Shown here: piece by piece, positions 1 to 64,000 of the stretch | Layout of the letters: the number at the start of each line of letters is the position of its first letter | Position numbering within the stretch: the first letter of the stretch is position 1 | NCBI GenBank assembly: GCA_014804485.1 | Contig: JAAUZT010000006.1 | Span: 31,181-95,180 of the forward strand | Source of the DNA: Lachnospiraceae bacterium | GTDB taxonomy: Bacteria > Bacillota > Clostridia > Lachnospirales > Lachnospiraceae | Length of the DNA: 64,000 nucleotides | Reading direction: 5' to 3' | Made by a program: the position numbers and the translations under genes | The notes under the pieces: generated by a model | What the model was told of the DNA's origin: nothing | Databases searched by the model: none | The model's input: the letters and a program-made list of their open reading frames with translations, nothing else

Positions 1-1527
1 ATCGACAATTACGGCGGCGTGCGGATCGACGGCAGCAATGCCACGATCATAGGCAGCAAGCAGGGCGAGTTCATAGCGGATCGTAATAATATCACGAGAG
101 TCTGGATGGATCATGGTTTGTGGCCGCTTATGACGACTAAGATGTATATAGACCAGACCGGCGACCTGTCGGTTCTGTTGAAAGAGAATACATATTTTAA
201 AGACAAGCAGGAAGCCAGAGGTACTGACATCGACCAGGCATGGGAAGCCGACGGAACGCCGGTTTTGAAAGATCAGGAAGGTCGCGAATATCTGGGATCC
301 GTATTAGAGCATATTCTGGTGCAGAATCTTACGGTCTTCTACGAGGTGGGAGAGCACAATCACATGCGGCTGCGCGGTGCGGACTGGAACGACGCACTTG
401 ACATGGCGGCGGACAGAGGAGAGAGTGTAGCATTTACCGCTGCCTATGCGGATAATCTGGATGTGCTGGCGGAGCTGATCGGTCTGCTGCGCGAACGGCT
501 GCAGATGGAGAGCGTGGAAGTATTAGCGGAGATAGAGCCGTTGTTAGCTTCCGGCACAGAGCTGTATGAGGATGCAGAGCGGAAGAGAGCCCTGCTCGCA
601 GATTACTGCAAGAGCATATTCCATCAGGTATCAGGCAGGAAGATAAAGCTTGACAGTGAACAGGTTCAGACAAGCCTGCGGGAGAAGGCACAGTGGATCA
701 GGGAACATATTCGCAGAACCGAATGGATCGACGGCAAAGACTGCGGATGGTTTAACAGTTACTATGACAATAGCGGACGCCAGTGTGAAGGAATCAAGCC
801 CGAAGGAGTACAGATGATGCTGACGGGACAGGTATTTACCGTGATGTCCGGCACCGCTACCGATGAGCAGACCGCGGAGATTGTTAAGGCAGCGGATAAA
901 TATTTATACCAGAAAGAAGTGGGAGGCTATCGCCTGAATACCGACTTTAAAGAATTGAAGACCGATCTGGGCAGGATGTTCGGTTTCGCATACGGCCATA
1001 AGGAGAACGGAGCAGTCTTTTCACACATGACGACGATGTATGCCAATGCGCTCTACAGACGCGGTTTCGGACGGGAAGGATATCGCGCCCTGTACACGCT
1101 GTACGAGCAGGTGGCGGATTTTAATACCAGCATGATCTATCCGGGAATTCCGGAGTATTTCAATGACAGGGGAAGAGGCATGTACCATTACCTGACGGGT
1201 GCGGCGAGTTGGATGATGCTGACGGTGATCACGCAGATGTTCGGTGTCAGAGGAAACTGTGGCGACATGATTCTTGCACCGCAGCTTATGAAGGAACAAT
1301 TCCAGGATGGCCGTGCGGGACTCACCCTGAACTTCGGAGGGAGAAGGTGGCATATTGTCTATGTCAATGCGCAGAATGCAGAAGCCGGCACCTATCGAAT
1401 CGGTAGTGTTACATTAGACGGCGGACAGCTTGCGGTGCAGGATAATGAAGTGAGAATTCCGCTTATTGAGATCGAAAAGCTTAGCGAAGAGAGCACCCAT
1501 GAGATCATTGTGGAGCTGCAGGCATAG
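1..1527 (+). CDS. GH94-type carbohydrate phosphorylase-like protein, 3' part (partial)
   Basis: This is the C-terminal 508 residues of a protein whose 5' end lies before the window; the frame is open from base 1, so the ATG at 19 is probably internal. It shows an (alpha/alpha)6-barrel signature of the GH94 / COG3459 group. RGADWNDALD near fragment residue 125 matches the GxDWND segment that carries the general acid in inverting phosphorylases, and it is followed by a GMYHYLTGAASWM-type stretch. Related enzymes phosphorolyse beta-linked glucosides such as cellobiose or beta-1,2-glucans; similar domains end cyclic beta-1,2-glucan synthases. The substrate cannot be read from this fragment. The next gene, 53 bp downstream, is also of this group, so the two probably form an operon for one glycan. 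The family call is fairly sure, the specificity is not. Confidence 0.75.
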   Translation: MDNYGGVRIDGSNATIIGSKQGEFIADRNNITRVWMDHGLWPLMTTKMYIDQTGDLSVLLKENTYFKDKQEARGTDIDQAWEADGTPVLKDQEGREYLGSVLEHILVQNLTVFYEVGEHNHMRLRGADWNDALDMAADRGESVAFTAAYADNLDVLAELIGLLRERLQMESVEVLAEIEPLLASGTELYEDAERKRALLADYCKSIFHQVSGRKIKLDSEQVQTSLREKAQWIREHIRRTEWIDGKDCGWFNSYYDNSGRQCEGIKPEGVQMMLTGQVFTVMSGTATDEQTAEIVKAADKYLYQKEVGGYRLNTDFKELKTDLGRMFGFAYGHKENGAVFSHMTTMYANALYRRGFGREGYRALYTLYEQVADFNTSMIYPGIPEYFNDRGRGMYHYLTGAASWMMLTVITQMFGVRGNCGDMILAPQLMKEQFQDGRAGLTLNFGGRRWHIVYVNAQNAEAGTYRIGSVTLDGGQLAVQDNEVRIPLIEIEKLSEESTHEIIVELQA

Positions 1528-1580
1528 GAAATTCCTAAGCATTTGAAATATTCACCGTTGAAAGGAGCATAATTACAGCA

Positions 1581-4500
1581 ATGAAAGATAATACAGCGGC
1601 ATACAGAATTGAAAATTACGGGAAACAATCGGCTTTTGCCAGTTTCCTGCCGGGGATTAGCGGCGTGAGGGGTATCCCGATTTGGTGCTATTATGTAAAC
1701 CGCGGACAAGGCGTGGTCAGTTTTGGTGTAGAGAATAAGGATCATGCCATCATGGAGTTTTATCCGGCACATCAGGCTTATCAGAATGTGAAAAAGACCG
1801 GATTCCGTACTTTTATAAAGAAAGAAGGCAGAGTATGGGAGGCTTTCCGGGATGAAAATATCCCGCATAGCATGTGCATCACCATGAACGGGCTGGAGAT
1901 CGAGGAAAATCATGAGCAGGAAGGGATTGTGACAAATGTGTCATATTATACGCTGCCGGAGGAAAAGATCGGCGCTCTGGTGCGCAGAGTGTGTGTGAAG
2001 AATACCGGCAGTCAGGAGGCTCAGCTGGAGATTCTGGATGGTATGCCGGCGTGCATTCCCTACGGTGTTGACCAGGAGAGCATGAAATTAATGGGGCAGA
2101 CCATAAAAGCTTGGATGCAGGTGGAGGATGTGGGCGGTCATCCCTTTATGCGCGTTCGGGCGAGTACGGCGGATTCCGCGGCTGTGACGGAGATAAACGG
2201 CGGTAATTTCTCTATCGGTACGCTGGCGGACGGCACTATGCTGCAGGCAGTCACCGATCCGGAAGTGATATTTGCTTATGATCTGTCTCTGGAGCAACCG
2301 GTGGGCTTTATTGAGCACGGATTACAGGAGCTTCTGGCGACGCCGCAGGTAAATCAGAATCTGGTACCCTGCAGCTTCTACGGGACGCAGGCGAAGCTGG
2401 CAGCAGGAGAAGAGATTGTGTTCTATGAGTTGATCGGGCAGGTGGAGAGTAAGGAACTTCTGGAAGAGTTTGCTCTCAGGAAGCTGGATGCGGCTTATTA
2501 TGAGGAAAAGAAGCAGGTGGCGGACCGTCTGGCGGAGGAACTGTGCAGACATATCAGGACGAAGACAGCTGATCAGGATTTCGATGCTTACTGTGAGTAT
2601 ACCTATATGGACAACGTACTGCGGGGCGGTTATCCTATCAAACTGACGGATGACAAGGTCTTCTACGTGTATTCCAGAAAACACGGTGATCTGGAGCGGG
2701 ATTACAACTATTTCAGCATGCTTCCGGAGTTCTATTCTCAGGGCAACGGCAATTTCCGGGATGTGAATCAGAACAGACGGTGTGATGTGTTCTTTGCGCC
2801 TTTTACGGGACGGGAGAGCATCAAGACCTTCTACAGCCTCATTCAGCCTGACGGTTATAATCCGCTGGGAGTGGAGAAAGTCACATACCGGCTGAATGCT
2901 GCGAAGACGGAGGAAATCTTCCGGGATGACAGCGCACAGGTAAGAGCGAAGCTTTGCGATATGCTCTCTAAGCCTTTTACACCGGGAGCGCTTTACAGAG
3001 AGCTGGATAGGTCCGATCGGACGACTGAGCAGGTGGAAGCACTCTTTAAACAGGTTATGGCGGCGGCGGAAGGCGTCGTGAATGGTAAGTTCGGTGAGGG
3101 CTACTGGTCGGATCACTGGACCTACAACTTAGATCTTCTGGAAAGCTATCTGAGTGTTTTCCCGGAGAAAGAGGAAGAACTTCTGTATGAAAAAGCGTAC
3201 AGTTATTACAGACCTCAGGCAAAAGTTAAGAAACGCGCACAGCGCTATGTGAAAACAGAAAAAGGAATCCGCCAGTACGAAGCGATAGAAGAGCTGGATG
3301 TTAAGGACGGGCAGCTGCTTTGTGCGAAGGGAGGAGAAGGTGATACCGTTTATGTTACATTGATGGAGAAGCTTCTGCTTTTATCAGCCACCAAATTTGC
3401 AACGCTTGACGCTTACGGAATGGGCGTGGAGATGGAGGGCGGCAAGCCCGGCTGGTATGATGCGTTAAACGGACTGCCGGGACTGTTAGGCTCTTCTATG
3501 CCGGAGAGCTGTGAGCTGGCGAGAAATCTGGAATATACGATACAGGCGCTGAAACGCTATCCGAGAGATGTGGAGCTGCTGGCTGAGCTGGCGGATTTCA
3601 TAGAACAGATCGACCGGGTCGTAGCGGCGGAGAAGAAGACGCTGATGACAGAGCAGAAGGCGGTGTCCTTCTGGAATCAAATCAATGATGTCAAGGAAGC
3701 TTACAGGGATCGGGTTTATGCCGGAGTGAGCGGTGACATGAAGAGTCTTTCCGGCGAAAAACTGGCACAGATGCTGGAAGAATGGCATGAGATCGTGCGT
3801 AGAGGTATTGAGAAGGCCTGCGAAATGGCGGGCGGTATCTGTCCCACCTATTTTACTTATGAAGTGACGGATTATCGTGAGGGTGAGGACGGCATCATGC
3901 CGCTTGATCTGCAGGTAGGAGCGGTGCCGCTGTTCCTGGAAGGTCCCGTACGGTATCTGAAATTGGATCAGGCGATGTCCGGAAAGCGCAAGTTGTACGA
4001 GCAGGTGAAAGGAAGCGACCTGTATGACGATAAGCTGTCCATGTACAAGGTCAACGCCTCCCTGCAGGAAGCTTCTTATGAGCTGGGACGCGCACGGGCG
4101 TTTACGCCGGGATGGCTGGAGAATGAATCCATCTGGCTTCATATGGAATATAAATATCTGCTGGAATTGTTAAAATCCGAGATGTACAAGGAGTTCTTTG
4201 AAGATTTCCATAAGGCGGCGATCCCGTTCCTTGACAGCAAGGTGTACGGCAGAAGCATATACGAGAATTCTTCCTTTATTGCCAGCAGTAAGAATCCCAA
4301 CAGCAGTTATCACGGCAAGGGATTTGTAGCGCGTTTAAGCGGTTCCACGGTGGAGTTTTTGAATATGTGGATTATTATGATGTTCGGCAGACGGCCCTTT
4401 AAGGTATGCGACGGGGAACTTACGCTGCAGCTTACGCCGGCGCTGCCCGCATTTCTGCTACAGGAGAACGGCAGCGTGGAAGCGGTATTTATGGGAGAGA

Positions 4501-4685
4501 CGAAGGTGGTCTATCATGTGGGCGAATGTAAAGATTACATCCCCGGTGAGTATCAGATTACGGAATGCACGCTGGAATATGCGGACGGCAGGAAGACGAG
4601 TGCGCAAAAGGGCGTGATAAGCGGCAGTCCGGCGGAAGATGTGCGTGACGGCAAGGTAAGTTGTATTGATGTTACGCTCTGCTAG
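1581..4685 (+). CDS. Cellobiose phosphorylase-like protein (COG3459), 1034 aa
   Basis: A large cytoplasmic protein with no signal peptide. The N-terminus ([18 protein letters not shown], then [12 protein letters not shown]) resembles the beta-sandwich start of long clostridial proteins annotated as cellobiose phosphorylase. The C-terminal [20 protein letters not shown] stretch with MMFGRRPF also fits COG3459. I could not find a clean GDWND general-acid motif like the one in the upstream gene; the nearest stretch is [10 protein letters not shown] near residue 515. It may therefore be a divergent phosphorylase, or a partner of the upstream protein. AAGGAG lies about 13 bases before the ATG. A strong hairpin at 4716-4757 follows the gene and probably ends the two-gene operon. 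The substrate is unknown; a beta-glucan oligosaccharide is the default inference. Confidence 0.7.
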
Positions 4686-4715
4686 TGGGTGCTCCGGTTT
4701 TATATCATGAAACTG

Positions 4716-4757
4716 ATTGAGTCTGCGAGGCTCGTGGAGAGCCTCGACAGGCTCAAT
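4716..4757 (+). terminator. Hairpin after the phosphorylase-like operon
   Basis: An imperfect stem of about 18 bp pairs ATTGAGTCTGCGAGGCTC with its near-complement ending CAGGCTCAAT, around a short loop. It starts about 30 bp after the stop codon. Only TTTCTT follows rather than a long T-run, so termination is likely but not certain. Confidence 0.55.
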
Positions 4758-4790
4758 TTCTTATTGCCATTATCCTTTGAGAAATCAATG

Positions 4791-4819
4791 TTGTAGATTT
4801 TCATTTTATATGGTAGTAT
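4791..4819 (+). promoter_or_regulatory. Sigma-A-like promoter before the degenerate GGDEF gene
   Basis: TTGTAG, 17 bp, TAGTAT. The predicted start of transcription falls at the beginning of the inverted repeat at 4821-4975, so that element would be the 5' leader of the next gene. Confidence 0.45.
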
Positions 4820-4820
4820 G

Positions 4821-4975
4821 GTAACTGTTCAGAAGGTGATTCCGCGAGGTGTTTTTGTGAGTGAAGCGTAAGCGGAAGTCACAGAAAACCCGAGACAGGC
4901 ATGCGCGAAATTATGCAGAATGCATAATTTCTGTGCATCTTCGTAACTGTGAGGAACAGAGTTCTGAACAGCTAC
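4821..4975. repeat. Long intergenic inverted repeat A (155 bp)
   Basis: The outer arms GTAACTGTTCAGAA and TTCTGAACAGCTAC pair over 13 of 14 positions across about 155 bp. An inner perfect hairpin, AAATTATGCAGAATGCATAATTT, lies near 4910-4932, and a second imperfect stem lies near 4850-4900. No coding potential is convincing here. Its size and layout resemble the other two intergenic palindromes in this window (8107-8258 and 10320-10553), although the sequences differ. It could be a small palindromic mobile element or a structured leader RNA. Confidence 0.6.
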
Positions 4976-4997
4976 GTAGTATGTTAAATGCATCGGA

Positions 4998-5678
4998 GTG
5001 TTTGGAATATCTGAGATTTTGACTCATGGTTCGCGGGAATTGAGGAGTATGAGGAAGCAGGTCGTACAAGGGTTTCACGGTTTTAAGGGAAAAATATATA
5101 GGGTTTTCGGACAGAACGGGGAACGTGCGCAGCAGGAGGAGCTTTCCCAGGCGGAGGCCGCCGATTTCGGGAATCAGGATATGCATGGGACGGGGCAGGA
5201 CGCATTCGATAAGCTGGTCGAGCGAAGAGACTTCGAGAGGATTGTCGATGAAGAACTGCGTGCCGGGCATAGTCAGGGATGTCTGCTTGTGGGCAATGTG
5301 GACCGGTTCAGAGAGGTGTGTGAAATTTACGGGCAGGATACGGGCAACGCTGTCCTGCGGCGTGTAGTGGAGGTGCTTTCTTACTCGTTTGCAGAATCGG
5401 TATGTATGAGCAGACAGGGCAGAGATACTTTTGCTATGTGGCTGTCCGATGTTTCGACCGCGCACACGGAGCTGCTTTGCAGGAAGGCGGGAGAGGTCAA
5501 CGACATCCTGTTGCATCCGGCAGGAGAGCTTCCGCCGGTGACGCTGAGTATCGGCATGGCTTTCGGCGATTCGGCGGAAGATTGCAGAGAGCTTGGAAAG
5601 AGGGCGATCAAGGCGTTAAACCATGTCAAAGAGAGCGGAAGGTGCGGCTGTGAGATCGATGACGGACACGGAAGATGA
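4998..5678 (+). CDS. Degenerate GGDEF-domain protein
   Basis: A 226-residue protein with a GGDEF-like fold in its C-terminal two thirds: the diguanylate cyclase pattern NVDRFREVCEIYGQDTGNAVL (near residue 98), then RQGRDTFAMWL where an active enzyme has R-x-GGDEFA, then VTLSIGMAF. The signature is changed to GRDTF, losing one glycine and the catalytic Glu, so cyclase activity is unlikely; a binding or structural role is inferred. There is no transmembrane segment and no recognisable input domain in the ~90 N-terminal residues. The start is uncertain: the track uses GTG at 4998, and ATG at 5050 is an alternative, but neither has an ideally placed Shine-Dalgarno site. It lies behind inverted repeat A. 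Confidence 0.65.
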   Translation: MFGISEILTHGSRELRSMRKQVVQGFHGFKGKIYRVFGQNGERAQQEELSQAEAADFGNQDMHGTGQDAFDKLVERRDFERIVDEELRAGHSQGCLLVGNVDRFREVCEIYGQDTGNAVLRRVVEVLSYSFAESVCMSRQGRDTFAMWLSDVSTAHTELLCRKAGEVNDILLHPAGELPPVTLSIGMAFGDSAEDCRELGKRAIKALNHVKESGRCGCEIDDGHGR

Positions 5679-5747
5679 TGATTTAATGATTAAGAGCAGG
5701 GAATCCAGACTGCTTTTGTAAGATAATAAACAGGAGAGGAGAATATT

Positions 5748-7154
5748 ATGGGCGGATTTTTTGGTGTGGCTTCTAAACAGGACTGCGTATTTGACTTATT
5801 TTTCGGGACGGATTATCATTCGCACCTTGGAACGAGGCGGGCCGGTATGGCGGTATACAGCAAGGAGGAAGGCTTCGACCGGGCGATCCATAATATCGAG
5901 AATGCTCCTTTTCGTACGAAGTTTGATAAAGATGCCAATACCATGCACGGCAGTTTCGGTATAGGCTGTATTTCCGATTATGAACCGCAGCCGCTGATTA
6001 TTCGTTCCCATCACGGGACTTATGCAATCACCACGGTGGGCAAAATAAATAATAAAGACGAGATCGTGAAGGAACTCTTCCGGAGCGGGCACGCACATTT
6101 TCTGGAAATGAGCGGCGGGGATATCAATGCTACGGAGCTGGTGGCAGCGGTGATCAACCAGCGGGATAATCTGATAGAGGGGATTCGGTATGCGCAGGAA
6201 TTGATCGATGGGTCCATGACCATGCTGCTCATGACGCCGAAGGGGATCTATGCGGCGAGAGACCGATACGGGCGCACGCCGGTGACCGTGGGGAAGAAGG
6301 AAGAGGCATACTGTGTCTCCTTTGAGAGTTTTGCTTATCTGAATCTGGGGTATGAACCGGAACGGGAACTGGGACCCGGCGAGATTGCGATTATCACACC
6401 GGAAGGCATGAAGTCTCTGGTGGCTCCGGGTAAAGATATGAAGATATGTACCTTCCTGTGGATCTATTACGGCTATCCCTCTTCTTCCTATGAGGGAATA
6501 AGCGTGGAGCAGATGCGCTACAACTGCGGCGCTATGCTGGCGAAACGGGATGATGCGCACCCGGATATTGTGGCGGGGGTGCCGGATTCCGGAACAGCAC
6601 ATGCGATTGGTTACGCCAATGAGTCAGGGATTCCTTTTTCCAGACCTTTTATCAAATATACGCCTACATGGCCGCGCTCCTTTATGCCTACGATTCAGAG
6701 TAAACGTAATCTGATTGCTAAGATGAAGCTGATTCCCGTGCATGACCTGATTAAGGACAAAAGTCTGCTGCTGATCGACGATTCCATTGTACGCGGTACA
6801 CAGCTTCGGGAGACAACGGAGTTCCTTTATCACAGCGGTGCGGGAGAGGTACATATCAGGCCGGCATGTCCGCCGCTTCTGTTTGGCTGTAAATATTTGA
6901 ATTTTTCTCGTTCGACTTCAGAGATGGAGCTGATCGCACGCCGCGTAATCAGTGAGATGGAAGGAGAGAACAAGTATCCGAATCTGTCGGTTTATGCTGA
7001 TCCCGACAGTACGGAGTATAGTGAGATGTTAGAGAAAATAAGAGAGAAGCTGAATTTCACTTCTCTCAGGTATCATCGTCTGGATGATATGATTGCATCC
7101 GTCGGTATAGACAAGTGCAAACTGTGCACCTACTGCTGGGATGGACGTGAATAA
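5748..7154 (+). CDS. Amidophosphoribosyltransferase paralogue lacking the N-terminal Cys
   Basis: A 468-residue relative of PurF, which makes phosphoribosylamine from PRPP and glutamine in the first step of purine synthesis. The PRPP-binding loop LLIDDSIVRGTQ is intact near residue 340. Four cysteines fall where the Fe-S ligands of Bacillus PurF lie: ICTFLW near 235, LFGCKY near 380, and CKLC near 458. The N-terminus reads MGGFFGVASK, whereas PurF has MCGIFG or a processed Cys as glutaminase nucleophile. No Cys occurs before residue 13, and the oxyanion segment HNGN is also changed. Glutamine-dependent activity by the known mechanism is therefore not expected; use of ammonia or another role is inferred. 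The Shine-Dalgarno GGAGAGGAG is well placed. The 3' end overlaps the convergent SDR gene by 25 bp. Confidence 0.8.
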   Translation: MGGFFGVASKQDCVFDLFFGTDYHSHLGTRRAGMAVYSKEEGFDRAIHNIENAPFRTKFDKDANTMHGSFGIGCISDYEPQPLIIRSHHGTYAITTVGKINNKDEIVKELFRSGHAHFLEMSGGDINATELVAAVINQRDNLIEGIRYAQELIDGSMTMLLMTPKGIYAARDRYGRTPVTVGKKEEAYCVSFESFAYLNLGYEPERELGPGEIAIITPEGMKSLVAPGKDMKICTFLWIYYGYPSSSYEGISVEQMRYNCGAMLAKRDDAHPDIVAGVPDSGTAHAIGYANESGIPFSRPFIKYTPTWPRSFMPTIQSKRNLIAKMKLIPVHDLIKDKSLLLIDDSIVRGTQLRETTEFLYHSGAGEVHIRPACPPLLFGCKYLNFSRSTSEMELIARRVISEMEGENKYPNLSVYADPDSTEYSEMLEKIREKLNFTSLRYHRLDDMIASVGIDKCKLCTYCWDGRE

Positions 7155-7957
7155 CTGTTGTTATTTCCGGATTTCGGACGTGCACAGGGATTAATACGCT
7201 GCTGGCACAGCCAAAGCTTCATCATGACGCGCTGTGGCAGCAGTTTTGCGCCTATATGGCAGAAATTGACGTAGAAGCTGTAGATCGAGATATCTCTGCC
7301 GCGGTCTGCGTCTGCAACAGCCTTCCTCGCTACCTTATCGGGGGTAGTCATGCCGCAAAACCTTCTGGTAGCTTTGGCGGCGCCGATGTTTGCACGGTCA
7401 TACAAGCGGGTTTTCAGCCAGCCCGGACAGACTGCGGTAGCGGTTATGCCGCGCTCCTTAAGCTCCACATTCAGTGCGCGTGTGTAATTGCGCACGAAGG
7501 CCTTAGTGGAACTGTACAGATTCTGATAAGGCAGCGGCTGGAACGCAGCCTGCGATGCAATATTAATGATGTGGCTTCCGCGCGGCATGTAGGGAATGCA
7601 TACAAGCCCCATGGCTACGACACCGCTTATGTTCACATTGATCATGTCAACGGATTCGGTTACGCTTAAGTCGCCGTAAGAACAGAATTTAGCATAACCT
7701 GCGTTATTAATAAGGTATCGGACTTCGACCTTGTTCTCCGCCAGCATAGTGCCGAGCTCTTCAATGCGGGTGAGAACGGCAATGTCCATGGAGAGCGGAT
7801 GAATCTTTTTTCCCATCTGTTTCTTCAGTTTATCCAGTTTATCCCGATGTCTGGCAATCGCCCAGATTTCTTCGATTTCACTTTTTTCTTTCAGTATCTT
7901 TACGAATTCTCTGCCGAGTCCGCTGCTTGCCCCGGTAATGATAGCTATTCTTTTCAT
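7130..7957 (-). CDS. Short-chain dehydrogenase/reductase (SDR) family oxidoreductase
   Basis: A classical SDR of 275 residues. The N-terminal TGASSGLG dinucleotide-binding motif, NNAGYA near residue 87, the catalytic Ser in INIASQAA, and YSSTK (the Tyr-x-x-x-Lys pair) are all present, followed by PGWLKTRL. The substrate is not indicated; the best match is the broad DltE/YqjQ-like group of small cytoplasmic reductases. The C-terminal tail (RINPCARPKSGNNNS) is low in structure and overlaps the convergent upstream gene. AAGGAG lies 8 bases before the ATG on the minus strand, and a sigma-A-like promoter is at 7991-8018. Confidence 0.8.
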   Translation of the reverse strand: MKRIAIITGASSGLGREFVKILKEKSEIEEIWAIARHRDKLDKLKKQMGKKIHPLSMDIAVLTRIEELGTMLAENKVEVRYLINNAGYAKFCSYGDLSVTESVDMINVNISGVVAMGLVCIPYMPRGSHIINIASQAAFQPLPYQNLYSSTKAFVRNYTRALNVELKERGITATAVCPGWLKTRLYDRANIGAAKATRRFCGMTTPDKVARKAVADADRGRDISIYSFYVNFCHIGAKLLPQRVMMKLWLCQQRINPCARPKSGNNNSYSRPSQQ

Positions 7958-7990
7958 GGTTGACTCCTTACCTTTGTTTTGTTATGCTTT

Positions 7991-8018
7991 ATTATATTTC
8001 ATTGTATCAGTATAACAA
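7991..8018 (-). promoter_or_regulatory. Sigma-A-like promoter for the SDR gene
   Basis: On the minus strand: TTGTTA, 16 bp, TATAAT, about 35 bp before the start codon. Confidence 0.5.
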
Positions 8019-8106
8019 AGAATGTGTCATAGTGAAAGGTTTTATTCTTGTATTATAAATAGCGAATGTTATACTATCTATTGATTATACGAGATCTAAG
8101 GTGTCC

Positions 8107-8258
8107 GCCCGGATGAAAGCTAATATCTACGGAGCCGCGCTTTCGCTCCGCAAAAAGCGTAACAGACGCTAAACTCGTGAGTTGCTTCGCAACTCATAAC
8201 CTCGTTAAGCGCTGACGCTTTTTGAGGAGCTCCTTAAGAAATTAGCTTTCATCCGGGC
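8107..8258. repeat. Long intergenic inverted repeat B (152 bp)
   Basis: Perfect 18-bp arms, GCCCGGATGAAAGCTAAT and its exact complement, end the element. Inside are nested stems: CAAAAAGCG with CGCTTTTTG, GAGTTGCTTCGCAACTC, and short GGAGC/GCTCC pairs. The whole could fold into a branched structure of about 150 nt on either strand. No ORF lies in it. It occupies most of the 400-bp gap between the divergent SDR and zinc-ribbon genes. Confidence 0.65.
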
Positions 8259-8264
8259 TGGGTA

Positions 8265-8293
8265 TTGGTTACGGTTGGATAGCGATTTATAAT
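8265..8293 (+). promoter_or_regulatory. Sigma-A-like promoter before the zinc-ribbon gene
   Basis: TTGGTT, 17 bp, TATAAT, immediately after inverted repeat B and about 65 bp before the start codon. Confidence 0.45.
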
Positions 8294-8358
8294 ACATAAA
8301 AATGGTATGGTAGTATTAAATATAGATAACATTAGTTACATAGAGAGGGGAACGGAAT

Positions 8359-9342
8359 ATGTTATTTAAATGTAGAAACTGCGGCGGTAACGTGGTGTAT
8401 GAGCCGGGCAGAGGCAGAATGTACTGTCCCCATTGCGAGAGCGAGGACAGTGAGGATACGATACAGGGAGGCTCTCTTACACAGTGCGTTAACTGCGGTG
8501 CGCCCATGGAGGTACCGGCTTATGCTTCAGCGGGCAGATGTGAGCATTGCGGCAGTTATATTATATATAATGAGCGGGTGGAAGGTGTTTTGGAGCCGCA
8601 TCTGATTCTGCCGTTCTATATTAATAAGGAAAAAGCCGTTGCGTCGATGGAAGCGGAGTTTACAAGAAGGTTGTTTACGCCCTCTGATTTTATGTCGGCG
8701 AAGAGTCTGGAGAAAATGGTGGGAATCTATGTACCGTTCTGGCTGTATGATTATAACGCTCGTTATGATTTCGCCGGAGAAGGCACTAAGGTCAGGAGCT
8801 GGACCAGCGGAAATACGGAATATGTGGAGACTTCATACTATGAGGTGGTTCGCAGAATGGAGCTGGATTTTGATAAGATTCCTGTGGATGCTTCATTTGC
8901 AATGGACGACGGGATCATGGATCTGATGGAACCTTACGGCTACCGGCAGCTGCAGGGCTTTCAGCCCAAGTATATGTCCGGCTTCTACGGAGAGATCTAT
9001 AATCAGGGAGCGCCGGAACTGGAGGGCAGAGCACAGATGAAGGCGCGAGGTGCCTCCGAGGAATTGATGCAGCAGTCTCTTGTGGGATACAATACGGTAA
9101 AACCCTATCGAAAAGATCTGAATCTGCAGAGAAACGGTGTCAATTATGCACTGATGCCGGTGTGGCAGTATCTGTACCGTTATCGGGGCAAAACCTATCA
9201 ATTTCATGTCAACGGGCAGACGGGTAAGGTCATCGGCACAACGCCGGTCTCGATGGGAAAAGTTTTTGCCTATGGCGCGTCCGTGTTCGCCATCGTGACG
9301 GCGATATGCTCTATGGCGGTCAGAGTGCTTGAGATCCTGTAA
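8359..9342 (+). CDS. Zinc-ribbon protein with C-terminal membrane segment
   Basis: A 327-residue protein beginning with two tandem zinc ribbons: CRNCGG paired with CPHC (residues 5-30), then CVNCGA paired with CEHCG (residues 47-70). The middle is a soluble beta-rich region (YVPFWLYDYNARYDF), typical of clostridial TFIIB-type zinc-finger proteins with a large domain of unknown function. The last ~25 residues form one hydrophobic helix, suggesting a tail-anchored membrane protein. AGAGGGG sits 7-8 bases before the ATG. The next gene, a TPM-domain membrane protein, is about 80 bp downstream in the same direction and may work with it. Function is unknown. Confidence 0.7.
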   Translation: MLFKCRNCGGNVVYEPGRGRMYCPHCESEDSEDTIQGGSLTQCVNCGAPMEVPAYASAGRCEHCGSYIIYNERVEGVLEPHLILPFYINKEKAVASMEAEFTRRLFTPSDFMSAKSLEKMVGIYVPFWLYDYNARYDFAGEGTKVRSWTSGNTEYVETSYYEVVRRMELDFDKIPVDASFAMDDGIMDLMEPYGYRQLQGFQPKYMSGFYGEIYNQGAPELEGRAQMKARGASEELMQQSLVGYNTVKPYRKDLNLQRNGVNYALMPVWQYLYRYRGKTYQFHVNGQTGKVIGTTPVSMGKVFAYGASVFAIVTAICSMAVRVLEIL

Positions 9343-9424
9343 AATTACGCAATTTGAGCCAGAGCCTCAAATATGATTTGAGCGCGCTATAATCGCGGTA
9401 AGCTGTTCTGGCATGGAGGTATCT

Positions 9425-10303
9425 ATGAAGGAGTATTTTCATTATTTTAAATGGCTTTATATTATATTAGGGATTGTCCTGATTTTGTACATAGTGATAA
9501 GCGGTGGACAGAGTGCGGTTTCCGGTGCTGCCAACCGCCAGAGGAGCAATACGGAGTGTACAACGGATGAAAGGGTGTTTGATTACGCCGATGTGCTGAC
9601 GGATAAGGAGGAAGATAAACTGCGCAGCCTGATTGCCAAGCGGGAGAAACAGACCGGCTGTGATATCGTGCTGATTACCCTGCAGGAGTCGCTTAAGGAC
9701 TATGCGAGAGAGATCGAGCCAAACGTGAGCTATGATGAGTTCGTAAGGGTCTATGCGGAAGCGTTTTATGAGTCTCACAATTTCGGTTATAATAAGCCGA
9801 ACGGGGACGGCGTCCTGTTAGTGGATAACTGGTTCCGTGAGGATGATGGCAGGATCTATACATGGTTCTGTACGACGGGAAAAGTCAAGGATGCCTATAC
9901 AAGCGAACAGATCGATCATATTCTGGACAATGTATACCGTTATGTAGAGCATAATCCTTACCGCGCATATAGGACATATGTGAATGATTTCTACCATGAT
10001 ATGATGGGAACCAGGCTCTTTAATGTGTACGTGCCGGCTTGGGTTCCGTGGGCTATAGGGATCGTATCAGCTGTTATTTTTATACTGTGCAACGGCAGAT
10101 CCAAGCGCGGAGCGAAGACGACGACCGCGACCACCTATGTGGACGGAATGGAACCGCAGTTCCGAGTCAGAGAGGATCGCTTCCTGCGTAAGAGCGTGGT
10201 ACAGCACAGAATCCAGTCAAGCGGCAGCGGCGGCGGAGGCCGTAGCCACAGCGGAGGCGGAGGAGGCGGAGGAAGCCACGGAGGCGGCGGCCACAGCAGA
10301 TAA
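9425..10303 (+). CDS. TPM-domain (YgcG-type) membrane protein with Gly-rich tail
   Basis: About 292 residues. An N-terminal membrane helix (WLYIILGIVLILYIVI) is followed by a TPM domain (VFDYADVLTDKEEDKLRSLI, then TGCDIVLITLQ), a second helix (WVPWAIGIVSAVIFILC), and a basic segment ending in a Gly/Ser/His-rich tail. This is the usual YgcG layout; TPM domains occur in thylakoid and bacterial membrane proteins, some with acid-phosphatase activity or a role in repair of membrane complexes. I chose the ATG at 9425 because ATGGAGGTATCT places GGAGG 5 bases before it; the track ATG at 9413 overlaps that site. The His/Gly tail may bind metal (inference). Confidence 0.75.
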   Translation: MKEYFHYFKWLYIILGIVLILYIVISGGQSAVSGAANRQRSNTECTTDERVFDYADVLTDKEEDKLRSLIAKREKQTGCDIVLITLQESLKDYAREIEPNVSYDEFVRVYAEAFYESHNFGYNKPNGDGVLLVDNWFREDDGRIYTWFCTTGKVKDAYTSEQIDHILDNVYRYVEHNPYRAYRTYVNDFYHDMMGTRLFNVYVPAWVPWAIGIVSAVIFILCNGRSKRGAKTTTATTYVDGMEPQFRVREDRFLRKSVVQHRIQSSGSGGGGRSHSGGGGGGGSHGGGGHSR

Positions 10304-10319
10304 CAGCATTAGAATATCA

Positions 10320-10553
10320 AAGGCAGATTGCATAAAATGTTCACGCAGTCGTCTTGCGTAGGAATATGAGATTTTCTTAATATTCCGTTCTATATCCAGC
10401 AATTTCGGGACACGGATGTCCCGAAAAGCCCGACATGAGCCCGGATGGCGAATAGAGGGCGGTTGCGTCCGCAGCCTCAGCCTAATCGGAATATTATTAG
10501 AAAATCCATATGACGAAGCCCGACACAAGGGAACATTTTATGCAATCTGCCTT
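10320..10553. repeat. Long intergenic inverted repeat C (234 bp)
   Basis: Perfect 23-bp arms (AAGGCAGATTGCATAAAATG with TTC at its inner end, and the exact complement) lie 188 bp apart. A second inner stem pairs GATTTTCTTAATATTCCG with CGGAATATTATTAGAAAATC, with a two-base bulge. A tight hairpin TCGGGACACGGATGTCCCGA lies in the middle. The element fills the gap between the convergent TPM and rpsT genes, is non-coding, and is the best formed of the three palindromes in the window. Confidence 0.7.
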
Positions 10554-10605
10554 CCACATATACTAAGGCTTAGGGCACTTTTGCACCAAATCTGATAAAG
10601 AACAA

Positions 10606-10639
10606 AAAAACACTTCCCATGACGGTAGGAAGTGTTTTT
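10606..10639 (-). terminator. Bidirectional intrinsic terminator after rpsT
   Basis: AAAAACACTTCC pairs perfectly with GGAAGTGTTTTT, with A-tracts and T-tracts on either side, so it can work on both strands. It lies about 60 bp past the rpsT stop codon. Confidence 0.85.
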
Positions 10640-10699
10640 GTTGTCTGATTATTCTCGAGTCCGCGAAGCGAATCTCGCAATCGAACTTGTTCGATTTTT

Positions 10700-10963
10700 T
10701 TACGCCATCTTATTAACGGCAAGCGTAAGACGGGATACTTTTCTCGCAGAAGTATTCTTGTGATAAACACCCTTCTTAGTAGCCTTGTCAAGCGCGGATG
10801 TAGCAGCGGTAAGAGCTGTCTTGGCAGCTGCCTGATCACCTGATTCAATTGCAGCATATACTTTCTTGATCGCTGTCTTAACGCCGGACTTGATCGCCTT
10901 ATTTCTGTCAGCTTTCGTCTTGTTTACTAAGATTCTTTTCTTTGCAGATTTGATATTAGCCAT
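10700..10963 (-). CDS. rpsT: Small ribosomal subunit protein bS20
   Basis: An 87-residue, Lys/Ala-rich helical protein beginning MANIKSAKKR, the standard S20 start, and ending TLAVNKMA. It binds 16S rRNA early in assembly of the 30S subunit. I chose the ATG at 10963 (minus strand), where CGGAGGTGTGATC gives a good Shine-Dalgarno site; the track start two codons upstream is a GTG inside that spacer. The gene lies divergently from gpr, the usual arrangement in Firmicutes. It has its own promoter at 11126-11154 and a leader of roughly 150 nt with a strong hairpin. Confidence 0.97.
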   Translation of the reverse strand: MANIKSAKKRILVNKTKADRNKAIKSGVKTAIKKVYAAIESGDQAAAKTALTAATSALDKATKKGVYHKNTSARKVSRLTLAVNKMA

Positions 10964-11018
10964 GATCACACCTCCGATTCCGATATTCTTTTCATCACTC
11001 GCAGCAAAGCTGCTCGTT

Positions 11019-11064
11019 AGCTTATGAAGTTCACCCTTGCAAGCAAGTGAACTTCTTATAAGCT
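11019..11064 (-). promoter_or_regulatory. Hairpin in the rpsT 5' leader
   Basis: AGCTTATGAAGTTCAC pairs with GTGAACTTCTTATAAGCT (two-base bulge) around a 12-base loop. It lies in the transcribed leader of rpsT, between promoter and start codon. A role in S20 autoregulation is possible but is inference only. Confidence 0.45.
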
Positions 11065-11125
11065 ATATTTAGACGTGTCTCATTAAAGCCGGACACGGAC
11101 GTTTTAATGGAAACACACGCATATT

Positions 11126-11154
11126 ATTGTAGTTTATGAGAATCATGATGTCAA
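11126..11154 (-). promoter_or_regulatory. Sigma-A promoter for rpsT
   Basis: On the minus strand: consensus TTGACA, 17 bp, TACAAT. This is the best housekeeping promoter match in the window and fits a ribosomal protein gene. Confidence 0.75.
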
Positions 11155-11254
11155 TACATATTTTGTTTATTTTTGCAAAAAATAGAAAAGTAAATAACCA
11201 ACTTATAAAGATACGCATATAGTAAGATAAAATGCGGGAAATGAGGAATATGGC

Positions 11255-12133
11255 ATGGATAGCTGGTCGACAGTCAGGACAGACTTGGCGTTGGAAGCCA
11301 GAGAGAGCATCGAGGATAAAGCGGAAGGCCTGCACGGTGTTACGGTGGAAGAGCACTATGACGAGGCGTGTGATGTCCATATCACCAAGGTGGTAGTGGA
11401 GACGAAGAACGGCGCCAAGATATTAGGCAAGCCGATGGGAGTCTATATTACGCTGGAAGCTCCGGCGATGACAGAGCCGGAGGAAGATTACCACCAGGAG
11501 ATTTCGGAGATTCTGGCGCAGGAGATTCGTGATATTCTGCCTGAGCCGGACAGAGAACAGTCCATTCTGGTAGTAGGTCTGGGCAATCGGGAAGTGACGG
11601 CGGATTCTCTGGGCCCCAACGTGGTAGACAATCTCTTTATCAACAGGCATATTGTGCGGGAATACGGTAAGGTGGCATATAACCGCTCGAAAATGCATCA
11701 GGTCAGCAGTTTGATACCGGGTGTTATGGCAAAGACCGGAATGGAGTCCGCGGAGATCATTAAAGGAGTGATCGGCGAGACCAAGCCGGATATGGTGATC
11801 GTGATCGACGCGCTGGCAGCCCGTTCCACCAAGAGACTGAACCGTACAATACAGATCACGAATACGGGAATCCATCCGGGATCAGGGGTGGGCAATCATC
11901 GTAATGCGATCACGCAGGAGAGCCTTCATGTGCCGGTTCTGGCGCTGGGAGTGCCGACGGTGGTGGATGCCGCGACGATTGTGGTGGATGCCATGGGAGA
12001 ACGCCCGGTGGCGCTGAAAGAATTAAATAATATGTATGTCACGACTAAGGATGTGGACCAGCAGATTCAGCAGATCAGCCATATCCTGTGTGACGGAATC
12101 AATAAGGCGCTCAATTACCCGGAGGAATCATGA
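11255..12133 (+). CDS. gpr: Spore germination endopeptidase GPR
   Basis: A 292-residue protease that degrades small acid-soluble spore proteins when spores germinate. The N-terminus contains VRTDLALEA, which looks like both its pro-peptide cleavage region and the SASP target site it recognises. The core motifs ILVVGLGNREVTADSLGP and TNTGIHPGSGVGNHR are typical. The length is slightly below that of the Bacillus enzyme (about 370). GAGGAATATGGC precedes the ATG. The gene lies 74 bp before spoIIP and divergent from rpsT, the conserved order in spore formers. Forespore (sigma-G-type) control is expected from the family; I could not identify that promoter with confidence. Confidence 0.95.
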   Translation: MDSWSTVRTDLALEARESIEDKAEGLHGVTVEEHYDEACDVHITKVVVETKNGAKILGKPMGVYITLEAPAMTEPEEDYHQEISEILAQEIRDILPEPDREQSILVVGLGNREVTADSLGPNVVDNLFINRHIVREYGKVAYNRSKMHQVSSLIPGVMAKTGMESAEIIKGVIGETKPDMVIVIDALAARSTKRLNRTIQITNTGIHPGSGVGNHRNAITQESLHVPVLALGVPTVVDAATIVVDAMGERPVALKELNNMYVTTKDVDQQIQQISHILCDGINKALNYPEES

Positions 12134-12207
12134 GACGACCGGCATATCGGAGATGGGCCGGGCTTATGGTATGAAGTGATGTCCGTACCGCATATATATA
12201 AACTAGT

Positions 12208-13527
12208 ATGGACATGAAAAAGAAAATAGTCAAATTAATTATATTAGCACTTGTTATCGCAACGATTTTCTTCATTCTGACGGAGATTGTGGAGACACAG
12301 CGGCAGCGGGAACAGGACAAAGGAGTGTTCTCGGACTGGGTCAGCGCCATGGTAATGGAACCATATCTTCCTGCCATGCACATGATGCAACATGGTTCCA
12401 CGGCGACAATCACGAGTGATATTTACGTCAGATGGCTTCTGGAACAATATCCGGTGTTCCTGTATGGCATCATGTCGGGCGGGGATGAAGAGACGGCGTC
12501 AGAGAGTGACTATGCAAGGCTTCTTATGTTGGAGGGCAGCGATGAAGATCACAAGTCAATTTCCGAGGAAGAGCTGGAGTATGATGAGAATGCCATGCAT
12601 TTAGAACAGAGTCTTGCCGATGCCATGCTGGCGGAAAACGGCATGTATCTGGAGAATCAGGCGGCAGGTGAAGAAGAGATGCCGGCACAGGAAGAGCCGC
12701 CGGAGCAGACCGGTGATAATGAAGCTCCGGAGTTTGTGCCCGTGCTGGCTAAGAACTACAGCTATCAGTGGGAAGAACTGAAGAGCTATGAGATGCTCAT
12801 TAAGGCTTTCTACGCTGTGGACAGTACGACGCGTGCGGGAGAGGAGCTGTTGCAGGTTGATCGGCTGCTGTCCGGGGACATGCGTATGAAAGGTGATGCA
12901 GACGCGCCCCAGATCCTGATTTACCACACCCATTCCCAGGAAGCTTTCGCGGATTCTGTGGCAGGTGATGAATCCACAAGCATCGTGGGTGTGGGCGAGT
13001 ATCTCGCCTCGCTGTTGCGTGAGCGTTACGGGTACAATGTAATGCACCATACGCAGAGCTATGATAAGGATGCGCGTGATCAGGCTTACAGTAATTCCCT
13101 GCCGGAGATAGAGAAGCTGCTTGCAGAGAATCCGTCCATAGAGGTGGTGATCGATTTACATAGGGACGAGATGCCGGCGGATAAGAGACTGGTGGTCGAT
13201 CTTCAGGGCAGACCCACAGCGCAGTTTATGTTTTTCAACGGGCTCAGCCGGGGCAGGAAGGGGGAGATCGCGTATTTGGAGAATCCGAATCTGGCGGACA
13301 ATCTCGCCTTTTCCTTTCAGATGCAGGCAGCGTGCAACGAATATTATCCGGGTCTTGCGAGAAGAATCTATCTGAAGGCTTACCGTTATAATATGCACGT
13401 GTGCCCGAAGACGCTGCTAATAGAGCTTGGGGCGCAGAATAATACGGTAGAGGAGGCAATGAATGCCTGTGATCCTCTGGCACATGTATTGAATCTGGTA
13501 CTGAGCGGCGAGGAGCCGCAGCGGTAG
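12208..13527 (+). CDS. spoIIP: Stage II sporulation protein P, septal peptidoglycan hydrolase
   Basis: A 439-residue membrane-anchored enzyme. One N-terminal transmembrane helix (residues 6-24) is followed by a long acidic, low-complexity linker (about 90-180) and a C-terminal amidase/endopeptidase domain. The domain shows IYHTHSQEAF near 235 and VIDLHRDEMP near 315, with the histidines of the zinc site. With SpoIID and SpoIIM it thins the sporulation septum so that the mother cell can engulf the forespore; the spoIID and spoIIM genes are not in this window. No strong Shine-Dalgarno site is seen before the ATG; Met-3 is an alternative start. Position between gpr and lepA supports the call. 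Confidence 0.94.
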   Translation: MDMKKKIVKLIILALVIATIFFILTEIVETQRQREQDKGVFSDWVSAMVMEPYLPAMHMMQHGSTATITSDIYVRWLLEQYPVFLYGIMSGGDEETASESDYARLLMLEGSDEDHKSISEEELEYDENAMHLEQSLADAMLAENGMYLENQAAGEEEMPAQEEPPEQTGDNEAPEFVPVLAKNYSYQWEELKSYEMLIKAFYAVDSTTRAGEELLQVDRLLSGDMRMKGDADAPQILIYHTHSQEAFADSVAGDESTSIVGVGEYLASLLRERYGYNVMHHTQSYDKDARDQAYSNSLPEIEKLLAENPSIEVVIDLHRDEMPADKRLVVDLQGRPTAQFMFFNGLSRGRKGEIAYLENPNLADNLAFSFQMQAACNEYYPGLARRIYLKAYRYNMHVCPKTLLIELGAQNNTVEEAMNACDPLAHVLNLVLSGEEPQR

Positions 13528-13667
13528 CGCGATGAAGTGCAGAGCGCAATGCGGAGCGTGTCGTAACAGTGGACATATTTCTCCCAATTTGGTATACTTA
13601 TCTCTGTATGACAAGAGAAGAAAGTGTTTGCGAGTTTCACAGCATAAACATAAGAAATGAGGAGATT

Positions 13668-15482
13668 ATGGCAGCTATAGACCAGAGTAAAATCAGAAAT
13701 TTTTGTATTGTAGCCCATATCGATCACGGTAAATCGACATTGGCGGATCGGATCATAGAGAAGACGGGACTGCTTACCAGCAGGGAGATGCAGGCGCAGG
13801 TACTCGATAATATGGAACTGGAAAGGGAGCGGGGAATCACGATCAAGGCGCAGGCGGTGCGCATCGTGTATAATGCCAAGGATGGGAACGAGTATATATT
13901 CAACCTGATCGATACCCCGGGACATGTGGATTTTAATTATGAAGTAAGCCGCTCATTGGCGGCATGTGACGGGGCGATTCTCGTGGTGGATGCCGCGCAG
14001 GGCATCGAAGCGCAGACCTTGGCCAATGTTTATCTGGCATTGGATCATGATCTGGATGTTTTCCCGGTGATCAATAAGATTGACCTGCCCAGCGCAGAAC
14101 CGGAGCGGGTGAAGAATGAGATCGAGGACGTAATCGGTATCGAGGCGCAGGATGCGCCGATGATCTCGGCGAAGAACGGCATTGGTATCGAGGAAGTCTT
14201 AGAGGCGGTGGTGGAGAAGATCCCTGCGCCCAAGGGCAGTCCGGACAACCCGTTACAGGCGTTGATTTTTGATTCTGTATATGATTCTTATAAGGGAGTG
14301 ATCGTATTCTGCCGTATCATGGAGGGCAGAGTTTCGAAAGGTACATCGATCAGGATGATGGCCACCGGCGCTGCCGCGGAGGTGGTGGAGGTAGGCTACT
14401 TCGGTGCGGGACAGTTCATACCCTGTGAGGAGCTGTCGGCCGGCATGGTAGGCTATCTGACAGCTTCCATCAAGAATGTGAAGGATACGGCGGTGGGCGA
14501 CACGGTGACGGATGTGAACAATCCCTGTGCGGAGCCGCTTCCGGGATATAAGAAAGTGAATTCCATGGTGTACTGTGGTATGTATCCGGCGGATGGCGCG
14601 AAATATCCGGACCTGCGTGATGCGCTCGAGAAGCTGCAGTTAAACGATGCGTCCCTGCACTACGAGCCGGAGACGTCAATCGCACTTGGCTTCGGTTTCC
14701 GCTGCGGATTCCTGGGACTTCTGCATCTGGAAATCATTCAGGAACGGTTGGAGAGAGAGTATAATCTGGATCTGGTTACTACCGCACCGGGTGTTATTTA
14801 TAGAGTGCATAAGACGGACGGAACCATGATCGAGCTGACGAATCCTTCCAATCTGCCTGATCCGGCGCAGATCGACTACATGGAAGAACCGGTGGTCAGC
14901 GCGGAGATCATGGTGACCACGGAGTTTATCGGTTCCATTATGCAGTTGTGTCAGGAGAGACGCGGACGATATATCAGTACGGAATATATCGAGTCATCCA
15001 GAGCGCTGTTAAAATACGAGCTGCCGCTTAATGAGATCATCTATGATTTCTTTGACGCGCTGAAATCCCGTTCCAGAGGGTATGCCTCTTTTGATTACGA
15101 GCTTAAGGGCTATGAAGAGTCCAAGCTGGTGAAGCTGGATATTCTGATTAATCACGACGAAGTGGATGCCTTATCCTTTATCGTCCACGCGGACAGCGCT
15201 TACGAGCGGGGCAGGAAAATGTGTGAGAAGTTAAAAGACGAGATTCCCAGACATCTCTTCGAGATTCCGATCCAGGCGGCTGTGGGCGGCAAGATCATCG
15301 CCAGAGAGACGGTCAAGGCGATGCGCAAGGATGTGCTTGCCAAGTGTTACGGCGGCGATATTACCCGTAAGAAGAAGCTGCTTGAGAAGCAGAAGGAAGG
15401 TAAGAAGCGCATGCGTCAGGTAGGTAACGTGGAGATCCCGCAGAGCGCGTTTATGAGCGTTTTGAAACTGGATGATAATTAA
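13668..15482 (+). CDS. lepA: Elongation factor 4 (LepA) GTPase
   Basis: A 604-residue translational GTPase that binds ribosomes and affects translocation and 30S biogenesis. The G1 motif AHIDHGKST lies at residues 14-22, followed by [17 protein letters not shown] and NKIDLPSA; the C-terminal domain special to EF4 ends [18 protein letters not shown]. The track opens 33 codons earlier, but ATGAGGAGATT immediately before the ATG at 13668 and alignment with known LepA N-termini fix the start here. It is in the usual spoIIP-lepA-hemW order, 73 bp before hemW. Confidence 0.97.
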
Positions 15483-15555
15483 GAAGGAAGCAGAAGCGGC
15501 GAGTCTGGCGGATATCAGAAATCAGATATTAAGAATAATGGTAACTTAAAGTGAA

Positions 15556-16821
15556 ATGATGGAAGAACTGAGTATATATATACACATCCCTTTTTGTGTA
15601 AAAAAGTGCCTCTACTGCGATTTCCTGTCTTTCCCGGCGGGAGAAGTGAAGCGGGGCATGGCAAAGCGGAATGCGGTGCTGTCCGGCAGCGGAATGGTAC
15701 AAGACGATATTGAATATTATGTAAACCTACTGTGCCGGGAGATTACACAGTCATCTGAAGTATACAAAAAATATCATGTGATATCTATATTCCTGGGCGG
15801 CGGTACGCCGTCTCTTCTTCCGGCAGATCAGATCAGCCGGATCATGGAAACGGTCAGAGCTCACTACCGGGTAGCGCAGAATGCCGAGATTACCATGGAG
15901 ATGAATCCGGGGACGATAGAAAACGGGGAGCCGGAAAAGTACATAACATCTGGTATCAATCGCGTCAGCATAGGGCTGCAGTCCGCGGATGATGAGGAAC
16001 TTCGGCGGATTGGCAGGATACACGATTACGCAGCTTTTCTGAAAACCTACGACCTGGTGCGCAGGGCAGGTTTTCGCAATGTCAATATTGATATCATGGC
16101 GGCGCTTCCGGGACAGAATACAGATTCCTATGAGCGGACGCTTCGGAAGGTGACGGCGCTTGCGCCGGAGCATATATCGGCCTACAGCCTGATTCTGGAA
16201 GAGGGAACGCCTCTGTATGAGCGGCAGACGGAACACTCTTTTCCGACGGAAGAAGAGGAACAGGAGATGGACCGGCTTACAAGACAGTATCTGGCTTCCT
16301 GTGGTTATCACAGATACGAGATTTCCAATTATGCCAAAGACGGTTATGAGTGCAGGCATAACAAAGTATATTGGCAGCGGGGTAACTATGTGGGATTCGG
16401 ACTGGGTGCCTCCGCTATGGTGCAGAACGTCAGATGGAGCAATCCGGATACGATGGAAAGCTATGCGATGTATGTGATGAGTGCAGAATCTAAGCATGGA
16501 GATGACGGGGCGGAATCCGGGCAGTTTATAGAGGTGAACGGACAGGGAGAGCCGGAGGCCGGATATCTACCGCACAGACAGGTGTTGAGCCGGCAGGAGC
16601 AGATGGAGGAGTATATGTTTCTCGGACTGCGTATGGTCTGTGGTGTGAGCGCGGCAAAGTTCGAGCATATATTCGGCAGTCCTATAGAGGAAGTATACGG
16701 CGAGACGATAGACCGTCTGCGGCGGCAGAGTCTTCTTGTGCGGGACGGGGACGGAATCAGACTGACGGAGCGCGGGCTGGATGTGAGTAATTATGCAATG
16801 TCGCAGTTTTTGTTTGACTAA
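15556..16821 (+). CDS. hemW: Radical SAM heme chaperone HemW
   Basis: A 421-residue radical SAM protein related to the oxygen-independent coproporphyrinogen III oxidase HemN. The 4Fe-4S motif CVKKCLYC lies at residues 14-21 after YIHIPF, followed by GGGTPSLL, IGLQSADDEELRRIGR and ISAYSLILEEGTPL. Members of this branch lack oxidase activity and deliver heme; the single Cys after CxxxCxxC is the phenylalanine-type (CDF) ending of HemW. The length is a little above the usual 380 because of an insert near residue 25 (GEVKRGMAKRN) and a loop near 320. Two in-frame ATGs (15556, 15559) are equally possible, and the ribosome site is weak. Confidence 0.92.
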   Translation: MMEELSIYIHIPFCVKKCLYCDFLSFPAGEVKRGMAKRNAVLSGSGMVQDDIEYYVNLLCREITQSSEVYKKYHVISIFLGGGTPSLLPADQISRIMETVRAHYRVAQNAEITMEMNPGTIENGEPEKYITSGINRVSIGLQSADDEELRRIGRIHDYAAFLKTYDLVRRAGFRNVNIDIMAALPGQNTDSYERTLRKVTALAPEHISAYSLILEEGTPLYERQTEHSFPTEEEEQEMDRLTRQYLASCGYHRYEISNYAKDGYECRHNKVYWQRGNYVGFGLGASAMVQNVRWSNPDTMESYAMYVMSAESKHGDDGAESGQFIEVNGQGEPEAGYLPHRQVLSRQEQMEEYMFLGLRMVCGVSAAKFEHIFGSPIEEVYGETIDRLRRQSLLVRDGDGIRLTERGLDVSNYAMSQFLFD

Positions 16822-16872
16822 AGTTTATTTTCGCTTTTTTCAGACATTAGATGTCATTTTAAAGAATTTGTA

Positions 16873-16901
16873 TTGTAATTTATACACTGTCTTTGTATAA
16901 T
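16873..16901 (+). promoter_or_regulatory. Sigma-A-like promoter for sigK leader
   Basis: TTGTAA, 17 bp, TATAAT, lying 52 bp past the hemW stop. It would give a transcript with a leader of about 115 nt before the sigK start. Confidence 0.55.
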
Positions 16902-16907
16902 ATTATT

Positions 16908-17024
16908 ATGGAAACCGCGAAGTCGTGCCCTTTATGGCTTGCCGGAAAACATATTTTCAGGTGGAAAGGCACTTAAGATGCCGCCGGGTCATAGAATAGA
17001 GTAAATGGACTTTGGGGGCTTCTT
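16908..17024 (+). other. Structured-looking 5' leader before sigK
   Basis: The leader can form nested stems: GTGCC (near 16925) with GGCAC (near 16971), enclosing CCGGAAAA paired with TTTTCAGG around a CATA loop. A further segment, GATGCCGCCGGG, follows, and the ribosome site GGGGG lies just before the TTG start. It does not match a riboswitch class that I can name; parts recall but do not fit the ZTP 3' consensus. It could be a regulatory RNA element or a chance fold. Confidence 0.35.
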
Positions 17025-17660
17025 TTGAAAACATTTAAGCAACCACTGACTGCGAAGGAAGAGGCCGTATACTTAAAGCTGTTGAAGACGGGGGAAGACG
17101 CAGATCGGGTGCGGGCTAAGGAAATTCTCATAGAACATAACCTGCGTCTGGTTGCACATATTGCCAAGAAATATCAGAATGTAGACGAAGAAATGGAAGA
17201 CATGATCTCGATCGGGACGATCGGACTGATCAAAGCGATCGATTCTTTCGATGCCGGTAAAGGTAAACTAAGCACCTATGCATCCCGATGTATCGACAAT
17301 GAACTGCTGATGTTTCTGCGTGCAAAGAAGAAAACGTCCAGAGAAGTGTCTCTCTATGAGCCGATCGGTACGGATCGGGAAGGCAATGAGATCAATCTGC
17401 TTGACATTATAGAGCAGGATCAGATTGATGTGATCGACAGGATGGAGGCCGAGGATAAACTGAGCAGGCTTTCGGGACTGATTCATGAGAGGCTCAGTGA
17501 CAGGGAAAGGGAGATCATAACACTGCGTTATGGTCTGACGAGTGAATACGAGGTGACCCAGAGAGAGATCGGACGCAAGCTGGGGATTTCCAGAAGCTAT
17601 GTTTCGAGGATAGAGAAGAGGGCGCTTGAGAAACTCAGGGAGGCTTACGAGGCGTTGTAA
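17025..17660 (+). CDS. sigK: Sporulation sigma factor SigK (no pro-sequence)
   Basis: A 211-residue sigma-70 factor closest to the late mother-cell factor sigma-K. Region 2 reads LIEHNLRLVAHIAKKY and LISIGTIGLIKAI-like sequence (here MISIGTIGLIKAIDSF); LYEPIGTDREGNEINLLDII is the characteristic sigma-K stretch; region 4 ends with the helix-turn-helix ISRSYVSRIEKRALEKL. The Bacillus protein is made with a 20-residue inhibitory pro-peptide. Here the ORF starts with TTG just before the mature region (MKTFKQPLTAKEE), and a stop codon lies in frame 11 codons upstream, so no pro-sequence can be encoded. That matches the Clostridioides difficile type. GGGGG precedes the TTG by 6 bases. No intervening skin-type element is present. 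Confidence 0.9.
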   Translation: MKTFKQPLTAKEEAVYLKLLKTGEDADRVRAKEILIEHNLRLVAHIAKKYQNVDEEMEDMISIGTIGLIKAIDSFDAGKGKLSTYASRCIDNELLMFLRAKKKTSREVSLYEPIGTDREGNEINLLDIIEQDQIDVIDRMEAEDKLSRLSGLIHERLSDREREIITLRYGLTSEYEVTQREIGRKLGISRSYVSRIEKRALEKLREAYEAL

Positions 17661-17691
17661 GTTGTGTAAGGGCTAAGGAGGAAACGGAAGT

Positions 17692-18819
17692 ATGCTTTTT
17701 GTAAAAAAGGATGATTTGAAGGTAGGAATGCGGCTGGCACGTCCTATTTACAATAAAGACGGTGTTCTGTTATATGAACGCAATTCCAAGCTGACTATGC
17801 AGGGTATTGTGAGTATTAAAAATTTCGGACTGATCGGAATCTTCGTGCTGGAGCCGGCAGAGCCTGTTCCGCCCATGACGCAGGCAGATATTGATTTTGA
17901 ACGTTTTCAGACGATGAGTGTCTTCTCTATCAGGGAAGAGCTGGAGAAGATTCTGCAGACGAGACGACTGTACAAGATGCCTACGATCGCTGCTAATATC
18001 ATCAAAAGTTACGGACATTTGGATAAGAAACTTAATTTCGTACAGAATCTGCGCAGCAAGGAGGACTATATCTATAAGCACTCCCTGAATGTAGCGATTC
18101 TGTGCGCTATGGTAACACATGTTATGAATCTGAGGCTGGATGAGCAGGTAGAGACCGTGCAGGCGGCTATCATCCATGATATCGGTAAGCTGACAGTACC
18201 GAAGAATATTTCCGGTAAGGATAATCTGACCGATGAGGAGCAGGAGTTTGTTCGGAACGCAGAGCTGCAGGGACACAACCTGATCGATATCGTGTTTTCC
18301 TCGAGCCCTAATGTCAAGAGGATCTGTGCGCAGGCGCAGAGGCTGCTGGCGAGTCTTGACATGCAGGGGGACATTTCATCCATGAAGATGGTCAACGGCG
18401 CTAAGGTGCTGGCGGTCATGGAGACTTTTGACACAATGACGGCGATGCAGGTGGAGAAGGAACCGGAATCTGAAGTGGCGGCTCTTAAGCATCTGCTTGA
18501 TAATCCGCAGATATATGACCGCGATGTGGTGAATGGACTGATCCGGTCTATCAGCATTCTGGGACCCGGCACCAGCGTGGAGCTCAATACCGGAGACAAG
18601 GCGCTCGTTCTGGCGGACAATGCGCAGAACATACTGGAGCCGATGATCCTGATGTTCGGCGATAACAGTATCGTGGACTTAAGTGACAGAGAGAGGTTCG
18701 GAGATCTGGAGATCAAGGATATCATGAAGACCATGGATAACCGCCACGTGATGGACATGGATCTGTTAAAAAAGCAGGGGATCAAGGTTGAGGAACCTGA
18801 GTATGTGACAGTACCGTAA
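17692..18819 (+). CDS. HD-GYP-type protein with partly lost metal site
   Basis: A 375-residue cytoplasmic protein. The N-terminal ~60 residues (VKKDDLKVGMRLARPIY) are the DUF3391-like start typical of HD-GYP phosphodiesterases. The HD core keeps KHSLN and IIHDIGKLTVPKNI (near residues 127-175) and FDTMTA. The HHE and GYP segments are replaced by AQAQRLLASLDMQ, and the third ligand His is absent (NAELQG). Hydrolysis of c-di-GMP is therefore doubtful; sensing or protein binding is more likely. It follows sigK by 31 bp with AAGGAGG and precedes pilT, so a role in controlling pili is suggested by context only. Confidence 0.72.
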   Translation: MLFVKKDDLKVGMRLARPIYNKDGVLLYERNSKLTMQGIVSIKNFGLIGIFVLEPAEPVPPMTQADIDFERFQTMSVFSIREELEKILQTRRLYKMPTIAANIIKSYGHLDKKLNFVQNLRSKEDYIYKHSLNVAILCAMVTHVMNLRLDEQVETVQAAIIHDIGKLTVPKNISGKDNLTDEEQEFVRNAELQGHNLIDIVFSSSPNVKRICAQAQRLLASLDMQGDISSMKMVNGAKVLAVMETFDTMTAMQVEKEPESEVAALKHLLDNPQIYDRDVVNGLIRSISILGPGTSVELNTGDKALVLADNAQNILEPMILMFGDNSIVDLSDRERFGDLEIKDIMKTMDNRHVMDMDLLKKQGIKVEEPEYVTVP

Positions 18820-18910
18820 CGGGTGTAATATAAACTGCCGTACCACGGCGGGACAGAGAATGGGAGAAATACATTCCATACTACAATACAAGAAGAGGTG
18901 GGACAGAGAA

Positions 18911-19966
18911 ATGCCGACAATAGAAGAGATTATGAGAGTAGCCTGTGATGCGAAGGCATCCGATGTGCATGTTACGGTGGGTATACCGCCTAAGATGCGC
19001 GTAAACGGTAATCTGGTTACCATGAATTTTCCGAGGATGATGCCTGCGGATACGTTGACGCTTGCCTATTCCATGATGAACGATGTCCAGCGGGAGAAGT
19101 TTGATGAACGGGGCGAGTATGATATGTCTTTTTCCATACCGGAACTGGGCAGATATCGTGTTAATGTGTATAAGCAGAGAGGCTCGGCGGCTATGGCGCT
19201 TCGTTTGGTTGGTACGCAGGTGCCTTCGCCGGAAGTGTTGGGGGTGCCGGAGTCTGTTGTCAATCTGTATGAGCGTAAGAGAGGACTGATTCTGGTAACA
19301 GGTCCTACGGGAAGCGGTAAATCTACGACATTGGCGGCAATCATAGATAAGATCAACAATAAGAGAGATGCCCATGTAATCACACTGGAGGACCCGATCG
19401 AGTATCTGCATCAGCATAAGATGGCTATGGTCAACCAGAGAGAGATCGGACTGGATTCCCAGAGCTATGCCAATGCGCTCAGAGCGGCGCTGCGTGAGGA
19501 TCCCGATGTAATCCTCGTAGGAGAGATGCGTGACTTCGAGACCATCAGCGTAGCAATCACGGCAGCTGAGACAGGCCACCTTGTGCTGTCCACGTTGCAT
19601 ACCATCGGTGCGGCGAGTACAGTTGACCGTGTTATTGACGTATTCCCGCCCCATCAGCAGCAGCAGATCCGGGTACAGTTTGCCAACGTGCTGGAAGCAA
19701 TTATTTCCCAGCAGTTGATTCCTACGTTGGACGGGCATGGGCGTGTAGCGGCTTTTGAGGTACTTCACGCAAATCATGCGGTAAGGAATCTGATCCGTGA
19801 AGGCAAGTCCCATCAGCTTGTTTCTACTATGCAGACGAATCGTAAGATGGGTATGATGACGATGGATGAGGCGATCATGCAGCTTTATTATGAAGGAAGG
19901 ATCGATAGAGAGATGGCAATTCAGTTTGCGCAGGATCCTGACGGTATGCAGAATAAGCTTATGTAA
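18911..19966 (+). CDS. pilT: Type IV pilus retraction ATPase PilT
   Basis: A 351-residue hexameric ATPase that depolymerises the pilus for twitching or DNA uptake. Visible motifs are ASDVHVTVG near the N-terminus, Walker A GPTGSGKST, the Asp box ITLEDPIEYLH, Walker B VILVGEMRDFET and the His box TGHLVLSTLHT, then the AIRNLIREGK-type C-terminus characteristic of PilT. I prefer the ATG at 18911 over the track start at 18860 because the family begins at this point; AGAGGTGGGA lies upstream. It sits about 8 kb before the main pilus operon, separated by comM, dprA and an accessory patch. A terminator follows at 20015. Confidence 0.93.
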   Translation: MPTIEEIMRVACDAKASDVHVTVGIPPKMRVNGNLVTMNFPRMMPADTLTLAYSMMNDVQREKFDERGEYDMSFSIPELGRYRVNVYKQRGSAAMALRLVGTQVPSPEVLGVPESVVNLYERKRGLILVTGPTGSGKSTTLAAIIDKINNKRDAHVITLEDPIEYLHQHKMAMVNQREIGLDSQSYANALRAALREDPDVILVGEMRDFETISVAITAAETGHLVLSTLHTIGAASTVDRVIDVFPPHQQQQIRVQFANVLEAIISQQLIPTLDGHGRVAAFEVLHANHAVRNLIREGKSHQLVSTMQTNRKMGMMTMDEAIMQLYYEGRIDREMAIQFAQDPDGMQNKLM

Positions 19967-20014
19967 TTAAATAATTGGTGTTACATAATTAAAATATGCG
20001 GAATATCAGACAGA

Positions 20015-20042
20015 GGGCTTGACAAGTGGGTCAAGTCCTTTT
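20015..20042 (+). terminator. Intrinsic terminator after pilT
   Basis: GGGCTTGAC pairs with GTCAAGTCC (one G-U pair) around a short loop and is followed by TTTT. It lies about 50 bp after the pilT stop. Confidence 0.75.
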
Positions 20043-20181
20043 ATGATGGAAAAAATATCTGTAATTCTGATCGTATCAGCAGTAGGCAGTTTTATGCCGG
20101 TCTGCGGATATTCTATTGATTCAGGCGTATCGCCGCATGATTTCAGAGACAGAGATTATGAATTGTGAAGGAGGTATTATT

Positions 20182-21774
20182 TTGTTCAGTACAATTACAT
20201 CAGGGACACTTTATGGCATTCGCAGCTGCCTGATTCAGGTGGAAGTGGATGTCTCGCAGGGACTTCCGTGTTTCCAGATCGTAGGTCTGCCGGGATCGGA
20301 GGTGCGGGAAGCCAGAGAAAGAGTCAAGGTTGCGCTTAAGAATGTGGGAGTCGAGCTGCCACCTGTCAGTATTAATGTGAATCTTTCTCCGGCGGATATC
20401 CCTAAGAGCGGCACTATGTTTGATCTGCCGGTGGCGGTAGGCATCATGACGGCATTGTCCAAGATTCCGGCGAAAGCTGCTGCGGATACGCTTCTGATCG
20501 GGGAGCTGGGGCTTTCCGGAGAGGTTAAACCCGTGAAAGGTGTGCTCCCGATTGTGCGGGAGGCGGCGCGCAGGAGAATCAGGAGGTGTATCCTGCCGGA
20601 GGAAAATCTGTGGGAAGGCTCTCTCGTAGAGCAGGTGGAAAGCGTTGGGGTGTCGGATATGCGGCAGGCTATAGAGACACTGACCGGCGTAAGACAGACG
20701 GCAGCGTGTAGGAGGGCGGAAGGTAATGCGGAACAAGGGGAAAACGGCGTGCAGATACGTGGAGTCCATGACGATGTGTCACAACCGGGGCCAGCATACA
20801 GCGTATCAGAACATGACGGAAGAGAAGACTTCGCGGATATCAGCGGGCAGGAAAGCTTGAAAAGAGCGGCGGAAGTGGCGGCGGCTGGGTTTCACCATCT
20901 GCTGATCGTGGGACCGCCGGGAGCGGGTAAGACGATGCTGGCTTGTCGGATTCCCACGATCCTGCCGCCACTGTCAGCGGAAGAGAGTCTGGAGGTGTCC
21001 TCCATCTACAGTATTTCCGGCCTGCTGCGGTCTGAGGCGGGGCTTAAGAAAGAACGTCCGTTTCTGAATCCCCATCACACGATTACCGGGCAGGCACTTG
21101 TGGGCGGCGGACGGATCCCGACACCCGGAATTATCAGTCTTGCACATAGAGGTGTGCTTTTTCTGGATGAACTGCCGGAATTCAAGAGGGAGACACTGGA
21201 TATTCTCAGACAGCCCCTGGAGGATCGGAAAGTGCAGATCGCCAGAACCTGCGGGACTTATGTTTATCCTGCCGATTTTATGCTGGTGGGAGCCATGAAC
21301 CCCTGTCCTTGCGGATATTACCCTGATATGGGGCGATGTCGGTGCACACCTTCCGAGGTCAGACGCTATCTGCGGCGGGTGTCGGGACCTGTTTTAGACC
21401 GGATGGATATCTGCGTGCAGGCACAGCCGGTAGAATTTCATCATATCGCAGAGCCGGCGGCGGGAGAGAACAGCGACCGGATCAGAGCCCGCGTTATGCG
21501 TGCCAGGACAATACAGGCAGAGCGGTTTCAAGATACCGGTTTGCGCTTTAACTCGGACATGAAGGCAGGAGATGTGGAACGGTACTGCAAGCTGGGTGGA
21601 AAAGAGCAGAGATTTATGGAGCAGATGTTTGCAGCCATGCAGTTGTCTGCAAGAGGGTATCATAAGATTCTGAAAGTGGCGCGTACCATAGCGGATCTGG
21701 CAGGCTGTGAGCGGATCGGCGAGGAACATCTGGCGGAAGCGGTCTGCTACAGACAGACGGAGGTGCTGCAATGA
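20182..21774 (+). CDS. comM: YifB/ComM family Mg-chelatase-like AAA+ ATPase
   Basis: A 530-residue AAA+ protein of the YifB/ComM family; ComM is a hexameric helicase that promotes branch migration in natural transformation. The N-terminal LonC-like domain (VDVSQGLPCFQIVGLPGSEVREARERV) leads to Walker A VGPPGAGKTML near residue 242, Walker B GVLFLDELPEF, and a Cys cluster MNPCPCGYYPD typical of the family. I chose the TTG at 20182, which has AAGGAGG 7 bases upstream and gives the usual start FSTITSGTLYG; the track ATG at 20116 has no such site. Its stop overlaps the dprA start by 4 bp (ATGA), so the two are translationally coupled. Confidence 0.9.
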   Translation: MFSTITSGTLYGIRSCLIQVEVDVSQGLPCFQIVGLPGSEVREARERVKVALKNVGVELPPVSINVNLSPADIPKSGTMFDLPVAVGIMTALSKIPAKAAADTLLIGELGLSGEVKPVKGVLPIVREAARRRIRRCILPEENLWEGSLVEQVESVGVSDMRQAIETLTGVRQTAACRRAEGNAEQGENGVQIRGVHDDVSQPGPAYSVSEHDGREDFADISGQESLKRAAEVAAAGFHHLLIVGPPGAGKTMLACRIPTILPPLSAEESLEVSSIYSISGLLRSEAGLKKERPFLNPHHTITGQALVGGGRIPTPGIISLAHRGVLFLDELPEFKRETLDILRQPLEDRKVQIARTCGTYVYPADFMLVGAMNPCPCGYYPDMGRCRCTPSEVRRYLRRVSGPVLDRMDICVQAQPVEFHHIAEPAAGENSDRIRARVMRARTIQAERFQDTGLRFNSDMKAGDVERYCKLGGKEQRFMEQMFAAMQLSARGYHKILKVARTIADLAGCERIGEEHLAEAVCYRQTEVLQ

Positions 21775-22889
21775 CAGAGCGGGAGAAAGCGTATATGCAC
21801 TGGCTGTATCAGGCAGTGGGCATGGGAAACAGAGGGACACTTAAACGGCTTAAGCAGATCGGCACGCCGGAGGAGATCTACGGGCTTGCGAAACAGGGTC
21901 GGCTGGCGGAGAAGCTGAGCGAAAGATACCGGAATAAGGCGGAACAGATCACCGCCTGTGCGGCAGCGTATGACGTGATGGCGGAGTATGAGAAGTTGGT
22001 TGGGGCAGGAATCTCTTTTGTTACCGGAGAAGAGCCGTCCTATCCGAAACGGCTTGCAATGATCACCGATGCGCCTTGGGCTCTGTATTATGTGGGGAAA
22101 CTTCCGGACAATGAGAAACCGGCGATCGCCATTATAGGAGCTAGAAACTGTTCGGAATACGGGCGGGGTATGGCAAGGCAGTTCGGTGAGGCGCTGGCTG
22201 CGGCGGGCGTGCAAATCGTAAGCGGTATGGCGAGGGGGATCGATGGAATCGGTCAGCAGGCAGCACTGCGGACAGGCGGTTACTCGCTGGGCGTGCTGGG
22301 GTGCGGTGTGGATATCTGTTACCCACCGGATAACAGAGCGTTATATGAGGCACTGATCGCTTCGGGTGGTATCTGCTCCGAATATCCGCCGGGGACGACG
22401 CCGAGGGCGGTGCTTTTCCCGCCCAGAAACCGCATTATCAGCGGCTTGTGTGATGCTGTGCTGGTAATTGAGGCGAAGGAGCGCAGTGGGACGCTGATCA
22501 CGGTGGATATGGCATTGGAGCAGGGGCGCGAAGTGTATGCCCTGCCGGGCAGGGCAACGGATCTTCTGAGTCTGGGCTGCAACAGACTGATCAGACAGGG
22601 CGCGGCGCTGGTGATGTCTCCACAGGAGATGCTGCAGGAGCTGGGAGTATCGTGCGGAGACACGGAAGTATACAGACAACAGGTGTTATTTAAACCAGAG
22701 GGCATATCGGGGCGGCTGCTTGAGCTGCTGGATTATCAGCCGAAGTCCATGGAGCAGATACGGCAGGAGTACGCGGCGCTGTACGGCGCAGGGATGTCCG
22801 TTCCGGAATTGTGCAGGGAGCTGCTGGGGCTGTGTACCGGCGGATATGCCGGCAGGGTCGGCGGGAATTATTATGTGAAAAAGATGTAA
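21771..22889 (+). CDS. dprA: DNA-processing protein DprA
   Basis: A 372-residue protein that loads RecA on incoming single-stranded DNA during transformation. The Rossmann-like core shows GARNCSEYGRGMA, VSGMARGIDGIGQQAAL, VLGCGVDICYPPDN, SEYPPGT and FPPRNRIISGL, followed by SGTLITVDMALEQGR. A C-terminal winged-helix region (about 300-370) is present, giving the full-length form. Coupled with comM upstream; together with pilT and the pilus locus this hints at competence, although no comEA/comEC is in the window. In many Firmicutes dprA adjoins topA; here topA is 24 kb away. Confidence 0.94.
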   Translation: MTEREKAYMHWLYQAVGMGNRGTLKRLKQIGTPEEIYGLAKQGRLAEKLSERYRNKAEQITACAAAYDVMAEYEKLVGAGISFVTGEEPSYPKRLAMITDAPWALYYVGKLPDNEKPAIAIIGARNCSEYGRGMARQFGEALAAAGVQIVSGMARGIDGIGQQAALRTGGYSLGVLGCGVDICYPPDNRALYEALIASGGICSEYPPGTTPRAVLFPPRNRIISGLCDAVLVIEAKERSGTLITVDMALEQGREVYALPGRATDLLSLGCNRLIRQGAALVMSPQEMLQELGVSCGDTEVYRQQVLFKPEGISGRLLELLDYQPKSMEQIRQEYAALYGAGMSVPELCRELLGLCTGGYAGRVGGNYYVKKM

Positions 22890-23068
22890 CGCAGACATCA
22901 TGAAATCGAAATGCGCAAAACGAAAGAGTGTCTGGGGATTATTGCATGCTCACAGCCTTAGAAGCAAAATAATGCAGAATACAAGGACAGAAAAAGGCAG
23001 CCGATTGTGGACGGGCCGTGAACCGATTCGGATTTGCAGGCACAGATACAGAGAGAAAATAAAGCAGA

Positions 23069-23095
23069 CAGGGAACCCATTATAGGCTCCCTGTC
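23069..23095 (+). terminator. Intrinsic terminator after comM-dprA
   Basis: GACAGGGAACC pairs with GGCTCCCTGTC (one mismatch) and is followed, after a few bases, by GGTTTTTAT. The 180 bp between dprA and this hairpin hold a 61-codon ORF with no support. Confidence 0.65.
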
Positions 23096-23123
23096 GATGG
23101 TTTTTATATCGTTTGATCGGCTT

Positions 23124-23410
23124 TTAGTTTTTCACTTCATCAAGAGATAATCCCGATATGTTTGCAATTTTGTCCAAGGCATATTTCCCCGCTGCCAACA
23201 TACGAAGCGCAGCTTCTTTCATCCCTTCTTTTATCCCCTGCTTTAAGGATTCGTTTCTCATATCTTCCATCACTTTACACATTTCTTGCACTTCCTTCGG
23301 ATTTTCTTTTAGATATCTTGTCGCATAAAATCATCATCTATTGGGCGCAAACCTCTCAAACGTTGTAAATCTTCCTGATGTTGCTGCTCTGACGCTGTCA
23401 ATTTTTCCAT
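23124..23410 (-). pseudogene. Rpn-family (PD-(D/E)XK transposase-like) nuclease remnant, core deleted
   Basis: On the minus strand an ATG at 23410 opens MEKLTASEQQHQEDLQRL and RGLRPIDDDFM, the usual N-terminus of Lachnospiraceae Rpn/PD-(D/E)XK family transposase proteins. The frame then stops within a few codons. A different frame continues RYLKENPKEVQEMCKVM, DMRNESLKQGIKEG and ends SGLSLDEVKN, the family's C-terminus. The catalytic middle, around 200 residues in intact relatives, is missing. The two ends are joined directly, so this looks like an internal deletion rather than gradual decay. No product with nuclease activity is possible. Confidence 0.7.
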
Positions 23411-23603
23411 CTTCTGGATAAAAGTAACTATAACGGTTAAAATCCGATGGGACGGACAAGACCGTGGAAAGACTGATTTTAGATTAAAAAATATTAAAAT
23501 CTCATTTTAATGAAGATTCAACTACGAATGTATGTTCTGATAGTATTATGTTGATTGTTGGTATATAATAAAACATTATAATACTAATAGGTGGAACGCA
23601 AAA

Positions 23604-24335
23604 ATGACGAAAGAATACTATTTGTTTTTAGATGAAACCAAACCTAATGCGCATGGTAGTTACTTTGCGTTGGGTGGCTATGCGATACAAAAGGAAGATT
23701 ATGAGAATATCTTAAAACCAAATTTAGAAAAGATTAAAACAGATTTAATGCCAGTTCCAGAATTACCACTGCATTTATATGATATGCGGAAAAATATAAA
23801 TGGTTTTGAATTCTTGTCTGATGTACAAATAAGGAACAGTTTGTTTGACAGGATCAAAAATTTAATCCAAAATTTAAATTTAAATGTTTTTGTTGCATCA
23901 ATAGACACAGATAAATATAAAAACATGTATTATAATAAAACAAATGACATTTATGACATAGCTTTACAGACAATCTTAGAAAATTTTGTACATTTTTTGA
24001 TTGAGAATAATGCAATTGGTTCATTTTTTATTGAATCAAGAAATCAATCAGAAAACAAATATCTACAAATATGTTATTATAGGTTATTAACAGGTGGTAC
24101 GTTGTATATTGATTCACAAACCATAATGGATAAACTTTCAATATTAAGTTTCCCCTTAAAATCAGATAATAATTTGGGGGTTCAACTTGCAGATTTTATT
24201 CCAGTGTCATTTGTAAGGCATTTGATTGGTTCTAAGGATTACTGTGGATTGTATAGGCTATTTGAATCAAAATTATATAAAGGATTTGGTGGAAATATGG
24301 AAGATAGATTTGGATTCAAAAGATTACTAGAGTGA
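23604..24335 (+). CDS. DUF3800 domain-containing protein
   Basis: A 243-residue protein of the DUF3800 family. The N-terminal YLFLDET (family form FxDES), the internal IESRNQSENK and C-terminal GVQLADFIP motifs place acidic residues as in an RNase H-like fold, so nuclease activity is plausible but unproven. Codon use is strongly AT-rich, unlike its GC-richer neighbours, which suggests recent acquisition. It stands alone between the Rpn remnant and a repeat cluster. DUF3800 genes are frequent in accessory and defence-rich regions; nothing here identifies a partner. AGGTGG lies 7 bases before the ATG. Confidence 0.75.
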   Translation: MTKEYYLFLDETKPNAHGSYFALGGYAIQKEDYENILKPNLEKIKTDLMPVPELPLHLYDMRKNINGFEFLSDVQIRNSLFDRIKNLIQNLNLNVFVASIDTDKYKNMYYNKTNDIYDIALQTILENFVHFLIENNAIGSFFIESRNQSENKYLQICYYRLLTGGTLYIDSQTIMDKLSILSFPLKSDNNLGVQLADFIPVSFVRHLIGSKDYCGLYRLFESKLYKGFGGNMEDRFGFKRLLE

Positions 24336-24398
24336 ACATACGTTCTGTATTGACATACTTTTGTTGTGTGTTAAACTTTAAACAATGATACATATTAA

Positions 24399-24565
24399 GG
24401 TGTAACCATTTTTATGTAGCATTTGCGGAAGGGTAAAGGGTGTAACCGTGACTTCTGCATATTTTAAGTTTGTATTACATATAATGATTATGGTTGAAGG
24501 GTGTAACCGTGAGACCTAGCTATTCAGCGGCAAAAAGGACTTATCAGTATTATGGTGTAACCATT
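24399..24565. repeat. Four GGTGTAACC direct repeats
   Basis: GGTGTAACC followed by ATT or GTG occurs at 24399, 24439, 24500 and 24554, all in the same orientation, with spacings of 40, 61 and 54 bp. The intervening sequences are not alike. The copies sit between the DUF3800 gene and the LTA-synthase-like gene. They could be binding sites or traces of repeated insertion; they are too short and irregular for CRISPR. Confidence 0.5.
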
Positions 24566-24782
24566 TTCTGATTTAGTCTTTTTTGTTATTTATCTCCGTA
24601 AACTCTATCACAAATTCCTTATTGTCACTGTCAATTTTTCCACCTGTGTTCCTTTCTGTTTTCGTATCTCCATACTACCATAAGCCCCTGGTTTTACAAG
24701 CATGGAGACAGCGGAATGCCTGCCTTTTGGGTGCTTTTCCTATATCTTTGCTTACCGTGTTATCCGAATATGTCAAATTATA
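24566..24782. other. Intergenic stretch with a possible decayed minus-strand ORF
   Basis: The minus strand reads MLVKPGAYGSMEIRKQ and then, after a frame change, GGKIDSDNKEFVIEF and TEINNKKD before a stop at 24573. The pieces read like protein, but no family is recognised. Otherwise nothing is seen in this stretch apart from the promoter that follows it. Confidence 0.25.
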
Positions 24783-24812
24783 TTGAAATACAGCGAAATA
24801 TATGTGTATAAT
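24783..24812 (+). promoter_or_regulatory. Sigma-A promoter for the LTA-synthase-like gene
   Basis: TTGAAA, 18 bp, TATAAT, about 84 bp before the chosen ATG at 24896. Confidence 0.6.
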
Positions 24813-24895
24813 CAATATTGGCTGCCGAGAGTGGTACAGTCAGGTCGATTTCGATACGGCATAATGCAGATAAAAACACAGAGGAACAGAATGAT

Positions 24896-26827
24896 ATGGA
24901 CAGAATGAATATGGACACAATTACTACCAATATTAGGAAAGAAAAAGTACTATACTTTTTCCTTCTGATCGGGCTGGTCGTCATATATGCTACGTATATC
25001 CCGTGTCTGATGGACTATTATATTGTTCGTCCGGAACAATCCTATTTTTCTTTTTTTTACGATAACTATTTAAAAGCTCCTTTAGTATTTGAGGGCATTG
25101 TCATAGGCATGGCGGTTGCCGCGTTTTACTGTCTTACTCTGCAAGCCGGGGTGAGTACGCTGATCGTGTCTGCACTCTTGTTTATCCTGACACATGCCAG
25201 TTATATCAAATACATAAACCGAAAAGAACTACTCAGGCTGGATGACCTGAGGCTGACGGAGGCGGCCGGCATGGCGCTCGACTACTTTCGCTTTGCGTTA
25301 AACCGCTGGCTCGTGCTGCTGGTGGGTATGCTCGTTCTTTTTGCCGGGGCAGGGTTTGCGCTGGATTGGTTTAGGAGGAAAGTGCGGAAGAAGAGCGAGG
25401 CTGGCAGGGAGGCGGCGGGGGAGAATCGCCCACGTCAGCGTCACTGGATCATGGTATGCGCGAGGCTGATAGGTTGTGTCTGTCTGTGTGCCGCTATCTT
25501 TCTTTATACGGATCATTTTCTGGGGGAGAGATATGTGATCGATGTGATCGAGCCACTTGTCCCTGAGAATGACCGGTATGTGCTGTACCGCTTTCTGCAA
25601 AATGACAGTCTATCCACGATCAACGTGGAGCGGGTAGAAGAAAGCTATGATTTCCTGCTCTCTAAGGAGCCGCCGAAAGAGGCAGCGAGCGGGGAGAATT
25701 ATCCGAATGTGATCGTGATTATGAATGAATCATGGTGGAATACGGATAATATACAGACGGATCAGATCGCCTTCTCACAAGATCCGATGGGGCCCTATAA
25801 AGAACTTGCGGACAGATGTGTTACCGGTTACCAGACATCCACTGTTTTCGGGGGAGGCACGGTGAGATCGGAAATTGAGTTCTTGACCGGACTGAATGCG
25901 AAATACTATGGTGCTGATTCCGCGTATGCACAGATGCAGGGGCGCAAGGTTCCTTCTCTTGTAGATTATTTTAACGGGCTGGATTATGAGACCGTGGCGA
26001 TACATCCTTATTACGGCTGGTATTACGGTCGCGATGCCGCGTATGCTTCCATGGGGTTTGATCAGGTGATCTTTGAGGAAGACATGCAGTATAGGGATAT
26101 CTATACGCGCTATATTTCGGACGAATCGCTGGCAAAGCAGATCATTGCAGAAGCAGAGGAGGAGAGCGACGGGGCTAAGTTCATATGGGCAGTGTCTATA
26201 GCGAATCATATAAGAGTAATGGATTATACAGCGGAGCCGGTGACGGATTTTGATTACCCAATTGATCTTGAACTGAGGGGAGTGGAACTTGATGCAGAGC
26301 ACTATGACACGCTGGTTAATTATGTCAATGGAATATATCTGGCGAATCAGGCGTTTTCACAGCTTGTAGACTATTTTTCGAAGACGGATCAGCCCACGGT
26401 TATACTAATGTTTGGAGATCATTGTCCCCTTTTTTATACAGATATGCTGGGGGTGTTGGGACTCGGTGACGGAGAAGCCAATAGGGAGACGGCGGAGCGC
26501 CTGTATTCGACGCCGGTCATTGTGTGGAGCAATTTTGCCCATGAGGAGCTAAGCTTTTCGGGAGAAAGCATATATTATCTGCCGCAAGCGCTGATTGATT
26601 ATGCTGGACTGCCTGATTCTGATATGACCCGGATCCTGCGTTATGAAAAAACTTATTTTAAAACAAATTCCCCGAAGTTCGTGCGGGATGCGTCGGGGGA
26701 GGAGCTGCATGAGTGTACCATGGAACAGCTTCAGACACTCAATCATTGCAAGGCTGTGCAGTATGATATCCTGCACGGAGAGGGGATCGGCAGGGACGTC
26801 TGGCAGCCGATTGTTGATGAGCCGTGA
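24896..26827 (+). CDS. LTA synthase family (sulfatase-fold) membrane protein
   Basis: About 643 residues: several N-terminal transmembrane helices (first near residues 17-37, others near 65, 90 and 145, one near 190-210), then an extracellular alkaline-phosphatase/sulfatase-fold domain. That domain shows NVIVIMNESWW (metal Glu), STVFGGGTVRSEIEFLTG (nucleophile Thr), AIHPYYGWYYGRD and LMFGDHCP (metal Asp-His). Enzymes of this family move glycerol-phosphate or phosphoethanolamine groups onto lipids or glycans at the outer membrane face; the acceptor cannot be told. The track start at 24818 is a TTG without a ribosome site; ATG 24896 (GAGGAAC upstream) or 24905 is better. It stands alone with its own promoter. 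Confidence 0.82.
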   Translation: MDRMNMDTITTNIRKEKVLYFFLLIGLVVIYATYIPCLMDYYIVRPEQSYFSFFYDNYLKAPLVFEGIVIGMAVAAFYCLTLQAGVSTLIVSALLFILTHASYIKYINRKELLRLDDLRLTEAAGMALDYFRFALNRWLVLLVGMLVLFAGAGFALDWFRRKVRKKSEAGREAAGENRPRQRHWIMVCARLIGCVCLCAAIFLYTDHFLGERYVIDVIEPLVPENDRYVLYRFLQNDSLSTINVERVEESYDFLLSKEPPKEAASGENYPNVIVIMNESWWNTDNIQTDQIAFSQDPMGPYKELADRCVTGYQTSTVFGGGTVRSEIEFLTGLNAKYYGADSAYAQMQGRKVPSLVDYFNGLDYETVAIHPYYGWYYGRDAAYASMGFDQVIFEEDMQYRDIYTRYISDESLAKQIIAEAEEESDGAKFIWAVSIANHIRVMDYTAEPVTDFDYPIDLELRGVELDAEHYDTLVNYVNGIYLANQAFSQLVDYFSKTDQPTVILMFGDHCPLFYTDMLGVLGLGDGEANRETAERLYSTPVIVWSNFAHEELSFSGESIYYLPQALIDYAGLPDSDMTRILRYEKTYFKTNSPKFVRDASGEELHECTMEQLQTLNHCKAVQYDILHGEGIGRDVWQPIVDEP

Positions 26828-26889
26828 GCCCCAAAAAACTGAAATGAAAGAAAAAAGTACAAATATCAACAAAAGAATCCCAAAAAGAC

Positions 26890-26917
26890 TTGAAAAGCTA
26901 GACAAATGTGATAAAAT
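26890..26917 (+). promoter_or_regulatory. Sigma-A promoter of the type IV pilus operon
   Basis: TTGAAA, 16 bp, TAAAAT, leaving a leader of about 80 nt before pilC. I looked for a c-di-GMP riboswitch in this leader and did not find one. Confidence 0.65.
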
Positions 26918-27006
26918 ACAAAGTGGAAATAGTTTGTTGTAAGGTGCAGATGCTCCGGACAGCAGACTATTAAGGTATTATACATAGGTCGAAAAGAGGT
27001 CATGAA

Positions 27007-28221
27007 ATGGCAGTTTATGGATATGAGGTGATTGATAAAGCCGGTAAAACTTCGAAGGGAAGTATCGATGCCGACTCTGTAGGTGCAGCGAGAGCGGAAC
27101 TGAAGAGACAGAATCTGACAGTTGTCAACATCTCAGAGCAGAATGCGTTGACGAAGGATATTAATATCGATATCGGCGGCAAGCCAACGGCGAGAGACCT
27201 GAGTGTGTTCTGCCGTCAGTTCGTGAGTATGACGAGAGCAGGCGTCAGCATTCTGGAAGCGATGAAGATGCTCTGTGAACAGACGGAGAATGCCAGATTG
27301 AGGAAGGCGTTGGAACAAGTCAGGGTCAGCATGGAGAAGGGTGAACCGCTGGCGGAGTCGCTTGCGAAGGAACCGAAGATCTTTCCGGGCATCATGGTGA
27401 ACATGGTGGCAGCAGGTGAGGCTTCCGGTAGTCTGGATACATCACTTGACCGTGTGGCGACACAGCTTGAGAGGAGCAGTAAGACGCAGGCACTTGTCAA
27501 GAAGGCGATGGTATACCCGATTGTGCTCATGGTTGTGGCAATCGTCGTAGTAATCGTTATGCTGGTGTTTGTTATTCCGCAGTATTCATCGATGTTTGAA
27601 CAGCTGGATACGGAACTGCCGGCCATTACTCAGGCTGTTCTTACAGCCAGTGACTTTATTAAGGCAAAGTGGTATATCCTCATAGCGGTCGTGTTGGCTG
27701 TTGTGTTTGGAATCAAGACATTCGCAGGTACCAATACCGGCAAGCATGTGTTCGGTAAACTTGCCCTTGTCCTGCCGGGAGTAAAAGATCTGACGACCAA
27801 GTCGGCGGCGTCTTCCATGGCGCGTACCATGAGTACCCTGATGGCAGCGGGTGTGCCGATGGTGGAGGCGGTAGAGATCGTGGCGAATACCATGACGAAC
27901 GTATGGTTTAAAGAGGCGCTTCTGGATGCGAAGGAGCAGATCGGGCTGGGCGTGCCTTTCTCCAAGCCGCTGGAGGACTGCGGACTGTATCCGCCCATGG
28001 TCTATCATATGGTCAGGATCGGTGAGGAGTCCGGCGCCATCGAAGACATGCTGGATAAGCTGGCGGATTATTATGAAGAAGAAGTGGAGATGGCAGTACA
28101 GTCCCTGATGGCGATGATGGAACCGATGATCATCATTGTACTGGCGGCAATCGTCAGCGTATTGATCGCCTCGGTGCTGGCGCCGATGATGAAGATGTAC
28201 GAGGCTCTGGATAACGTATAA
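27007..28221 (+). CDS. pilC: Type IV pilus inner-membrane platform protein PilC
   Basis: A 404-residue GspF/PilC protein. The N-terminal segment YGYEVIDKAGKTSKGSID is followed by two T2SSF repeats (about 70-195 and 270-395), each ending in transmembrane helices: IVLMVVAIVVVIVMLVFVIP near 180, WYILIAVVLAVVFGI near 220 and MIIIVLAAIVSVLIASVLAP near 380. It is the membrane core turned by the PilB and PilT motors. First gene of the 20-kb pilus operon, with GAAAAGAGGTC before the ATG. Length and repeat layout are standard. Confidence 0.93.
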   Translation: MAVYGYEVIDKAGKTSKGSIDADSVGAARAELKRQNLTVVNISEQNALTKDINIDIGGKPTARDLSVFCRQFVSMTRAGVSILEAMKMLCEQTENARLRKALEQVRVSMEKGEPLAESLAKEPKIFPGIMVNMVAAGEASGSLDTSLDRVATQLERSSKTQALVKKAMVYPIVLMVVAIVVVIVMLVFVIPQYSSMFEQLDTELPAITQAVLTASDFIKAKWYILIAVVLAVVFGIKTFAGTNTGKHVFGKLALVLPGVKDLTTKSAASSMARTMSTLMAAGVPMVEAVEIVANTMTNVWFKEALLDAKEQIGLGVPFSKPLEDCGLYPPMVYHMVRIGEESGAIEDMLDKLADYYEEEVEMAVQSLMAMMEPMIIIVLAAIVSVLIASVLAPMMKMYEALDNV

Positions 28222-28256
28222 CGGGAATCAGTATTTCCGCCGATATTCTATATGAA

Positions 28257-28268
28257 TTAAGCGCTTAA
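28257..28268. promoter_or_regulatory. 12-bp palindrome in the pilin leader
   Basis: TTAAGCGCTTAA is a perfect palindrome about 60 bp before the major pilin start. It could be a transcription-factor site; a partial copy (AAGCGTTTAAG) follows 20 bp later. Confidence 0.3.
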
Positions 28269-28327
28269 GTAGGGCGAAGCGTTTAAGATAAACTTAATAA
28301 ATTAAAAGAAAGAAGGAGAATGTAAAC

Positions 28328-28786
28328 ATGAAAAGAGAACAGAAAACATTAACAAACAAAGGTTTCTCCCTTGTAGAGTTGATCATCGTTGTTGCGATCA
28401 TGGCTGTATTGATCGGTGTATTGGCTCCCCAGTACTTAAGATATGTGGAGAAGACCAGACTGCAGAGAGATAACACATCAATGTCTGATTTTGCAAATGT
28501 GGCGAAGATCGCATGTACAGAGGAAGATGTCAATACATCAATTCCGACCGGTGGTGCAGAGTTCGTTTTCGATGGAAATGGCGTATTGCAGCATTCCGGA
28601 CAATCAGCTCTTGATAATGAGATTGATAAAACGGTGCTTATTACTGACGTTAAATTGACATCCAACACCTATAAAGGCACTACACCTAAAATAACAGTAA
28701 AGGTAGATAGTAATGGAATCGTGTCGGTTGAATGTGATGCTTGGATTAATGCACCTGGCGATAATCCTACTAATAAGACATTCTAA
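28328..28786 (+). CDS. pilA: Major type IV pilin
   Basis: A 152-residue prepilin with a short basic leader ending NKG, then FSLVELIIVVAIMAVLIGVL: cleavage after Gly, N-methylated Phe at +1 and Glu at +5, all canonical. The globular part (about 50-150) is rich in Thr/Asn and has cysteines at about 61 and 138 that could form the usual disulfide (residue positions approximate). Small size, a strong AAGGAG ribosome site and position next to pilC and the prepilin peptidase make it the likely main subunit. The 106-bp gap before it contains the 12-bp palindrome TTAAGCGCTTAA, which may be an operator. Confidence 0.88.
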   Translation: MKREQKTLTNKGFSLVELIIVVAIMAVLIGVLAPQYLRYVEKTRLQRDNTSMSDFANVAKIACTEEDVNTSIPTGGAEFVFDGNGVLQHSGQSALDNEIDKTVLITDVKLTSNTYKGTTPKITVKVDSNGIVSVECDAWINAPGDNPTNKTF

Positions 28787-28818
28787 TCAGTTTATAACAT
28801 CTTGAAAGGACACAGCCC

Positions 28819-29577
28819 ATGTTACCCGCAATAATGCTCTACATAATCATATTCCTCTACGGGATCGTGATCGGCAGCTTTTTGAATGTCTGTATCTTCC
28901 GCATTCCGAAACAGGAGAATATCGTTAAAATACGGTCACACTGTATGAATTGCGGGTATCAGCTGAAATGGTACGATCTCGTGCCGGTATTCAGTTACCT
29001 GTGTCTTGGAGGAAAGTGTCGCAGTTGTAAACAGAAGATCTCCGTTCAGTATCCTCTCATTGAGCTGCTGAACGGAGTGCTCTACTGCACCGTGTTTGCG
29101 GTGTATGGTTTAAGCGTGGAAGCCCTACTTTATGCGCTGCTTACATCTGCGTTGATCGCCTTAAGCGTGATCGACTTTCGGACTTACGAGATCCCTGTGG
29201 GGATCAACATCTTTATACTGACATTGGGGCTGATTCGCATAGTGACTGACTATGCTGATTGGCTTGACTATGCAGTCGGCTTCTTTATTGTCAGTGGCTT
29301 TCTCTATATTGTTCATTTGGTTACTAAGGGGCGCGGCATCGGCGGAGGAGATATTAAGCTGATGGCTGCAGCCGGACTTTTACTTGGATGGAAACTGATC
29401 TTACTCGCCTTTGTCTTGGGCTGTATCATCGGTTCCGTTGTACATGTTGCTCGTATGAAGATAAGCGGACAGGGGCATATGCTTGCTTTCGGTCCGTATT
29501 TGTCCGTTGGGATTCTGATTTCCGCATTGGTGGGAGATCAGATGTTAGCATGGTATTTATCATGGCTTGGATTATAG
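28819..29577 (+). CDS. pilD: Prepilin peptidase / N-methyltransferase PilD
   Basis: A 252-residue polytopic membrane enzyme that cuts the leader from pilins and methylates the new N-terminus. The cytoplasmic loop has the CMNCGYQL and CRSCKQKI zinc cysteines of full-length PilD; the two catalytic aspartates lie in SVIDFRTYEIPVG (near 118) and GIGGGDIKLM (near 180). About six to eight transmembrane helices cover the rest. It lies 32 bp after the major pilin with GAAAGGA as ribosome site. Confidence 0.93.
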   Translation: MLPAIMLYIIIFLYGIVIGSFLNVCIFRIPKQENIVKIRSHCMNCGYQLKWYDLVPVFSYLCLGGKCRSCKQKISVQYPLIELLNGVLYCTVFAVYGLSVEALLYALLTSALIALSVIDFRTYEIPVGINIFILTLGLIRIVTDYADWLDYAVGFFIVSGFLYIVHLVTKGRGIGGGDIKLMAAAGLLLGWKLILLAFVLGCIIGSVVHVARMKISGQGHMLAFGPYLSVGILISALVGDQMLAWYLSWLGL

Positions 29578-29808
29578 GGTGCAGCCTGTCTGGGTTAGGA
29601 TATATAGGATTCAGGCGTACGGAGCATAGAATTATAGATTGAAAAACAGTGGTTATTTTAAAAGTTATGTTCTATATAAGAATCGTATGATATGGATTAT
29701 TTGAATTAGATTATAATTACATTTTGCGTGACTATTTTAGATGTTGTGCATAATGGATTTAAATAAAGGTGGGTTCCGGAGACAGGAGCCGACGAAAGGG
29801 GAATATCG

Positions 29809-31458
29809 ATGCCAAAGATACTGGGAATAGAAATAGGATCCTCGAAGATCAGGATCTGCGAGGAGGATTACAAGACTAAGAATCCTAAGGTGTACCACTC
29901 AGTCAGCATCAAGACGCCGCAGGGAACGGTGAATGACGGGATGCTGCGTGTTGATGAGAAGCTGATCGGTACGATCAAGACAGCACTTCAGGAGAATAAG
30001 ATCAGGACGAAACAGATCGTCTTTTCCGTGAATTCCACGAAGATCGCGAATCGTGAAGTCGTCATTCCGTTTGTAAAAGAGAATAAAGTAAAAGATTTGA
30101 TCAAGGCGAATGCGTCTGATTATTTTCCTGTAGACTTGGAGCAGTATGAGGTCGGGCACAGTATTGTCAGCACTCTGGAAAATGAGAATGGCACGAAACA
30201 GTATAAAGTGCTTGTCTATGCTATACCCAAGACTATGGCGGCAAGTTATATGCAGCTGGCGCAGGCGCTTGGAGGTAATGTTGTCGCACTGGATTACTGC
30301 GGTAACAGTATCTACCAGATCGTCCGCAGGCATTGTGACACAGGTGTCCAGATGGTAGTCAAGGTAGATGAGAGTTCTACGATCGTCACGATCCTGCAGG
30401 ATCAGGCGGTGGCGTTGCAGAGAACGGTTGCATACGGCGTGGAGGATGCCATCTTCGCCATGATGGATATGGAGGAGTTCCGGAAGCCGGATTATGAGGA
30501 AGCGGTACGGAACTTTAAAGAGAGGGAATGCCTGAACGACGAGCTTACACAGTCCCTCAGCTATCTGGTCAGCGGCATATCGCGTGTTGTGGATTATTTC
30601 TCACGTAACAACGGCGCTGCCATAGAGAAGGCTTATCTGTCCGGCTTCGGTGGGGATTTTAACGGGCTTGCCGAACTGGTTTCCAATGCCATCGAGATAC
30701 CTTTAGAACCCCTTCGTGAGATCAAAGGCTTACATATTGAGAAATATTTTAAAGATAAAGGCTTCGGCGAATTCTTAACCTGTATCGGTGCATCGCTGGC
30801 ACCCATCGGGTTCATGGGCGAGCAGAATAAGGATAAGAAGTCGCTGGAACTGCTTCCGGACGAAAAGGACAGAATGAAGGTCGCGATCCTCTTTGCGGTA
30901 GCGGCATTCATAGGCGCGGCAGTTCTGGCGGGGGTTTCCTATATCAGCCTGAAGTCGGCACAGGATGAAAATGCCAGACTGAATAACCGGATTACGGAGT
31001 TGGCGGAAGCGGAGGACATCTATAAGGAGTATCTACAGCAGAAATATACATTTGATAAGCTTACGTTTTTCGAGAGCAATACTGTGACATTGAATAATGA
31101 TCTGGTAAGTTTTATCGAAGAGATGCAGCATAAGATGCCGGCCTCCTTGAATGTACTCGCTTTTAACGCGGATATAAACGGCGTGAGCCTGTCAGTAACA
31201 GTCGCGGATAAGAAGGAGGCGGCGAAACTGATTCAGGAGTTCCGTACCTTCGAGAGTGTAGCAGGAGTAGAGGTTACCAGCATGACGGACTCAGGAGCCG
31301 TGATGGACGGAGAAGTGCTGGAGGAGGAACCGAAGGTAAGCTTCACGGTCCAGGTACAGTATAAGGGCGGATTAAACGATCCCACACCGGCTCCGGTGGT
31401 GCCGGACCTGACGGAAAGCGCTGACACTACATCATCTGATGAAGACATTTTAGAGTAG
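29809..31458 (+). CDS. pilM: PilM-PilN fusion, type IV pilus assembly protein
   Basis: A 549-residue protein. Residues 1-345 are an actin-like PilM ATPase (GIEIGSSKIRICEE at the start; GNSIYQIV and VVKVDESSTIVTIL later; AYLSGFGGDF near 280). Residues 357-382 form a transmembrane helix (VAILFAVAAFIGAAVLAGVS), followed by a coiled coil (DENARLNNRITELAEAEDI) and a periplasm-type alpha/beta domain to about 520, the layout of PilN. In most bacteria these are two proteins joined by the PilN N-terminal peptide; here they appear as one chain. The Pro/Thr/Asp-rich tail is unstructured. PilO follows 12 bp later. Confidence 0.82.
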   Translation: MPKILGIEIGSSKIRICEEDYKTKNPKVYHSVSIKTPQGTVNDGMLRVDEKLIGTIKTALQENKIRTKQIVFSVNSTKIANREVVIPFVKENKVKDLIKANASDYFPVDLEQYEVGHSIVSTLENENGTKQYKVLVYAIPKTMAASYMQLAQALGGNVVALDYCGNSIYQIVRRHCDTGVQMVVKVDESSTIVTILQDQAVALQRTVAYGVEDAIFAMMDMEEFRKPDYEEAVRNFKERECLNDELTQSLSYLVSGISRVVDYFSRNNGAAIEKAYLSGFGGDFNGLAELVSNAIEIPLEPLREIKGLHIEKYFKDKGFGEFLTCIGASLAPIGFMGEQNKDKKSLELLPDEKDRMKVAILFAVAAFIGAAVLAGVSYISLKSAQDENARLNNRITELAEAEDIYKEYLQQKYTFDKLTFFESNTVTLNNDLVSFIEEMQHKMPASLNVLAFNADINGVSLSVTVADKKEAAKLIQEFRTFESVAGVEVTSMTDSGAVMDGEVLEEEPKVSFTVQVQYKGGLNDPTPAPVVPDLTESADTTSSDEDILE

Positions 31459-31470
31459 GAGGAAGAACTG

Positions 31471-32226
31471 ATGAAGAAAAATGAAATAATGCTTTTGTTG
31501 GTCGTGTTCGGAATCCTTGCATTGGTTGTTTCGTGGCAGCTGATCTATAAGAATAATCAGACGAAGACACAGGAGATTGAAGCAGAGAATACGGAACTGC
31601 AGCAGACAGTAGACCGACTGGAGATCCTCAACGGTAAGAAACCGGAATATATTACAGCTATAGAGCAGATGAAAACCACTGATGATCGCATCATTGACAG
31701 TTTTGCATCAGGGGTCCGGGTAGAAGATCAGGTTATGTATCTGTATAATATGGAGTTGGTTGATGCGAACGATGTGCGGGTGCCTAATGTCAGCCTGGAG
31801 GCAGCGCAGATCGTACCGTATGAAGGGACGCTTGCCACGTCGGAGGGGTATGAGCTTCATGACGATGGTATCGGCATGTACAGGCTGGGAACTACGGTCG
31901 GGATGACGACGACCAATAACGGTCTGAAGAATGTACTGAATTATATATACGGCATGGATTCCAAAAAGTCTGTTACCGGAGTTGCCCTTATGACAGACGT
32001 AGACGGGTATTTGACGGGTAATATGCAGTTAGACTTTTTCTACCTGACCGGAACGGAAGTGCCTTATGTGGAGCAGAATATTTCCGGTGTCTCCACAGGA
32101 ACCACCAATATCTTCGGTGTCTTGAACGGCAGTGCGGTACAGCCCGTAGGCGGACAGAGCGGAGACTTGGAAGGCGAAATGACAGATACAGAAGGCGAGG
32201 CAGCAGAGGCGGAAGGTGAAGATTAA
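31471..32226 (+). CDS. pilO: PilO-like type IV pilus assembly protein
   Basis: A 251-residue protein with one N-terminal transmembrane helix (IMLLLVVFGILALVVSWQLI), a coiled coil (TQEIEAENTELQQTVDRLE) and an extracytoplasmic domain, then an acidic Glu/Gly/Ala tail. This is the PilO layout, and position immediately after PilM-PilN supports it. With PilN it forms the inner-membrane alignment complex. AGGAGGAA lies before the ATG. Sequence similarity alone would not fix the name. Confidence 0.7.
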   Translation: MKKNEIMLLLVVFGILALVVSWQLIYKNNQTKTQEIEAENTELQQTVDRLEILNGKKPEYITAIEQMKTTDDRIIDSFASGVRVEDQVMYLYNMELVDANDVRVPNVSLEAAQIVPYEGTLATSEGYELHDDGIGMYRLGTTVGMTTTNNGLKNVLNYIYGMDSKKSVTGVALMTDVDGYLTGNMQLDFFYLTGTEVPYVEQNISGVSTGTTNIFGVLNGSAVQPVGGQSGDLEGEMTDTEGEAAEAEGED

Positions 32227-32275
32227 GGTATGGATCGCACAGCATGGCATATACGGCCGGAGAGGAGGAGACAAA

Positions 32276-33562
32276 ATGAAGAAGAGTAATAAAGGTTTTA
32301 CATTGCTGGAGCTTTTGATTGCAGTTTGCATTCTGGCGATCATTATTGTGCCGCTTCTTCGTGGATTTGTCTCATCACACCGGGTCAATGCCAAGAGCAG
32401 ACACCTTATGCGGGCAACGACGCTTGCACAGAATGAGATGGAGGTGTTTGAGAAGGAGAAGCTGGAAGACCTGCTGGATGACACGAAATTTGACTACGAT
32501 GTGGATGATACGACGCTCAGAACCGATTCAAAGGGGGATGAGCATACGGTTTACACGTTTAAGCGTAGCGGCATTATCAATGATGAATCGGGCAGAGATA
32601 TGTTTGATGTGGTAGTGACGTTAGATCCGAGCGTTTCTTCGGCAGGTATATATGATGCGCAGAACACCGAGGAAATGTTGTTCATGAATACGGTCAGCGG
32701 CATGGACAGCGCCACATATATTCAGCGTGTAAGGAATGTAATTAACACCAACGGCGATGATGAGGAAGTCTACAAGCTCTATACGATCCGCCAGTATCCT
32801 GAAAGCATTTCGGGACACAGATGGTCGGCGGAAGAATTCGGTGTGGAGCTGGAAAGGAAGATTACGTTAAAGATCGAGCAGGAAGATCAGGCCGGCGTCA
32901 TGACGACTGTGGCGAAGATCAGGTATGACTATGAGCTTCCTTCGGCATGGGCTGTTAATGTACTGCCTCCCGAATACTATAATTATACCACCAAGGACAA
33001 AATATTTTTCAATAATGCGCAGACATTGGATGAAGATGGTAATCCCATTGAGTTGAAGAGCGTATATCTTTTCTATGCGCCCAGATATGACACACTCAAT
33101 GTGGATGAAATAATAATAGAGAATAAAGATAAACTTCCGGTCAATGTCTATATTATCCGGCAAAATGTTCTGGATGCCACGGATAAGATTATAGGAGTGT
33201 ATGAAGATGAGACGTTAGGTCTGCAGAATACGATACCTCCCCAATATCAGGCTCATATAGAAATAAACGAGGGATTTGACGCGGACGGCAAGACCTATGG
33301 CAGATATTTTACGAATCTGAATCTGGATCTGCCGGGAGTAGTCGGAGCGGGAATGCCTGTAGATTTGAAGCTGAATGACTGCGATAATCCGGGGCGGTTC
33401 TTTACCAAAGATGAGATTCTGGAGTATACCGGTTTGCGCTCTCTCGATTCGACAGAGAAAAAGGACAGGATCTATACTATGGAGACGGCGGTTTATGAGC
33501 ATGGGGCTGATCCTCTGACAAGCGATCCGGTGGTGCGGCTGACAGGCACCAAGATAGAGTAA
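32276..33562 (+). CDS. Minor pilin / pseudopilin (PilV/GspI-like), 428 aa
   Basis: The class III leader MKKSNKG precedes FTLLELLIAVCILAIIIVPLL with Glu at +5, so PilD should process it. The globular part is very long (about 400 residues) for a pilin, with an N-terminal region rich in Asp and a later all-beta region. Homology beyond the N-terminal helix is not clear. I chose the ATG at 32276 because GAGAGGAGGAGAC precedes it and the prepilin leader starts there; the track ORF opens 20 codons earlier. Likely part of the priming or tip complex. Confidence 0.78.
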   Translation: MKKSNKGFTLLELLIAVCILAIIIVPLLRGFVSSHRVNAKSRHLMRATTLAQNEMEVFEKEKLEDLLDDTKFDYDVDDTTLRTDSKGDEHTVYTFKRSGIINDESGRDMFDVVVTLDPSVSSAGIYDAQNTEEMLFMNTVSGMDSATYIQRVRNVINTNGDDEEVYKLYTIRQYPESISGHRWSAEEFGVELERKITLKIEQEDQAGVMTTVAKIRYDYELPSAWAVNVLPPEYYNYTTKDKIFFNNAQTLDEDGNPIELKSVYLFYAPRYDTLNVDEIIIENKDKLPVNVYIIRQNVLDATDKIIGVYEDETLGLQNTIPPQYQAHIEINEGFDADGKTYGRYFTNLNLDLPGVVGAGMPVDLKLNDCDNPGRFFTKDEILEYTGLRSLDSTEKKDRIYTMETAVYEHGADPLTSDPVVRLTGTKIE

Positions 33563-33597
33563 GTCAGGAAACGGCAGTGAGGAGGAATTCGGTAAAT

Positions 33598-36075
33598 ATG
33601 ATGAACGCAGATAAGAGAGAAAAGATATATCGGGATAACAAGGGCAGTGTCATGGTCATGGTCATTGTTATTATTGCGTTTATTGCGATCTTAGTGAGCG
33701 TCTTGATGTTCGTGTCTTTTTCAGGATATCAGATGCGTGCGGTTGACAGACGCGGCAAGGATAACTTCTATACTGCGGAGACGGTGCTGGACGAGATCAA
33801 TGTAGGTCTGCAGGGTGAGATCTCCGCTGCGCTGAGTAAGGCTTACAGCGAGGTCATGAATAACTTTGCATTATACAAGAGCGCCAACGCGAGAAACAAG
33901 GCGTTCCACGAAATCTATTATAAGGAACTGAAGGAATGCTTATGGAAGAGCAGTGCGGAGGAGAATAATTACAGCGTTGATACGTTGCGGAGTTATCTGT
34001 CCAGCGGTAGTCTCGGAGACGGTGACGGAACGCGAGCGACCTTCTTAAGCGGTGCGGCTACCTATGGCGCTATTGTGGAATCCAATCTGGAATATGCCAC
34101 AGAACCGGAAAAATATAAGATGGAGATCGTCAATAACAGCAAATTACTGCTGAAAGATCTGAAAGTTTCCTATGTGGATGAGAGTGGTTACATATCCATT
34201 ATCAGTACTGATATCAGGATCACAATGCCCCCTGTCAACTTTTCACAGGCATCTGCGCTTCCCAGTTTGGAGGACTGCTGTTTGATCGCTGACGATACGC
34301 TTGTCATGGGCAATACCAATGCAGGCGGCAGTATTGTGGTCAAAGGGGATGCTTATGCGGGACAGATGTTCATCGGCAAGCCTTCTGATCCGGTATATTC
34401 CGTATTTGATAAGGATAAGAAACCGTCTGAGAAAACGCCGCTTTCTCTGCCGACACTGCTTTCCACCAGTGTTTCCTTCGAGAAGACGTATAACGCGGAG
34501 GCGTTAAGCAAGTCCTTGGTGATCAGCAGAGAGAACATTGAAGTGGCGGAAAACAGCACTCTCAAGACGACAGAGGCGGAACTGTGGGCACGGAATCTGG
34601 AATTGGACTCAGCCACTGCGGAACTGGATGGTGTGGTTAATCTGAAAGATGATTTTACGTTATCCGGCAAAAACAGCAAGGCGGTTATCAAAGGCGAGTA
34701 TGACGGATTCGGCTATATTGCGGACGAAGAGGGATCCGGTGGCGGAACAGGGGGCAGTGGTGACGGAACGGGTGATCCGGCGGACACTGTCGATACACGT
34801 CCGGATTCCAGCAGCGCGATCGTCATTAACGGTAAGGACAGCACACTTGATCTGTCCGGTCTGGAGCGTATGATGATCAGCGGAAGAGCATATGTTTCCA
34901 CAGCCTATAACGCGGCGGATACCTCGGCAACAGAGCAGGAGAGGCAGAATCAGACAAATATTCTGATGGGAGAATCAGTTGCGATAAAGAGTAATCAGTT
35001 GATTTATCTGGCACCTTCAGAGGCGATCGGATGCAGGATCGATGAAAACGGAATCATCGGCGCTTCGGAATACGGGTGTAATCCGTTGACACTTGAGCAG
35101 TATGAGGAGATAAAGGATAATCCGGACAAGTATCGTCTTCTGGACGGATCAAGACAACTCTCCGTATTGGGATATAAGCGCCTGAATGACTATATCAGTG
35201 AGGAGACCCTGGCGGACGGCTCGCCGGCATATGTTCCGGAGATCGTGTTCCGGCAGACGAATGCAGGGCCGCTGGTATACTGCTATCTGCGCTTTACAGA
35301 TGAGGATGCGGCCAACAAATATTTTGTGGATTATTATGCCATCAATTCTGAGGCGGTTGACCGGTATACGCAACTCTATGCCAAAGAGATTAAGATGTCG
35401 GATGATTTGTTGTACCTGAGTCTGGCGGGAAACATGCTGACTTATGAGGGGTACGAAGGCTGGTCTGTACTGTCGTCTACGGAGTCTACCGTCAATCTGC
35501 AGCAGGCGAAGAGGCTCTCTACAGCGAAGGACGATGTGTTCAAGGCACTGAGCGCTAAGATCATGCGGACTTCCAATCAGCTCACCAGTGAGGAGATGGA
35601 TAAGACCGCATTTCCGAATATCATGAACGAGACCGAGATCGAGATCATCTTACATATAAAGGGTGCACAGGAGGTCAGAATCGATACGCTGGGCGCAAAT
35701 CCGGATAGTATGATCCTGACGAAAAAAGATGAATATGTGGTAGATGGCCATACGCCGTCTTCTGTTAAAATGATTGTCAGTCTTGGGAACGTGACGGTGA
35801 AGAAAGACTTTAAGGGTCTGATCATTGCCAAGGGTAATCTGACGATAGAGGCAGGCGCGTCAGTTACCTTAGAGCCATTGGATACGGATACTTTCTCCAA
35901 TATCCTGCAAACGAAGATCGATGAACTGTCAACGACGGATCGTGATTATCATCTGCTGAATATCTTTAATGATGGCGTGAATTATGTCAATAGCGGCAAC
36001 GCAACGACAGATATGGGTACGCAGCAGGTATCCTTCGTTGATTTGATTACTTATGAGAATTGGAGCAAGAAATAG
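33598..36075 (+). CDS. PilX/GspK-like minor pilin-type protein, 825 aa
   Basis: The N-terminus reads NKGSVMVMVIVIIAFIAILVSV, a prepilin-like leader and helix without Glu at +5, as in PilX and GspK, which cap pilus tips. It is followed by FYTAETVLDEI, the typical PilX-like helix. The remaining ~770 residues are far larger than usual: a Gly/Ser/Thr/Asp linker (GSGGGTGGSGDGTG) near 380 divides two beta-rich regions that read like a repeated right-handed helix. GAGGAGG lies before the ATG at 33598; the track GTG at 33577 overlaps it. A surface-exposed tip role is inferred. Confidence 0.68.
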   Translation: MMNADKREKIYRDNKGSVMVMVIVIIAFIAILVSVLMFVSFSGYQMRAVDRRGKDNFYTAETVLDEINVGLQGEISAALSKAYSEVMNNFALYKSANARNKAFHEIYYKELKECLWKSSAEENNYSVDTLRSYLSSGSLGDGDGTRATFLSGAATYGAIVESNLEYATEPEKYKMEIVNNSKLLLKDLKVSYVDESGYISIISTDIRITMPPVNFSQASALPSLEDCCLIADDTLVMGNTNAGGSIVVKGDAYAGQMFIGKPSDPVYSVFDKDKKPSEKTPLSLPTLLSTSVSFEKTYNAEALSKSLVISRENIEVAENSTLKTTEAELWARNLELDSATAELDGVVNLKDDFTLSGKNSKAVIKGEYDGFGYIADEEGSGGGTGGSGDGTGDPADTVDTRPDSSSAIVINGKDSTLDLSGLERMMISGRAYVSTAYNAADTSATEQERQNQTNILMGESVAIKSNQLIYLAPSEAIGCRIDENGIIGASEYGCNPLTLEQYEEIKDNPDKYRLLDGSRQLSVLGYKRLNDYISEETLADGSPAYVPEIVFRQTNAGPLVYCYLRFTDEDAANKYFVDYYAINSEAVDRYTQLYAKEIKMSDDLLYLSLAGNMLTYEGYEGWSVLSSTESTVNLQQAKRLSTAKDDVFKALSAKIMRTSNQLTSEEMDKTAFPNIMNETEIEIILHIKGAQEVRIDTLGANPDSMILTKKDEYVVDGHTPSSVKMIVSLGNVTVKKDFKGLIIAKGNLTIEAGASVTLEPLDTDTFSNILQTKIDELSTTDRDYHLLNIFNDGVNYVNSGNATTDMGTQQVSFVDLITYENWSKK

Positions 36076-36086
36076 GAGCTGTTGGG

Positions 36087-36656
36087 ATGAAGGATAACAG
36101 AGGATTTTCGCTGGTTGAATTATTGGTAGTTGTCGCGATCATGGGGGTCATGAGCGGCTTCGTCTTCATCGGACTGCCGTTATTGACCGGTCAGAATGCA
36201 AGGGAATGCGCCAACAATATGTCGGCGGCGCTCGGCAGGGAGAAGAATTATGCCCTGACCAGATCGGGTACCGCAGATTGTTACATGGAACTGATGCTGG
36301 ATTCCGACGGCTATCGCGTGAAGTACTATATACCGCAGAATGCCGTTGTGGAGGGGCATAATGGGTCGGATTGGGTTCTGGCGGAGGAGCAGAAGATAGG
36401 CAGCGGTCAGGTGAACGTGACATGTTCTTTCAGGGATGGCTCAAGTGTCGATATCACGAGCGGGCAGTCCGTGAAGTTTGTCTACAACCGTTCTAGCGGT
36501 GCGTTTAAGCAAGCTGTGCAGTCGGACGGGTCTACGCTTGGAATTGTAGGAGGCGGCAGTGAGTACTGTACCGGCGTTACCTTTGACAGAGGCAAAAAAT
36601 ATGAGATCACTTTATATCCGGAAACCGGTAAACATGTATTATCCAGAGTGAATTAG
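36087..36656 (+). CDS. Type IV pilus minor pilin (FimT/GspH-like)
   Basis: A 189-residue prepilin: leader MKDNRG, then FSLVELLVVVAIMGVMSGFV with Glu at +5. The globular part has a beta-rich shape like GspH/FimT pseudopilins (ECANNMSAALGREKNYAL then beta strands). AGGAG lies 8 bases before the ATG at 36087. It sits between the PilX-like gene and a large PilW-like gene, the usual order of a minor-pilin cluster. Confidence 0.82.
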   Translation: MKDNRGFSLVELLVVVAIMGVMSGFVFIGLPLLTGQNARECANNMSAALGREKNYALTRSGTADCYMELMLDSDGYRVKYYIPQNAVVEGHNGSDWVLAEEQKIGSGQVNVTCSFRDGSSVDITSGQSVKFVYNRSSGAFKQAVQSDGSTLGIVGGGSEYCTGVTFDRGKKYEITLYPETGKHVLSRVN

Positions 36657-36687
36657 TCTGTTGGGATCAGATGGAAAGGAGAGCACT

Positions 36688-38646
36688 ATGGAAAAGAACA
36701 GAGGATTGTCCTTGGTCGAACTATTGATTACAGTTGCAATATTGTCTATTGTTATGGTGATTGCGATATCTTTCATGATGACGGGAAGCAGAAGCTTCAC
36801 CAAGGGCAATGCCGACTCTACGGTGCAGAAGGAGGCGGAACTTACTGTCAATCAGATAGAAGATATGATCATAGATATCAACGGCGGTGTCTCCATGATT
36901 GACGATGCCGATAAGACGGAGTTGACGATGTATCATACCGAAGATGATGGAAGCGGAACCGGCGCCATGCTTTACTCTAAGGAGGCGGTGACATGGAACA
37001 AGTCGGATAACAATGTGTACTGCAGTAAGTGGAGAGTCAACTATGATGATTCTACCGGCGCTTATGCGGTGGATGCTTCGGCGACTGATAACTATGTGGA
37101 TCAGCTTCTGGCGGAGCATGTCACTTCATTCGATGTGGATCTGAGCGATACCTTGACGACCACAGCATTGAATGGTACGACGCGGACGATCGTCAAGTCC
37201 GTACTCGTCAAGGTAGGTTATGATGACGGCACGGGTATAGTCGATTATGCCACAAGTCCGGTCATTACGCTCCGTAACCGTATGCTCTTAAGTGACGATC
37301 CGGCGGATATCTTCGATGAGGTCACACCTGCGGCGGATACTCTGAAACTGTACTATTCAGGTATGGAGACGGCGGGAGTCGTACCTATCGTGGATCGTGT
37401 ATCCGAGGTGCAGAGAGGAGCTGTCTACTCTATCTATGCAATGATCAATATCGGGTCGGATGTGAATGACTTGGTAGATTGGGAAATTGCGGAGACAGGA
37501 ACATTAAGTACGATCGACAACAATGGAATCCTCACTGTCGGCACATACGAGGCGAATGCTTATCTGACGATCACGGCGAAATATAAATCCAATACGAGTA
37601 AGAAAGCGACAGGCGTTGTGAAGGTTGTGGGAACTACGCCGTTAAAGTCTCTTAAATCTGTGCATATTCTCACGAAGTCTATGCCAGCCTATGAAGCACA
37701 TTATGGTTCTACGGTCGTTACAGAGGGATTTAGACAAGATGAGGTAGATGCAATCACATATAAGTGGACAGTTGCGTTGATGGGTGGCGGAAGAGAAATT
37801 TCGAGCGTTGCGGAAGATTTTACCGATAACAATAAAACGCTGGATTTGATGATTAAGAAAGATCCTTTGAATTTTGGACAGATTCTTGTGATTACGTTGA
37901 CGGCGCATTCGGATATCACAGGAGAGACTGTGTCTGACCAGGTGATGTATCGAATAAATGATGAAGGAGCGGTTGGCGGCGATTCCTTTATGGAACGTGG
38001 CAAGGGCGGTCACCATGATACTGATTACTGGTTCGAAAATGATTGGGGGAGCAATCATTGGTATGATTACTATTTCTGTGATATATATGGTAATCGTATT
38101 TCAGAATACGATAGTCTACTGAGTTGTATAACAGTGGAGGATAGAGGATGTACGGCTTATGGATTGTTCATTTCTAATGATCTTCCGGTAAACAGGAGTT
38201 ATTATATAAAAGTTATATGTTACTGTAGTGGTACCGATTGGCAGGGACTTGAAAAGAATTGGCAGCGCGAGTTTATTCAGTACATTCCGGAGGTTCGGAT
38301 GTATGGGAAGTCGAATTATGAGTCGACAACTGTAAGCTCTATATTTAATTTCTACTATGTTCTGGATGGATATTATGAAGTGGCGTGGATGAATCAAAGT
38401 GATCCAATTTACGAATATAGTGTTGAAGAATTTGACTATGAAGTAAAAGATGGCGCGGTGGCGGTGGTAACACCTCAATTTACAGGTAATACGGTAACAC
38501 TGGGAGATGACTGTACGATGCATTCATGGGGGAGCTTTACGTGTGAAGGCGCTGCGGATAAGGTAGTGTTAAAGAGCATGAGGATTAGGGTGTCAATGAA
38601 GGAGCACCCAGAAATATACACGTATTCAACTGTCATTTTTGAATAG
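36688..38646 (+). CDS. Large PilW-like minor pilin with Ig-like domain, 652 aa
   Basis: The leader MEKNRG precedes LSLVELLITVAILSIVMVIAI, with Glu at +5; the mature form starts with Leu instead of Phe. Residues 30-220 form a PilW/GspJ-like globular part. Residues about 230-320 (LVDWEIAETGTLSTIDNNGILTVGT-type repeats) resemble a bacterial Ig-like (BIG2) domain. The last 300 residues are beta-rich with many Tyr and no recognised family. Codon use after about 37,640 becomes more AT-rich than the first part, which suggests that the C-terminal region was acquired or varies between strains. AAAGGAG lies 7 bases before the ATG. Confidence 0.75.
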   Translation: MEKNRGLSLVELLITVAILSIVMVIAISFMMTGSRSFTKGNADSTVQKEAELTVNQIEDMIIDINGGVSMIDDADKTELTMYHTEDDGSGTGAMLYSKEAVTWNKSDNNVYCSKWRVNYDDSTGAYAVDASATDNYVDQLLAEHVTSFDVDLSDTLTTTALNGTTRTIVKSVLVKVGYDDGTGIVDYATSPVITLRNRMLLSDDPADIFDEVTPAADTLKLYYSGMETAGVVPIVDRVSEVQRGAVYSIYAMINIGSDVNDLVDWEIAETGTLSTIDNNGILTVGTYEANAYLTITAKYKSNTSKKATGVVKVVGTTPLKSLKSVHILTKSMPAYEAHYGSTVVTEGFRQDEVDAITYKWTVALMGGGREISSVAEDFTDNNKTLDLMIKKDPLNFGQILVITLTAHSDITGETVSDQVMYRINDEGAVGGDSFMERGKGGHHDTDYWFENDWGSNHWYDYYFCDIYGNRISEYDSLLSCITVEDRGCTAYGLFISNDLPVNRSYYIKVICYCSGTDWQGLEKNWQREFIQYIPEVRMYGKSNYESTTVSSIFNFYYVLDGYYEVAWMNQSDPIYEYSVEEFDYEVKDGAVAVVTPQFTGNTVTLGDDCTMHSWGSFTCEGAADKVVLKSMRIRVSMKEHPEIYTYSTVIFE

Positions 38647-38745
38647 CAGAAGCAAGAGTGTTATAATGCAACCTTTGGATTCAGGATAACGGGAGTGCCT
38701 ATCAACTTCACAGCTTGTTTCGATGGGCGGATGGGAAGTGAAAAA

Positions 38746-41700
38746 ATGAAGAGAATGATAAGAAACAGAAAGAAACTGAATGGCAAGCGTATTGCAGCGG
38801 CGGCAGTGGCGGGACTGTCCGCTGCCGCTGTTGTTATGACAGCGGTACTGTCTGATGTGATGGAGGCGGAAGCGGCGGATACTTTGCTTGGTATCGAGAA
38901 GCTTCGTACCCGCTATAAAGAGAGCGGACGTGAATTCGTTATTCTGGAAGTTGTACCTGACAGGGCAGCGGCGGAGATCGGATATCTTGTCAGTGGTTAT
39001 GAGCCCATCCTGTGTGAGTGGGATGAGGAGGAGATGGTCTGGAGTAACTGGAAGAACACTTTATGCGAACTGCCGGCGAGAAGCCGTGAGGCCTTCGTAG
39101 AGGATAAGAAAAATGAACTGCGGGAGTACTATGCAAAACAGGGGATTGAGAAAAATTTCCCGGTGGAAGCCATAGAGGACAAGTACGAAGAGGGAGAACC
39201 GAGGCAGGAGGGTTTCGAGAGGATCGTATCCGATGGCGCTAGGAAAACGGGCTGGTTTGAAAAGATCAGTGGTACTCCGGCGGAAGGAACAGACAGATAT
39301 CAGGTTGCTTTTGACTACAAGGGTCCGTTTGGCAATGAGAGTTTGGAGTTCGAAGATACTTTGTATTATACAGTTTCAAGTGCTACCAAGATAACTTCAA
39401 CTATGAAGATAGAGTCCGACAGACCCATATATGTCAAAACAGGTGACATATATGAATATTGCGGCACATGGGAAGAAGTCAATAGTGTGGTGACAGCGTC
39501 TTTTTCGGAGGATTCGTCGGAGAAAGATGAGGAAGAAGAGGAAAAGCCTAAGCCGGATGACGGAAAGAATGATGGCGATAATAAAAATGACGATGGCAGC
39601 GGCGATGAGAATAGCGGTGACAGCGGCAGCGGTGACGAAAAAGAGGATAATGACGGCAGCGGCGACGACAGCAGTAACGAGGATAACAACGGCGGCGACG
39701 ACAGCAGTAACGAGGATAACAATGGCGGCGACGACAGCGGCAACGAAGATAACAACAGCGGCGACGACAGCGGCAACGAAGATAACAATGGCGGCGACGA
39801 CAGCAGTAACGGAGATAGCAATGGCAGCGGCAACGGGGATAACAACAGCGGCAGTAATGACGACAGTAACGGTGGTTCCGACAGTAACGATCAGCCGGAG
39901 GGTGCCGGCAACGATATAAGCAATGATGATGTTGCGAAGACAACGACATCCATTTTTGCATCTCTTCGAGAGGGCAAGTGGTTTAAGCTGGTTGCGGATG
40001 ATACTCCGGCGGACGGCTCCGGTGACAATACAGGAGCGGACGATCAGCTAAAGCCCAGTGAAGGCGAGGGTTCGAACAGTGATTCTGACGTAGATAAGCC
40101 GGATAAGGACGACAATACGGATAAAGATCAGTCAGATTCGGATGGCAACACAGATCAGGATAATACAAATCCGGATGATGCAGACGAGGATGATAGTGCG
40201 GATTCGGACGAGACAGAAACGGATGATAACAGCGATCCGGATAAGGATGAGCCGGCGGCAGATGACCCGGTTGAAGATGATGAAAGTGATAAGAATACGT
40301 TCGCAGTGGGAGAGGCAGGGGAATATTATCTGGTTGCCTTTGAGAGACAGTCTGCCGAGGAGGATCCCGCACTCGGTACACCCATGTATGCAGTAAAAGG
40401 TAAAAATGATATCGTATTGAGTGAAGATGGCGAGTATGTATTTGTGGAATGGGATGAAAGTATGGGCTATAACCAGCCCATACAGGAATACACTTTCGCC
40501 GGTAAAGAGATCTGGTGTAAGAATACATTCAAGAGTAACGAGTGGTTTAAGAAGTATGTTCTCAATATGGATAAGGCCGATTACGATGATTTCCGTATCA
40601 AGGTATTGACATTCACTCCACAGGAACTCAATGACATGGAGAAGATACCGAACTTTGATTTCCTTTATCTTAATTCCGGATTAAGAGTAGATGGACTTGA
40701 AGACGGCGGAGATATTTCAGGCAATGATATCGACACCGGAGATGACGGCAATACGGATAACGGCGACGCCAACGGAGACGATGGAAATAATGAAGGATCC
40801 GGAAGCGAAAATAAGGTAAGCGCTGATGCCGGCAATGAGATAATGACGAAGCTGTTGGCGGCCGAATCTTTACAGGGCCAATGGCGCAGGCTGGTTGCAG
40901 ACGATAATCCGGAAGGGAACACCGATGGATTAGGAACAGACAGTACCTTAGAGAATGACAACGGTTCCGATACGGATAGCGATTCCGCAACTGCCGAAGG
41001 TTCCGATGCGGACAGCAATTCCGGAGACAGCGGAGATTCTGATAAGGACAGCAGCTCCGGGAATGTCGGGGATTCCGATGCAGGCAGTGATTCCGAAAGC
41101 AACGGCAGTTCTGACACGGGCAGCGGTTTGGAGAATGCCGGTGACTCTGATACAGACAGCAATTCTGAGAATAGCGACGACTCTGAGACCGGCGATGACA
41201 GCGGTTCAAAGGATGACGATGATGCCGGGGAAGTCAGTATCTCGGAGAATAATATCGGTTCTGATAAGAAGACTGTTAAGGCATCTTCCGATGGCGATAG
41301 TGATATCGTTGACGAAAAAGTGCATAACTATTCGGCGGATAACGATCTGTCTGATGAGGTGTTGAAATATTTCTTTGATATAACGATCGCAGGCGCGAAA
41401 CCGTGTCTGGTAGATGGTTCTATTCTGTATGCGAAAGATGACAGTGGTAGTATCGCGGTCAATGAAGAACTTCAAAACACCAATATATTCAGACTTTCCG
41501 CGATGCTCTGTCAGGATAATCTGAGCGAATGGTATGAGCAGCATCGTGCTAATTATACGAGACTGTCCGTGACACAGTTAATGAACGGCATTGTGGAGGA
41601 TGCGGATAAGAACTTTGTGGAAGAGCAGGTCTACTGCAGATTCGGCAATGGCAGTGATTCCATCATTAATGACCTATTCTATGACGCAACGATTTATAAG

Positions 41701-44700
41701 GACGGCGGCGAGATCGAACCGGGCTTCCAGTGTGTTCTGGATGAGATCAAACTGGACAATCTGTATCGTGAAGCGGATACATCGGGGAATTATAAGCCTC
41801 TTTCCACTAGTATATCGCAGGCGAAGGCGGTACGGCATATTCTGAATTACAGAGATCGCAGGAAAGTAGAGACGAAGAAAGATATCCGGGTATTGGAGAT
41901 CCAGCCGGCTATGGCGGATACCCCTGAGCTTACATTAGATCAGCTGAAGGAGTGGGCGCCCGGAGTAGAGACTGCTGATATCACGGTTATGACGACGGCG
42001 GAGTTTATCGGCAAGATCGAGAAACTGAATGAAACTTACGACCTGATCTATATCGGTACGAGCAAAGATCATCTGAATATGCGTTATTGGATGGATAGAA
42101 ACTATACGGGCAAACCGGATAAGAACCATATTCCCTCCGGTACGGCGTTCAACGATGCGGATATGGACGGACTGATCTATTGTAATATCGGTGATCTGCG
42201 TGTTACATACATGCCGCTGGCAGGGCAGCTGGACACGGAATATTGGAATAATAACCGGAACGAGAATGTATATTACTATAATTATATGCGTTATGGCGGC
42301 AATGACATTACGGAGGAGAAGAAGGAAGCTTTGTTGTCCTTCCTGGATGGTTCCTATCCGGTTATCATTGCGGATGACTTCATAGAGCAGCCGGCGACGA
42401 TATATGAAGATATCGAGTATAGAGCCAGCCGCGTAAATCTTGCAGAAGGAGAATATACCCAGAAAGATCTGCAGGCGCTTGGCGTACCGGCAAGGGTGAT
42501 CTCTTCCCTTAAGGTGAAGAAAGGCTATAGAGTGACTGTTTTCGATCAGGATAATTTCCAAGGGAACAGTGCGGTATTTACGAAGGATGAGATCAATTTT
42601 GTGACAACGGCCTCTCAGGGGAACTGGAATGACAGGGTAGTTTCCCTGATCATAGAGCGGGAGGAAAATGCGGAACCGAGCCGGCGGATCGATGAGGACC
42701 ATATTGATAACTGTACCTATTTATATGAATTCGTCAAGAAGGCGCTGGATGACAAGTATGTGAACTTCTATACCTGGGGTGACATCGGGGAGGATTCGGA
42801 ACTTTTCAAGTTCTACCTGAATCGGCCTAAGGTAAGTCTGACTGAGACTGCGGTGGGCGGCGAAGTAAAGGAAGGCAGTGATATCTACTATATTAATTCG
42901 GATATGAACGGAAGATACAGTCTGAATTATCGTTTTAAAATTCAGAACGAGGGAACTGCTTCCTATAATACCAAATATCGCTGCAAACTCTATATAGACG
43001 TGAACTCTGACGGTAAATTTTCCGCGCAGGAGGAAATAGAGGATATCAGTATCACGCAGAACGGCGGTTCTGTATCGGCGGATGCATTGTATGCTGACAG
43101 ATCCTACATACTTTCCAGGCAGGTTCCCATGGGATATAAAGGGCTGCTTCCGTGGAGACTGGAGATCACGCAGGCCGATAATCCGAATATTTATACTTCC
43201 ATGAGCGGCTTTACCAAGCTGGAGGGCATGGAACAGGAACAGATCAAGGTCTTACAGATCGGGCGTGATGTAATTAAGGATGTAGACTGGTGGGGCCGTG
43301 AGTGGGAGAGACTGTTTGATCTCGGAGAGGAGATCAGAACACCCGGAACAATTTATAATACGCTGGTATATGGCGGAACGATAGACGGCGTTTATTACGA
43401 GGGGATAACGAAAGATTTTGATATTGATGTAACCTTTAAGACGATCCCGGAGTATGAACAGGAGTATGCGGCGAATCCGGAGTATCTGAAGGATTTCAAT
43501 ATGTTGATTCTGGGATTCAGCGATTCGTACGGAGATTTCAGCGGAGATGCCGAGACGGGCGCGATGGGGTCTATCATTGATTTCGTAAACAGCGGCAAGA
43601 GTGTTCTGTTTGCGCATGACACGACTTCTTACTTCAATTATGAGAAGAAAGGAGGAGGCTATCCTAATTTTAACGGTGTGGGTTATCCCTGGAGAGATAA
43701 TCATAATGACACGAGAAGTCATGATCAATATCACTGGGCCAGCACGCTGAATACGTATTTTCGTAATCTGGTCGGCATGGATCGTTTCGGCATCCTGAGT
43801 ACCGGGACGCTGCAGCGCGGAGATGTGCTGCGCGAGGGAACCGAAGCGTTTAAGGAGGTCGTTGAGTCAAGGTATGACGTGGCGTATAAGCCTAAGAGCG
43901 GCAAGAAGGAAACAGTGCCGCAGGTACACGGGTATACTTACCAGCTTATTAATGCAAAAGATCTTGCGGCAGACGGGGGCCAACAGAAAATTGACTATAA
44001 CAGATGGGAACTGGATATGTCGAAGGCGAATAACTGGAAATTTTCCAATACCTATAGGAATATACGCTATGACAAGGTGTATTACGCGGGTGGAGCCTCT
44101 GAGAACGATAGATACGGTGAAGTGGTATCGCCTTACAACGGTGAGATAGATCAACTTTATGTAAACCAAGTGAATCGTGGACAGATCGTGGAATATCCGT
44201 ATAAGCTTCAGGAGCGTTTTGAGGTTGCAATGACGCACGGACAGTACTATGAGCTGGACTATACGGCGGACGACGACGGCGACGGACAGAGTGATCTGGT
44301 AGTGTGGTACTGCCTTGGATCAAGGGGAGCGAACGGCGCCGAGACAATATATTCCCAGTCGCCCAATGATGTGAGGAATAATTACTATATTTATAACAAG
44401 GGAAATATAACTTATACCGGTATGGGGCATAGTGCCGCACAAAATCTGAGGTATACAGTAGAGGAAGCGAAGCTGTTCATCAACACGATGATCGCATCCT
44501 ATCAGGCAGGTATCAAAGACCCGCAGATCAGTGTGCTGAAACAAGGTCTTCCGGAATCCGAGGAGATGAAACTGCTCTATAGATATTATGATGCGGTTAA
44601 TGACTTCTCCTTGAATGATGCAGTGGCATCGGATGGCTATGAGAAGATTTATTTCACGGTACAGGATATCAACTTCATTAAGGGAACCAGAGAGATCGAA

Positions 44701-45021
44701 TCGCATGTATATTATAAAGATGATAACGGCGGCGAAGTGATCAACGTGGACGGCGAAGATATCAGGGTTAACCGTCTTGCGGACTATATGTTTAACGCCA
44801 AGGACGGAAGCCCGGTAGATGCCTCTAATCTGACCAGCGGCGGTATCTATTACATTCAGGTGCCGAGGGACATCATGAAGAAGTGTGAGGATGGGCTGGA
44901 TCTTTACTTTGAGGCACAGAGTACCATTACCACCAATACGACAAAGAAAAATGTATATACCACCGAAAAGGTATATGCTAAGCTGAAGGTATTACAGGCG
45001 TATTTGTTCAATTTGGAGTAA
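38746..45021 (+). CDS. Giant secreted DUF5057-type protein with Asp-rich repeats
   Basis: About 2,091 residues. Residues 1-45 are a signal peptide (KRIAAAAVAGLSAAAVVMTAVL, cut near AEA). A first lobe opens EFVILEVVPDRAAAEIGYL, typical of DUF5057 proteins. Asp/Ser/Asn/Gly-rich linkers lie near 265-390, 420-515 and 660-850; WFKLVADD and WRRLVADD mark a repeated motif between them. A second core starts IRVLEIQPAMADTPELTL near 1050. A beta-gamma-crystallin-like segment (VTVFDQDNFQGN, then WNDRVVSLIIE) lies near 1260-1305. DVNSDGKFSAQEE near 1420 and DDDGDGQSDL near 1843 read as calcium loops. There is no anchor motif. The start (38731 or 38746) is not certain. Position before pilB suggests a pilus-linked surface role. 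Confidence 0.78.
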   Translation: MKRMIRNRKKLNGKRIAAAAVAGLSAAAVVMTAVLSDVMEAEAADTLLGIEKLRTRYKESGREFVILEVVPDRAAAEIGYLVSGYEPILCEWDEEEMVWSNWKNTLCELPARSREAFVEDKKNELREYYAKQGIEKNFPVEAIEDKYEEGEPRQEGFERIVSDGARKTGWFEKISGTPAEGTDRYQVAFDYKGPFGNESLEFEDTLYYTVSSATKITSTMKIESDRPIYVKTGDIYEYCGTWEEVNSVVTASFSEDSSEKDEEEEEKPKPDDGKNDGDNKNDDGSGDENSGDSGSGDEKEDNDGSGDDSSNEDNNGGDDSSNEDNNGGDDSGNEDNNSGDDSGNEDNNGGDDSSNGDSNGSGNGDNNSGSNDDSNGGSDSNDQPEGAGNDISNDDVAKTTTSIFASLREGKWFKLVADDTPADGSGDNTGADDQLKPSEGEGSNSDSDVDKPDKDDNTDKDQSDSDGNTDQDNTNPDDADEDDSADSDETETDDNSDPDKDEPAADDPVEDDESDKNTFAVGEAGEYYLVAFERQSAEEDPALGTPMYAVKGKNDIVLSEDGEYVFVEWDESMGYNQPIQEYTFAGKEIWCKNTFKSNEWFKKYVLNMDKADYDDFRIKVLTFTPQELNDMEKIPNFDFLYLNSGLRVDGLEDGGDISGNDIDTGDDGNTDNGDANGDDGNNEGSGSENKVSADAGNEIMTKLLAAESLQGQWRRLVADDNPEGNTDGLGTDSTLENDNGSDTDSDSATAEGSDADSNSGDSGDSDKDSSSGNVGDSDAGSDSESNGSSDTGSGLENAGDSDTDSNSENSDDSETGDDSGSKDDDDAGEVSISENNIGSDKKTVKASSDGDSDIVDEKVHNYSADNDLSDEVLKYFFDITIAGAKPCLVDGSILYAKDDSGSIAVNEELQNTNIFRLSAMLCQDNLSEWYEQHRANYTRLSVTQLMNGIVEDADKNFVEEQVYCRFGNGSDSIINDLFYDATIYKDGGEIEPGFQCVLDEIKLDNLYREADTSGNYKPLSTSISQAKAVRHILNYRDRRKVETKKDIRVLEIQPAMADTPELTLDQLKEWAPGVETADITVMTTAEFIGKIEKLNETYDLIYIGTSKDHLNMRYWMDRNYTGKPDKNHIPSGTAFNDADMDGLIYCNIGDLRVTYMPLAGQLDTEYWNNNRNENVYYYNYMRYGGNDITEEKKEALLSFLDGSYPVIIADDFIEQPATIYEDIEYRASRVNLAEGEYTQKDLQALGVPARVISSLKVKKGYRVTVFDQDNFQGNSAVFTKDEINFVTTASQGNWNDRVVSLIIEREENAEPSRRIDEDHIDNCTYLYEFVKKALDDKYVNFYTWGDIGEDSELFKFYLNRPKVSLTETAVGGEVKEGSDIYYINSDMNGRYSLNYRFKIQNEGTASYNTKYRCKLYIDVNSDGKFSAQEEIEDISITQNGGSVSADALYADRSYILSRQVPMGYKGLLPWRLEITQADNPNIYTSMSGFTKLEGMEQEQIKVLQIGRDVIKDVDWWGREWERLFDLGEEIRTPGTIYNTLVYGGTIDGVYYEGITKDFDIDVTFKTIPEYEQEYAANPEYLKDFNMLILGFSDSYGDFSGDAETGAMGSIIDFVNSGKSVLFAHDTTSYFNYEKKGGGYPNFNGVGYPWRDNHNDTRSHDQYHWASTLNTYFRNLVGMDRFGILSTGTLQRGDVLREGTEAFKEVVESRYDVAYKPKSGKKETVPQVHGYTYQLINAKDLAADGGQQKIDYNRWELDMSKANNWKFSNTYRNIRYDKVYYAGGASENDRYGEVVSPYNGEIDQLYVNQVNRGQIVEYPYKLQERFEVAMTHGQYYELDYTADDDGDGQSDLVVWYCLGSRGANGAETIYSQSPNDVRNNYYIYNKGNITYTGMGHSAAQNLRYTVEEAKLFINTMIASYQAGIKDPQISVLKQGLPESEEMKLLYRYYDAVNDFSLNDAVASDGYEKIYFTVQDINFIKGTREIESHVYYKDDNGGEVINVDGEDIRVNRLADYMFNAKDGSPVDASNLTSGGIYYIQVPRDIMKKCEDGLDLYFEAQSTITTNTTKKNVYTTEKVYAKLKVLQAYLFNLE
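39664..39828 (+). repeat. 33-bp tandem repeat in the giant gene
   Basis: Five head-to-tail units of 33 bp encode DDSSNEDNNGG or close variants; units 1 and 2 are nearly identical in DNA. They code for a flexible, acidic, calcium-binding-like linker. Copy number could change by slippage in frame, altering linker length. Confidence 0.8.
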
Positions 45022-45083
45022 CAGGCAGGGAAGTACTTCAGGAGAAAGGAAGCTTGGAAATAAAACAACAGGGGTAAAAGGGC

Positions 45084-46778
45084 ATGGATTTTAACAGAAA
45101 AAAGATACGTCTTGGCGACGTGCTTGTCAACAGCGGTGTTATTACACAGGAACAGCTTGAAGAAGGATTGAAGCGCCAGAAGGGCAGCGGACGGAAATTA
45201 GGAGAAACTCTGGTAGATGAGGGGTTCGTGACAGAGGAAGCGATTGCCAGGGCATTAAGCAGCCAGCTTGGCTATGAAATGGTGGATCTGCAGAATGTGG
45301 CGATACCGGACGATATTCTGAAGCTTGTGCCCGGTAATGTGCTGGAGCGCTATAAGGTACTGCCTTTCGAGTATGCGCCGGACAATATGAACGTGCTGCA
45401 TGTGGCGATGGCTGATCCGATGGATATGGCCGCGATGGATGATATCACGATCATCACTAATCTTCAGGTGGAACCGGTGGTGTCCACGACAAGAAGCATC
45501 ATGCTCGCTCTGGATAAATATTTCGGCAATGTGGAAGTTAATTCCGCATTGGAGGAATATACGAGGGAGAAAGAAAGCCAGATGGCTGAGCAGGAGGATA
45601 TGTACAGCGAAGACGTGAACAATTCTCCTATTGTCCAGCTTGTTAAGACAATGATCGACCAGGCGGTCAGACAGCGTGCTTCCGATATTCATATAGAGCC
45701 GATGGAGCGTCAGGTGCGTATCAGATACCGTATAGACGGTGCTTTGTATGAGAAAGTGACCTACAGCATCCGGCTGCTTCCGGCGATGGTTGCCAGAATC
45801 AAGATCATCGGCGGCATGGATATCGCAGAGAAGAGGAAACCACAGGACGGGCGTATCACACAGATTGTAGACAGACAGGAGTTCGATATCCGTGTTTCGA
45901 TTCTGCCTACAGTATACGGCGAGAAAGTGGTTATGCGACTTACCTCGAAGAATGCGCTCACCAGAGAGAAGAGTCAGTTAGGATTTAAGCCCAAAGAGCT
46001 GAAACAGTTTGACCATATCTTGCGGAATCCGCATGGTATCCTGCTGGTTACGGGACCTACCGGAAGCGGTAAGTCAACGACACTGTATACGGCGCTCAGT
46101 GAATTAAATAAGGTAGATGTTAATATCATCACCGTAGAAGATCCTGTGGAGGCAAATATTGACGGAATCAATCAGGTGCAGGTGAATAACAAAGCGGAAC
46201 TGACTTTTGCCAGTGCCCTGCGTTCCATTTTGCGACAGGACCCGGATATTATCATGATTGGTGAGATCCGTGACCAGGAGACGGCGTCCATCGCCGTTCA
46301 GGCGTCCATCACGGGACACCTTGTAGTATCTACGCTGCATACGAACTCGGCGGCAGGTACGATTACCCGTCTGATGGATATGGGAATCGAGCCCTATCTG
46401 ATCGCGGATTCCGTAGTGGGTGTTATTGCACAGCGACTTGTACGCCGGCTCTGCCCGGAGTGCAAGAGAGCTAAGAAGCCGAATGAGGAAGAATTGGAGT
46501 TATTATGTCTTGAGCCGGATGCGGATGTCACCATCTATGAGCCCTGCGGCTGCTCTAAGTGCGACGGCACAGGTTTTAAGGGCAGAATCGGTGTCTATGA
46601 GATCATGGAAATCACGCAGCCGATCAAAAATATCATCAGCAAGAACGGCGATGCCGAGGCAATCAAGGGCAAAGCTCTGGAAGAAGGCATGAATACGCTG
46701 CGTATGAGCGCTACCGAGTATGTGTTGGACGGAATCACTTCCGTCAATGAGATGATGAAGGTTTCGTTCGACCTGTAA
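45084..46778 (+). CDS. pilB: Type IV pilus extension ATPase PilB with MshEN domain
   Basis: A 564-residue GspE/PilB motor that powers pilus assembly. The N-terminal domain has two tandem MshEN motifs, IRLGDVLVNSGVITQEQL and RKLGETLVDEGFVTEEAI, 28 residues apart; in MshE this motif pair binds c-di-GMP. The motor domain shows QRASDIHIEP, Walker A GPTGSGKST, VEDPVEANIDG, IIMIGEIRDQETA and TGHLVVSTLHT, and the zinc cysteines CPECK and CSKC near 475-500. It is the last gene of the pilus operon, 62 bp after the giant gene, and is followed by a strong terminator. Confidence 0.95.
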   Translation: MDFNRKKIRLGDVLVNSGVITQEQLEEGLKRQKGSGRKLGETLVDEGFVTEEAIARALSSQLGYEMVDLQNVAIPDDILKLVPGNVLERYKVLPFEYAPDNMNVLHVAMADPMDMAAMDDITIITNLQVEPVVSTTRSIMLALDKYFGNVEVNSALEEYTREKESQMAEQEDMYSEDVNNSPIVQLVKTMIDQAVRQRASDIHIEPMERQVRIRYRIDGALYEKVTYSIRLLPAMVARIKIIGGMDIAEKRKPQDGRITQIVDRQEFDIRVSILPTVYGEKVVMRLTSKNALTREKSQLGFKPKELKQFDHILRNPHGILLVTGPTGSGKSTTLYTALSELNKVDVNIITVEDPVEANIDGINQVQVNNKAELTFASALRSILRQDPDIIMIGEIRDQETASIAVQASITGHLVVSTLHTNSAAGTITRLMDMGIEPYLIADSVVGVIAQRLVRRLCPECKRAKKPNEEELELLCLEPDADVTIYEPCGCSKCDGTGFKGRIGVYEIMEITQPIKNIISKNGDAEAIKGKALEEGMNTLRMSATEYVLDGITSVNEMMKVSFDL

Positions 46779-46812
46779 CATATGTTATTTAATTTCATAA
46801 TATACTTATTAT

Positions 46813-46846
46813 AAAGCCTCTCTGTGGATTCACAGAGAGGCTTTTT
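46813..46846 (+). terminator. Strong intrinsic terminator after pilB
   Basis: AAAGCCTCTCTGTG pairs perfectly with CACAGAGAGGCTTT around a 4-base loop, ending in TTTTT. It marks the end of the pilus operon. Confidence 0.92.
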
Positions 46847-46967
46847 GTGCCATCTGCCCTCACCCATCTTTACATATATTTAATTTTTTTCCTCTTGCCA
46901 GCATAATAAATTTAGTGTATAGTGGTTCACGTTGAAAGACCGATAAAAGGAAACAGGGGAATATGCT

Positions 46968-49067
46968 ATGGCAAAGTATTTGGTAATCGTGGAATCACCG
47001 GCTAAGGTGAAGACCATCAAGAAGTTTCTGGGTGCAAATTATGAGGTTGCTGCCAGTAACGGACATGTGCGGGATCTGCCGCGCAGCGTGCTGGGAATCG
47101 ATGTAGACCATGATTTTGAACCCAAGTATATTACAATCAGGGGCAAGGGCGATATTCTGGCAAATCTTCGTAAGGAAGTGAAGAAGGCCGAGAAGATATA
47201 TCTCGCAACAGACCCGGACCGCGAGGGGGAAGCTATTTCGTGGCACTTGCTCGCGGCGCTTAAATTAGAGGATAAGAAGGTATATCGTATCACTTTTAAC
47301 GAGATCACGAAGAGTGCGGTTAAAGAATCCTTAAAACATGCCAGAGAGATCGACATGGATCTGGTGGATGCCCAGCAGGCACGCCGCTGTCTGGACCGTA
47401 TGGTGGGCTATAAGATATCGCCGGTTCTGTGGGCGAAGGTTAAGAGAGGCCTGAGTGCCGGGCGCGTACAGTCCGTGGCGCTTCGGATCATCTGCGACAG
47501 GGAAGATGAGATCAATGCTTTTATTCCGGAAGAGTATTGGACCCTGGAGGCTTCCTTCGCTGTGGAGGGCGAGAAGAAACCGCTGCTTGCTAAATATTAC
47601 GGTACGGTTAATGAGAAGAAGACGATCGCCTCGAAGGAGGAACTGGAAGAGATCAGAAAGAAGCTGGAAGGCGCCGAGTATCGTGTCTCATCTGTGAAAA
47701 ATGGGGAGAGAGTGAAGAAAGCGCCTCTGCCGTTTACCACATCCACGCTGCAGCAGGAAGCAAGCAAAGTATTGAATTTCTCGACGCAGAAGACGATGCG
47801 GCTGGCACAGCAGTTATATGAGGGCATAGACATCAAAGGCAACGGTACGGTGGGTATCATTACCTATCTGCGTACAGATTCCACCAGAGTGTCTGCGGAA
47901 GCGGAAGCGGCTGCAAAAGAGTTTATAACCGCGGGATACGGCGAAGCGTACGCTGCGGGCACGGAGCAGGGACCGGGCAGTAAGCAGAAGATACAGGACG
48001 CTCACGAGGCGATCCGCCCTACGGATATCAGCAGGATACCGCTTGAGATCAAAGAGTCTCTGTCCAGAGATCAGTTCAGACTCTATCAACTGATCTGGAA
48101 ACGTTTCGTGGCAAGTCGTATGGCAGCGGCGGTCTATGAGACAACATCGGTGAAGATCGATGCGGCGGGACAAAGATTTACGGTGGCGGCATCCAAGGTG
48201 AAATTCGACGGTTTTATGAGTGTGTACACCGAGGATGACGAGAAGGAAGAGAATAATACAATGATGAAAGGGATAACAGGTGATACGAAATTATCCCTGA
48301 TCGGATTGGATGAGAAGCAGCATTTTACACAGCCGGCGCCTCATTATACGGAAGCTTCTCTTGTGAGAGCGATGGAAGAGCTGGGGATCGGACGTCCCAG
48401 TACTTATGCGCCCACGATTACCACAATTCTCGCCAGACGGTATATCGTTAAGGAGAATAAGAATCTTTACGTGACGGAGCTGGGCGAAGTGGTGAACAAT
48501 ATGATGAAAGAAGCTTTCCCGTCCATTGTGGATGTGAATTTTACGGCGACCATGGAAGCGCTCTTGGACGGCGTGGAAGAAGGGAATGTGAAATGGAAGA
48601 CGGTGGTGGCGAACTTCTATCCCGATCTGGAGGAGGCTGTGGATAAAGCGGAGAAGGAGTTGGATGAGGTTGAGATCGCCGATGAACTCTCCGATGAGTT
48701 CTGTGATGTCTGCGGCAGACAGATGGTCATTAAGTACGGACCCCACGGCAGATTTCTGGCTTGTCCGGGATTCCCGGAGTGCCGCAATACGAAGCCTTAT
48801 TTCGAGAAGATCGGTGTGGAGTGTCCGAAATGCGGTAAGGACATCGTCTTAAAGAAAACGAAGAAGGGCAGGAAGTATTACGGATGTATCGATAATCCGG
48901 AGTGCGATTTCATGGTGTGGCAGAAGCCGGTGAACGACCGCTGCGGCCGCTGTGGTTCCATTTTGCTGCAAAAAGGAAATAAGCTCGTATGTTCTGATGA
49001 GAACTGTGGATTTATCAAGGATATGCCGAAGACGGAAACGTCAGATAATTCTGTCCGACGAAGCTAA
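46968..49067 (+). CDS. topA: DNA topoisomerase I (type IA)
   Basis: A 699-residue enzyme that relaxes negative supercoils. The Toprim domain starts YLVIVESPAKVKTIKKFLG; LATDPDREGEAI carries the metal site; the active-site Tyr lies in GIITYLRTDSTRVS near residue 300. Three C-terminal Cys4 zinc motifs follow (CDVCGRQM..CPGFPEC, CPKCGKDI..CIDNPEC, CGRCGSI..CSDENC), as in the usual Firmicutes protein. AGGGGAA lies before the ATG. The codY gene is next (130 bp), and the dprA gene often found just upstream is instead 24 kb away. Confidence 0.97.
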   Translation: MAKYLVIVESPAKVKTIKKFLGANYEVAASNGHVRDLPRSVLGIDVDHDFEPKYITIRGKGDILANLRKEVKKAEKIYLATDPDREGEAISWHLLAALKLEDKKVYRITFNEITKSAVKESLKHAREIDMDLVDAQQARRCLDRMVGYKISPVLWAKVKRGLSAGRVQSVALRIICDREDEINAFIPEEYWTLEASFAVEGEKKPLLAKYYGTVNEKKTIASKEELEEIRKKLEGAEYRVSSVKNGERVKKAPLPFTTSTLQQEASKVLNFSTQKTMRLAQQLYEGIDIKGNGTVGIITYLRTDSTRVSAEAEAAAKEFITAGYGEAYAAGTEQGPGSKQKIQDAHEAIRPTDISRIPLEIKESLSRDQFRLYQLIWKRFVASRMAAAVYETTSVKIDAAGQRFTVAASKVKFDGFMSVYTEDDEKEENNTMMKGITGDTKLSLIGLDEKQHFTQPAPHYTEASLVRAMEELGIGRPSTYAPTITTILARRYIVKENKNLYVTELGEVVNNMMKEAFPSIVDVNFTATMEALLDGVEEGNVKWKTVVANFYPDLEEAVDKAEKELDEVEIADELSDEFCDVCGRQMVIKYGPHGRFLACPGFPECRNTKPYFEKIGVECPKCGKDIVLKKTKKGRKYYGCIDNPECDFMVWQKPVNDRCGRCGSILLQKGNKLVCSDENCGFIKDMPKTETSDNSVRRS

Positions 49068-49104
49068 ATTGCGGACAAACTGAACAAAATGTGTTGAAAA
49101 TACA

Positions 49105-49133
49105 TTGATAATGCTTAAATGTTGTGATAAAAT
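49105..49133 (+). promoter_or_regulatory. Sigma-A promoter for codY
   Basis: TTGATA, 17 bp, TAAAAT, about 65 bp before the codY start. The surrounding AT-rich sequence was searched by eye for a CodY box (AATTTTCWGAAAATT), and none is convincing. Confidence 0.6.
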
Positions 49134-49196
49134 TATTTTATGTTATAGGAAATATCTACGTTCATGCACAACAGCTTAAATATAAGGAGTAAGAAA

Positions 49197-49982
49197 ATGA
49201 GCAGCGTTCAGTTGTTAGATAAAACAAGGAAGATCGGAAAACTCCTGCACAATAATAATTCGGGCAAGGTTGTTTTCAACGATATTTGTGATGTACTTAA
49301 GGAAATACTGATCTCCAATGTCCTGGTGATCAGCAGAAAAGGTAAGGTGCTTGGAATCGGAGATTTGGACAGCGTGGAATCTATCACGGAGCTGATCGTG
49401 GATCACGTGGGCGGATTTATCGATCCCATGCTGAATGAGAGACTCCTGGCAGTATTATCCACGAAGGAAAATGTCAATCTTGAGACGCTGGGCTTCGAGA
49501 GTATCGACACGAAGAAATTCCGTGCGGTGATCACTCCAATCGAGATATCGGGAGAGCGGCTGGGCACCCTGTTCCTTTATAAATGCAATGAGCAGTATGA
49601 TATTGATGACATTATCCTGTGTGAGTATGGTACTACGGTAGTAGGACTTGAAATGCTCCGGGCGGTGAGCGAGGAGAGCGCCGAGGAGAACCGCAAGCTC
49701 GCAGTGGTGAAATCAGCGATTGGCACGTTGTCTTTCTCGGAGATGGAAGCAATCACTCATATCTTCGACGAGCTGGGCGGCATGGAGGGTATTTTAGTAG
49801 CCAGCAAGATCGCAGATAAGGTAGGAATCACGCGCTCCGTAATCGTTAATGCGCTGCGTAAGTTCGAGAGTGCAGGCGTGATCGAATCCCGTTCGTCGGG
49901 GATGAAGGGGACTTATATCAAAGTACTTAACGACGTAGTCTTTGATGAAGTGGAGAAATTAAAAGAGCAGGGAAGATATTAG
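49197..49982 (+). CDS. codY: GTP- and branched-chain amino acid-sensing repressor CodY
   Basis: A 261-residue global regulator. The N-terminal GAF-type domain starts VQLLDKTRKIGKLLHNN; the C-terminal winged helix-turn-helix reads ASKIADKVGITRSVIVNAL with RSSGMKGTYIKVLN. It represses nutrient, motility and other genes in rich medium when bound to isoleucine/valine and GTP. I chose the ATG at 49197, which follows ATAAGGAGTAAGAAA; the track start at 49164 lacks a site. It has its own terminator at 49988, and the flagellar operon begins right after. Confidence 0.96.
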   Translation: MSSVQLLDKTRKIGKLLHNNNSGKVVFNDICDVLKEILISNVLVISRKGKVLGIGDLDSVESITELIVDHVGGFIDPMLNERLLAVLSTKENVNLETLGFESIDTKKFRAVITPIEISGERLGTLFLYKCNEQYDIDDIILCEYGTTVVGLEMLRAVSEESAEENRKLAVVKSAIGTLSFSEMEAITHIFDELGGMEGILVASKIADKVGITRSVIVNALRKFESAGVIESRSSGMKGTYIKVLNDVVFDEVEKLKEQGRY

Positions 49983-49987
49983 AATGT

Positions 49988-50036
49988 AAAAGGATTTACT
50001 TAGGAGGCGTCTCGTCAGATGGTAAATCCTTTTTTT
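49988..50036 (+). terminator. Intrinsic terminator between codY and flgB
   Basis: AAAAGGATTTA pairs with TAAATCCTTTT, with a T-run extending the 3' arm. The loop is 24 bases and contains AGGAGGCGTC, so a smaller inner fold is possible. Confidence 0.75.
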
Positions 50037-50078
50037 GTGACACAGAATTGGGAATTTGTGAAAATGAATCGAAAAACC

Positions 50079-50106
50079 TTGTAATTTTTGATAAATTATT
50101 TATAAT
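50079..50106 (+). promoter_or_regulatory. Sigma-A promoter of the flagellar operon
   Basis: TTGTAA, 16 bp, TATAAT, about 38 bp before flgB. It agrees with sigma-A control of the fla/che-type operon in Gram-positive bacteria. Confidence 0.65.
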
Positions 50107-50143
50107 GGAATATGGATTCTATTAATGTGGGAGGAGTATGATT

Positions 50144-50542
50144 ATGAGTACCCTAGCAAATACCAATGTTTTTGACTATGTCAATGTGCTGGACAAGGCG
50201 ATGGATGCATCATGGCTTCGTAACGATGCCATATCGAACAATATTTCCAATGCCGACACACCGGGTTACAAGAGACAGGATGTAAACTTTGAGACACAGC
50301 TTGCCAAGGCGCTTCGCAGCTCCAGATACAAGAGTATGGATGCCAAGGTAGCGGATGTGAAGCTGAACCGCTTGAAACCTATTACATACACGGACTATTC
50401 AGGTTTCTCGTACCGTATTGACGGCAATAACGTGGACCCCGATACGGAGGGCGTATATCTTGCCAAGAACCAGGTGGTATATCAGGGACTGGAGCTGGCA
50501 GTGAATCAGGAATTTAAGAATCTGCAGGCAGTTATGAAATAG
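50144..50542 (+). CDS. flgB: Flagellar basal-body rod protein FlgB
   Basis: A 132-residue proximal rod subunit, first gene of the flagellar operon. The motif NISNADTPGYKRQDVNFE near residue 35 is the rod-protein signature. I prefer the ATG at 50144, 8 bases after GGAGGA; the ATG at 50138 is too close to that site. Confidence 0.95.
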   Translation: MSTLANTNVFDYVNVLDKAMDASWLRNDAISNNISNADTPGYKRQDVNFETQLAKALRSSRYKSMDAKVADVKLNRLKPITYTDYSGFSYRIDGNNVDPDTEGVYLAKNQVVYQGLELAVNQEFKNLQAVMK

Positions 50543-50556
50543 AAGGAGAATTGACT

Positions 50557-51003
50557 ATGGGAATGTTTACGGCTTTTGATATCAATGCAACCGGTATGAC
50601 AGCGGAACGTTTTCGTATGGATACGATATCCCAGAATATAGCGAATGCGAATACGACCCGTACCGAGGATGGCAGCCCTTATCGCAGGAAGGTGGTTGTT
50701 TTTGAGGAGAAGAATTCCCAGACACCCTTCAGACAGGTGTTAAACCGGGCAACGGATCGTTATTCGGGAACGGGAGTTAAGGTGACGGGTGTCTACGAAG
50801 ATAAATGGACAGAAGGTAATATTGTGTATGATCCGTCTCATCCTGATGCTGATGAGAACGGTTATGTTCATTATCCGAATGTGAGCACGATCACGGAGAT
50901 GACGAACTTAATCGATGCAAGCCGCGCTTATCAGGCTAACGCGACAGCGTTTGAAGCCAGCAAGAATATCGCGACTACAGGATTAAATATGCTGAACGGC
51001 TAG
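50557..51003 (+). CDS. flgC: Flagellar basal-body rod protein FlgC
   Basis: A 148-residue proximal rod subunit. FDINATGMTAERFRMDTIS with ISQNIANANTTR, and a C-terminal helix ALINLI-type segment (here MTNLIDASRAYQANATAFEA), match FlgC. AGAAGGAG lies 8 bases before the ATG at 50557; the track TTG two codons earlier is not needed. Confidence 0.95.
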   Translation: MGMFTAFDINATGMTAERFRMDTISQNIANANTTRTEDGSPYRRKVVVFEEKNSQTPFRQVLNRATDRYSGTGVKVTGVYEDKWTEGNIVYDPSHPDADENGYVHYPNVSTITEMTNLIDASRAYQANATAFEASKNIATTGLNMLNG

Positions 51004-51046
51004 TGAAGAGAATATAATATAAGGGTTTGTGTACGGAGGGAAGAAA

Positions 51047-51373
51047 ATGGCATTGGATATTACAGAACTTTATAATGTGTCTTCGGGAGCGATTAAGGAT
51101 GCTGCCAAGACGGCTGCAACCAATAAGCCTGAATCATATGCGGATCAGGGGTTTGACAATCTGTTACATACCGCCATCGACAATCTGGTTACGACGAATG
51201 ATTATCTGTCGGATGCGGAGAACGAGAAGATCAAATGGGCGCTTGGTGAGACCGAGAACACGCACGACTTAAGTATTGCCCTGCAGAAGGCATCTATAAC
51301 TTTGCAGTATACGGTTGCAATCAGGGATAAACTTTTGGATGCTTACAAAGAACTTATTAATATGCAGATCTAG
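51047..51373 (+). CDS. fliE: Flagellar hook-basal body complex protein FliE
   Basis: A 108-residue adaptor that links the MS ring to the rod. The C-terminal half (HDLSIALQKASITLQYTVAI then LLDAYKELINMQI) is the conserved FliE part. ACGGAGGGAAGAAA precedes the ATG at 51047, six codons after the track start. Confidence 0.93.
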   Translation: MALDITELYNVSSGAIKDAAKTAATNKPESYADQGFDNLLHTAIDNLVTTNDYLSDAENEKIKWALGETENTHDLSIALQKASITLQYTVAIRDKLLDAYKELINMQI

Positions 51374-51457
51374 CGGCTGTGGGGAGCAGACTGCCGGATC
51401 GGTGCGCGCCTTGCGCAGGTAAGGGTATAAGGGAAGACTGAAGGAGAATGAGTTGCT

Positions 51458-53068
51458 GTGGATAAATTGTTAGAGAAGTTAAAAGAATTGGGGAATCGGC
51501 TGCTGGAATGGTGGAATCGGTTTACGGCGAAACAGAAGACGCTGATCGTTAGTGGGGTCGCTTTGGTAATCATAGCGATCGTGTTTGTCGTGTCCATGTT
51601 GACACAACCCAAATATGTATTATTACGGGAGTGCGAGACCACGAAGGAAGCGGCGGAAGTGCGGGATCTGCTGGAGGGCGAGGGCATGACCTACACGGTT
51701 TCGGACGACGGTCTTATGATCAAGATTCTTAAGGAAGAGTTGTCCGATGCGAATCTGCTTCTGGGCGCGAATAATATCAAGGCGGCAAGCTACGGAATCG
51801 AGAATGTGACGGACGGAAGTTTTTCCACTACGGAATCCGATAAACAGAAGAAATATGTAGTGTACTTACAGGAATATCTGGCTAAGGACATGATTTCCAA
51901 GTTTTCGGCGGTTAAGAACGCGTACGTGAAACTCAATATTCCGGAGAACGGCGGGACACTTCTTGATTCGGAGGCGGAGTCTTCCGCATGGGTGCAGCTG
52001 GAACTGAAAGATGAGTTTAATACGGACAATGCGGCGTATCTGGCCCGCGCAATCGCAACGGCGATCGGCAATGACACGACAAATAACATCGTGATCACGG
52101 ACAGCGAGGGCAATATGCTGTTCAGCGGGGATGATAATTATACGGTATCCGGTGCCGCCAACGCACAGCTTTCCGTGAAATCAGAGGCGGAGAAGCGGGT
52201 GATCAGCGAGGTACGCAAGGTACTGCTCGGCACGAAGGAATTTGACAATGTAGAGGTGGCGACCAATCTGGTGCTTGATTTCTCTACCACCAAGCAGACG
52301 AATCATAATTATTCCGCACCGGACGGTCGGACGGAGGGTATGACCGCACATGAAGATATTTTCAGTGCGGAAAATACAAGCAATGTGGGCGGAATTCCCG
52401 GAACGGATTCCAATGATGACGATACTACATATGTGCTGGATGATAACGGTAATTCTTCTTCCACACAGTCTGAGGAGTCGAGGGATTATCTTCCGAATGA
52501 GGAGATCATTACGAGAGAGACACCGGCGGGGTTGATTGACTACAGTCAGTCTTCGTTGACAGCTTCTTTAATCAAATACAATATTATCAGAGAAGAGGAC
52601 GTTAGGACTCAGGGAGAGCTGGATGGTGTTACCTGGGAAGAATACAAGCTTGCTCATGCGGAACGTACTAAAATAGATGTAGATGAGGATTTCTATGCGG
52701 CGGTTTCCAATGCTACCGGTATTTCAACAAGCAGCATTTCGCTGGTAGCTTATAGTGAGAATCTGTTCTTTGATGCAGAAGGTTCTAATATTACGGCGAC
52801 GGATATTCTGCAGATTATTCTGATTATCGTGATTCTGGCGCTGCTTGCGTTCGTAGTGCTCAGAAGCATGCGTGGAGAGAAACACGAGAACGAAGAGGAA
52901 GAATTGGCAGTCGAGACACTTTTGCAGTCTACACCCGATACACAGTTAGCGGATATTCCGCTTGAGAATGAGTCGGAGGAGAGAAGACTGATCAATAAAT
53001 TCGTGGAAGAGAATCCGGAGGCGGTAGCGAATCTGCTGCGCAACTGGCTGAACGAAGACTGGGGGTAG
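51458..53068 (+). CDS. fliF: Flagellar MS-ring protein FliF
   Basis: A 536-residue protein with two transmembrane segments: LIVSGVALVIIAIVFVVSML near 28-47 and ILQIILIIVILALLAFVVL near 450-470. Between them is the ring-forming periplasmic region (YVLLRECETTKEAAEVRDLL, then KYVVYLQEYLAKDMISKF). The C-terminal NLLRNWLNEDWG is the FliG-binding peptide. The start is GTG with AAGGAG 11 bases upstream. Confidence 0.95.
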   Translation: MDKLLEKLKELGNRLLEWWNRFTAKQKTLIVSGVALVIIAIVFVVSMLTQPKYVLLRECETTKEAAEVRDLLEGEGMTYTVSDDGLMIKILKEELSDANLLLGANNIKAASYGIENVTDGSFSTTESDKQKKYVVYLQEYLAKDMISKFSAVKNAYVKLNIPENGGTLLDSEAESSAWVQLELKDEFNTDNAAYLARAIATAIGNDTTNNIVITDSEGNMLFSGDDNYTVSGAANAQLSVKSEAEKRVISEVRKVLLGTKEFDNVEVATNLVLDFSTTKQTNHNYSAPDGRTEGMTAHEDIFSAENTSNVGGIPGTDSNDDDTTYVLDDNGNSSSTQSEESRDYLPNEEIITRETPAGLIDYSQSSLTASLIKYNIIREEDVRTQGELDGVTWEEYKLAHAERTKIDVDEDFYAAVSNATGISTSSISLVAYSENLFFDAEGSNITATDILQIILIIVILALLAFVVLRSMRGEKHENEEEELAVETLLQSTPDTQLADIPLENESEERRLINKFVEENPEAVANLLRNWLNEDWG

Positions 53069-53073
53069 GATAA

Positions 53074-54093
53074 ATGGCAAAGGCGGCTGAGGAAAAGCTG
53101 ACAGGCGGAGTCCAGAAAGCGGCGGTTTTATTGATCGCTCTGGGACCGGAGAAATCAGCATCGATCTTTAAACATTTGAAGGAAGAAGAAGTAGAAGAGC
53201 TGACGCTGGAGATCGCTAATACCAGAAATATCACACCACAGATGAAAGATGATGTGATTAACGAATTTTATCAGATATGCCTGGCACAGCAGTATATTGC
53301 AGAAGGCGGTATCAACTATGCGAAAGAAGTTTTGGAGAAATCGTTCGGGTCCGAGAGGGCTATGGATGTAATCGGCAAGCTGACGGCGTCCTTGCAGGTT
53401 AAGCCTTTCGAGTTTGTGAGAAAAACAGACGCAACGCAGCTGCTTAACTTTATTCAGGATGAGCACCCGCAGACAATCGCCCTGATCTTGTCGTATCTGT
53501 CGGCAGCACAGTCTGCGCTCATCATATCGGCGCTTCCGCCGGATAGACAGGCGGATGTGGCGAGGCGTATTGCCGTCATGGACAGAACCAGTCCGGACGT
53601 GATCAAGGAAGTGGAGAAAGTGTTGGAATCGAAAGTGGCATCTTTAGTCAATCAGGATTACACGGTTATCGGCGGTGTGGATGCTGTTGTAGAGATTTTG
53701 AATACGGTAGACCGTGGTACAGAGAAACATATCATGGAGACATTGGAGATCGAAGAACCGGAACTTGCGGACGAGATCAGAAAGAAGATGTTCGTCTTCG
53801 AGGATATTCTGCTTCTGGACGACAGAGCAATCCAGCGTGTGCTGCGTGATGTGGATAACGGTGATCTGGCGATTGCCTTGAAGGGCTCTAATGAAGAGGT
53901 ACAGACTGCGATCTTTAATAACATGTCCAAGCGTCTCAGCGCTATGATTAAAGAGGACATGGAGTTTATGGGACCTGTACGTATGAAGGATGTAGAGGAA
54001 GCGCAGCAGAAGATAGTAAATATCATCAGAAAACTGGAAGACTCCGCAGAAATTGTTATCTCCAGAGGTGGAGGTGACGAGATCATTGTCTAG
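53074..54093 (+). CDS. fliG: Flagellar motor switch protein FliG
   Basis: A 339-residue rotor protein that contacts MotA and FliF. The N-terminal GVQKAAVLLIALGPEKSA, the EHPQ motif DEHPQTIALILSYL near residue 130, and the C-terminal charged torque helix (DDRAIQRVLRDVDNGDLAIALKG) are all present. It starts 5 bp after fliF and its 3' end overlaps the TTG start of fliH. Confidence 0.97.
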   Translation: MAKAAEEKLTGGVQKAAVLLIALGPEKSASIFKHLKEEEVEELTLEIANTRNITPQMKDDVINEFYQICLAQQYIAEGGINYAKEVLEKSFGSERAMDVIGKLTASLQVKPFEFVRKTDATQLLNFIQDEHPQTIALILSYLSAAQSALIISALPPDRQADVARRIAVMDRTSPDVIKEVEKVLESKVASLVNQDYTVIGGVDAVVEILNTVDRGTEKHIMETLEIEEPELADEIRKKMFVFEDILLLDDRAIQRVLRDVDNGDLAIALKGSNEEVQTAIFNNMSKRLSAMIKEDMEFMGPVRMKDVEEAQQKIVNIIRKLEDSAEIVISRGGGDEIIV

Positions 54094-54979
54094 GAATTTG
54101 TATAAATCCAGTTGGGTTGTAGTATCCAACGATGATAAATGTATAATTGACAGCAACGCCCGCATAGAGAGCAGAATCGAGGAACTGGAGGCACTCAGAC
54201 AGTCAAGATTGAATGCGTCTGTGGGCTATGGCGAAGAAGCTGAGGACGGGGAACCGGAATTCGTGAGCGGACTCGGCGGAGAAGAAATCGATGCACTGCT
54301 TGCCGATCATGCGGAAGGTGCGGAAGGCAGTATTATTAAGGCGCAGACACAGGACAAAGGCCCCGATCTTGAGGAGATTAAAGCGCAGGCACAGGAAATG
54401 CTCGATGATGCGCAGGCGCAGATCGACGAAATGAGAGAGGCGGCTGAGCGGGAGATCGAGATGCTGCGCCGGCAGGCGATAGAGGAAGGCAACAGGCAGG
54501 GCTATGACATGGGTCATCAGCAGGCCATGGCCGAGATGGAGGATATGAGGCAGGCACTGCTTAACGAGAAGCGGCAGCTTGAAGAGGAATATGACCGGAT
54601 GATCGAGAATCTGGAACCGAGATTCATTGATACGATCACGGAAGTGTACAGTCATATTTTCGGTATAGAGCTGGCTGATAACAGAGATATTCTGGTGCAT
54701 TTGATCGATGCTACCTTAAGACGGGTGGAGAGCAGCAGAACCTTTATCGTACATGTTTCCAAGGAAGATTATCCCTTTGTCAATATGCAGAAGCAGGAAC
54801 TCACGGCAGGGGCGACTGCCGGTAAGGGCATGGTGGAGATCATCGAGGATATAGCGCTCGGACAGGGAGCGTGCCTGATTGAGACAGACGGCGGTATCTT
54901 TGACTGTGGAATCGACACGCAGCTACAGGCGCTGACTAATAAATTGCGGGTGTTATCTTTTGAAAAATCCAATGATTAA
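54086..54979 (+). CDS. fliH: Flagellar assembly protein FliH
   Basis: A 297-residue regulator of the export ATPase FliI. A long acidic, Ala/Glu/Gln-rich coiled coil (about 75-185) is followed by the C-terminal domain that binds FliI (FIVHVSKEDYPFVNMQ, then GACLIETDGGIFDCGIDTQL). I chose the TTG at 54086, which lies 8 bases after GGAGGTGA inside fliG and yields the typical N-terminus SRNLYKSSWVVVSNDDK; the track start at 54053 is within fliG. Overlap with fliG implies translational coupling. Confidence 0.88.
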   Translation: MSRNLYKSSWVVVSNDDKCIIDSNARIESRIEELEALRQSRLNASVGYGEEAEDGEPEFVSGLGGEEIDALLADHAEGAEGSIIKAQTQDKGPDLEEIKAQAQEMLDDAQAQIDEMREAAEREIEMLRRQAIEEGNRQGYDMGHQQAMAEMEDMRQALLNEKRQLEEEYDRMIENLEPRFIDTITEVYSHIFGIELADNRDILVHLIDATLRRVESSRTFIVHVSKEDYPFVNMQKQELTAGATAGKGMVEIIEDIALGQGACLIETDGGIFDCGIDTQLQALTNKLRVLSFEKSND

Positions 54980-56273
54980 TTTTCATAAATACAGTAGAAT
55001 AGCGGACGATACGTTTTTTAAGAGAATGGGGCGTGTCGAGAATGTGGTTGGACTGACGATCGAGTCTGCCGGTCCGGAAGCTAAGCTTGGGGATCTGTGC
55101 AGGATCTTCCCGACGGATGAAGAGTATGAGCCGATCATGGCGGAGGTAGTCGGGTTTAAGGAGCGTAAAACACTGCTCATGCCCTGCGGCAAGACGGATG
55201 GCATAGGACTCGGCTGTATCGTGGAGAATACGGGAGAACCTCTGACGGTGCCGGTCAGCGACGAGCTGCTCGGCAAGGTGCTTGATGGTCTCGGCAGACT
55301 GGACGGCGAATATATGAACGGAACGCCTTACAGTGTGGAAGCACTGCCGCCGGATGCCATGAGCAGGAAGATCATCGATGAAGTGCTGCCCTTGGGTGTG
55401 AAAGCAATCGACGGTCTTATGACTGTGGGCAAAGGACAGCGTATTGGCATTTTCGCGGGTTCCGGCGTAGGTAAATCTACTTTGATGGGTATGTTTGCAC
55501 GTAATACGAAGGCGGACATTAACGTGATTGCACTGATCGGAGAGCGTGGCAGGGAAGTGCGTGAGTTCATAGAGCGTGATTTAGGCGAGGAAGGCATGAG
55601 GCGTTCCGTAGTCGTAGTGGCTACATCCGATAAGGCGGCATTAGAGAGAAATAAGGCGGCTAAGACAGCCACCGCTATCGCGGAATATTTCAGGGATCAG
55701 GGCAGGGATGTACTGCTTATGATGGATTCCCTCACGCGTTTTTCCATGGCTCAGAGAGAAATCGGGCTGGCCAGCGGGGAACCGCCCGTATCCAGAGGAT
55801 ATCCGCCCAGCGTTTACTCGGAGATGCCGAAGCTTCTTGAGAGAGCAGGCTGCGCTGAGCGCGGTTCCATTACAGGGCTTTATACTGTGCTGGTAGACGG
55901 TGATGATATGAATGAACCGATTACGGATACTGCCAGAAGTATTCTGGACGGACACATTATGTTGAACCGGAAACTTGCGCATCAGAATCATTATCCTGCG
56001 ATCGATGTACTGCAGAGTATTTCGAGATGTATGTCACAGATCGTAAATAAGGAGCATAAAGGACTGGCTGGACAGCTTAAGAATGTGCTGGCTACCTATA
56101 ATGAAGCGGAGGATCTGATCAACATCGGGGCCTATAAGAGTGGCAGCAATCCGAAGATCGACTATGCCATCGCTAAGATCGATGCCGTGAATGAGTTCCT
56201 TTTGCAGGATGTAAACGATAAGTTTGATTATGAGCAGGCTGTAGATATGTTGCGGGAGCTCTTTGCAGAGTAA
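54960..56273 (+). CDS. fliI: Flagellar type III export ATPase FliI
   Basis: A 437-residue F1-beta-like ATPase that energises flagellar export. Walker A FAGSGVGKSTLMG lies near residue 165, then ALIGERGREVREFIE, LMMDSLTRFSMAQREIGLA and GEPPVSRGYPPSVYSEMP. It overlaps the fliH 3' end. The start is either the TTG at 54960 (weak GCGGGTG site at the right distance) or the ATG at 54972; both leave the conserved part intact. Confidence 0.96.
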   Translation: MKNPMINFHKYSRIADDTFFKRMGRVENVVGLTIESAGPEAKLGDLCRIFPTDEEYEPIMAEVVGFKERKTLLMPCGKTDGIGLGCIVENTGEPLTVPVSDELLGKVLDGLGRLDGEYMNGTPYSVEALPPDAMSRKIIDEVLPLGVKAIDGLMTVGKGQRIGIFAGSGVGKSTLMGMFARNTKADINVIALIGERGREVREFIERDLGEEGMRRSVVVVATSDKAALERNKAAKTATAIAEYFRDQGRDVLLMMDSLTRFSMAQREIGLASGEPPVSRGYPPSVYSEMPKLLERAGCAERGSITGLYTVLVDGDDMNEPITDTARSILDGHIMLNRKLAHQNHYPAIDVLQSISRCMSQIVNKEHKGLAGQLKNVLATYNEAEDLINIGAYKSGSNPKIDYAIAKIDAVNEFLLQDVNDKFDYEQAVDMLRELFAE

Positions 56274-56286
56274 GGGGTGACCTGTC

Positions 56287-56739
56287 ATGGCGAAGTTTGC
56301 ATATAGGATGCAGAGTATCCTGAATATCCAGTATCAGTTGGAAAATCAGGCGAAGATGGAGCTCGGCAGAGCACAGATGTGGCTGCTTGAGGAGGAAGAA
56401 AAGCTACAGGGGCTGATCGACAGGAAAGAAGCATATCTGGAAGAGGGCAGGAGAATGCGCAGTGACGCGCTGAGCGTCAATGACTTGAGAGATAACAGAA
56501 ATGCCATGTTGATCATGGATGAAATGATAGAAGTGCAGCGAGGGCAGGTCGCATTGGCCGAGGAGGCCGTGGAAGCGGCGAGACTCAAGCTGCAGGAGAT
56601 CATGCAGGAGCGTAAGATGCACGAGAGGCTTAAAGAGAAGGCCTTCGAGCAGTTCGTGAAGGAAGAGAATGCCGCGGAGGGCAAGGCGGTGGACGAACTG
56701 ACCAGTTATACTTACGGACAGCGTGGAAAAGGGGAGTAA
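56287..56739 (+). CDS. fliJ: Flagellar export chaperone FliJ
   Basis: A 150-residue, nearly all-helical coiled-coil protein that sits in the centre of the FliI ring and escorts export substrates. YRMQSILNIQYQLENQAKMELGRA is the typical start. Position directly after fliI is decisive because the sequence itself is poorly conserved. TAAGGGGTGA lies before the ATG. Confidence 0.88.
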   Translation: MAKFAYRMQSILNIQYQLENQAKMELGRAQMWLLEEEEKLQGLIDRKEAYLEEGRRMRSDALSVNDLRDNRNAMLIMDEMIEVQRGQVALAEEAVEAARLKLQEIMQERKMHERLKEKAFEQFVKEENAAEGKAVDELTSYTYGQRGKGE

Positions 56740-56741
56740 GA

Positions 56742-57617
56742 ATGGCAGACGAACTTTTGAATGTCGGGGTGGATACCAAGGCAGAAAAAAAGAGATTAAA
56801 AGAAGAGCGTAAGAAGATAAAGGAACAGCAGAAGGCACAGAAGAAGGAAGCGAAGCAGAAAGCCAAGGAAATTTCGGCACAGGAAGCCCAGCTTGCCGAG
56901 GATGAGGATCCGGGCGGTGTTTCCGTAGTTTTGGTAACGGTTGTTATCATTATAATCTGGCTGGCGATTCTGTGTCTGTTGATCAAGCTGGATGTGGGCG
57001 GATTCGGGTCAGGCGTGCTTGCACCGGTATTAAAGGATGTTCCGGTGATCAACAAGATTCTGCCCGCGGATACGGTGATAACTACGGATGATGAGGAAGC
57101 CTACGGGGGCTATACAAGCCTGCGCGAGGCCGTGGACTATATCAGGGAGCTTGAACTGGAGCTGGAGAGAGCACAGTCGGACAGTAATTTGGATTATGAG
57201 GAGCTGGAGCAGCTGCGTGCGGAGATTGAGCGGTTACAGACTTTTGAAGACGCACAGGTTGAATTCGAGCGGATTAAGACAGAGTTCTATGAGGAGGTTG
57301 TCTATGCGGAGAAAGGGCCGGGCGCGGATGCTTATCAGAAATATTATGAGAGCATGGATCCTGCCACGGCGGAATATCTGTATAAGCAGGTCGTAGAGCA
57401 GGCAGAGGCGGATGCGGAGATTCAGGATTATGCGCAGGCTTACTCCGAGATGAAACCCAAGGAAGCGGCGGCGATCTTTGAGAGTTTGACAGACGATCTG
57501 GATCTTGCGGCCAAGATCCTGTATCAGATGAGCGCTGAGGACCGAGGTAAGATATTGGGTGTTATGGATTCGGAAACGGCAGCCAGGCTGACGAAGATCA
57601 TGGATCCCGATTCGTAG
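56742..57617 (+). CDS. MotE/FlbB-like membrane protein with MgtE-N-type C-terminus
   Basis: A 291-residue protein. A Lys/Glu-rich helix (15-55) precedes one transmembrane segment (VVLVTVVIIIIWLAILCLLI, 66-86). A coiled coil (130-165) leads to a C-terminal MgtE-N-like helical repeat (YSEMKPKEAAAIFESL, LAAKILYQMSAEDRGKIL, DSETAARLTKIM). This is the architecture of MotE and FlbB, motor- or assembly-associated chaperones, and its place between fliJ and fliK is typical of clostridial operons. It starts 2 bp after the fliJ stop codon, so expression is coupled. Confidence 0.75.
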   Translation: MADELLNVGVDTKAEKKRLKEERKKIKEQQKAQKKEAKQKAKEISAQEAQLAEDEDPGGVSVVLVTVVIIIIWLAILCLLIKLDVGGFGSGVLAPVLKDVPVINKILPADTVITTDDEEAYGGYTSLREAVDYIRELELELERAQSDSNLDYEELEQLRAEIERLQTFEDAQVEFERIKTEFYEEVVYAEKGPGADAYQKYYESMDPATAEYLYKQVVEQAEADAEIQDYAQAYSEMKPKEAAAIFESLTDDLDLAAKILYQMSAEDRGKILGVMDSETAARLTKIMDPDS

Positions 57618-57753
57618 GGATTTATATCCGCGGCACTTTAGAAATTGCAGCAACGAGACGATATATATTGCAGCGGCGGAATTCGCCGTATGCTTTATAT
57701 ATATATATGCCGAAAGGCAGGAACCTTGAAAATTGAAGAAAGGAGGAAAGAGT

Positions 57754-59247
57754 ATGACTGTAAACAATGTGAATGCTCTGCTGAACTACACAGCGGGACA
57801 GACAGACCCGGCAGGTATGAAGCAGGATGGGCTTGCACAGGACAGCTTCAATCAGGTCATGGCGAAGGTAAGCGATACGATCAGCAGTCTGCGGACGGAA
57901 GCGGCAGGTAATGCAGTAAATACATCGGCCGCGGTTCAGACGGCGGGAGTAGCAGCTACGGCGAAGACGGCGGTGTCAAAGGACGCTGCGACACAGGGAA
58001 CCTCTAAGAAAGCGGAGCCCGATTCCGGTAAGACCGGGGATGCAGCCGGACAGAAAGACAATGATAAGATTGCGGAAGCTTCCGGAACCGATAAGCAGAC
58101 AGATCAAGCGGCGGAAGAGATTGAAGAAACCGCAAAAGAGCTGGTGCAGGAAATTGCGAAAGAGATGGATGTGACACCGGAAGAAGTGGAAGAAGCCATG
58201 GCAGTGCTGGGACTTACGGCAGTGCAGTTGTTTGACACCGACAATCTGAAACAGCTTCTGCTCCAGATCACGGGAAGCACAGATGAGTTGTCACTGGTGA
58301 CAGACGAGACGCTTTATGGTAATCTTCAAAATCTGCTTGGTGCGGTGGAAGAGAGCCTGGGCAGTCTGGCTAAGGAGCTGGGCATGACCGAAGATGAGGT
58401 GAACGCACTGATGGAACAGATGATTGCCGATGCCGGTGAAGCTGACATTTTGGCGGCTGAAGAAGTGTCGAAAGCCGAAGATGTGCCGGAGGTAAATCTG
58501 GAAGGCATGAAGGATTATACGGTATCAGTGCAGAAGGACGGCAAGACGGTTCAGGTAAAAGTTACCGTGGACGATGCGAGCGGCAGTAAGAGCGTTCAGG
58601 AGGAAGTAACAGACACCCCGAAGACGGAGGTGCAGGCCGGACATAGGACGAGGGAGAGAAATGCTTCAGCGGACAGCGGCAAGGGAGACGGCAGCCATGC
58701 AGGCAATGCTTTCTTACAGACCCTGGATAAGGCGATGGAGACAGGCGAAACACCGGAGCCCGTTAACGTAGAGTACCGTTCGGTGCAGACAGAAGATATC
58801 ATGAATCAGATCATGGATTACATGAAGATCAACCTGAAGGCAGAATCGCAGGAGATGGAGTTACAGCTGCATCCCGCAAGCCTGGGTACGGTAGGCGTAC
58901 AGATCGCTGCGAAAGACGGCGTGATTACGGCACATTTCACAACCCAGAACGAGACAGTCCGCGCAGTCATTGAAACACAGCTGATCCAGCTTAAGAATCA
59001 GTTCGAAGAGCAGGGGATCAAGGTCGATGCGGTGGAAGTTACGGTTGCAAACCATGCGTACGGACAGCAGTTCTCGCAGGAACATGAGAATGCGGACGGT
59101 AAACAGGGCAAAGCAACGAAGAGTACCAGACGGATCAATCTGGATGAGCTGGGAGAAGAAGCCGAGCTTGATGAGATGGAAGATTCCGAACGTATCGCGG
59201 TGGAGATGATGCAGGCAAGCGGCAGCACGGTAGACTATACTGCTTAG
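57754..59247 (+). CDS. fliK: Flagellar hook-length control protein FliK
   Basis: A 497-residue secreted ruler. The long N-terminal part is Ala/Thr/Lys/Asp-rich and of low complexity; residues about 355-455 form the Flg_hook domain (MELQLHPASLGTVGVQIAAK, then VRAVIETQLIQLKNQFEEQGI) that switches export from hook to filament. I chose the ATG at 57754, 7 bases after AAAGGAGG; the track start at 57733 overlaps that site. The 136-bp gap before it contains a run of TATA repeats near 57690-57707 and no other feature. Confidence 0.92.
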   Translation: MTVNNVNALLNYTAGQTDPAGMKQDGLAQDSFNQVMAKVSDTISSLRTEAAGNAVNTSAAVQTAGVAATAKTAVSKDAATQGTSKKAEPDSGKTGDAAGQKDNDKIAEASGTDKQTDQAAEEIEETAKELVQEIAKEMDVTPEEVEEAMAVLGLTAVQLFDTDNLKQLLLQITGSTDELSLVTDETLYGNLQNLLGAVEESLGSLAKELGMTEDEVNALMEQMIADAGEADILAAEEVSKAEDVPEVNLEGMKDYTVSVQKDGKTVQVKVTVDDASGSKSVQEEVTDTPKTEVQAGHRTRERNASADSGKGDGSHAGNAFLQTLDKAMETGETPEPVNVEYRSVQTEDIMNQIMDYMKINLKAESQEMELQLHPASLGTVGVQIAAKDGVITAHFTTQNETVRAVIETQLIQLKNQFEEQGIKVDAVEVTVANHAYGQQFSQEHENADGKQGKATKSTRRINLDELGEEAELDEMEDSERIAVEMMQASGSTVDYTA

Positions 59248-59303
59248 AAGGCAGGGCATGAACGGCAGGAATGAAGGATTAATAATGAGAGGAGATGAAG
59301 TAA

Positions 59304-59993
59304 ATGGGAGTAGTACAGGAAGTAAAAGACGGTAAACTCGTCGATAACACATCAGCTACGTCTATCGCCAATGAGAAAGCGAAGAAGACCGGCAATTCCA
59401 GTCTGGATAAGGATGCTTTCCTGCAGCTTCTGGTAGCACAGATGAAGTATCAGGATCCCTTGGAGCCTACGTCCAACACGGAGTATATTTCCCAGTTCGC
59501 AACGTTCTCGGAACTCGAGCAGATGCAGAATATGAGCGCGACACTTGAGCTTTCCAGAGCATCCAGTCTGGTGGGACAGACGGTGCTGATGTCAGTAACG
59601 GACAGCCAGGGCAGAACGACGACCGTACAGGGTAATGTGGATTTCGTGTCATATGAGGGCGGCAAAGCGTATCTTTCCATCGGCGGAGAGTTGTATTCTT
59701 TAGACGATCTGGATAAGGTGGCAGATAAGAAATATCTGGATGCATACGCACTGGCAGCGGAATTTTTGAGCATCCTCAATAAGCTTCCCGATGTCAGTCT
59801 GCTGACGACGGATGACAAGGAAAGGGTAGACAGACTGGAAGAAATCTATAATGGCATGGACGACTACCAGAAGGGCTTCCTTACGGACGATTATTTCGAG
59901 AAAGCGGAAGCATATATTAAGAGAATGAAAGATATCACACCGAATACAGACGGTGATGAAACACCTAAGACGGAAGGATCCGGAGAAAGTTAA
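59304..59993 (+). CDS. flgD: Flagellar hook-capping protein FlgD with unusual helical tail
   Basis: A 229-residue hook scaffold. The N-terminal cap region (LDKDAFLQLLVAQMKYQDPLEP, then EYISQFATFSELEQMQNM) is canonical. After a short beta segment (VGQTVLMSVTDSQGRTTTV) the usual FlgD C-terminal Ig-like domain seems cut short. The last ~75 residues are instead helical: FLSILNKLPDVSLLTTDDKE and VDRLEEIYNGMDDYQKGFL resemble the LxxLPxxxxLTxxDKxxVxxxxxxYxxLxxxQK module found in Gram-positive surface proteins. AGAGGAGATG lies before the ATG. Confidence 0.88.
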   Translation: MGVVQEVKDGKLVDNTSATSIANEKAKKTGNSSLDKDAFLQLLVAQMKYQDPLEPTSNTEYISQFATFSELEQMQNMSATLELSRASSLVGQTVLMSVTDSQGRTTTVQGNVDFVSYEGGKAYLSIGGELYSLDDLDKVADKKYLDAYALAAEFLSILNKLPDVSLLTTDDKERVDRLEEIYNGMDDYQKGFLTDDYFEKAEAYIKRMKDITPNTDGDETPKTEGSGES

Positions 59994-60032
59994 GCGCCCA
60001 AGGCGGCAGTCATCTCAAGGAGGAGAGAGAAT

Positions 60033-60437
60033 ATGAAGATTCAAGGCAATCAATTCCTTTCCATAGAGCAGCTGCAGGATCAATATTTAAACACAGGCAG
60101 ACAGCAGGCAGGAGCGCCGAAACCGAATACCACGAGTTTTCAGGATATCTTATCCGGCAAGACGGACAGTATCCGGACAGAGGGAGAGGTCAGATTCTCC
60201 AAGCATGCAGCCAACCGCCTTAACGACAGGAATATTGAACTGACGAAGGATCAGGTGGAACGCCTGAACATGGGAGCAGCCAAAGCGGGTGCGAAAGGAA
60301 TCAATGAATCGTTAGTTATCGTCGATTCACTGGCGTTTATCGTGAATGTACCGAATCAGACGGTCATCACCGCGATGGATCAGACGGAAACCGACGAAAA
60401 TGTATTTACCAATATTGACGGAGCCGTAATTATTTAG
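60033..60437 (+). CDS. TIGR02530 flagellar operon protein
   Basis: A 134-residue protein of the flagellar-operon family TIGR02530, found between flgD and flgE in Bacillus and Clostridia. The core reads EVRFSKHAANRLNDRNIELT, LVIVDSLAFIVNVPNQTVITAMD and ends VFTNIDGAVII. Its exact role is not established. AAGGAGGAG lies before the ATG. Confidence 0.85.
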   Translation: MKIQGNQFLSIEQLQDQYLNTGRQQAGAPKPNTTSFQDILSGKTDSIRTEGEVRFSKHAANRLNDRNIELTKDQVERLNMGAAKAGAKGINESLVIVDSLAFIVNVPNQTVITAMDQTETDENVFTNIDGAVII

Positions 60438-60518
60438 CCGGACCTTTACGGAGGCTAATGCCCCTGACTGACAGAGGGGGCAGGCGGTTTCACACAGATA
60501 TAAGGAGGTCATATCACT

Positions 60519-62528
60519 ATGATGAGATCATTGTTCTCTGGTGTGGCGGGTCTTAGAACACACCAGACAAGAATGGACGTTATCGGTAATAATATTGCCA
60601 ACGTCAACACAACTGCATATAAATCACAGAACATGGTATTCAGCGATCTGCTGTACCAGACAACACAGGCAGCGTCCGGCGCTAACGACAACGGACGAGG
60701 CGGTATCAACGCCAGACAGATCGGTCTGGGCGCTAAGACGGGTGCAATCTCCACGGCGATCACGACGCAGGGTTCTGCGCAGTCTACGAATAACCCGTGG
60801 GATATCATGATTGAGGGCGATTCTTTCTTCATCGTCAACAACGGTTCCGAGAATTTCTTCACAAGAGACGGTTCCTTCACCATAGACGGTGCGGGTAATC
60901 TGGTTATGGCAAATACCGGTTTTAAAGTTATGGGATGGCAGGTGGATCCGGAGACCGGAGATATCAGGCAGGATGTGGTGTCTGCGCTGCAGGTTATGCA
61001 TCCGGATAATCTGAATTCTAATCCGGAAGCTACTTCACTTGCATATGTATCCGGTATTCTGGATAAGACGGACACGTCTATCAACAGTACGGCGGGCGCG
61101 ATCCGTACCTTCCAGATCTTCGACGCACAGGGATATGCTTATACGGTGAAGATGAGTTTCCACGGAATCGGAAGCGAGGACGAATTCCGCGTACAGCTCG
61201 ATGATATCTTAGACAGCACAGGCGTGTCTCTTGTAAAGAAATATAATCTGAGCAATATCAACCAGATTGCGAATTTCGGGGGAGATAACACAACCAGCAA
61301 GACGATGCTTTATCAAGCGGATAACACGGCGACATTTGACGGTACGAGTAAGTTTGATATTGAGCTGCCGTTTTCAAGTATTCTGGATGGTTACAGTAAT
61401 AATGCACTTGTGGTTGCGGCAGGTAAGAATGTTACGATCACAAACCCGGGGGACGGCGGAACTGTTACGGCAGGAGCTGAGAACAGCGTCACAGTACACG
61501 GTTCCGTAACGCTGACCAGAGCACAGTTAGAGTCGGCGCCTTATAATTTAAGATATGATGATGCTACAGGTCAGTATTATACCAAACCGGAGACAGGAAC
61601 GACCGGCGTACCGGTGACAGACTGGACGACAGCGATCAGCGCTATGGGACTGGAAGGCGTATCGAACGTAACGGTTACACCGGTGACGGACGGCGCGGCA
61701 GGCGAGATGTCGGTCGAGTTCGACGCTACGTTTACACCAACCCTTGATGCCACACGTAAGGATAATGTCTTCGGGATCACGTTGGAGATGCCGAATGACG
61801 AGAAAGAAATCTTAAAGCAGGTATATCACGTAGAGGACGGAGACGGCAAGACATATACAATCGAGTATATTGCGCCGGACGGATCAGCACAGATCACAGA
61901 GAGAACGCAGACGAACGGTATGTCGCTTGTGTTCGACCATGATACGGGAGTTTTTTCCTATATCGGAAGTGCGGGCAGTAATACGGCGACGCTTACCTTT
62001 AACTCATCCGCTTCTTCCCTGGGTGGGGAACTGATAGATCTGACCCAGTTCAATAATGTGGAGATCGACTTCTCATCCGTTACAAACTATGGTAACGGCG
62101 GTAAGTGTACCTTGGATATCACACCCGGTGGTAAGGGTGGTGACACGATCGGTAAAGGTAGAGCGCCGGGAGAATTGATTGGTATTGAAGTAGGACAGGA
62201 CGGTCGTATCACGGCATCCTATTCCAACGGTCTGTCGAAGCTGTTAGGACAGATCGCAGTAGCGGAATTTGCGAATCCTTCCGGTCTTTCCAAGGCGGGC
62301 GACAACCTGTACTCCGCGACCATGAACTCCGGTGACTTCGACGGTGTCGGCAAGGACATCACGGAAAGCGGCGGTAAGATGACTTCCGGCGTACTGGAGA
62401 TGAGTAATGTGGATCTTTCTTCCGAGTTCACCACAATGATCACCACACAGCGTGGTTTCCAGGCGAACAGCCGTATCATTACCACTTCCGATACGCTGCT
62501 GGAAGAACTTGTCAATCTGAAGAGATAA
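60519..62528 (+). CDS. flgE: Flagellar hook protein FlgE, enlarged
   Basis: A 669-residue hook subunit. The N-terminal MRSLFSGVAGLRTHQTRMDV with NNIANVNTTAYK and the C-terminal NVDLSSEFTTMITTQRGF and RIITTSDTLLEELVNLKR form the conserved D0 parts. FFTRDGSFTIDGAGNLV and the FlgE core follow. The middle (about 270-510) is expanded with beta-rich, Thr/Gly-rich sequence compared with the ~400-residue Salmonella protein, so the outer face of the hook is probably larger. AAGGAGG is 10 bases from the ATG. Confidence 0.94.
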   Translation: MMRSLFSGVAGLRTHQTRMDVIGNNIANVNTTAYKSQNMVFSDLLYQTTQAASGANDNGRGGINARQIGLGAKTGAISTAITTQGSAQSTNNPWDIMIEGDSFFIVNNGSENFFTRDGSFTIDGAGNLVMANTGFKVMGWQVDPETGDIRQDVVSALQVMHPDNLNSNPEATSLAYVSGILDKTDTSINSTAGAIRTFQIFDAQGYAYTVKMSFHGIGSEDEFRVQLDDILDSTGVSLVKKYNLSNINQIANFGGDNTTSKTMLYQADNTATFDGTSKFDIELPFSSILDGYSNNALVVAAGKNVTITNPGDGGTVTAGAENSVTVHGSVTLTRAQLESAPYNLRYDDATGQYYTKPETGTTGVPVTDWTTAISAMGLEGVSNVTVTPVTDGAAGEMSVEFDATFTPTLDATRKDNVFGITLEMPNDEKEILKQVYHVEDGDGKTYTIEYIAPDGSAQITERTQTNGMSLVFDHDTGVFSYIGSAGSNTATLTFNSSASSLGGELIDLTQFNNVEIDFSSVTNYGNGGKCTLDITPGGKGGDTIGKGRAPGELIGIEVGQDGRITASYSNGLSKLLGQIAVAEFANPSGLSKAGDNLYSATMNSGDFDGVGKDITESGGKMTSGVLEMSNVDLSSEFTTMITTQRGFQANSRIITTSDTLLEELVNLKR

Positions 62529-62548
62529 GTGCCGTAAGGCGCATAAAC

Positions 62549-62582
62549 AGAGGGACTTTTCGCATATGCGAAAGGTTCCTCT
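62549..62582 (+). terminator. Hairpin after flgE
   Basis: AGAGGGACTTTTCGC and GCGAAAGGTTCCTCT form a stem with a CTTTTCGCATATGCGAAAG centre. It may end or slow transcription between flgE and the flbD-motAB part of the operon. No T-run follows directly. Confidence 0.5.
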
Positions 62583-62625
62583 TCGTGTGTTCTCATATTT
62601 GTACATAAAAGATGATATATTTTTT

Positions 62626-62654
62626 TTGCAGTTTTGGAAGATGTGTGGTAGAAT
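62626..62654 (+). promoter_or_regulatory. Sigma-A-like promoter before flbD-motAB
   Basis: TTGCAG, 17 bp, TAGAAT, placed between the hairpin and flbD, with a ~100-nt leader holding a CCGGATTTACCGGGGATCCGG hairpin. It suggests separate control of the motor genes. Confidence 0.45.
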
Positions 62655-62758
62655 ATATAAGTTCCATACAGTCACAGATGATGACGTATCGGATGTGCTA
62701 CATAATGGCTGTCCGGATTTACCGGGGATCCGGCTGCACGGAAAGACAGGGGTGTGGG

Positions 62759-62944
62759 ATGATAGAAGTTACGAAGATCAATGGCGTGAAGATTCTGATT
62801 AATCCCGATTTGCTGGAATTAGTGGAAGAGACGCCGGACACCGTCCTGACATTTACAACAGGGCGGAAAATAATTGTAAAAGAAAGTAGACAAGAAGTGA
62901 AAAATCTAGTAAAATCGTATAGAAAGGATATTTTTGCAGATTAG
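62759..62944 (+). CDS. flbD: Flagellar FlbD family protein
   Basis: A 61-residue protein beginning MIEVTKINGVKILINPDLLE and including ETPDTVLTFTTGRKIIVKE, the FlbD (SwrD-like) pattern. SwrD of Bacillus increases flagellar motor power, and the gene lies directly before motA here as there. The track ORF opens 49 codons earlier in the leader; the true start is the ATG at 62759, with AGGGGTGTGG as weak ribosome site. Confidence 0.88.
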   Translation: MIEVTKINGVKILINPDLLELVEETPDTVLTFTTGRKIIVKESRQEVKNLVKSYRKDIFAD

Positions 62945-62964
62945 TGTAAAACGGGTGAGTACAG

Positions 62965-63762
62965 ATGGATATAGCTTCAATTATCGGCTTATTGGCATGT
63001 TTTGCGTTGATGATTTTCGGTATGGTGTTTGGTAAGACCTTTTCAGCAGTCACCAGCTTTCTTCATGCACCATCAGCGCTTATTACATTCGGCGGCGCAT
63101 TTATGTGTATTATGGCGAGTTATTCGATGTCTAACTTCGTTGGGGGTCTGAAGAGCTTTACGCTGATTTTTAAGGAATCCGCCATGAATGTTCCGGAGAT
63201 TATTCAGAAGATTATCGACCTCTCCAATGTTGCTCGTAAAGAGGGTCTTCTTTCTCTGGAAGAAGCGGCGGGAGATATTGATGATGAATTCCTGAAGAAA
63301 GGTATTCTGCTTGTTGTAGACGGTACCGATCCTGAACTTGTACGTGCGATCATGGAAACGGAGCTTGCCAGTGTAGAAGGCAGACATAAAGATAAGATCG
63401 GCTTTTGGGAGAATGTAGGAGCGATGGGTCCTGCATGGGGTATGATCGGAACCTTGATCGGTCTGGTTCTCATGCTTAAGGATCTGTCTGATTTTGCGTC
63501 CATCGGTCCTAATATGGCGACTGCGCTTATAACCACATTCTACGGTTCCGTATTGGCGAACTGGATCTGTGCGCCGGTGGCTACGAAGCTGAAGGGCAAG
63601 AACGATGAAGAGATGATGGTCAAAGAAATAGAGATAGAGGGACTTCTGTCGATTCAGGCAGGTGAGAACCCGCGCGTTATTGAAGAAAAACTGAAGTCGT
63701 TCATTGCACCGGGTGACAGGAACACCTCGAGTGAAGAAGGCGGAGGTGAAGCAGATGGCTAA
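62965..63762 (+). CDS. motA: Flagellar motor stator protein MotA
   Basis: A 265-residue proton- or sodium-channel stator subunit with four transmembrane helices: IIGLLACFALMIFGMVFG, a second near 30-50, and two in the C-terminal half (VGAMGPAWGMIGTLIGLVLML and MATALITTFYGSVLANWICAPV). The cytoplasmic loop between them contacts FliG. Its stop overlaps the motB start by 8 bp. Confidence 0.95.
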   Translation: MDIASIIGLLACFALMIFGMVFGKTFSAVTSFLHAPSALITFGGAFMCIMASYSMSNFVGGLKSFTLIFKESAMNVPEIIQKIIDLSNVARKEGLLSLEEAAGDIDDEFLKKGILLVVDGTDPELVRAIMETELASVEGRHKDKIGFWENVGAMGPAWGMIGTLIGLVLMLKDLSDFASIGPNMATALITTFYGSVLANWICAPVATKLKGKNDEEMMVKEIEIEGLLSIQAGENPRVIEEKLKSFIAPGDRNTSSEEGGGEADG

Positions 63763-64000
63763 GAAGAAGCAGGAAGACCCGCCAAAGGGCTCGCCGGCGT
63801 GGATGGCCACATTCAGTGATCTGATGAATCTGCTTCTTTGTTTCTTCGTGTTGCTTTTTGCGATGTCTACTATTGACGAGGTTGCACAGGAACAGATCGT
63901 AGCATCTTTTAGTCAGACGTTTTCTGTGTTTGATAAGGGAGCCTCTGCTATTGGGGACGGCATGCTGATCAGTAACGGCACCAGTCAGTTGAGTGAACTG
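63755..64000 (+). CDS. motB: Flagellar motor stator protein MotB, 5' part (partial)
   Basis: The first 82 codons of motB before the window ends. MAKKKQEDPPKGSP leads into WMATFSDLMNLLLCFFVLLF, the single transmembrane helix with the ion-binding Asp in the TFSDLM motif. The peptidoglycan-binding OmpA-like domain lies beyond the window. It overlaps motA, with GGAGGTGA 5 bases before the ATG. This ORF was missing from the track because it has no stop here. Confidence 0.95.
   Translation, partial: MAKKKQEDPPKGSPAWMATFSDLMNLLLCFFVLLFAMSTIDEVAQEQIVASFSQTFSVFDKGASAIGDGMLISNGTSQLSEL

Follow-up and report, generated by a model that had tools for sequence, protein, structure and literature searches.

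A TwoAYGGAY RNA core within a probable decayed transposable palindrome of a Lachnospiraceae bacterium

The TwoAYGGAY motif (Rfam RF01731) is presented in the passages devoted to it by Weinberg et al. in 2010 (PMC2864571) as a probable RNA that is not cis-regulatory and has no assigned function, and the lines on it in PMC4333381 predict that its AYGGAY hairpins bind CsrA. Rfam files the family under the type Cis-reg. Among dispersed DNA families, bacterial MITEs are short and free of ORFs, and they combine terminal inverted repeats, target duplications and many copies. The bcr1 repeat of the Bacillus cereus group is dispersed in units of ~100–400 bp with mobile features and tens of copies per genome, its mobility resembling site-specific recombination at a TTTAT motif (PMC6542083). 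The REP/BIME palindromes, as treated in the relevant part of PMC3733652, are dispersed, intergenic units of 20–40 bp with GTAG or CGTC tags. Our analysis places a TwoAYGGAY core inside a palindrome that, judged by its sequence and its relatives, is very probably a decayed, non-autonomous, transposable element of the MITE type.

The palindrome lies in a window of 64,000 nucleotides, the whole stretch of DNA analysed. The original prediction described it as a unit with perfect 23-bp ends, an inner stem and a central hairpin, located without an ORF between convergent genes and with a separate terminator about 50 bp away, and each of these features was recovered (Table 1). The inner arms are complementary at 23 of 23 positions across a 188-nt spacer; by our own estimate, a perfect arm pair no more than 250 bp apart would arise by chance anywhere in the 64 kb with a probability of ~1e-7 to 1e-6. 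The folding z-scores of the palindrome are –10.5 (DNA, plus strand), –9.6 (RNA, plus strand) and –10.5 (RNA, minus strand), equalled by none of 200 shuffles. The open reading frames across it are mechanical overlaps, none of them credible, and the convergent neighbours are a TPM-domain gene (9413–10303, plus strand) and the gene for ribosomal protein S20 (10700–10966, minus strand). When the element was searched for an intrinsic terminator, a GC-rich stem followed by a T run, only a weak, chance-level site was found, the strong one lying outside at 10606–10639 on the minus strand, 53 bp from the palindrome. The limits 10320–10553 hold for the palindrome itself but not for the element, which is wider and still shows what is left of an outer terminal repeat and a target duplication. 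The guess of a structured RNA was borne out by the core, which is the sole Rfam family in the whole window at curated cut-offs and aligns to model positions 1–168 of 168, far above the family cut-off of 43 bits.

Table 1. Features of the element, in positions of the window
Feature	Position	Strand	Evidence
Whole element in its present state, left end eroded, right end degenerate	10305–10592	+	Comparison with ~304-bp intact copies and the empty site in L088/L090
Left 7-bp target duplication AGATAAC, which includes the TPM-domain gene's stop codon	10298–10304		Empty site in L090, a single AGATAAA
Right 7-bp target duplication TGATAAA	10593–10599		Empty site in L090 and 7-bp duplications within the family
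Right outer terminal repeat, degenerate, GCACTTTTGCACCAAATC (consensus GCACCTTTTGACACCCGAATC)	10575–10592		Flanks of other copies
Left inner arm	10320–10342		Inverted-repeat match
Right inner arm, fully complementary to the left arm	10531–10553		Inverted-repeat match
TwoAYGGAY RNA core (RF01731), 104 bits, full model length	10354–10521	+	Covariance model
Inner stem, 5' side	10370–10387	+	Folds and alignment of 87 copies
Inner stem, 3' side	10487–10506	+	Folds and alignment of 87 copies
Hairpin 1, loop ACGGAT (AYGGAY) at 10412–10417	10403–10426	+	Sequence; plus-strand G-U tolerance
Hairpin 2, loop CGGAT here, ACGGAC in other copies	10428–10460	+	Sequence comparison of copies

Related sequences are scattered through the host genome (a Lachnospiraceae MAG of 3.97 Mb in 58 contigs, 85% complete), as the idea of a non-autonomous palindromic element had anticipated. 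The genome holds 33 RF01731 matches and, at the DNA level, ~40 places, arms included in most, with identities between copies of ~95% at most. Comparison of the flanks gives intact copies of ~304 bp with GATTCGGGTGTCAAAAGG...CCTTTTGACACCCGAATC at their limits, and the outer repeats in the copy flanks read GATTCGGGTGTCAAAAGGTGC and its reverse complement. Pairs of GATTCGGGTGTCAAAAGG, the terminal inverted repeats expected of a MITE, are present on many copies and eroded in the window copy, and shorter pairs of outer ends, down to 38 bp, occur among the matches listed. Two minimal 38-bp palindromes (G036, contig C17, 39887–39924; G027, contig C83, 7880–7917) consist of the two outer terminal repeats alone. 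Tandem RF01731 copies in the same orientation, 346 and ~440 bp apart, were seen at 88164–88676 of contig C2 in G010 (L072, L084) and at 1426–2030 of contig C83 in G005.

Target-site duplications of 7 bp were found within the family. Among 40 bounded copies, some orthologous between species and not all independent, 12 match at 6–7 of 7 bases compared with 1.2% of mismatched pairs, and the other 28 match at fewer than 6 of 7, without a recognisable duplication. For lengths of 3–6 and 8–12 bp, the same 40 copies gave no excess comparable to that at 7 bp. The targets are TATA-like and varying, including CTATACA, CTATATG, ATTATAG and TTATAAA among others.

Empty sites are present as well. At the locus between the TPM-domain and S20 genes, the element is absent from two sequences of sister species, L090 (CAMWMS010000053.1), where the target occurs once, and L088 (JAAUZY010000032.1), and L085 (CAMWXF010000027.1) has kept the outer parts and the inner-arm tips, representing an internal-deletion derivative. 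At a second locus, CTATACA stands on both sides of the copy in G000 (L014), G081 has a single CTATACA without the element, and in G066 two CTATACA enclose a short remnant left by internal deletion. In total, ~19 insertion sites are common to the host and sister species.

These shared sites also record changes within the element. Two of them, the window site (window copy and L087 versus L086) and a second site (L013/L225 versus L202), have unmoved outer flanks but opposite orientations of the core within the inner arms, as seen in draft MAGs in which a palindrome core could be mis-assembled. At the second site the sequences differ more, so that the core may instead have been replaced there. Most orthologous sites have the same core orientation, scored by the best strand only since a palindrome matches both strands. 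The arms change in a mirrored manner: orthologous sites, in comparisons that share some species, show 17 double complementary changes versus 16 single ones, and G036 contains nearly identical cores within arms whose length differences are mirrored.

The arms and the core hairpins behave differently with regard to RNA pairing. Over 87 distinct copies, arm mismatches comprise 18 G-U and 24 A-C, similar numbers that give the arms no RNA strand; selection on an RNA was considered as the source of arm covariation and was rejected on account of this lack of G-U bias together with the mirrored arm indels. The two hairpins of the same copies show 19 G-U versus 4 A-C mismatches, a count to which a single base pair contributes ten cells and in which related copies are non-independent, and this points to the plus strand as the RNA and to the hairpins as carriers of the RNA signal; the TwoAYGGAY core would presumably be transcribed. 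The covariation sought for the prediction is present, and the arms evolve as DNA. The family is multi-copy and conserved, with compensatory change, the opposite of a single-copy, unconserved sequence.

Other explanations of these observations have to be weighed. A vertically inherited, non-mobile structured RNA or cis-regulator, multi-copy by chance, would agree with its Rfam filing as Cis-reg and with the many copies at orthologous sites in sister species, but empty sites at which the target stands once contradict it, as do the 7-bp duplications and the antisense placement of copies, among which no shared class of neighbouring gene was seen, and we consider it highly improbable. Inversion of the core in place at two sites could instead be due to an invertase that uses the inner arms as its specific sites. 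However, the arms vary between lineages and within G036 and yet stay self-complementary, unlike a recombinase site, and inversion is rare (2 of ~19 shared sites), which leaves an invertase quite unlikely. Template switching, by comparison, is an established cause of arm homogenisation and spacer inversion in inverted repeats (PMC8604942); it predicts mirrored arm changes, and it would explain both the arm identity and the core inversion observed here.

The placement of copies relative to genes bears on the role of the RNA. Among the 61 copies that remained once known orthologs were set aside, with genes called from ORFs and single calls liable to error, 34 lie between two genes antisense to the RNA strand and 7 between two sense genes (p = 2.5e-5), the remainder lying between convergent (9) or divergent (11) genes, and the stop-codon side is nearer to the copy (median 58 versus 124.5 bp). 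Given this antisense placement, the Rfam type Cis-reg is not supported. The same bias, the nearer stop-codon side and a minus strand that folds no worse than the plus strand would suit a 3'-end element, the minus strand forming part of the upstream mRNA and stabilising or ending it, as proposed for REP-like palindromes; but the element carries no strong terminator, the real one lying outside, the hairpin G-U bias favours the plus strand, and the orientation bias may also reflect selection against sense insertions, so that such a role seems unlikely. A trans-acting RNA is similarly doubtful, although it would be compatible with mobility: its AYGGAY hairpins would bind CsrA (RsmA), and the dispersed copies would act as a CsrA sponge. 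In this regard, there is a published match of the motif (PMC4333381). The host genome carries csrA, the hairpin G-U tolerance indicates the plus strand, and the hairpin GACAYGGAUGUC resembles the CsrA SELEX consensus, RUACARGGAUGU. On the other hand, csrA shows no association with the motif (among the genomes searched, 49 of 53 carriers and 23 of 27 non-carriers contain it), one genome of 98% completeness, G402, carries the motif without a csrA match, no promoter-like site was found in the region scanned, and loop 2 of the window copy is one base short of AYGGAY. No literature joining MITE, CsrA and RF01731 was found.

For the MITE-type transposable palindrome that we favour, a transposase supplied in trans, presumably of the DDE type, most likely used the terminal repeats GATTCGGGTGTCAAAAGG for recognition, and copies would have inserted at TATA-like 7-bp targets with duplication of the target. 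In an inserted copy, template switching of DNA polymerase from one near-perfect inner arm to the other is the most likely reason that the two arms stay identical and that the core is occasionally inverted in place, and internal deletions leave small remnants. No kilobase-sized or autonomous element with matching ends was found among the matches listed in 60 mostly draft genomes of the genus, and the transposase may lie elsewhere or have been lost. Viral contigs contained no autonomous element, their two matches having no element around them, and phage and plasmid records gave no match to the element.

Further repeats were observed in the window. A second dispersed palindromic repeat at 8094–8272, with 22-nt arms (8107–8128 and 8237–8258) that are 95% complementary, occupies ~40 places in the host genome and has no Rfam match at curated cut-offs. 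The left flanks of L015 and L030 (CGTCGC..CGCTCC) resemble part of this second family, and the two families may adjoin. At 39617–39876, about six 33-bp repeats follow one another within sequence rich in GAC, AGC and GGC.

The RNA core extends beyond the host and its sister species. RF01731 occurs in 21 of 37 genomes of the genus sample, with 1 to 33 copies each, in none of 24 genomes from other families of the order, and in 36 of 391 genomes (23 of 222 genera) across the class, 27 of the 36 above the family cut-off; the class survey scored no more than seven candidates in each genome, and its copy numbers are lower bounds. At the loci inspected by eye across the class, the core mostly sits at the tip of lineage-specific complementary arms. 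In the closed genome G120, the elements terminate in CTGC-RATTCGTAATAT and in its complement, with duplications of ~8 to 11 bp that were read by eye, such as GTACATAAAA, ATACGCAT and ATAAAATTTTC; computation at a fixed offset gave a moderate signal only, because the duplication lengths vary. Five elements of G120 (L298, L299, L301, L305 and L306) have ends of this type and are 388–606 bp long. No autonomous element of kilobase size with G120's own repeats was found in this genome. Since the ends differ, at least two terminal-repeat systems carry RF01731. We tentatively suggest, as a possibility, that TwoAYGGAY travels repeatedly as a passenger in palindromic transposons with different ends and duplication lengths (7 bp here, ~8–11 bp in G120), and hence probably with different transposases, the RNA being kept at the tip for helping the element, for example by titrating CsrA or another RNA-binding protein, or by lessening the impact of insertions on host mRNA.

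An orphan RNA family of 2010 is now placed in mobile palindromes, and its genomic matches would then be copies of mobile elements with a strong antisense bias rather than regulated genes. Insertion sites common to several species preserve, as a natural record, how arms are homogenised and cores inverted in place. The presence of one RNA family in differently ended elements raises a testable question, namely how the RNA benefits the element.

Compared with TwoAYGGAY as described, the window core is a full-length representative, and its palindromic arms, terminal repeats, target duplications and mobility are absent from the passages on the motif in PMC2864571; no description of mobility of the RF01731 family was found in the portions of the open-access literature on TwoAYGGAY that were consulted. 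The inverted repeats subject to template switching share arm homogenisation and spacer inversion with the element but have spacers of a few bases and lie in yeast genes (PMC8604942), whereas the spacer here is ~190 bp and belongs to a mobile element. The likeness to bacterial MITEs extends to all the traits listed at the outset, the differences being a conserved structured RNA, homogenised arms, a core that inverts and no autonomous relative found. With bcr1 (PMC6542083) the element shares size range, dispersal, mobile features and copy number, but instead of the TTTAT insertion motif it has varying, TATA-like 7-bp duplications and outer repeats. Like the REP/BIME palindromes in the part of PMC3733652 concerned, it is dispersed and intergenic, but in place of their short, tagged units it forms a ~304-bp element with 7-bp duplications.
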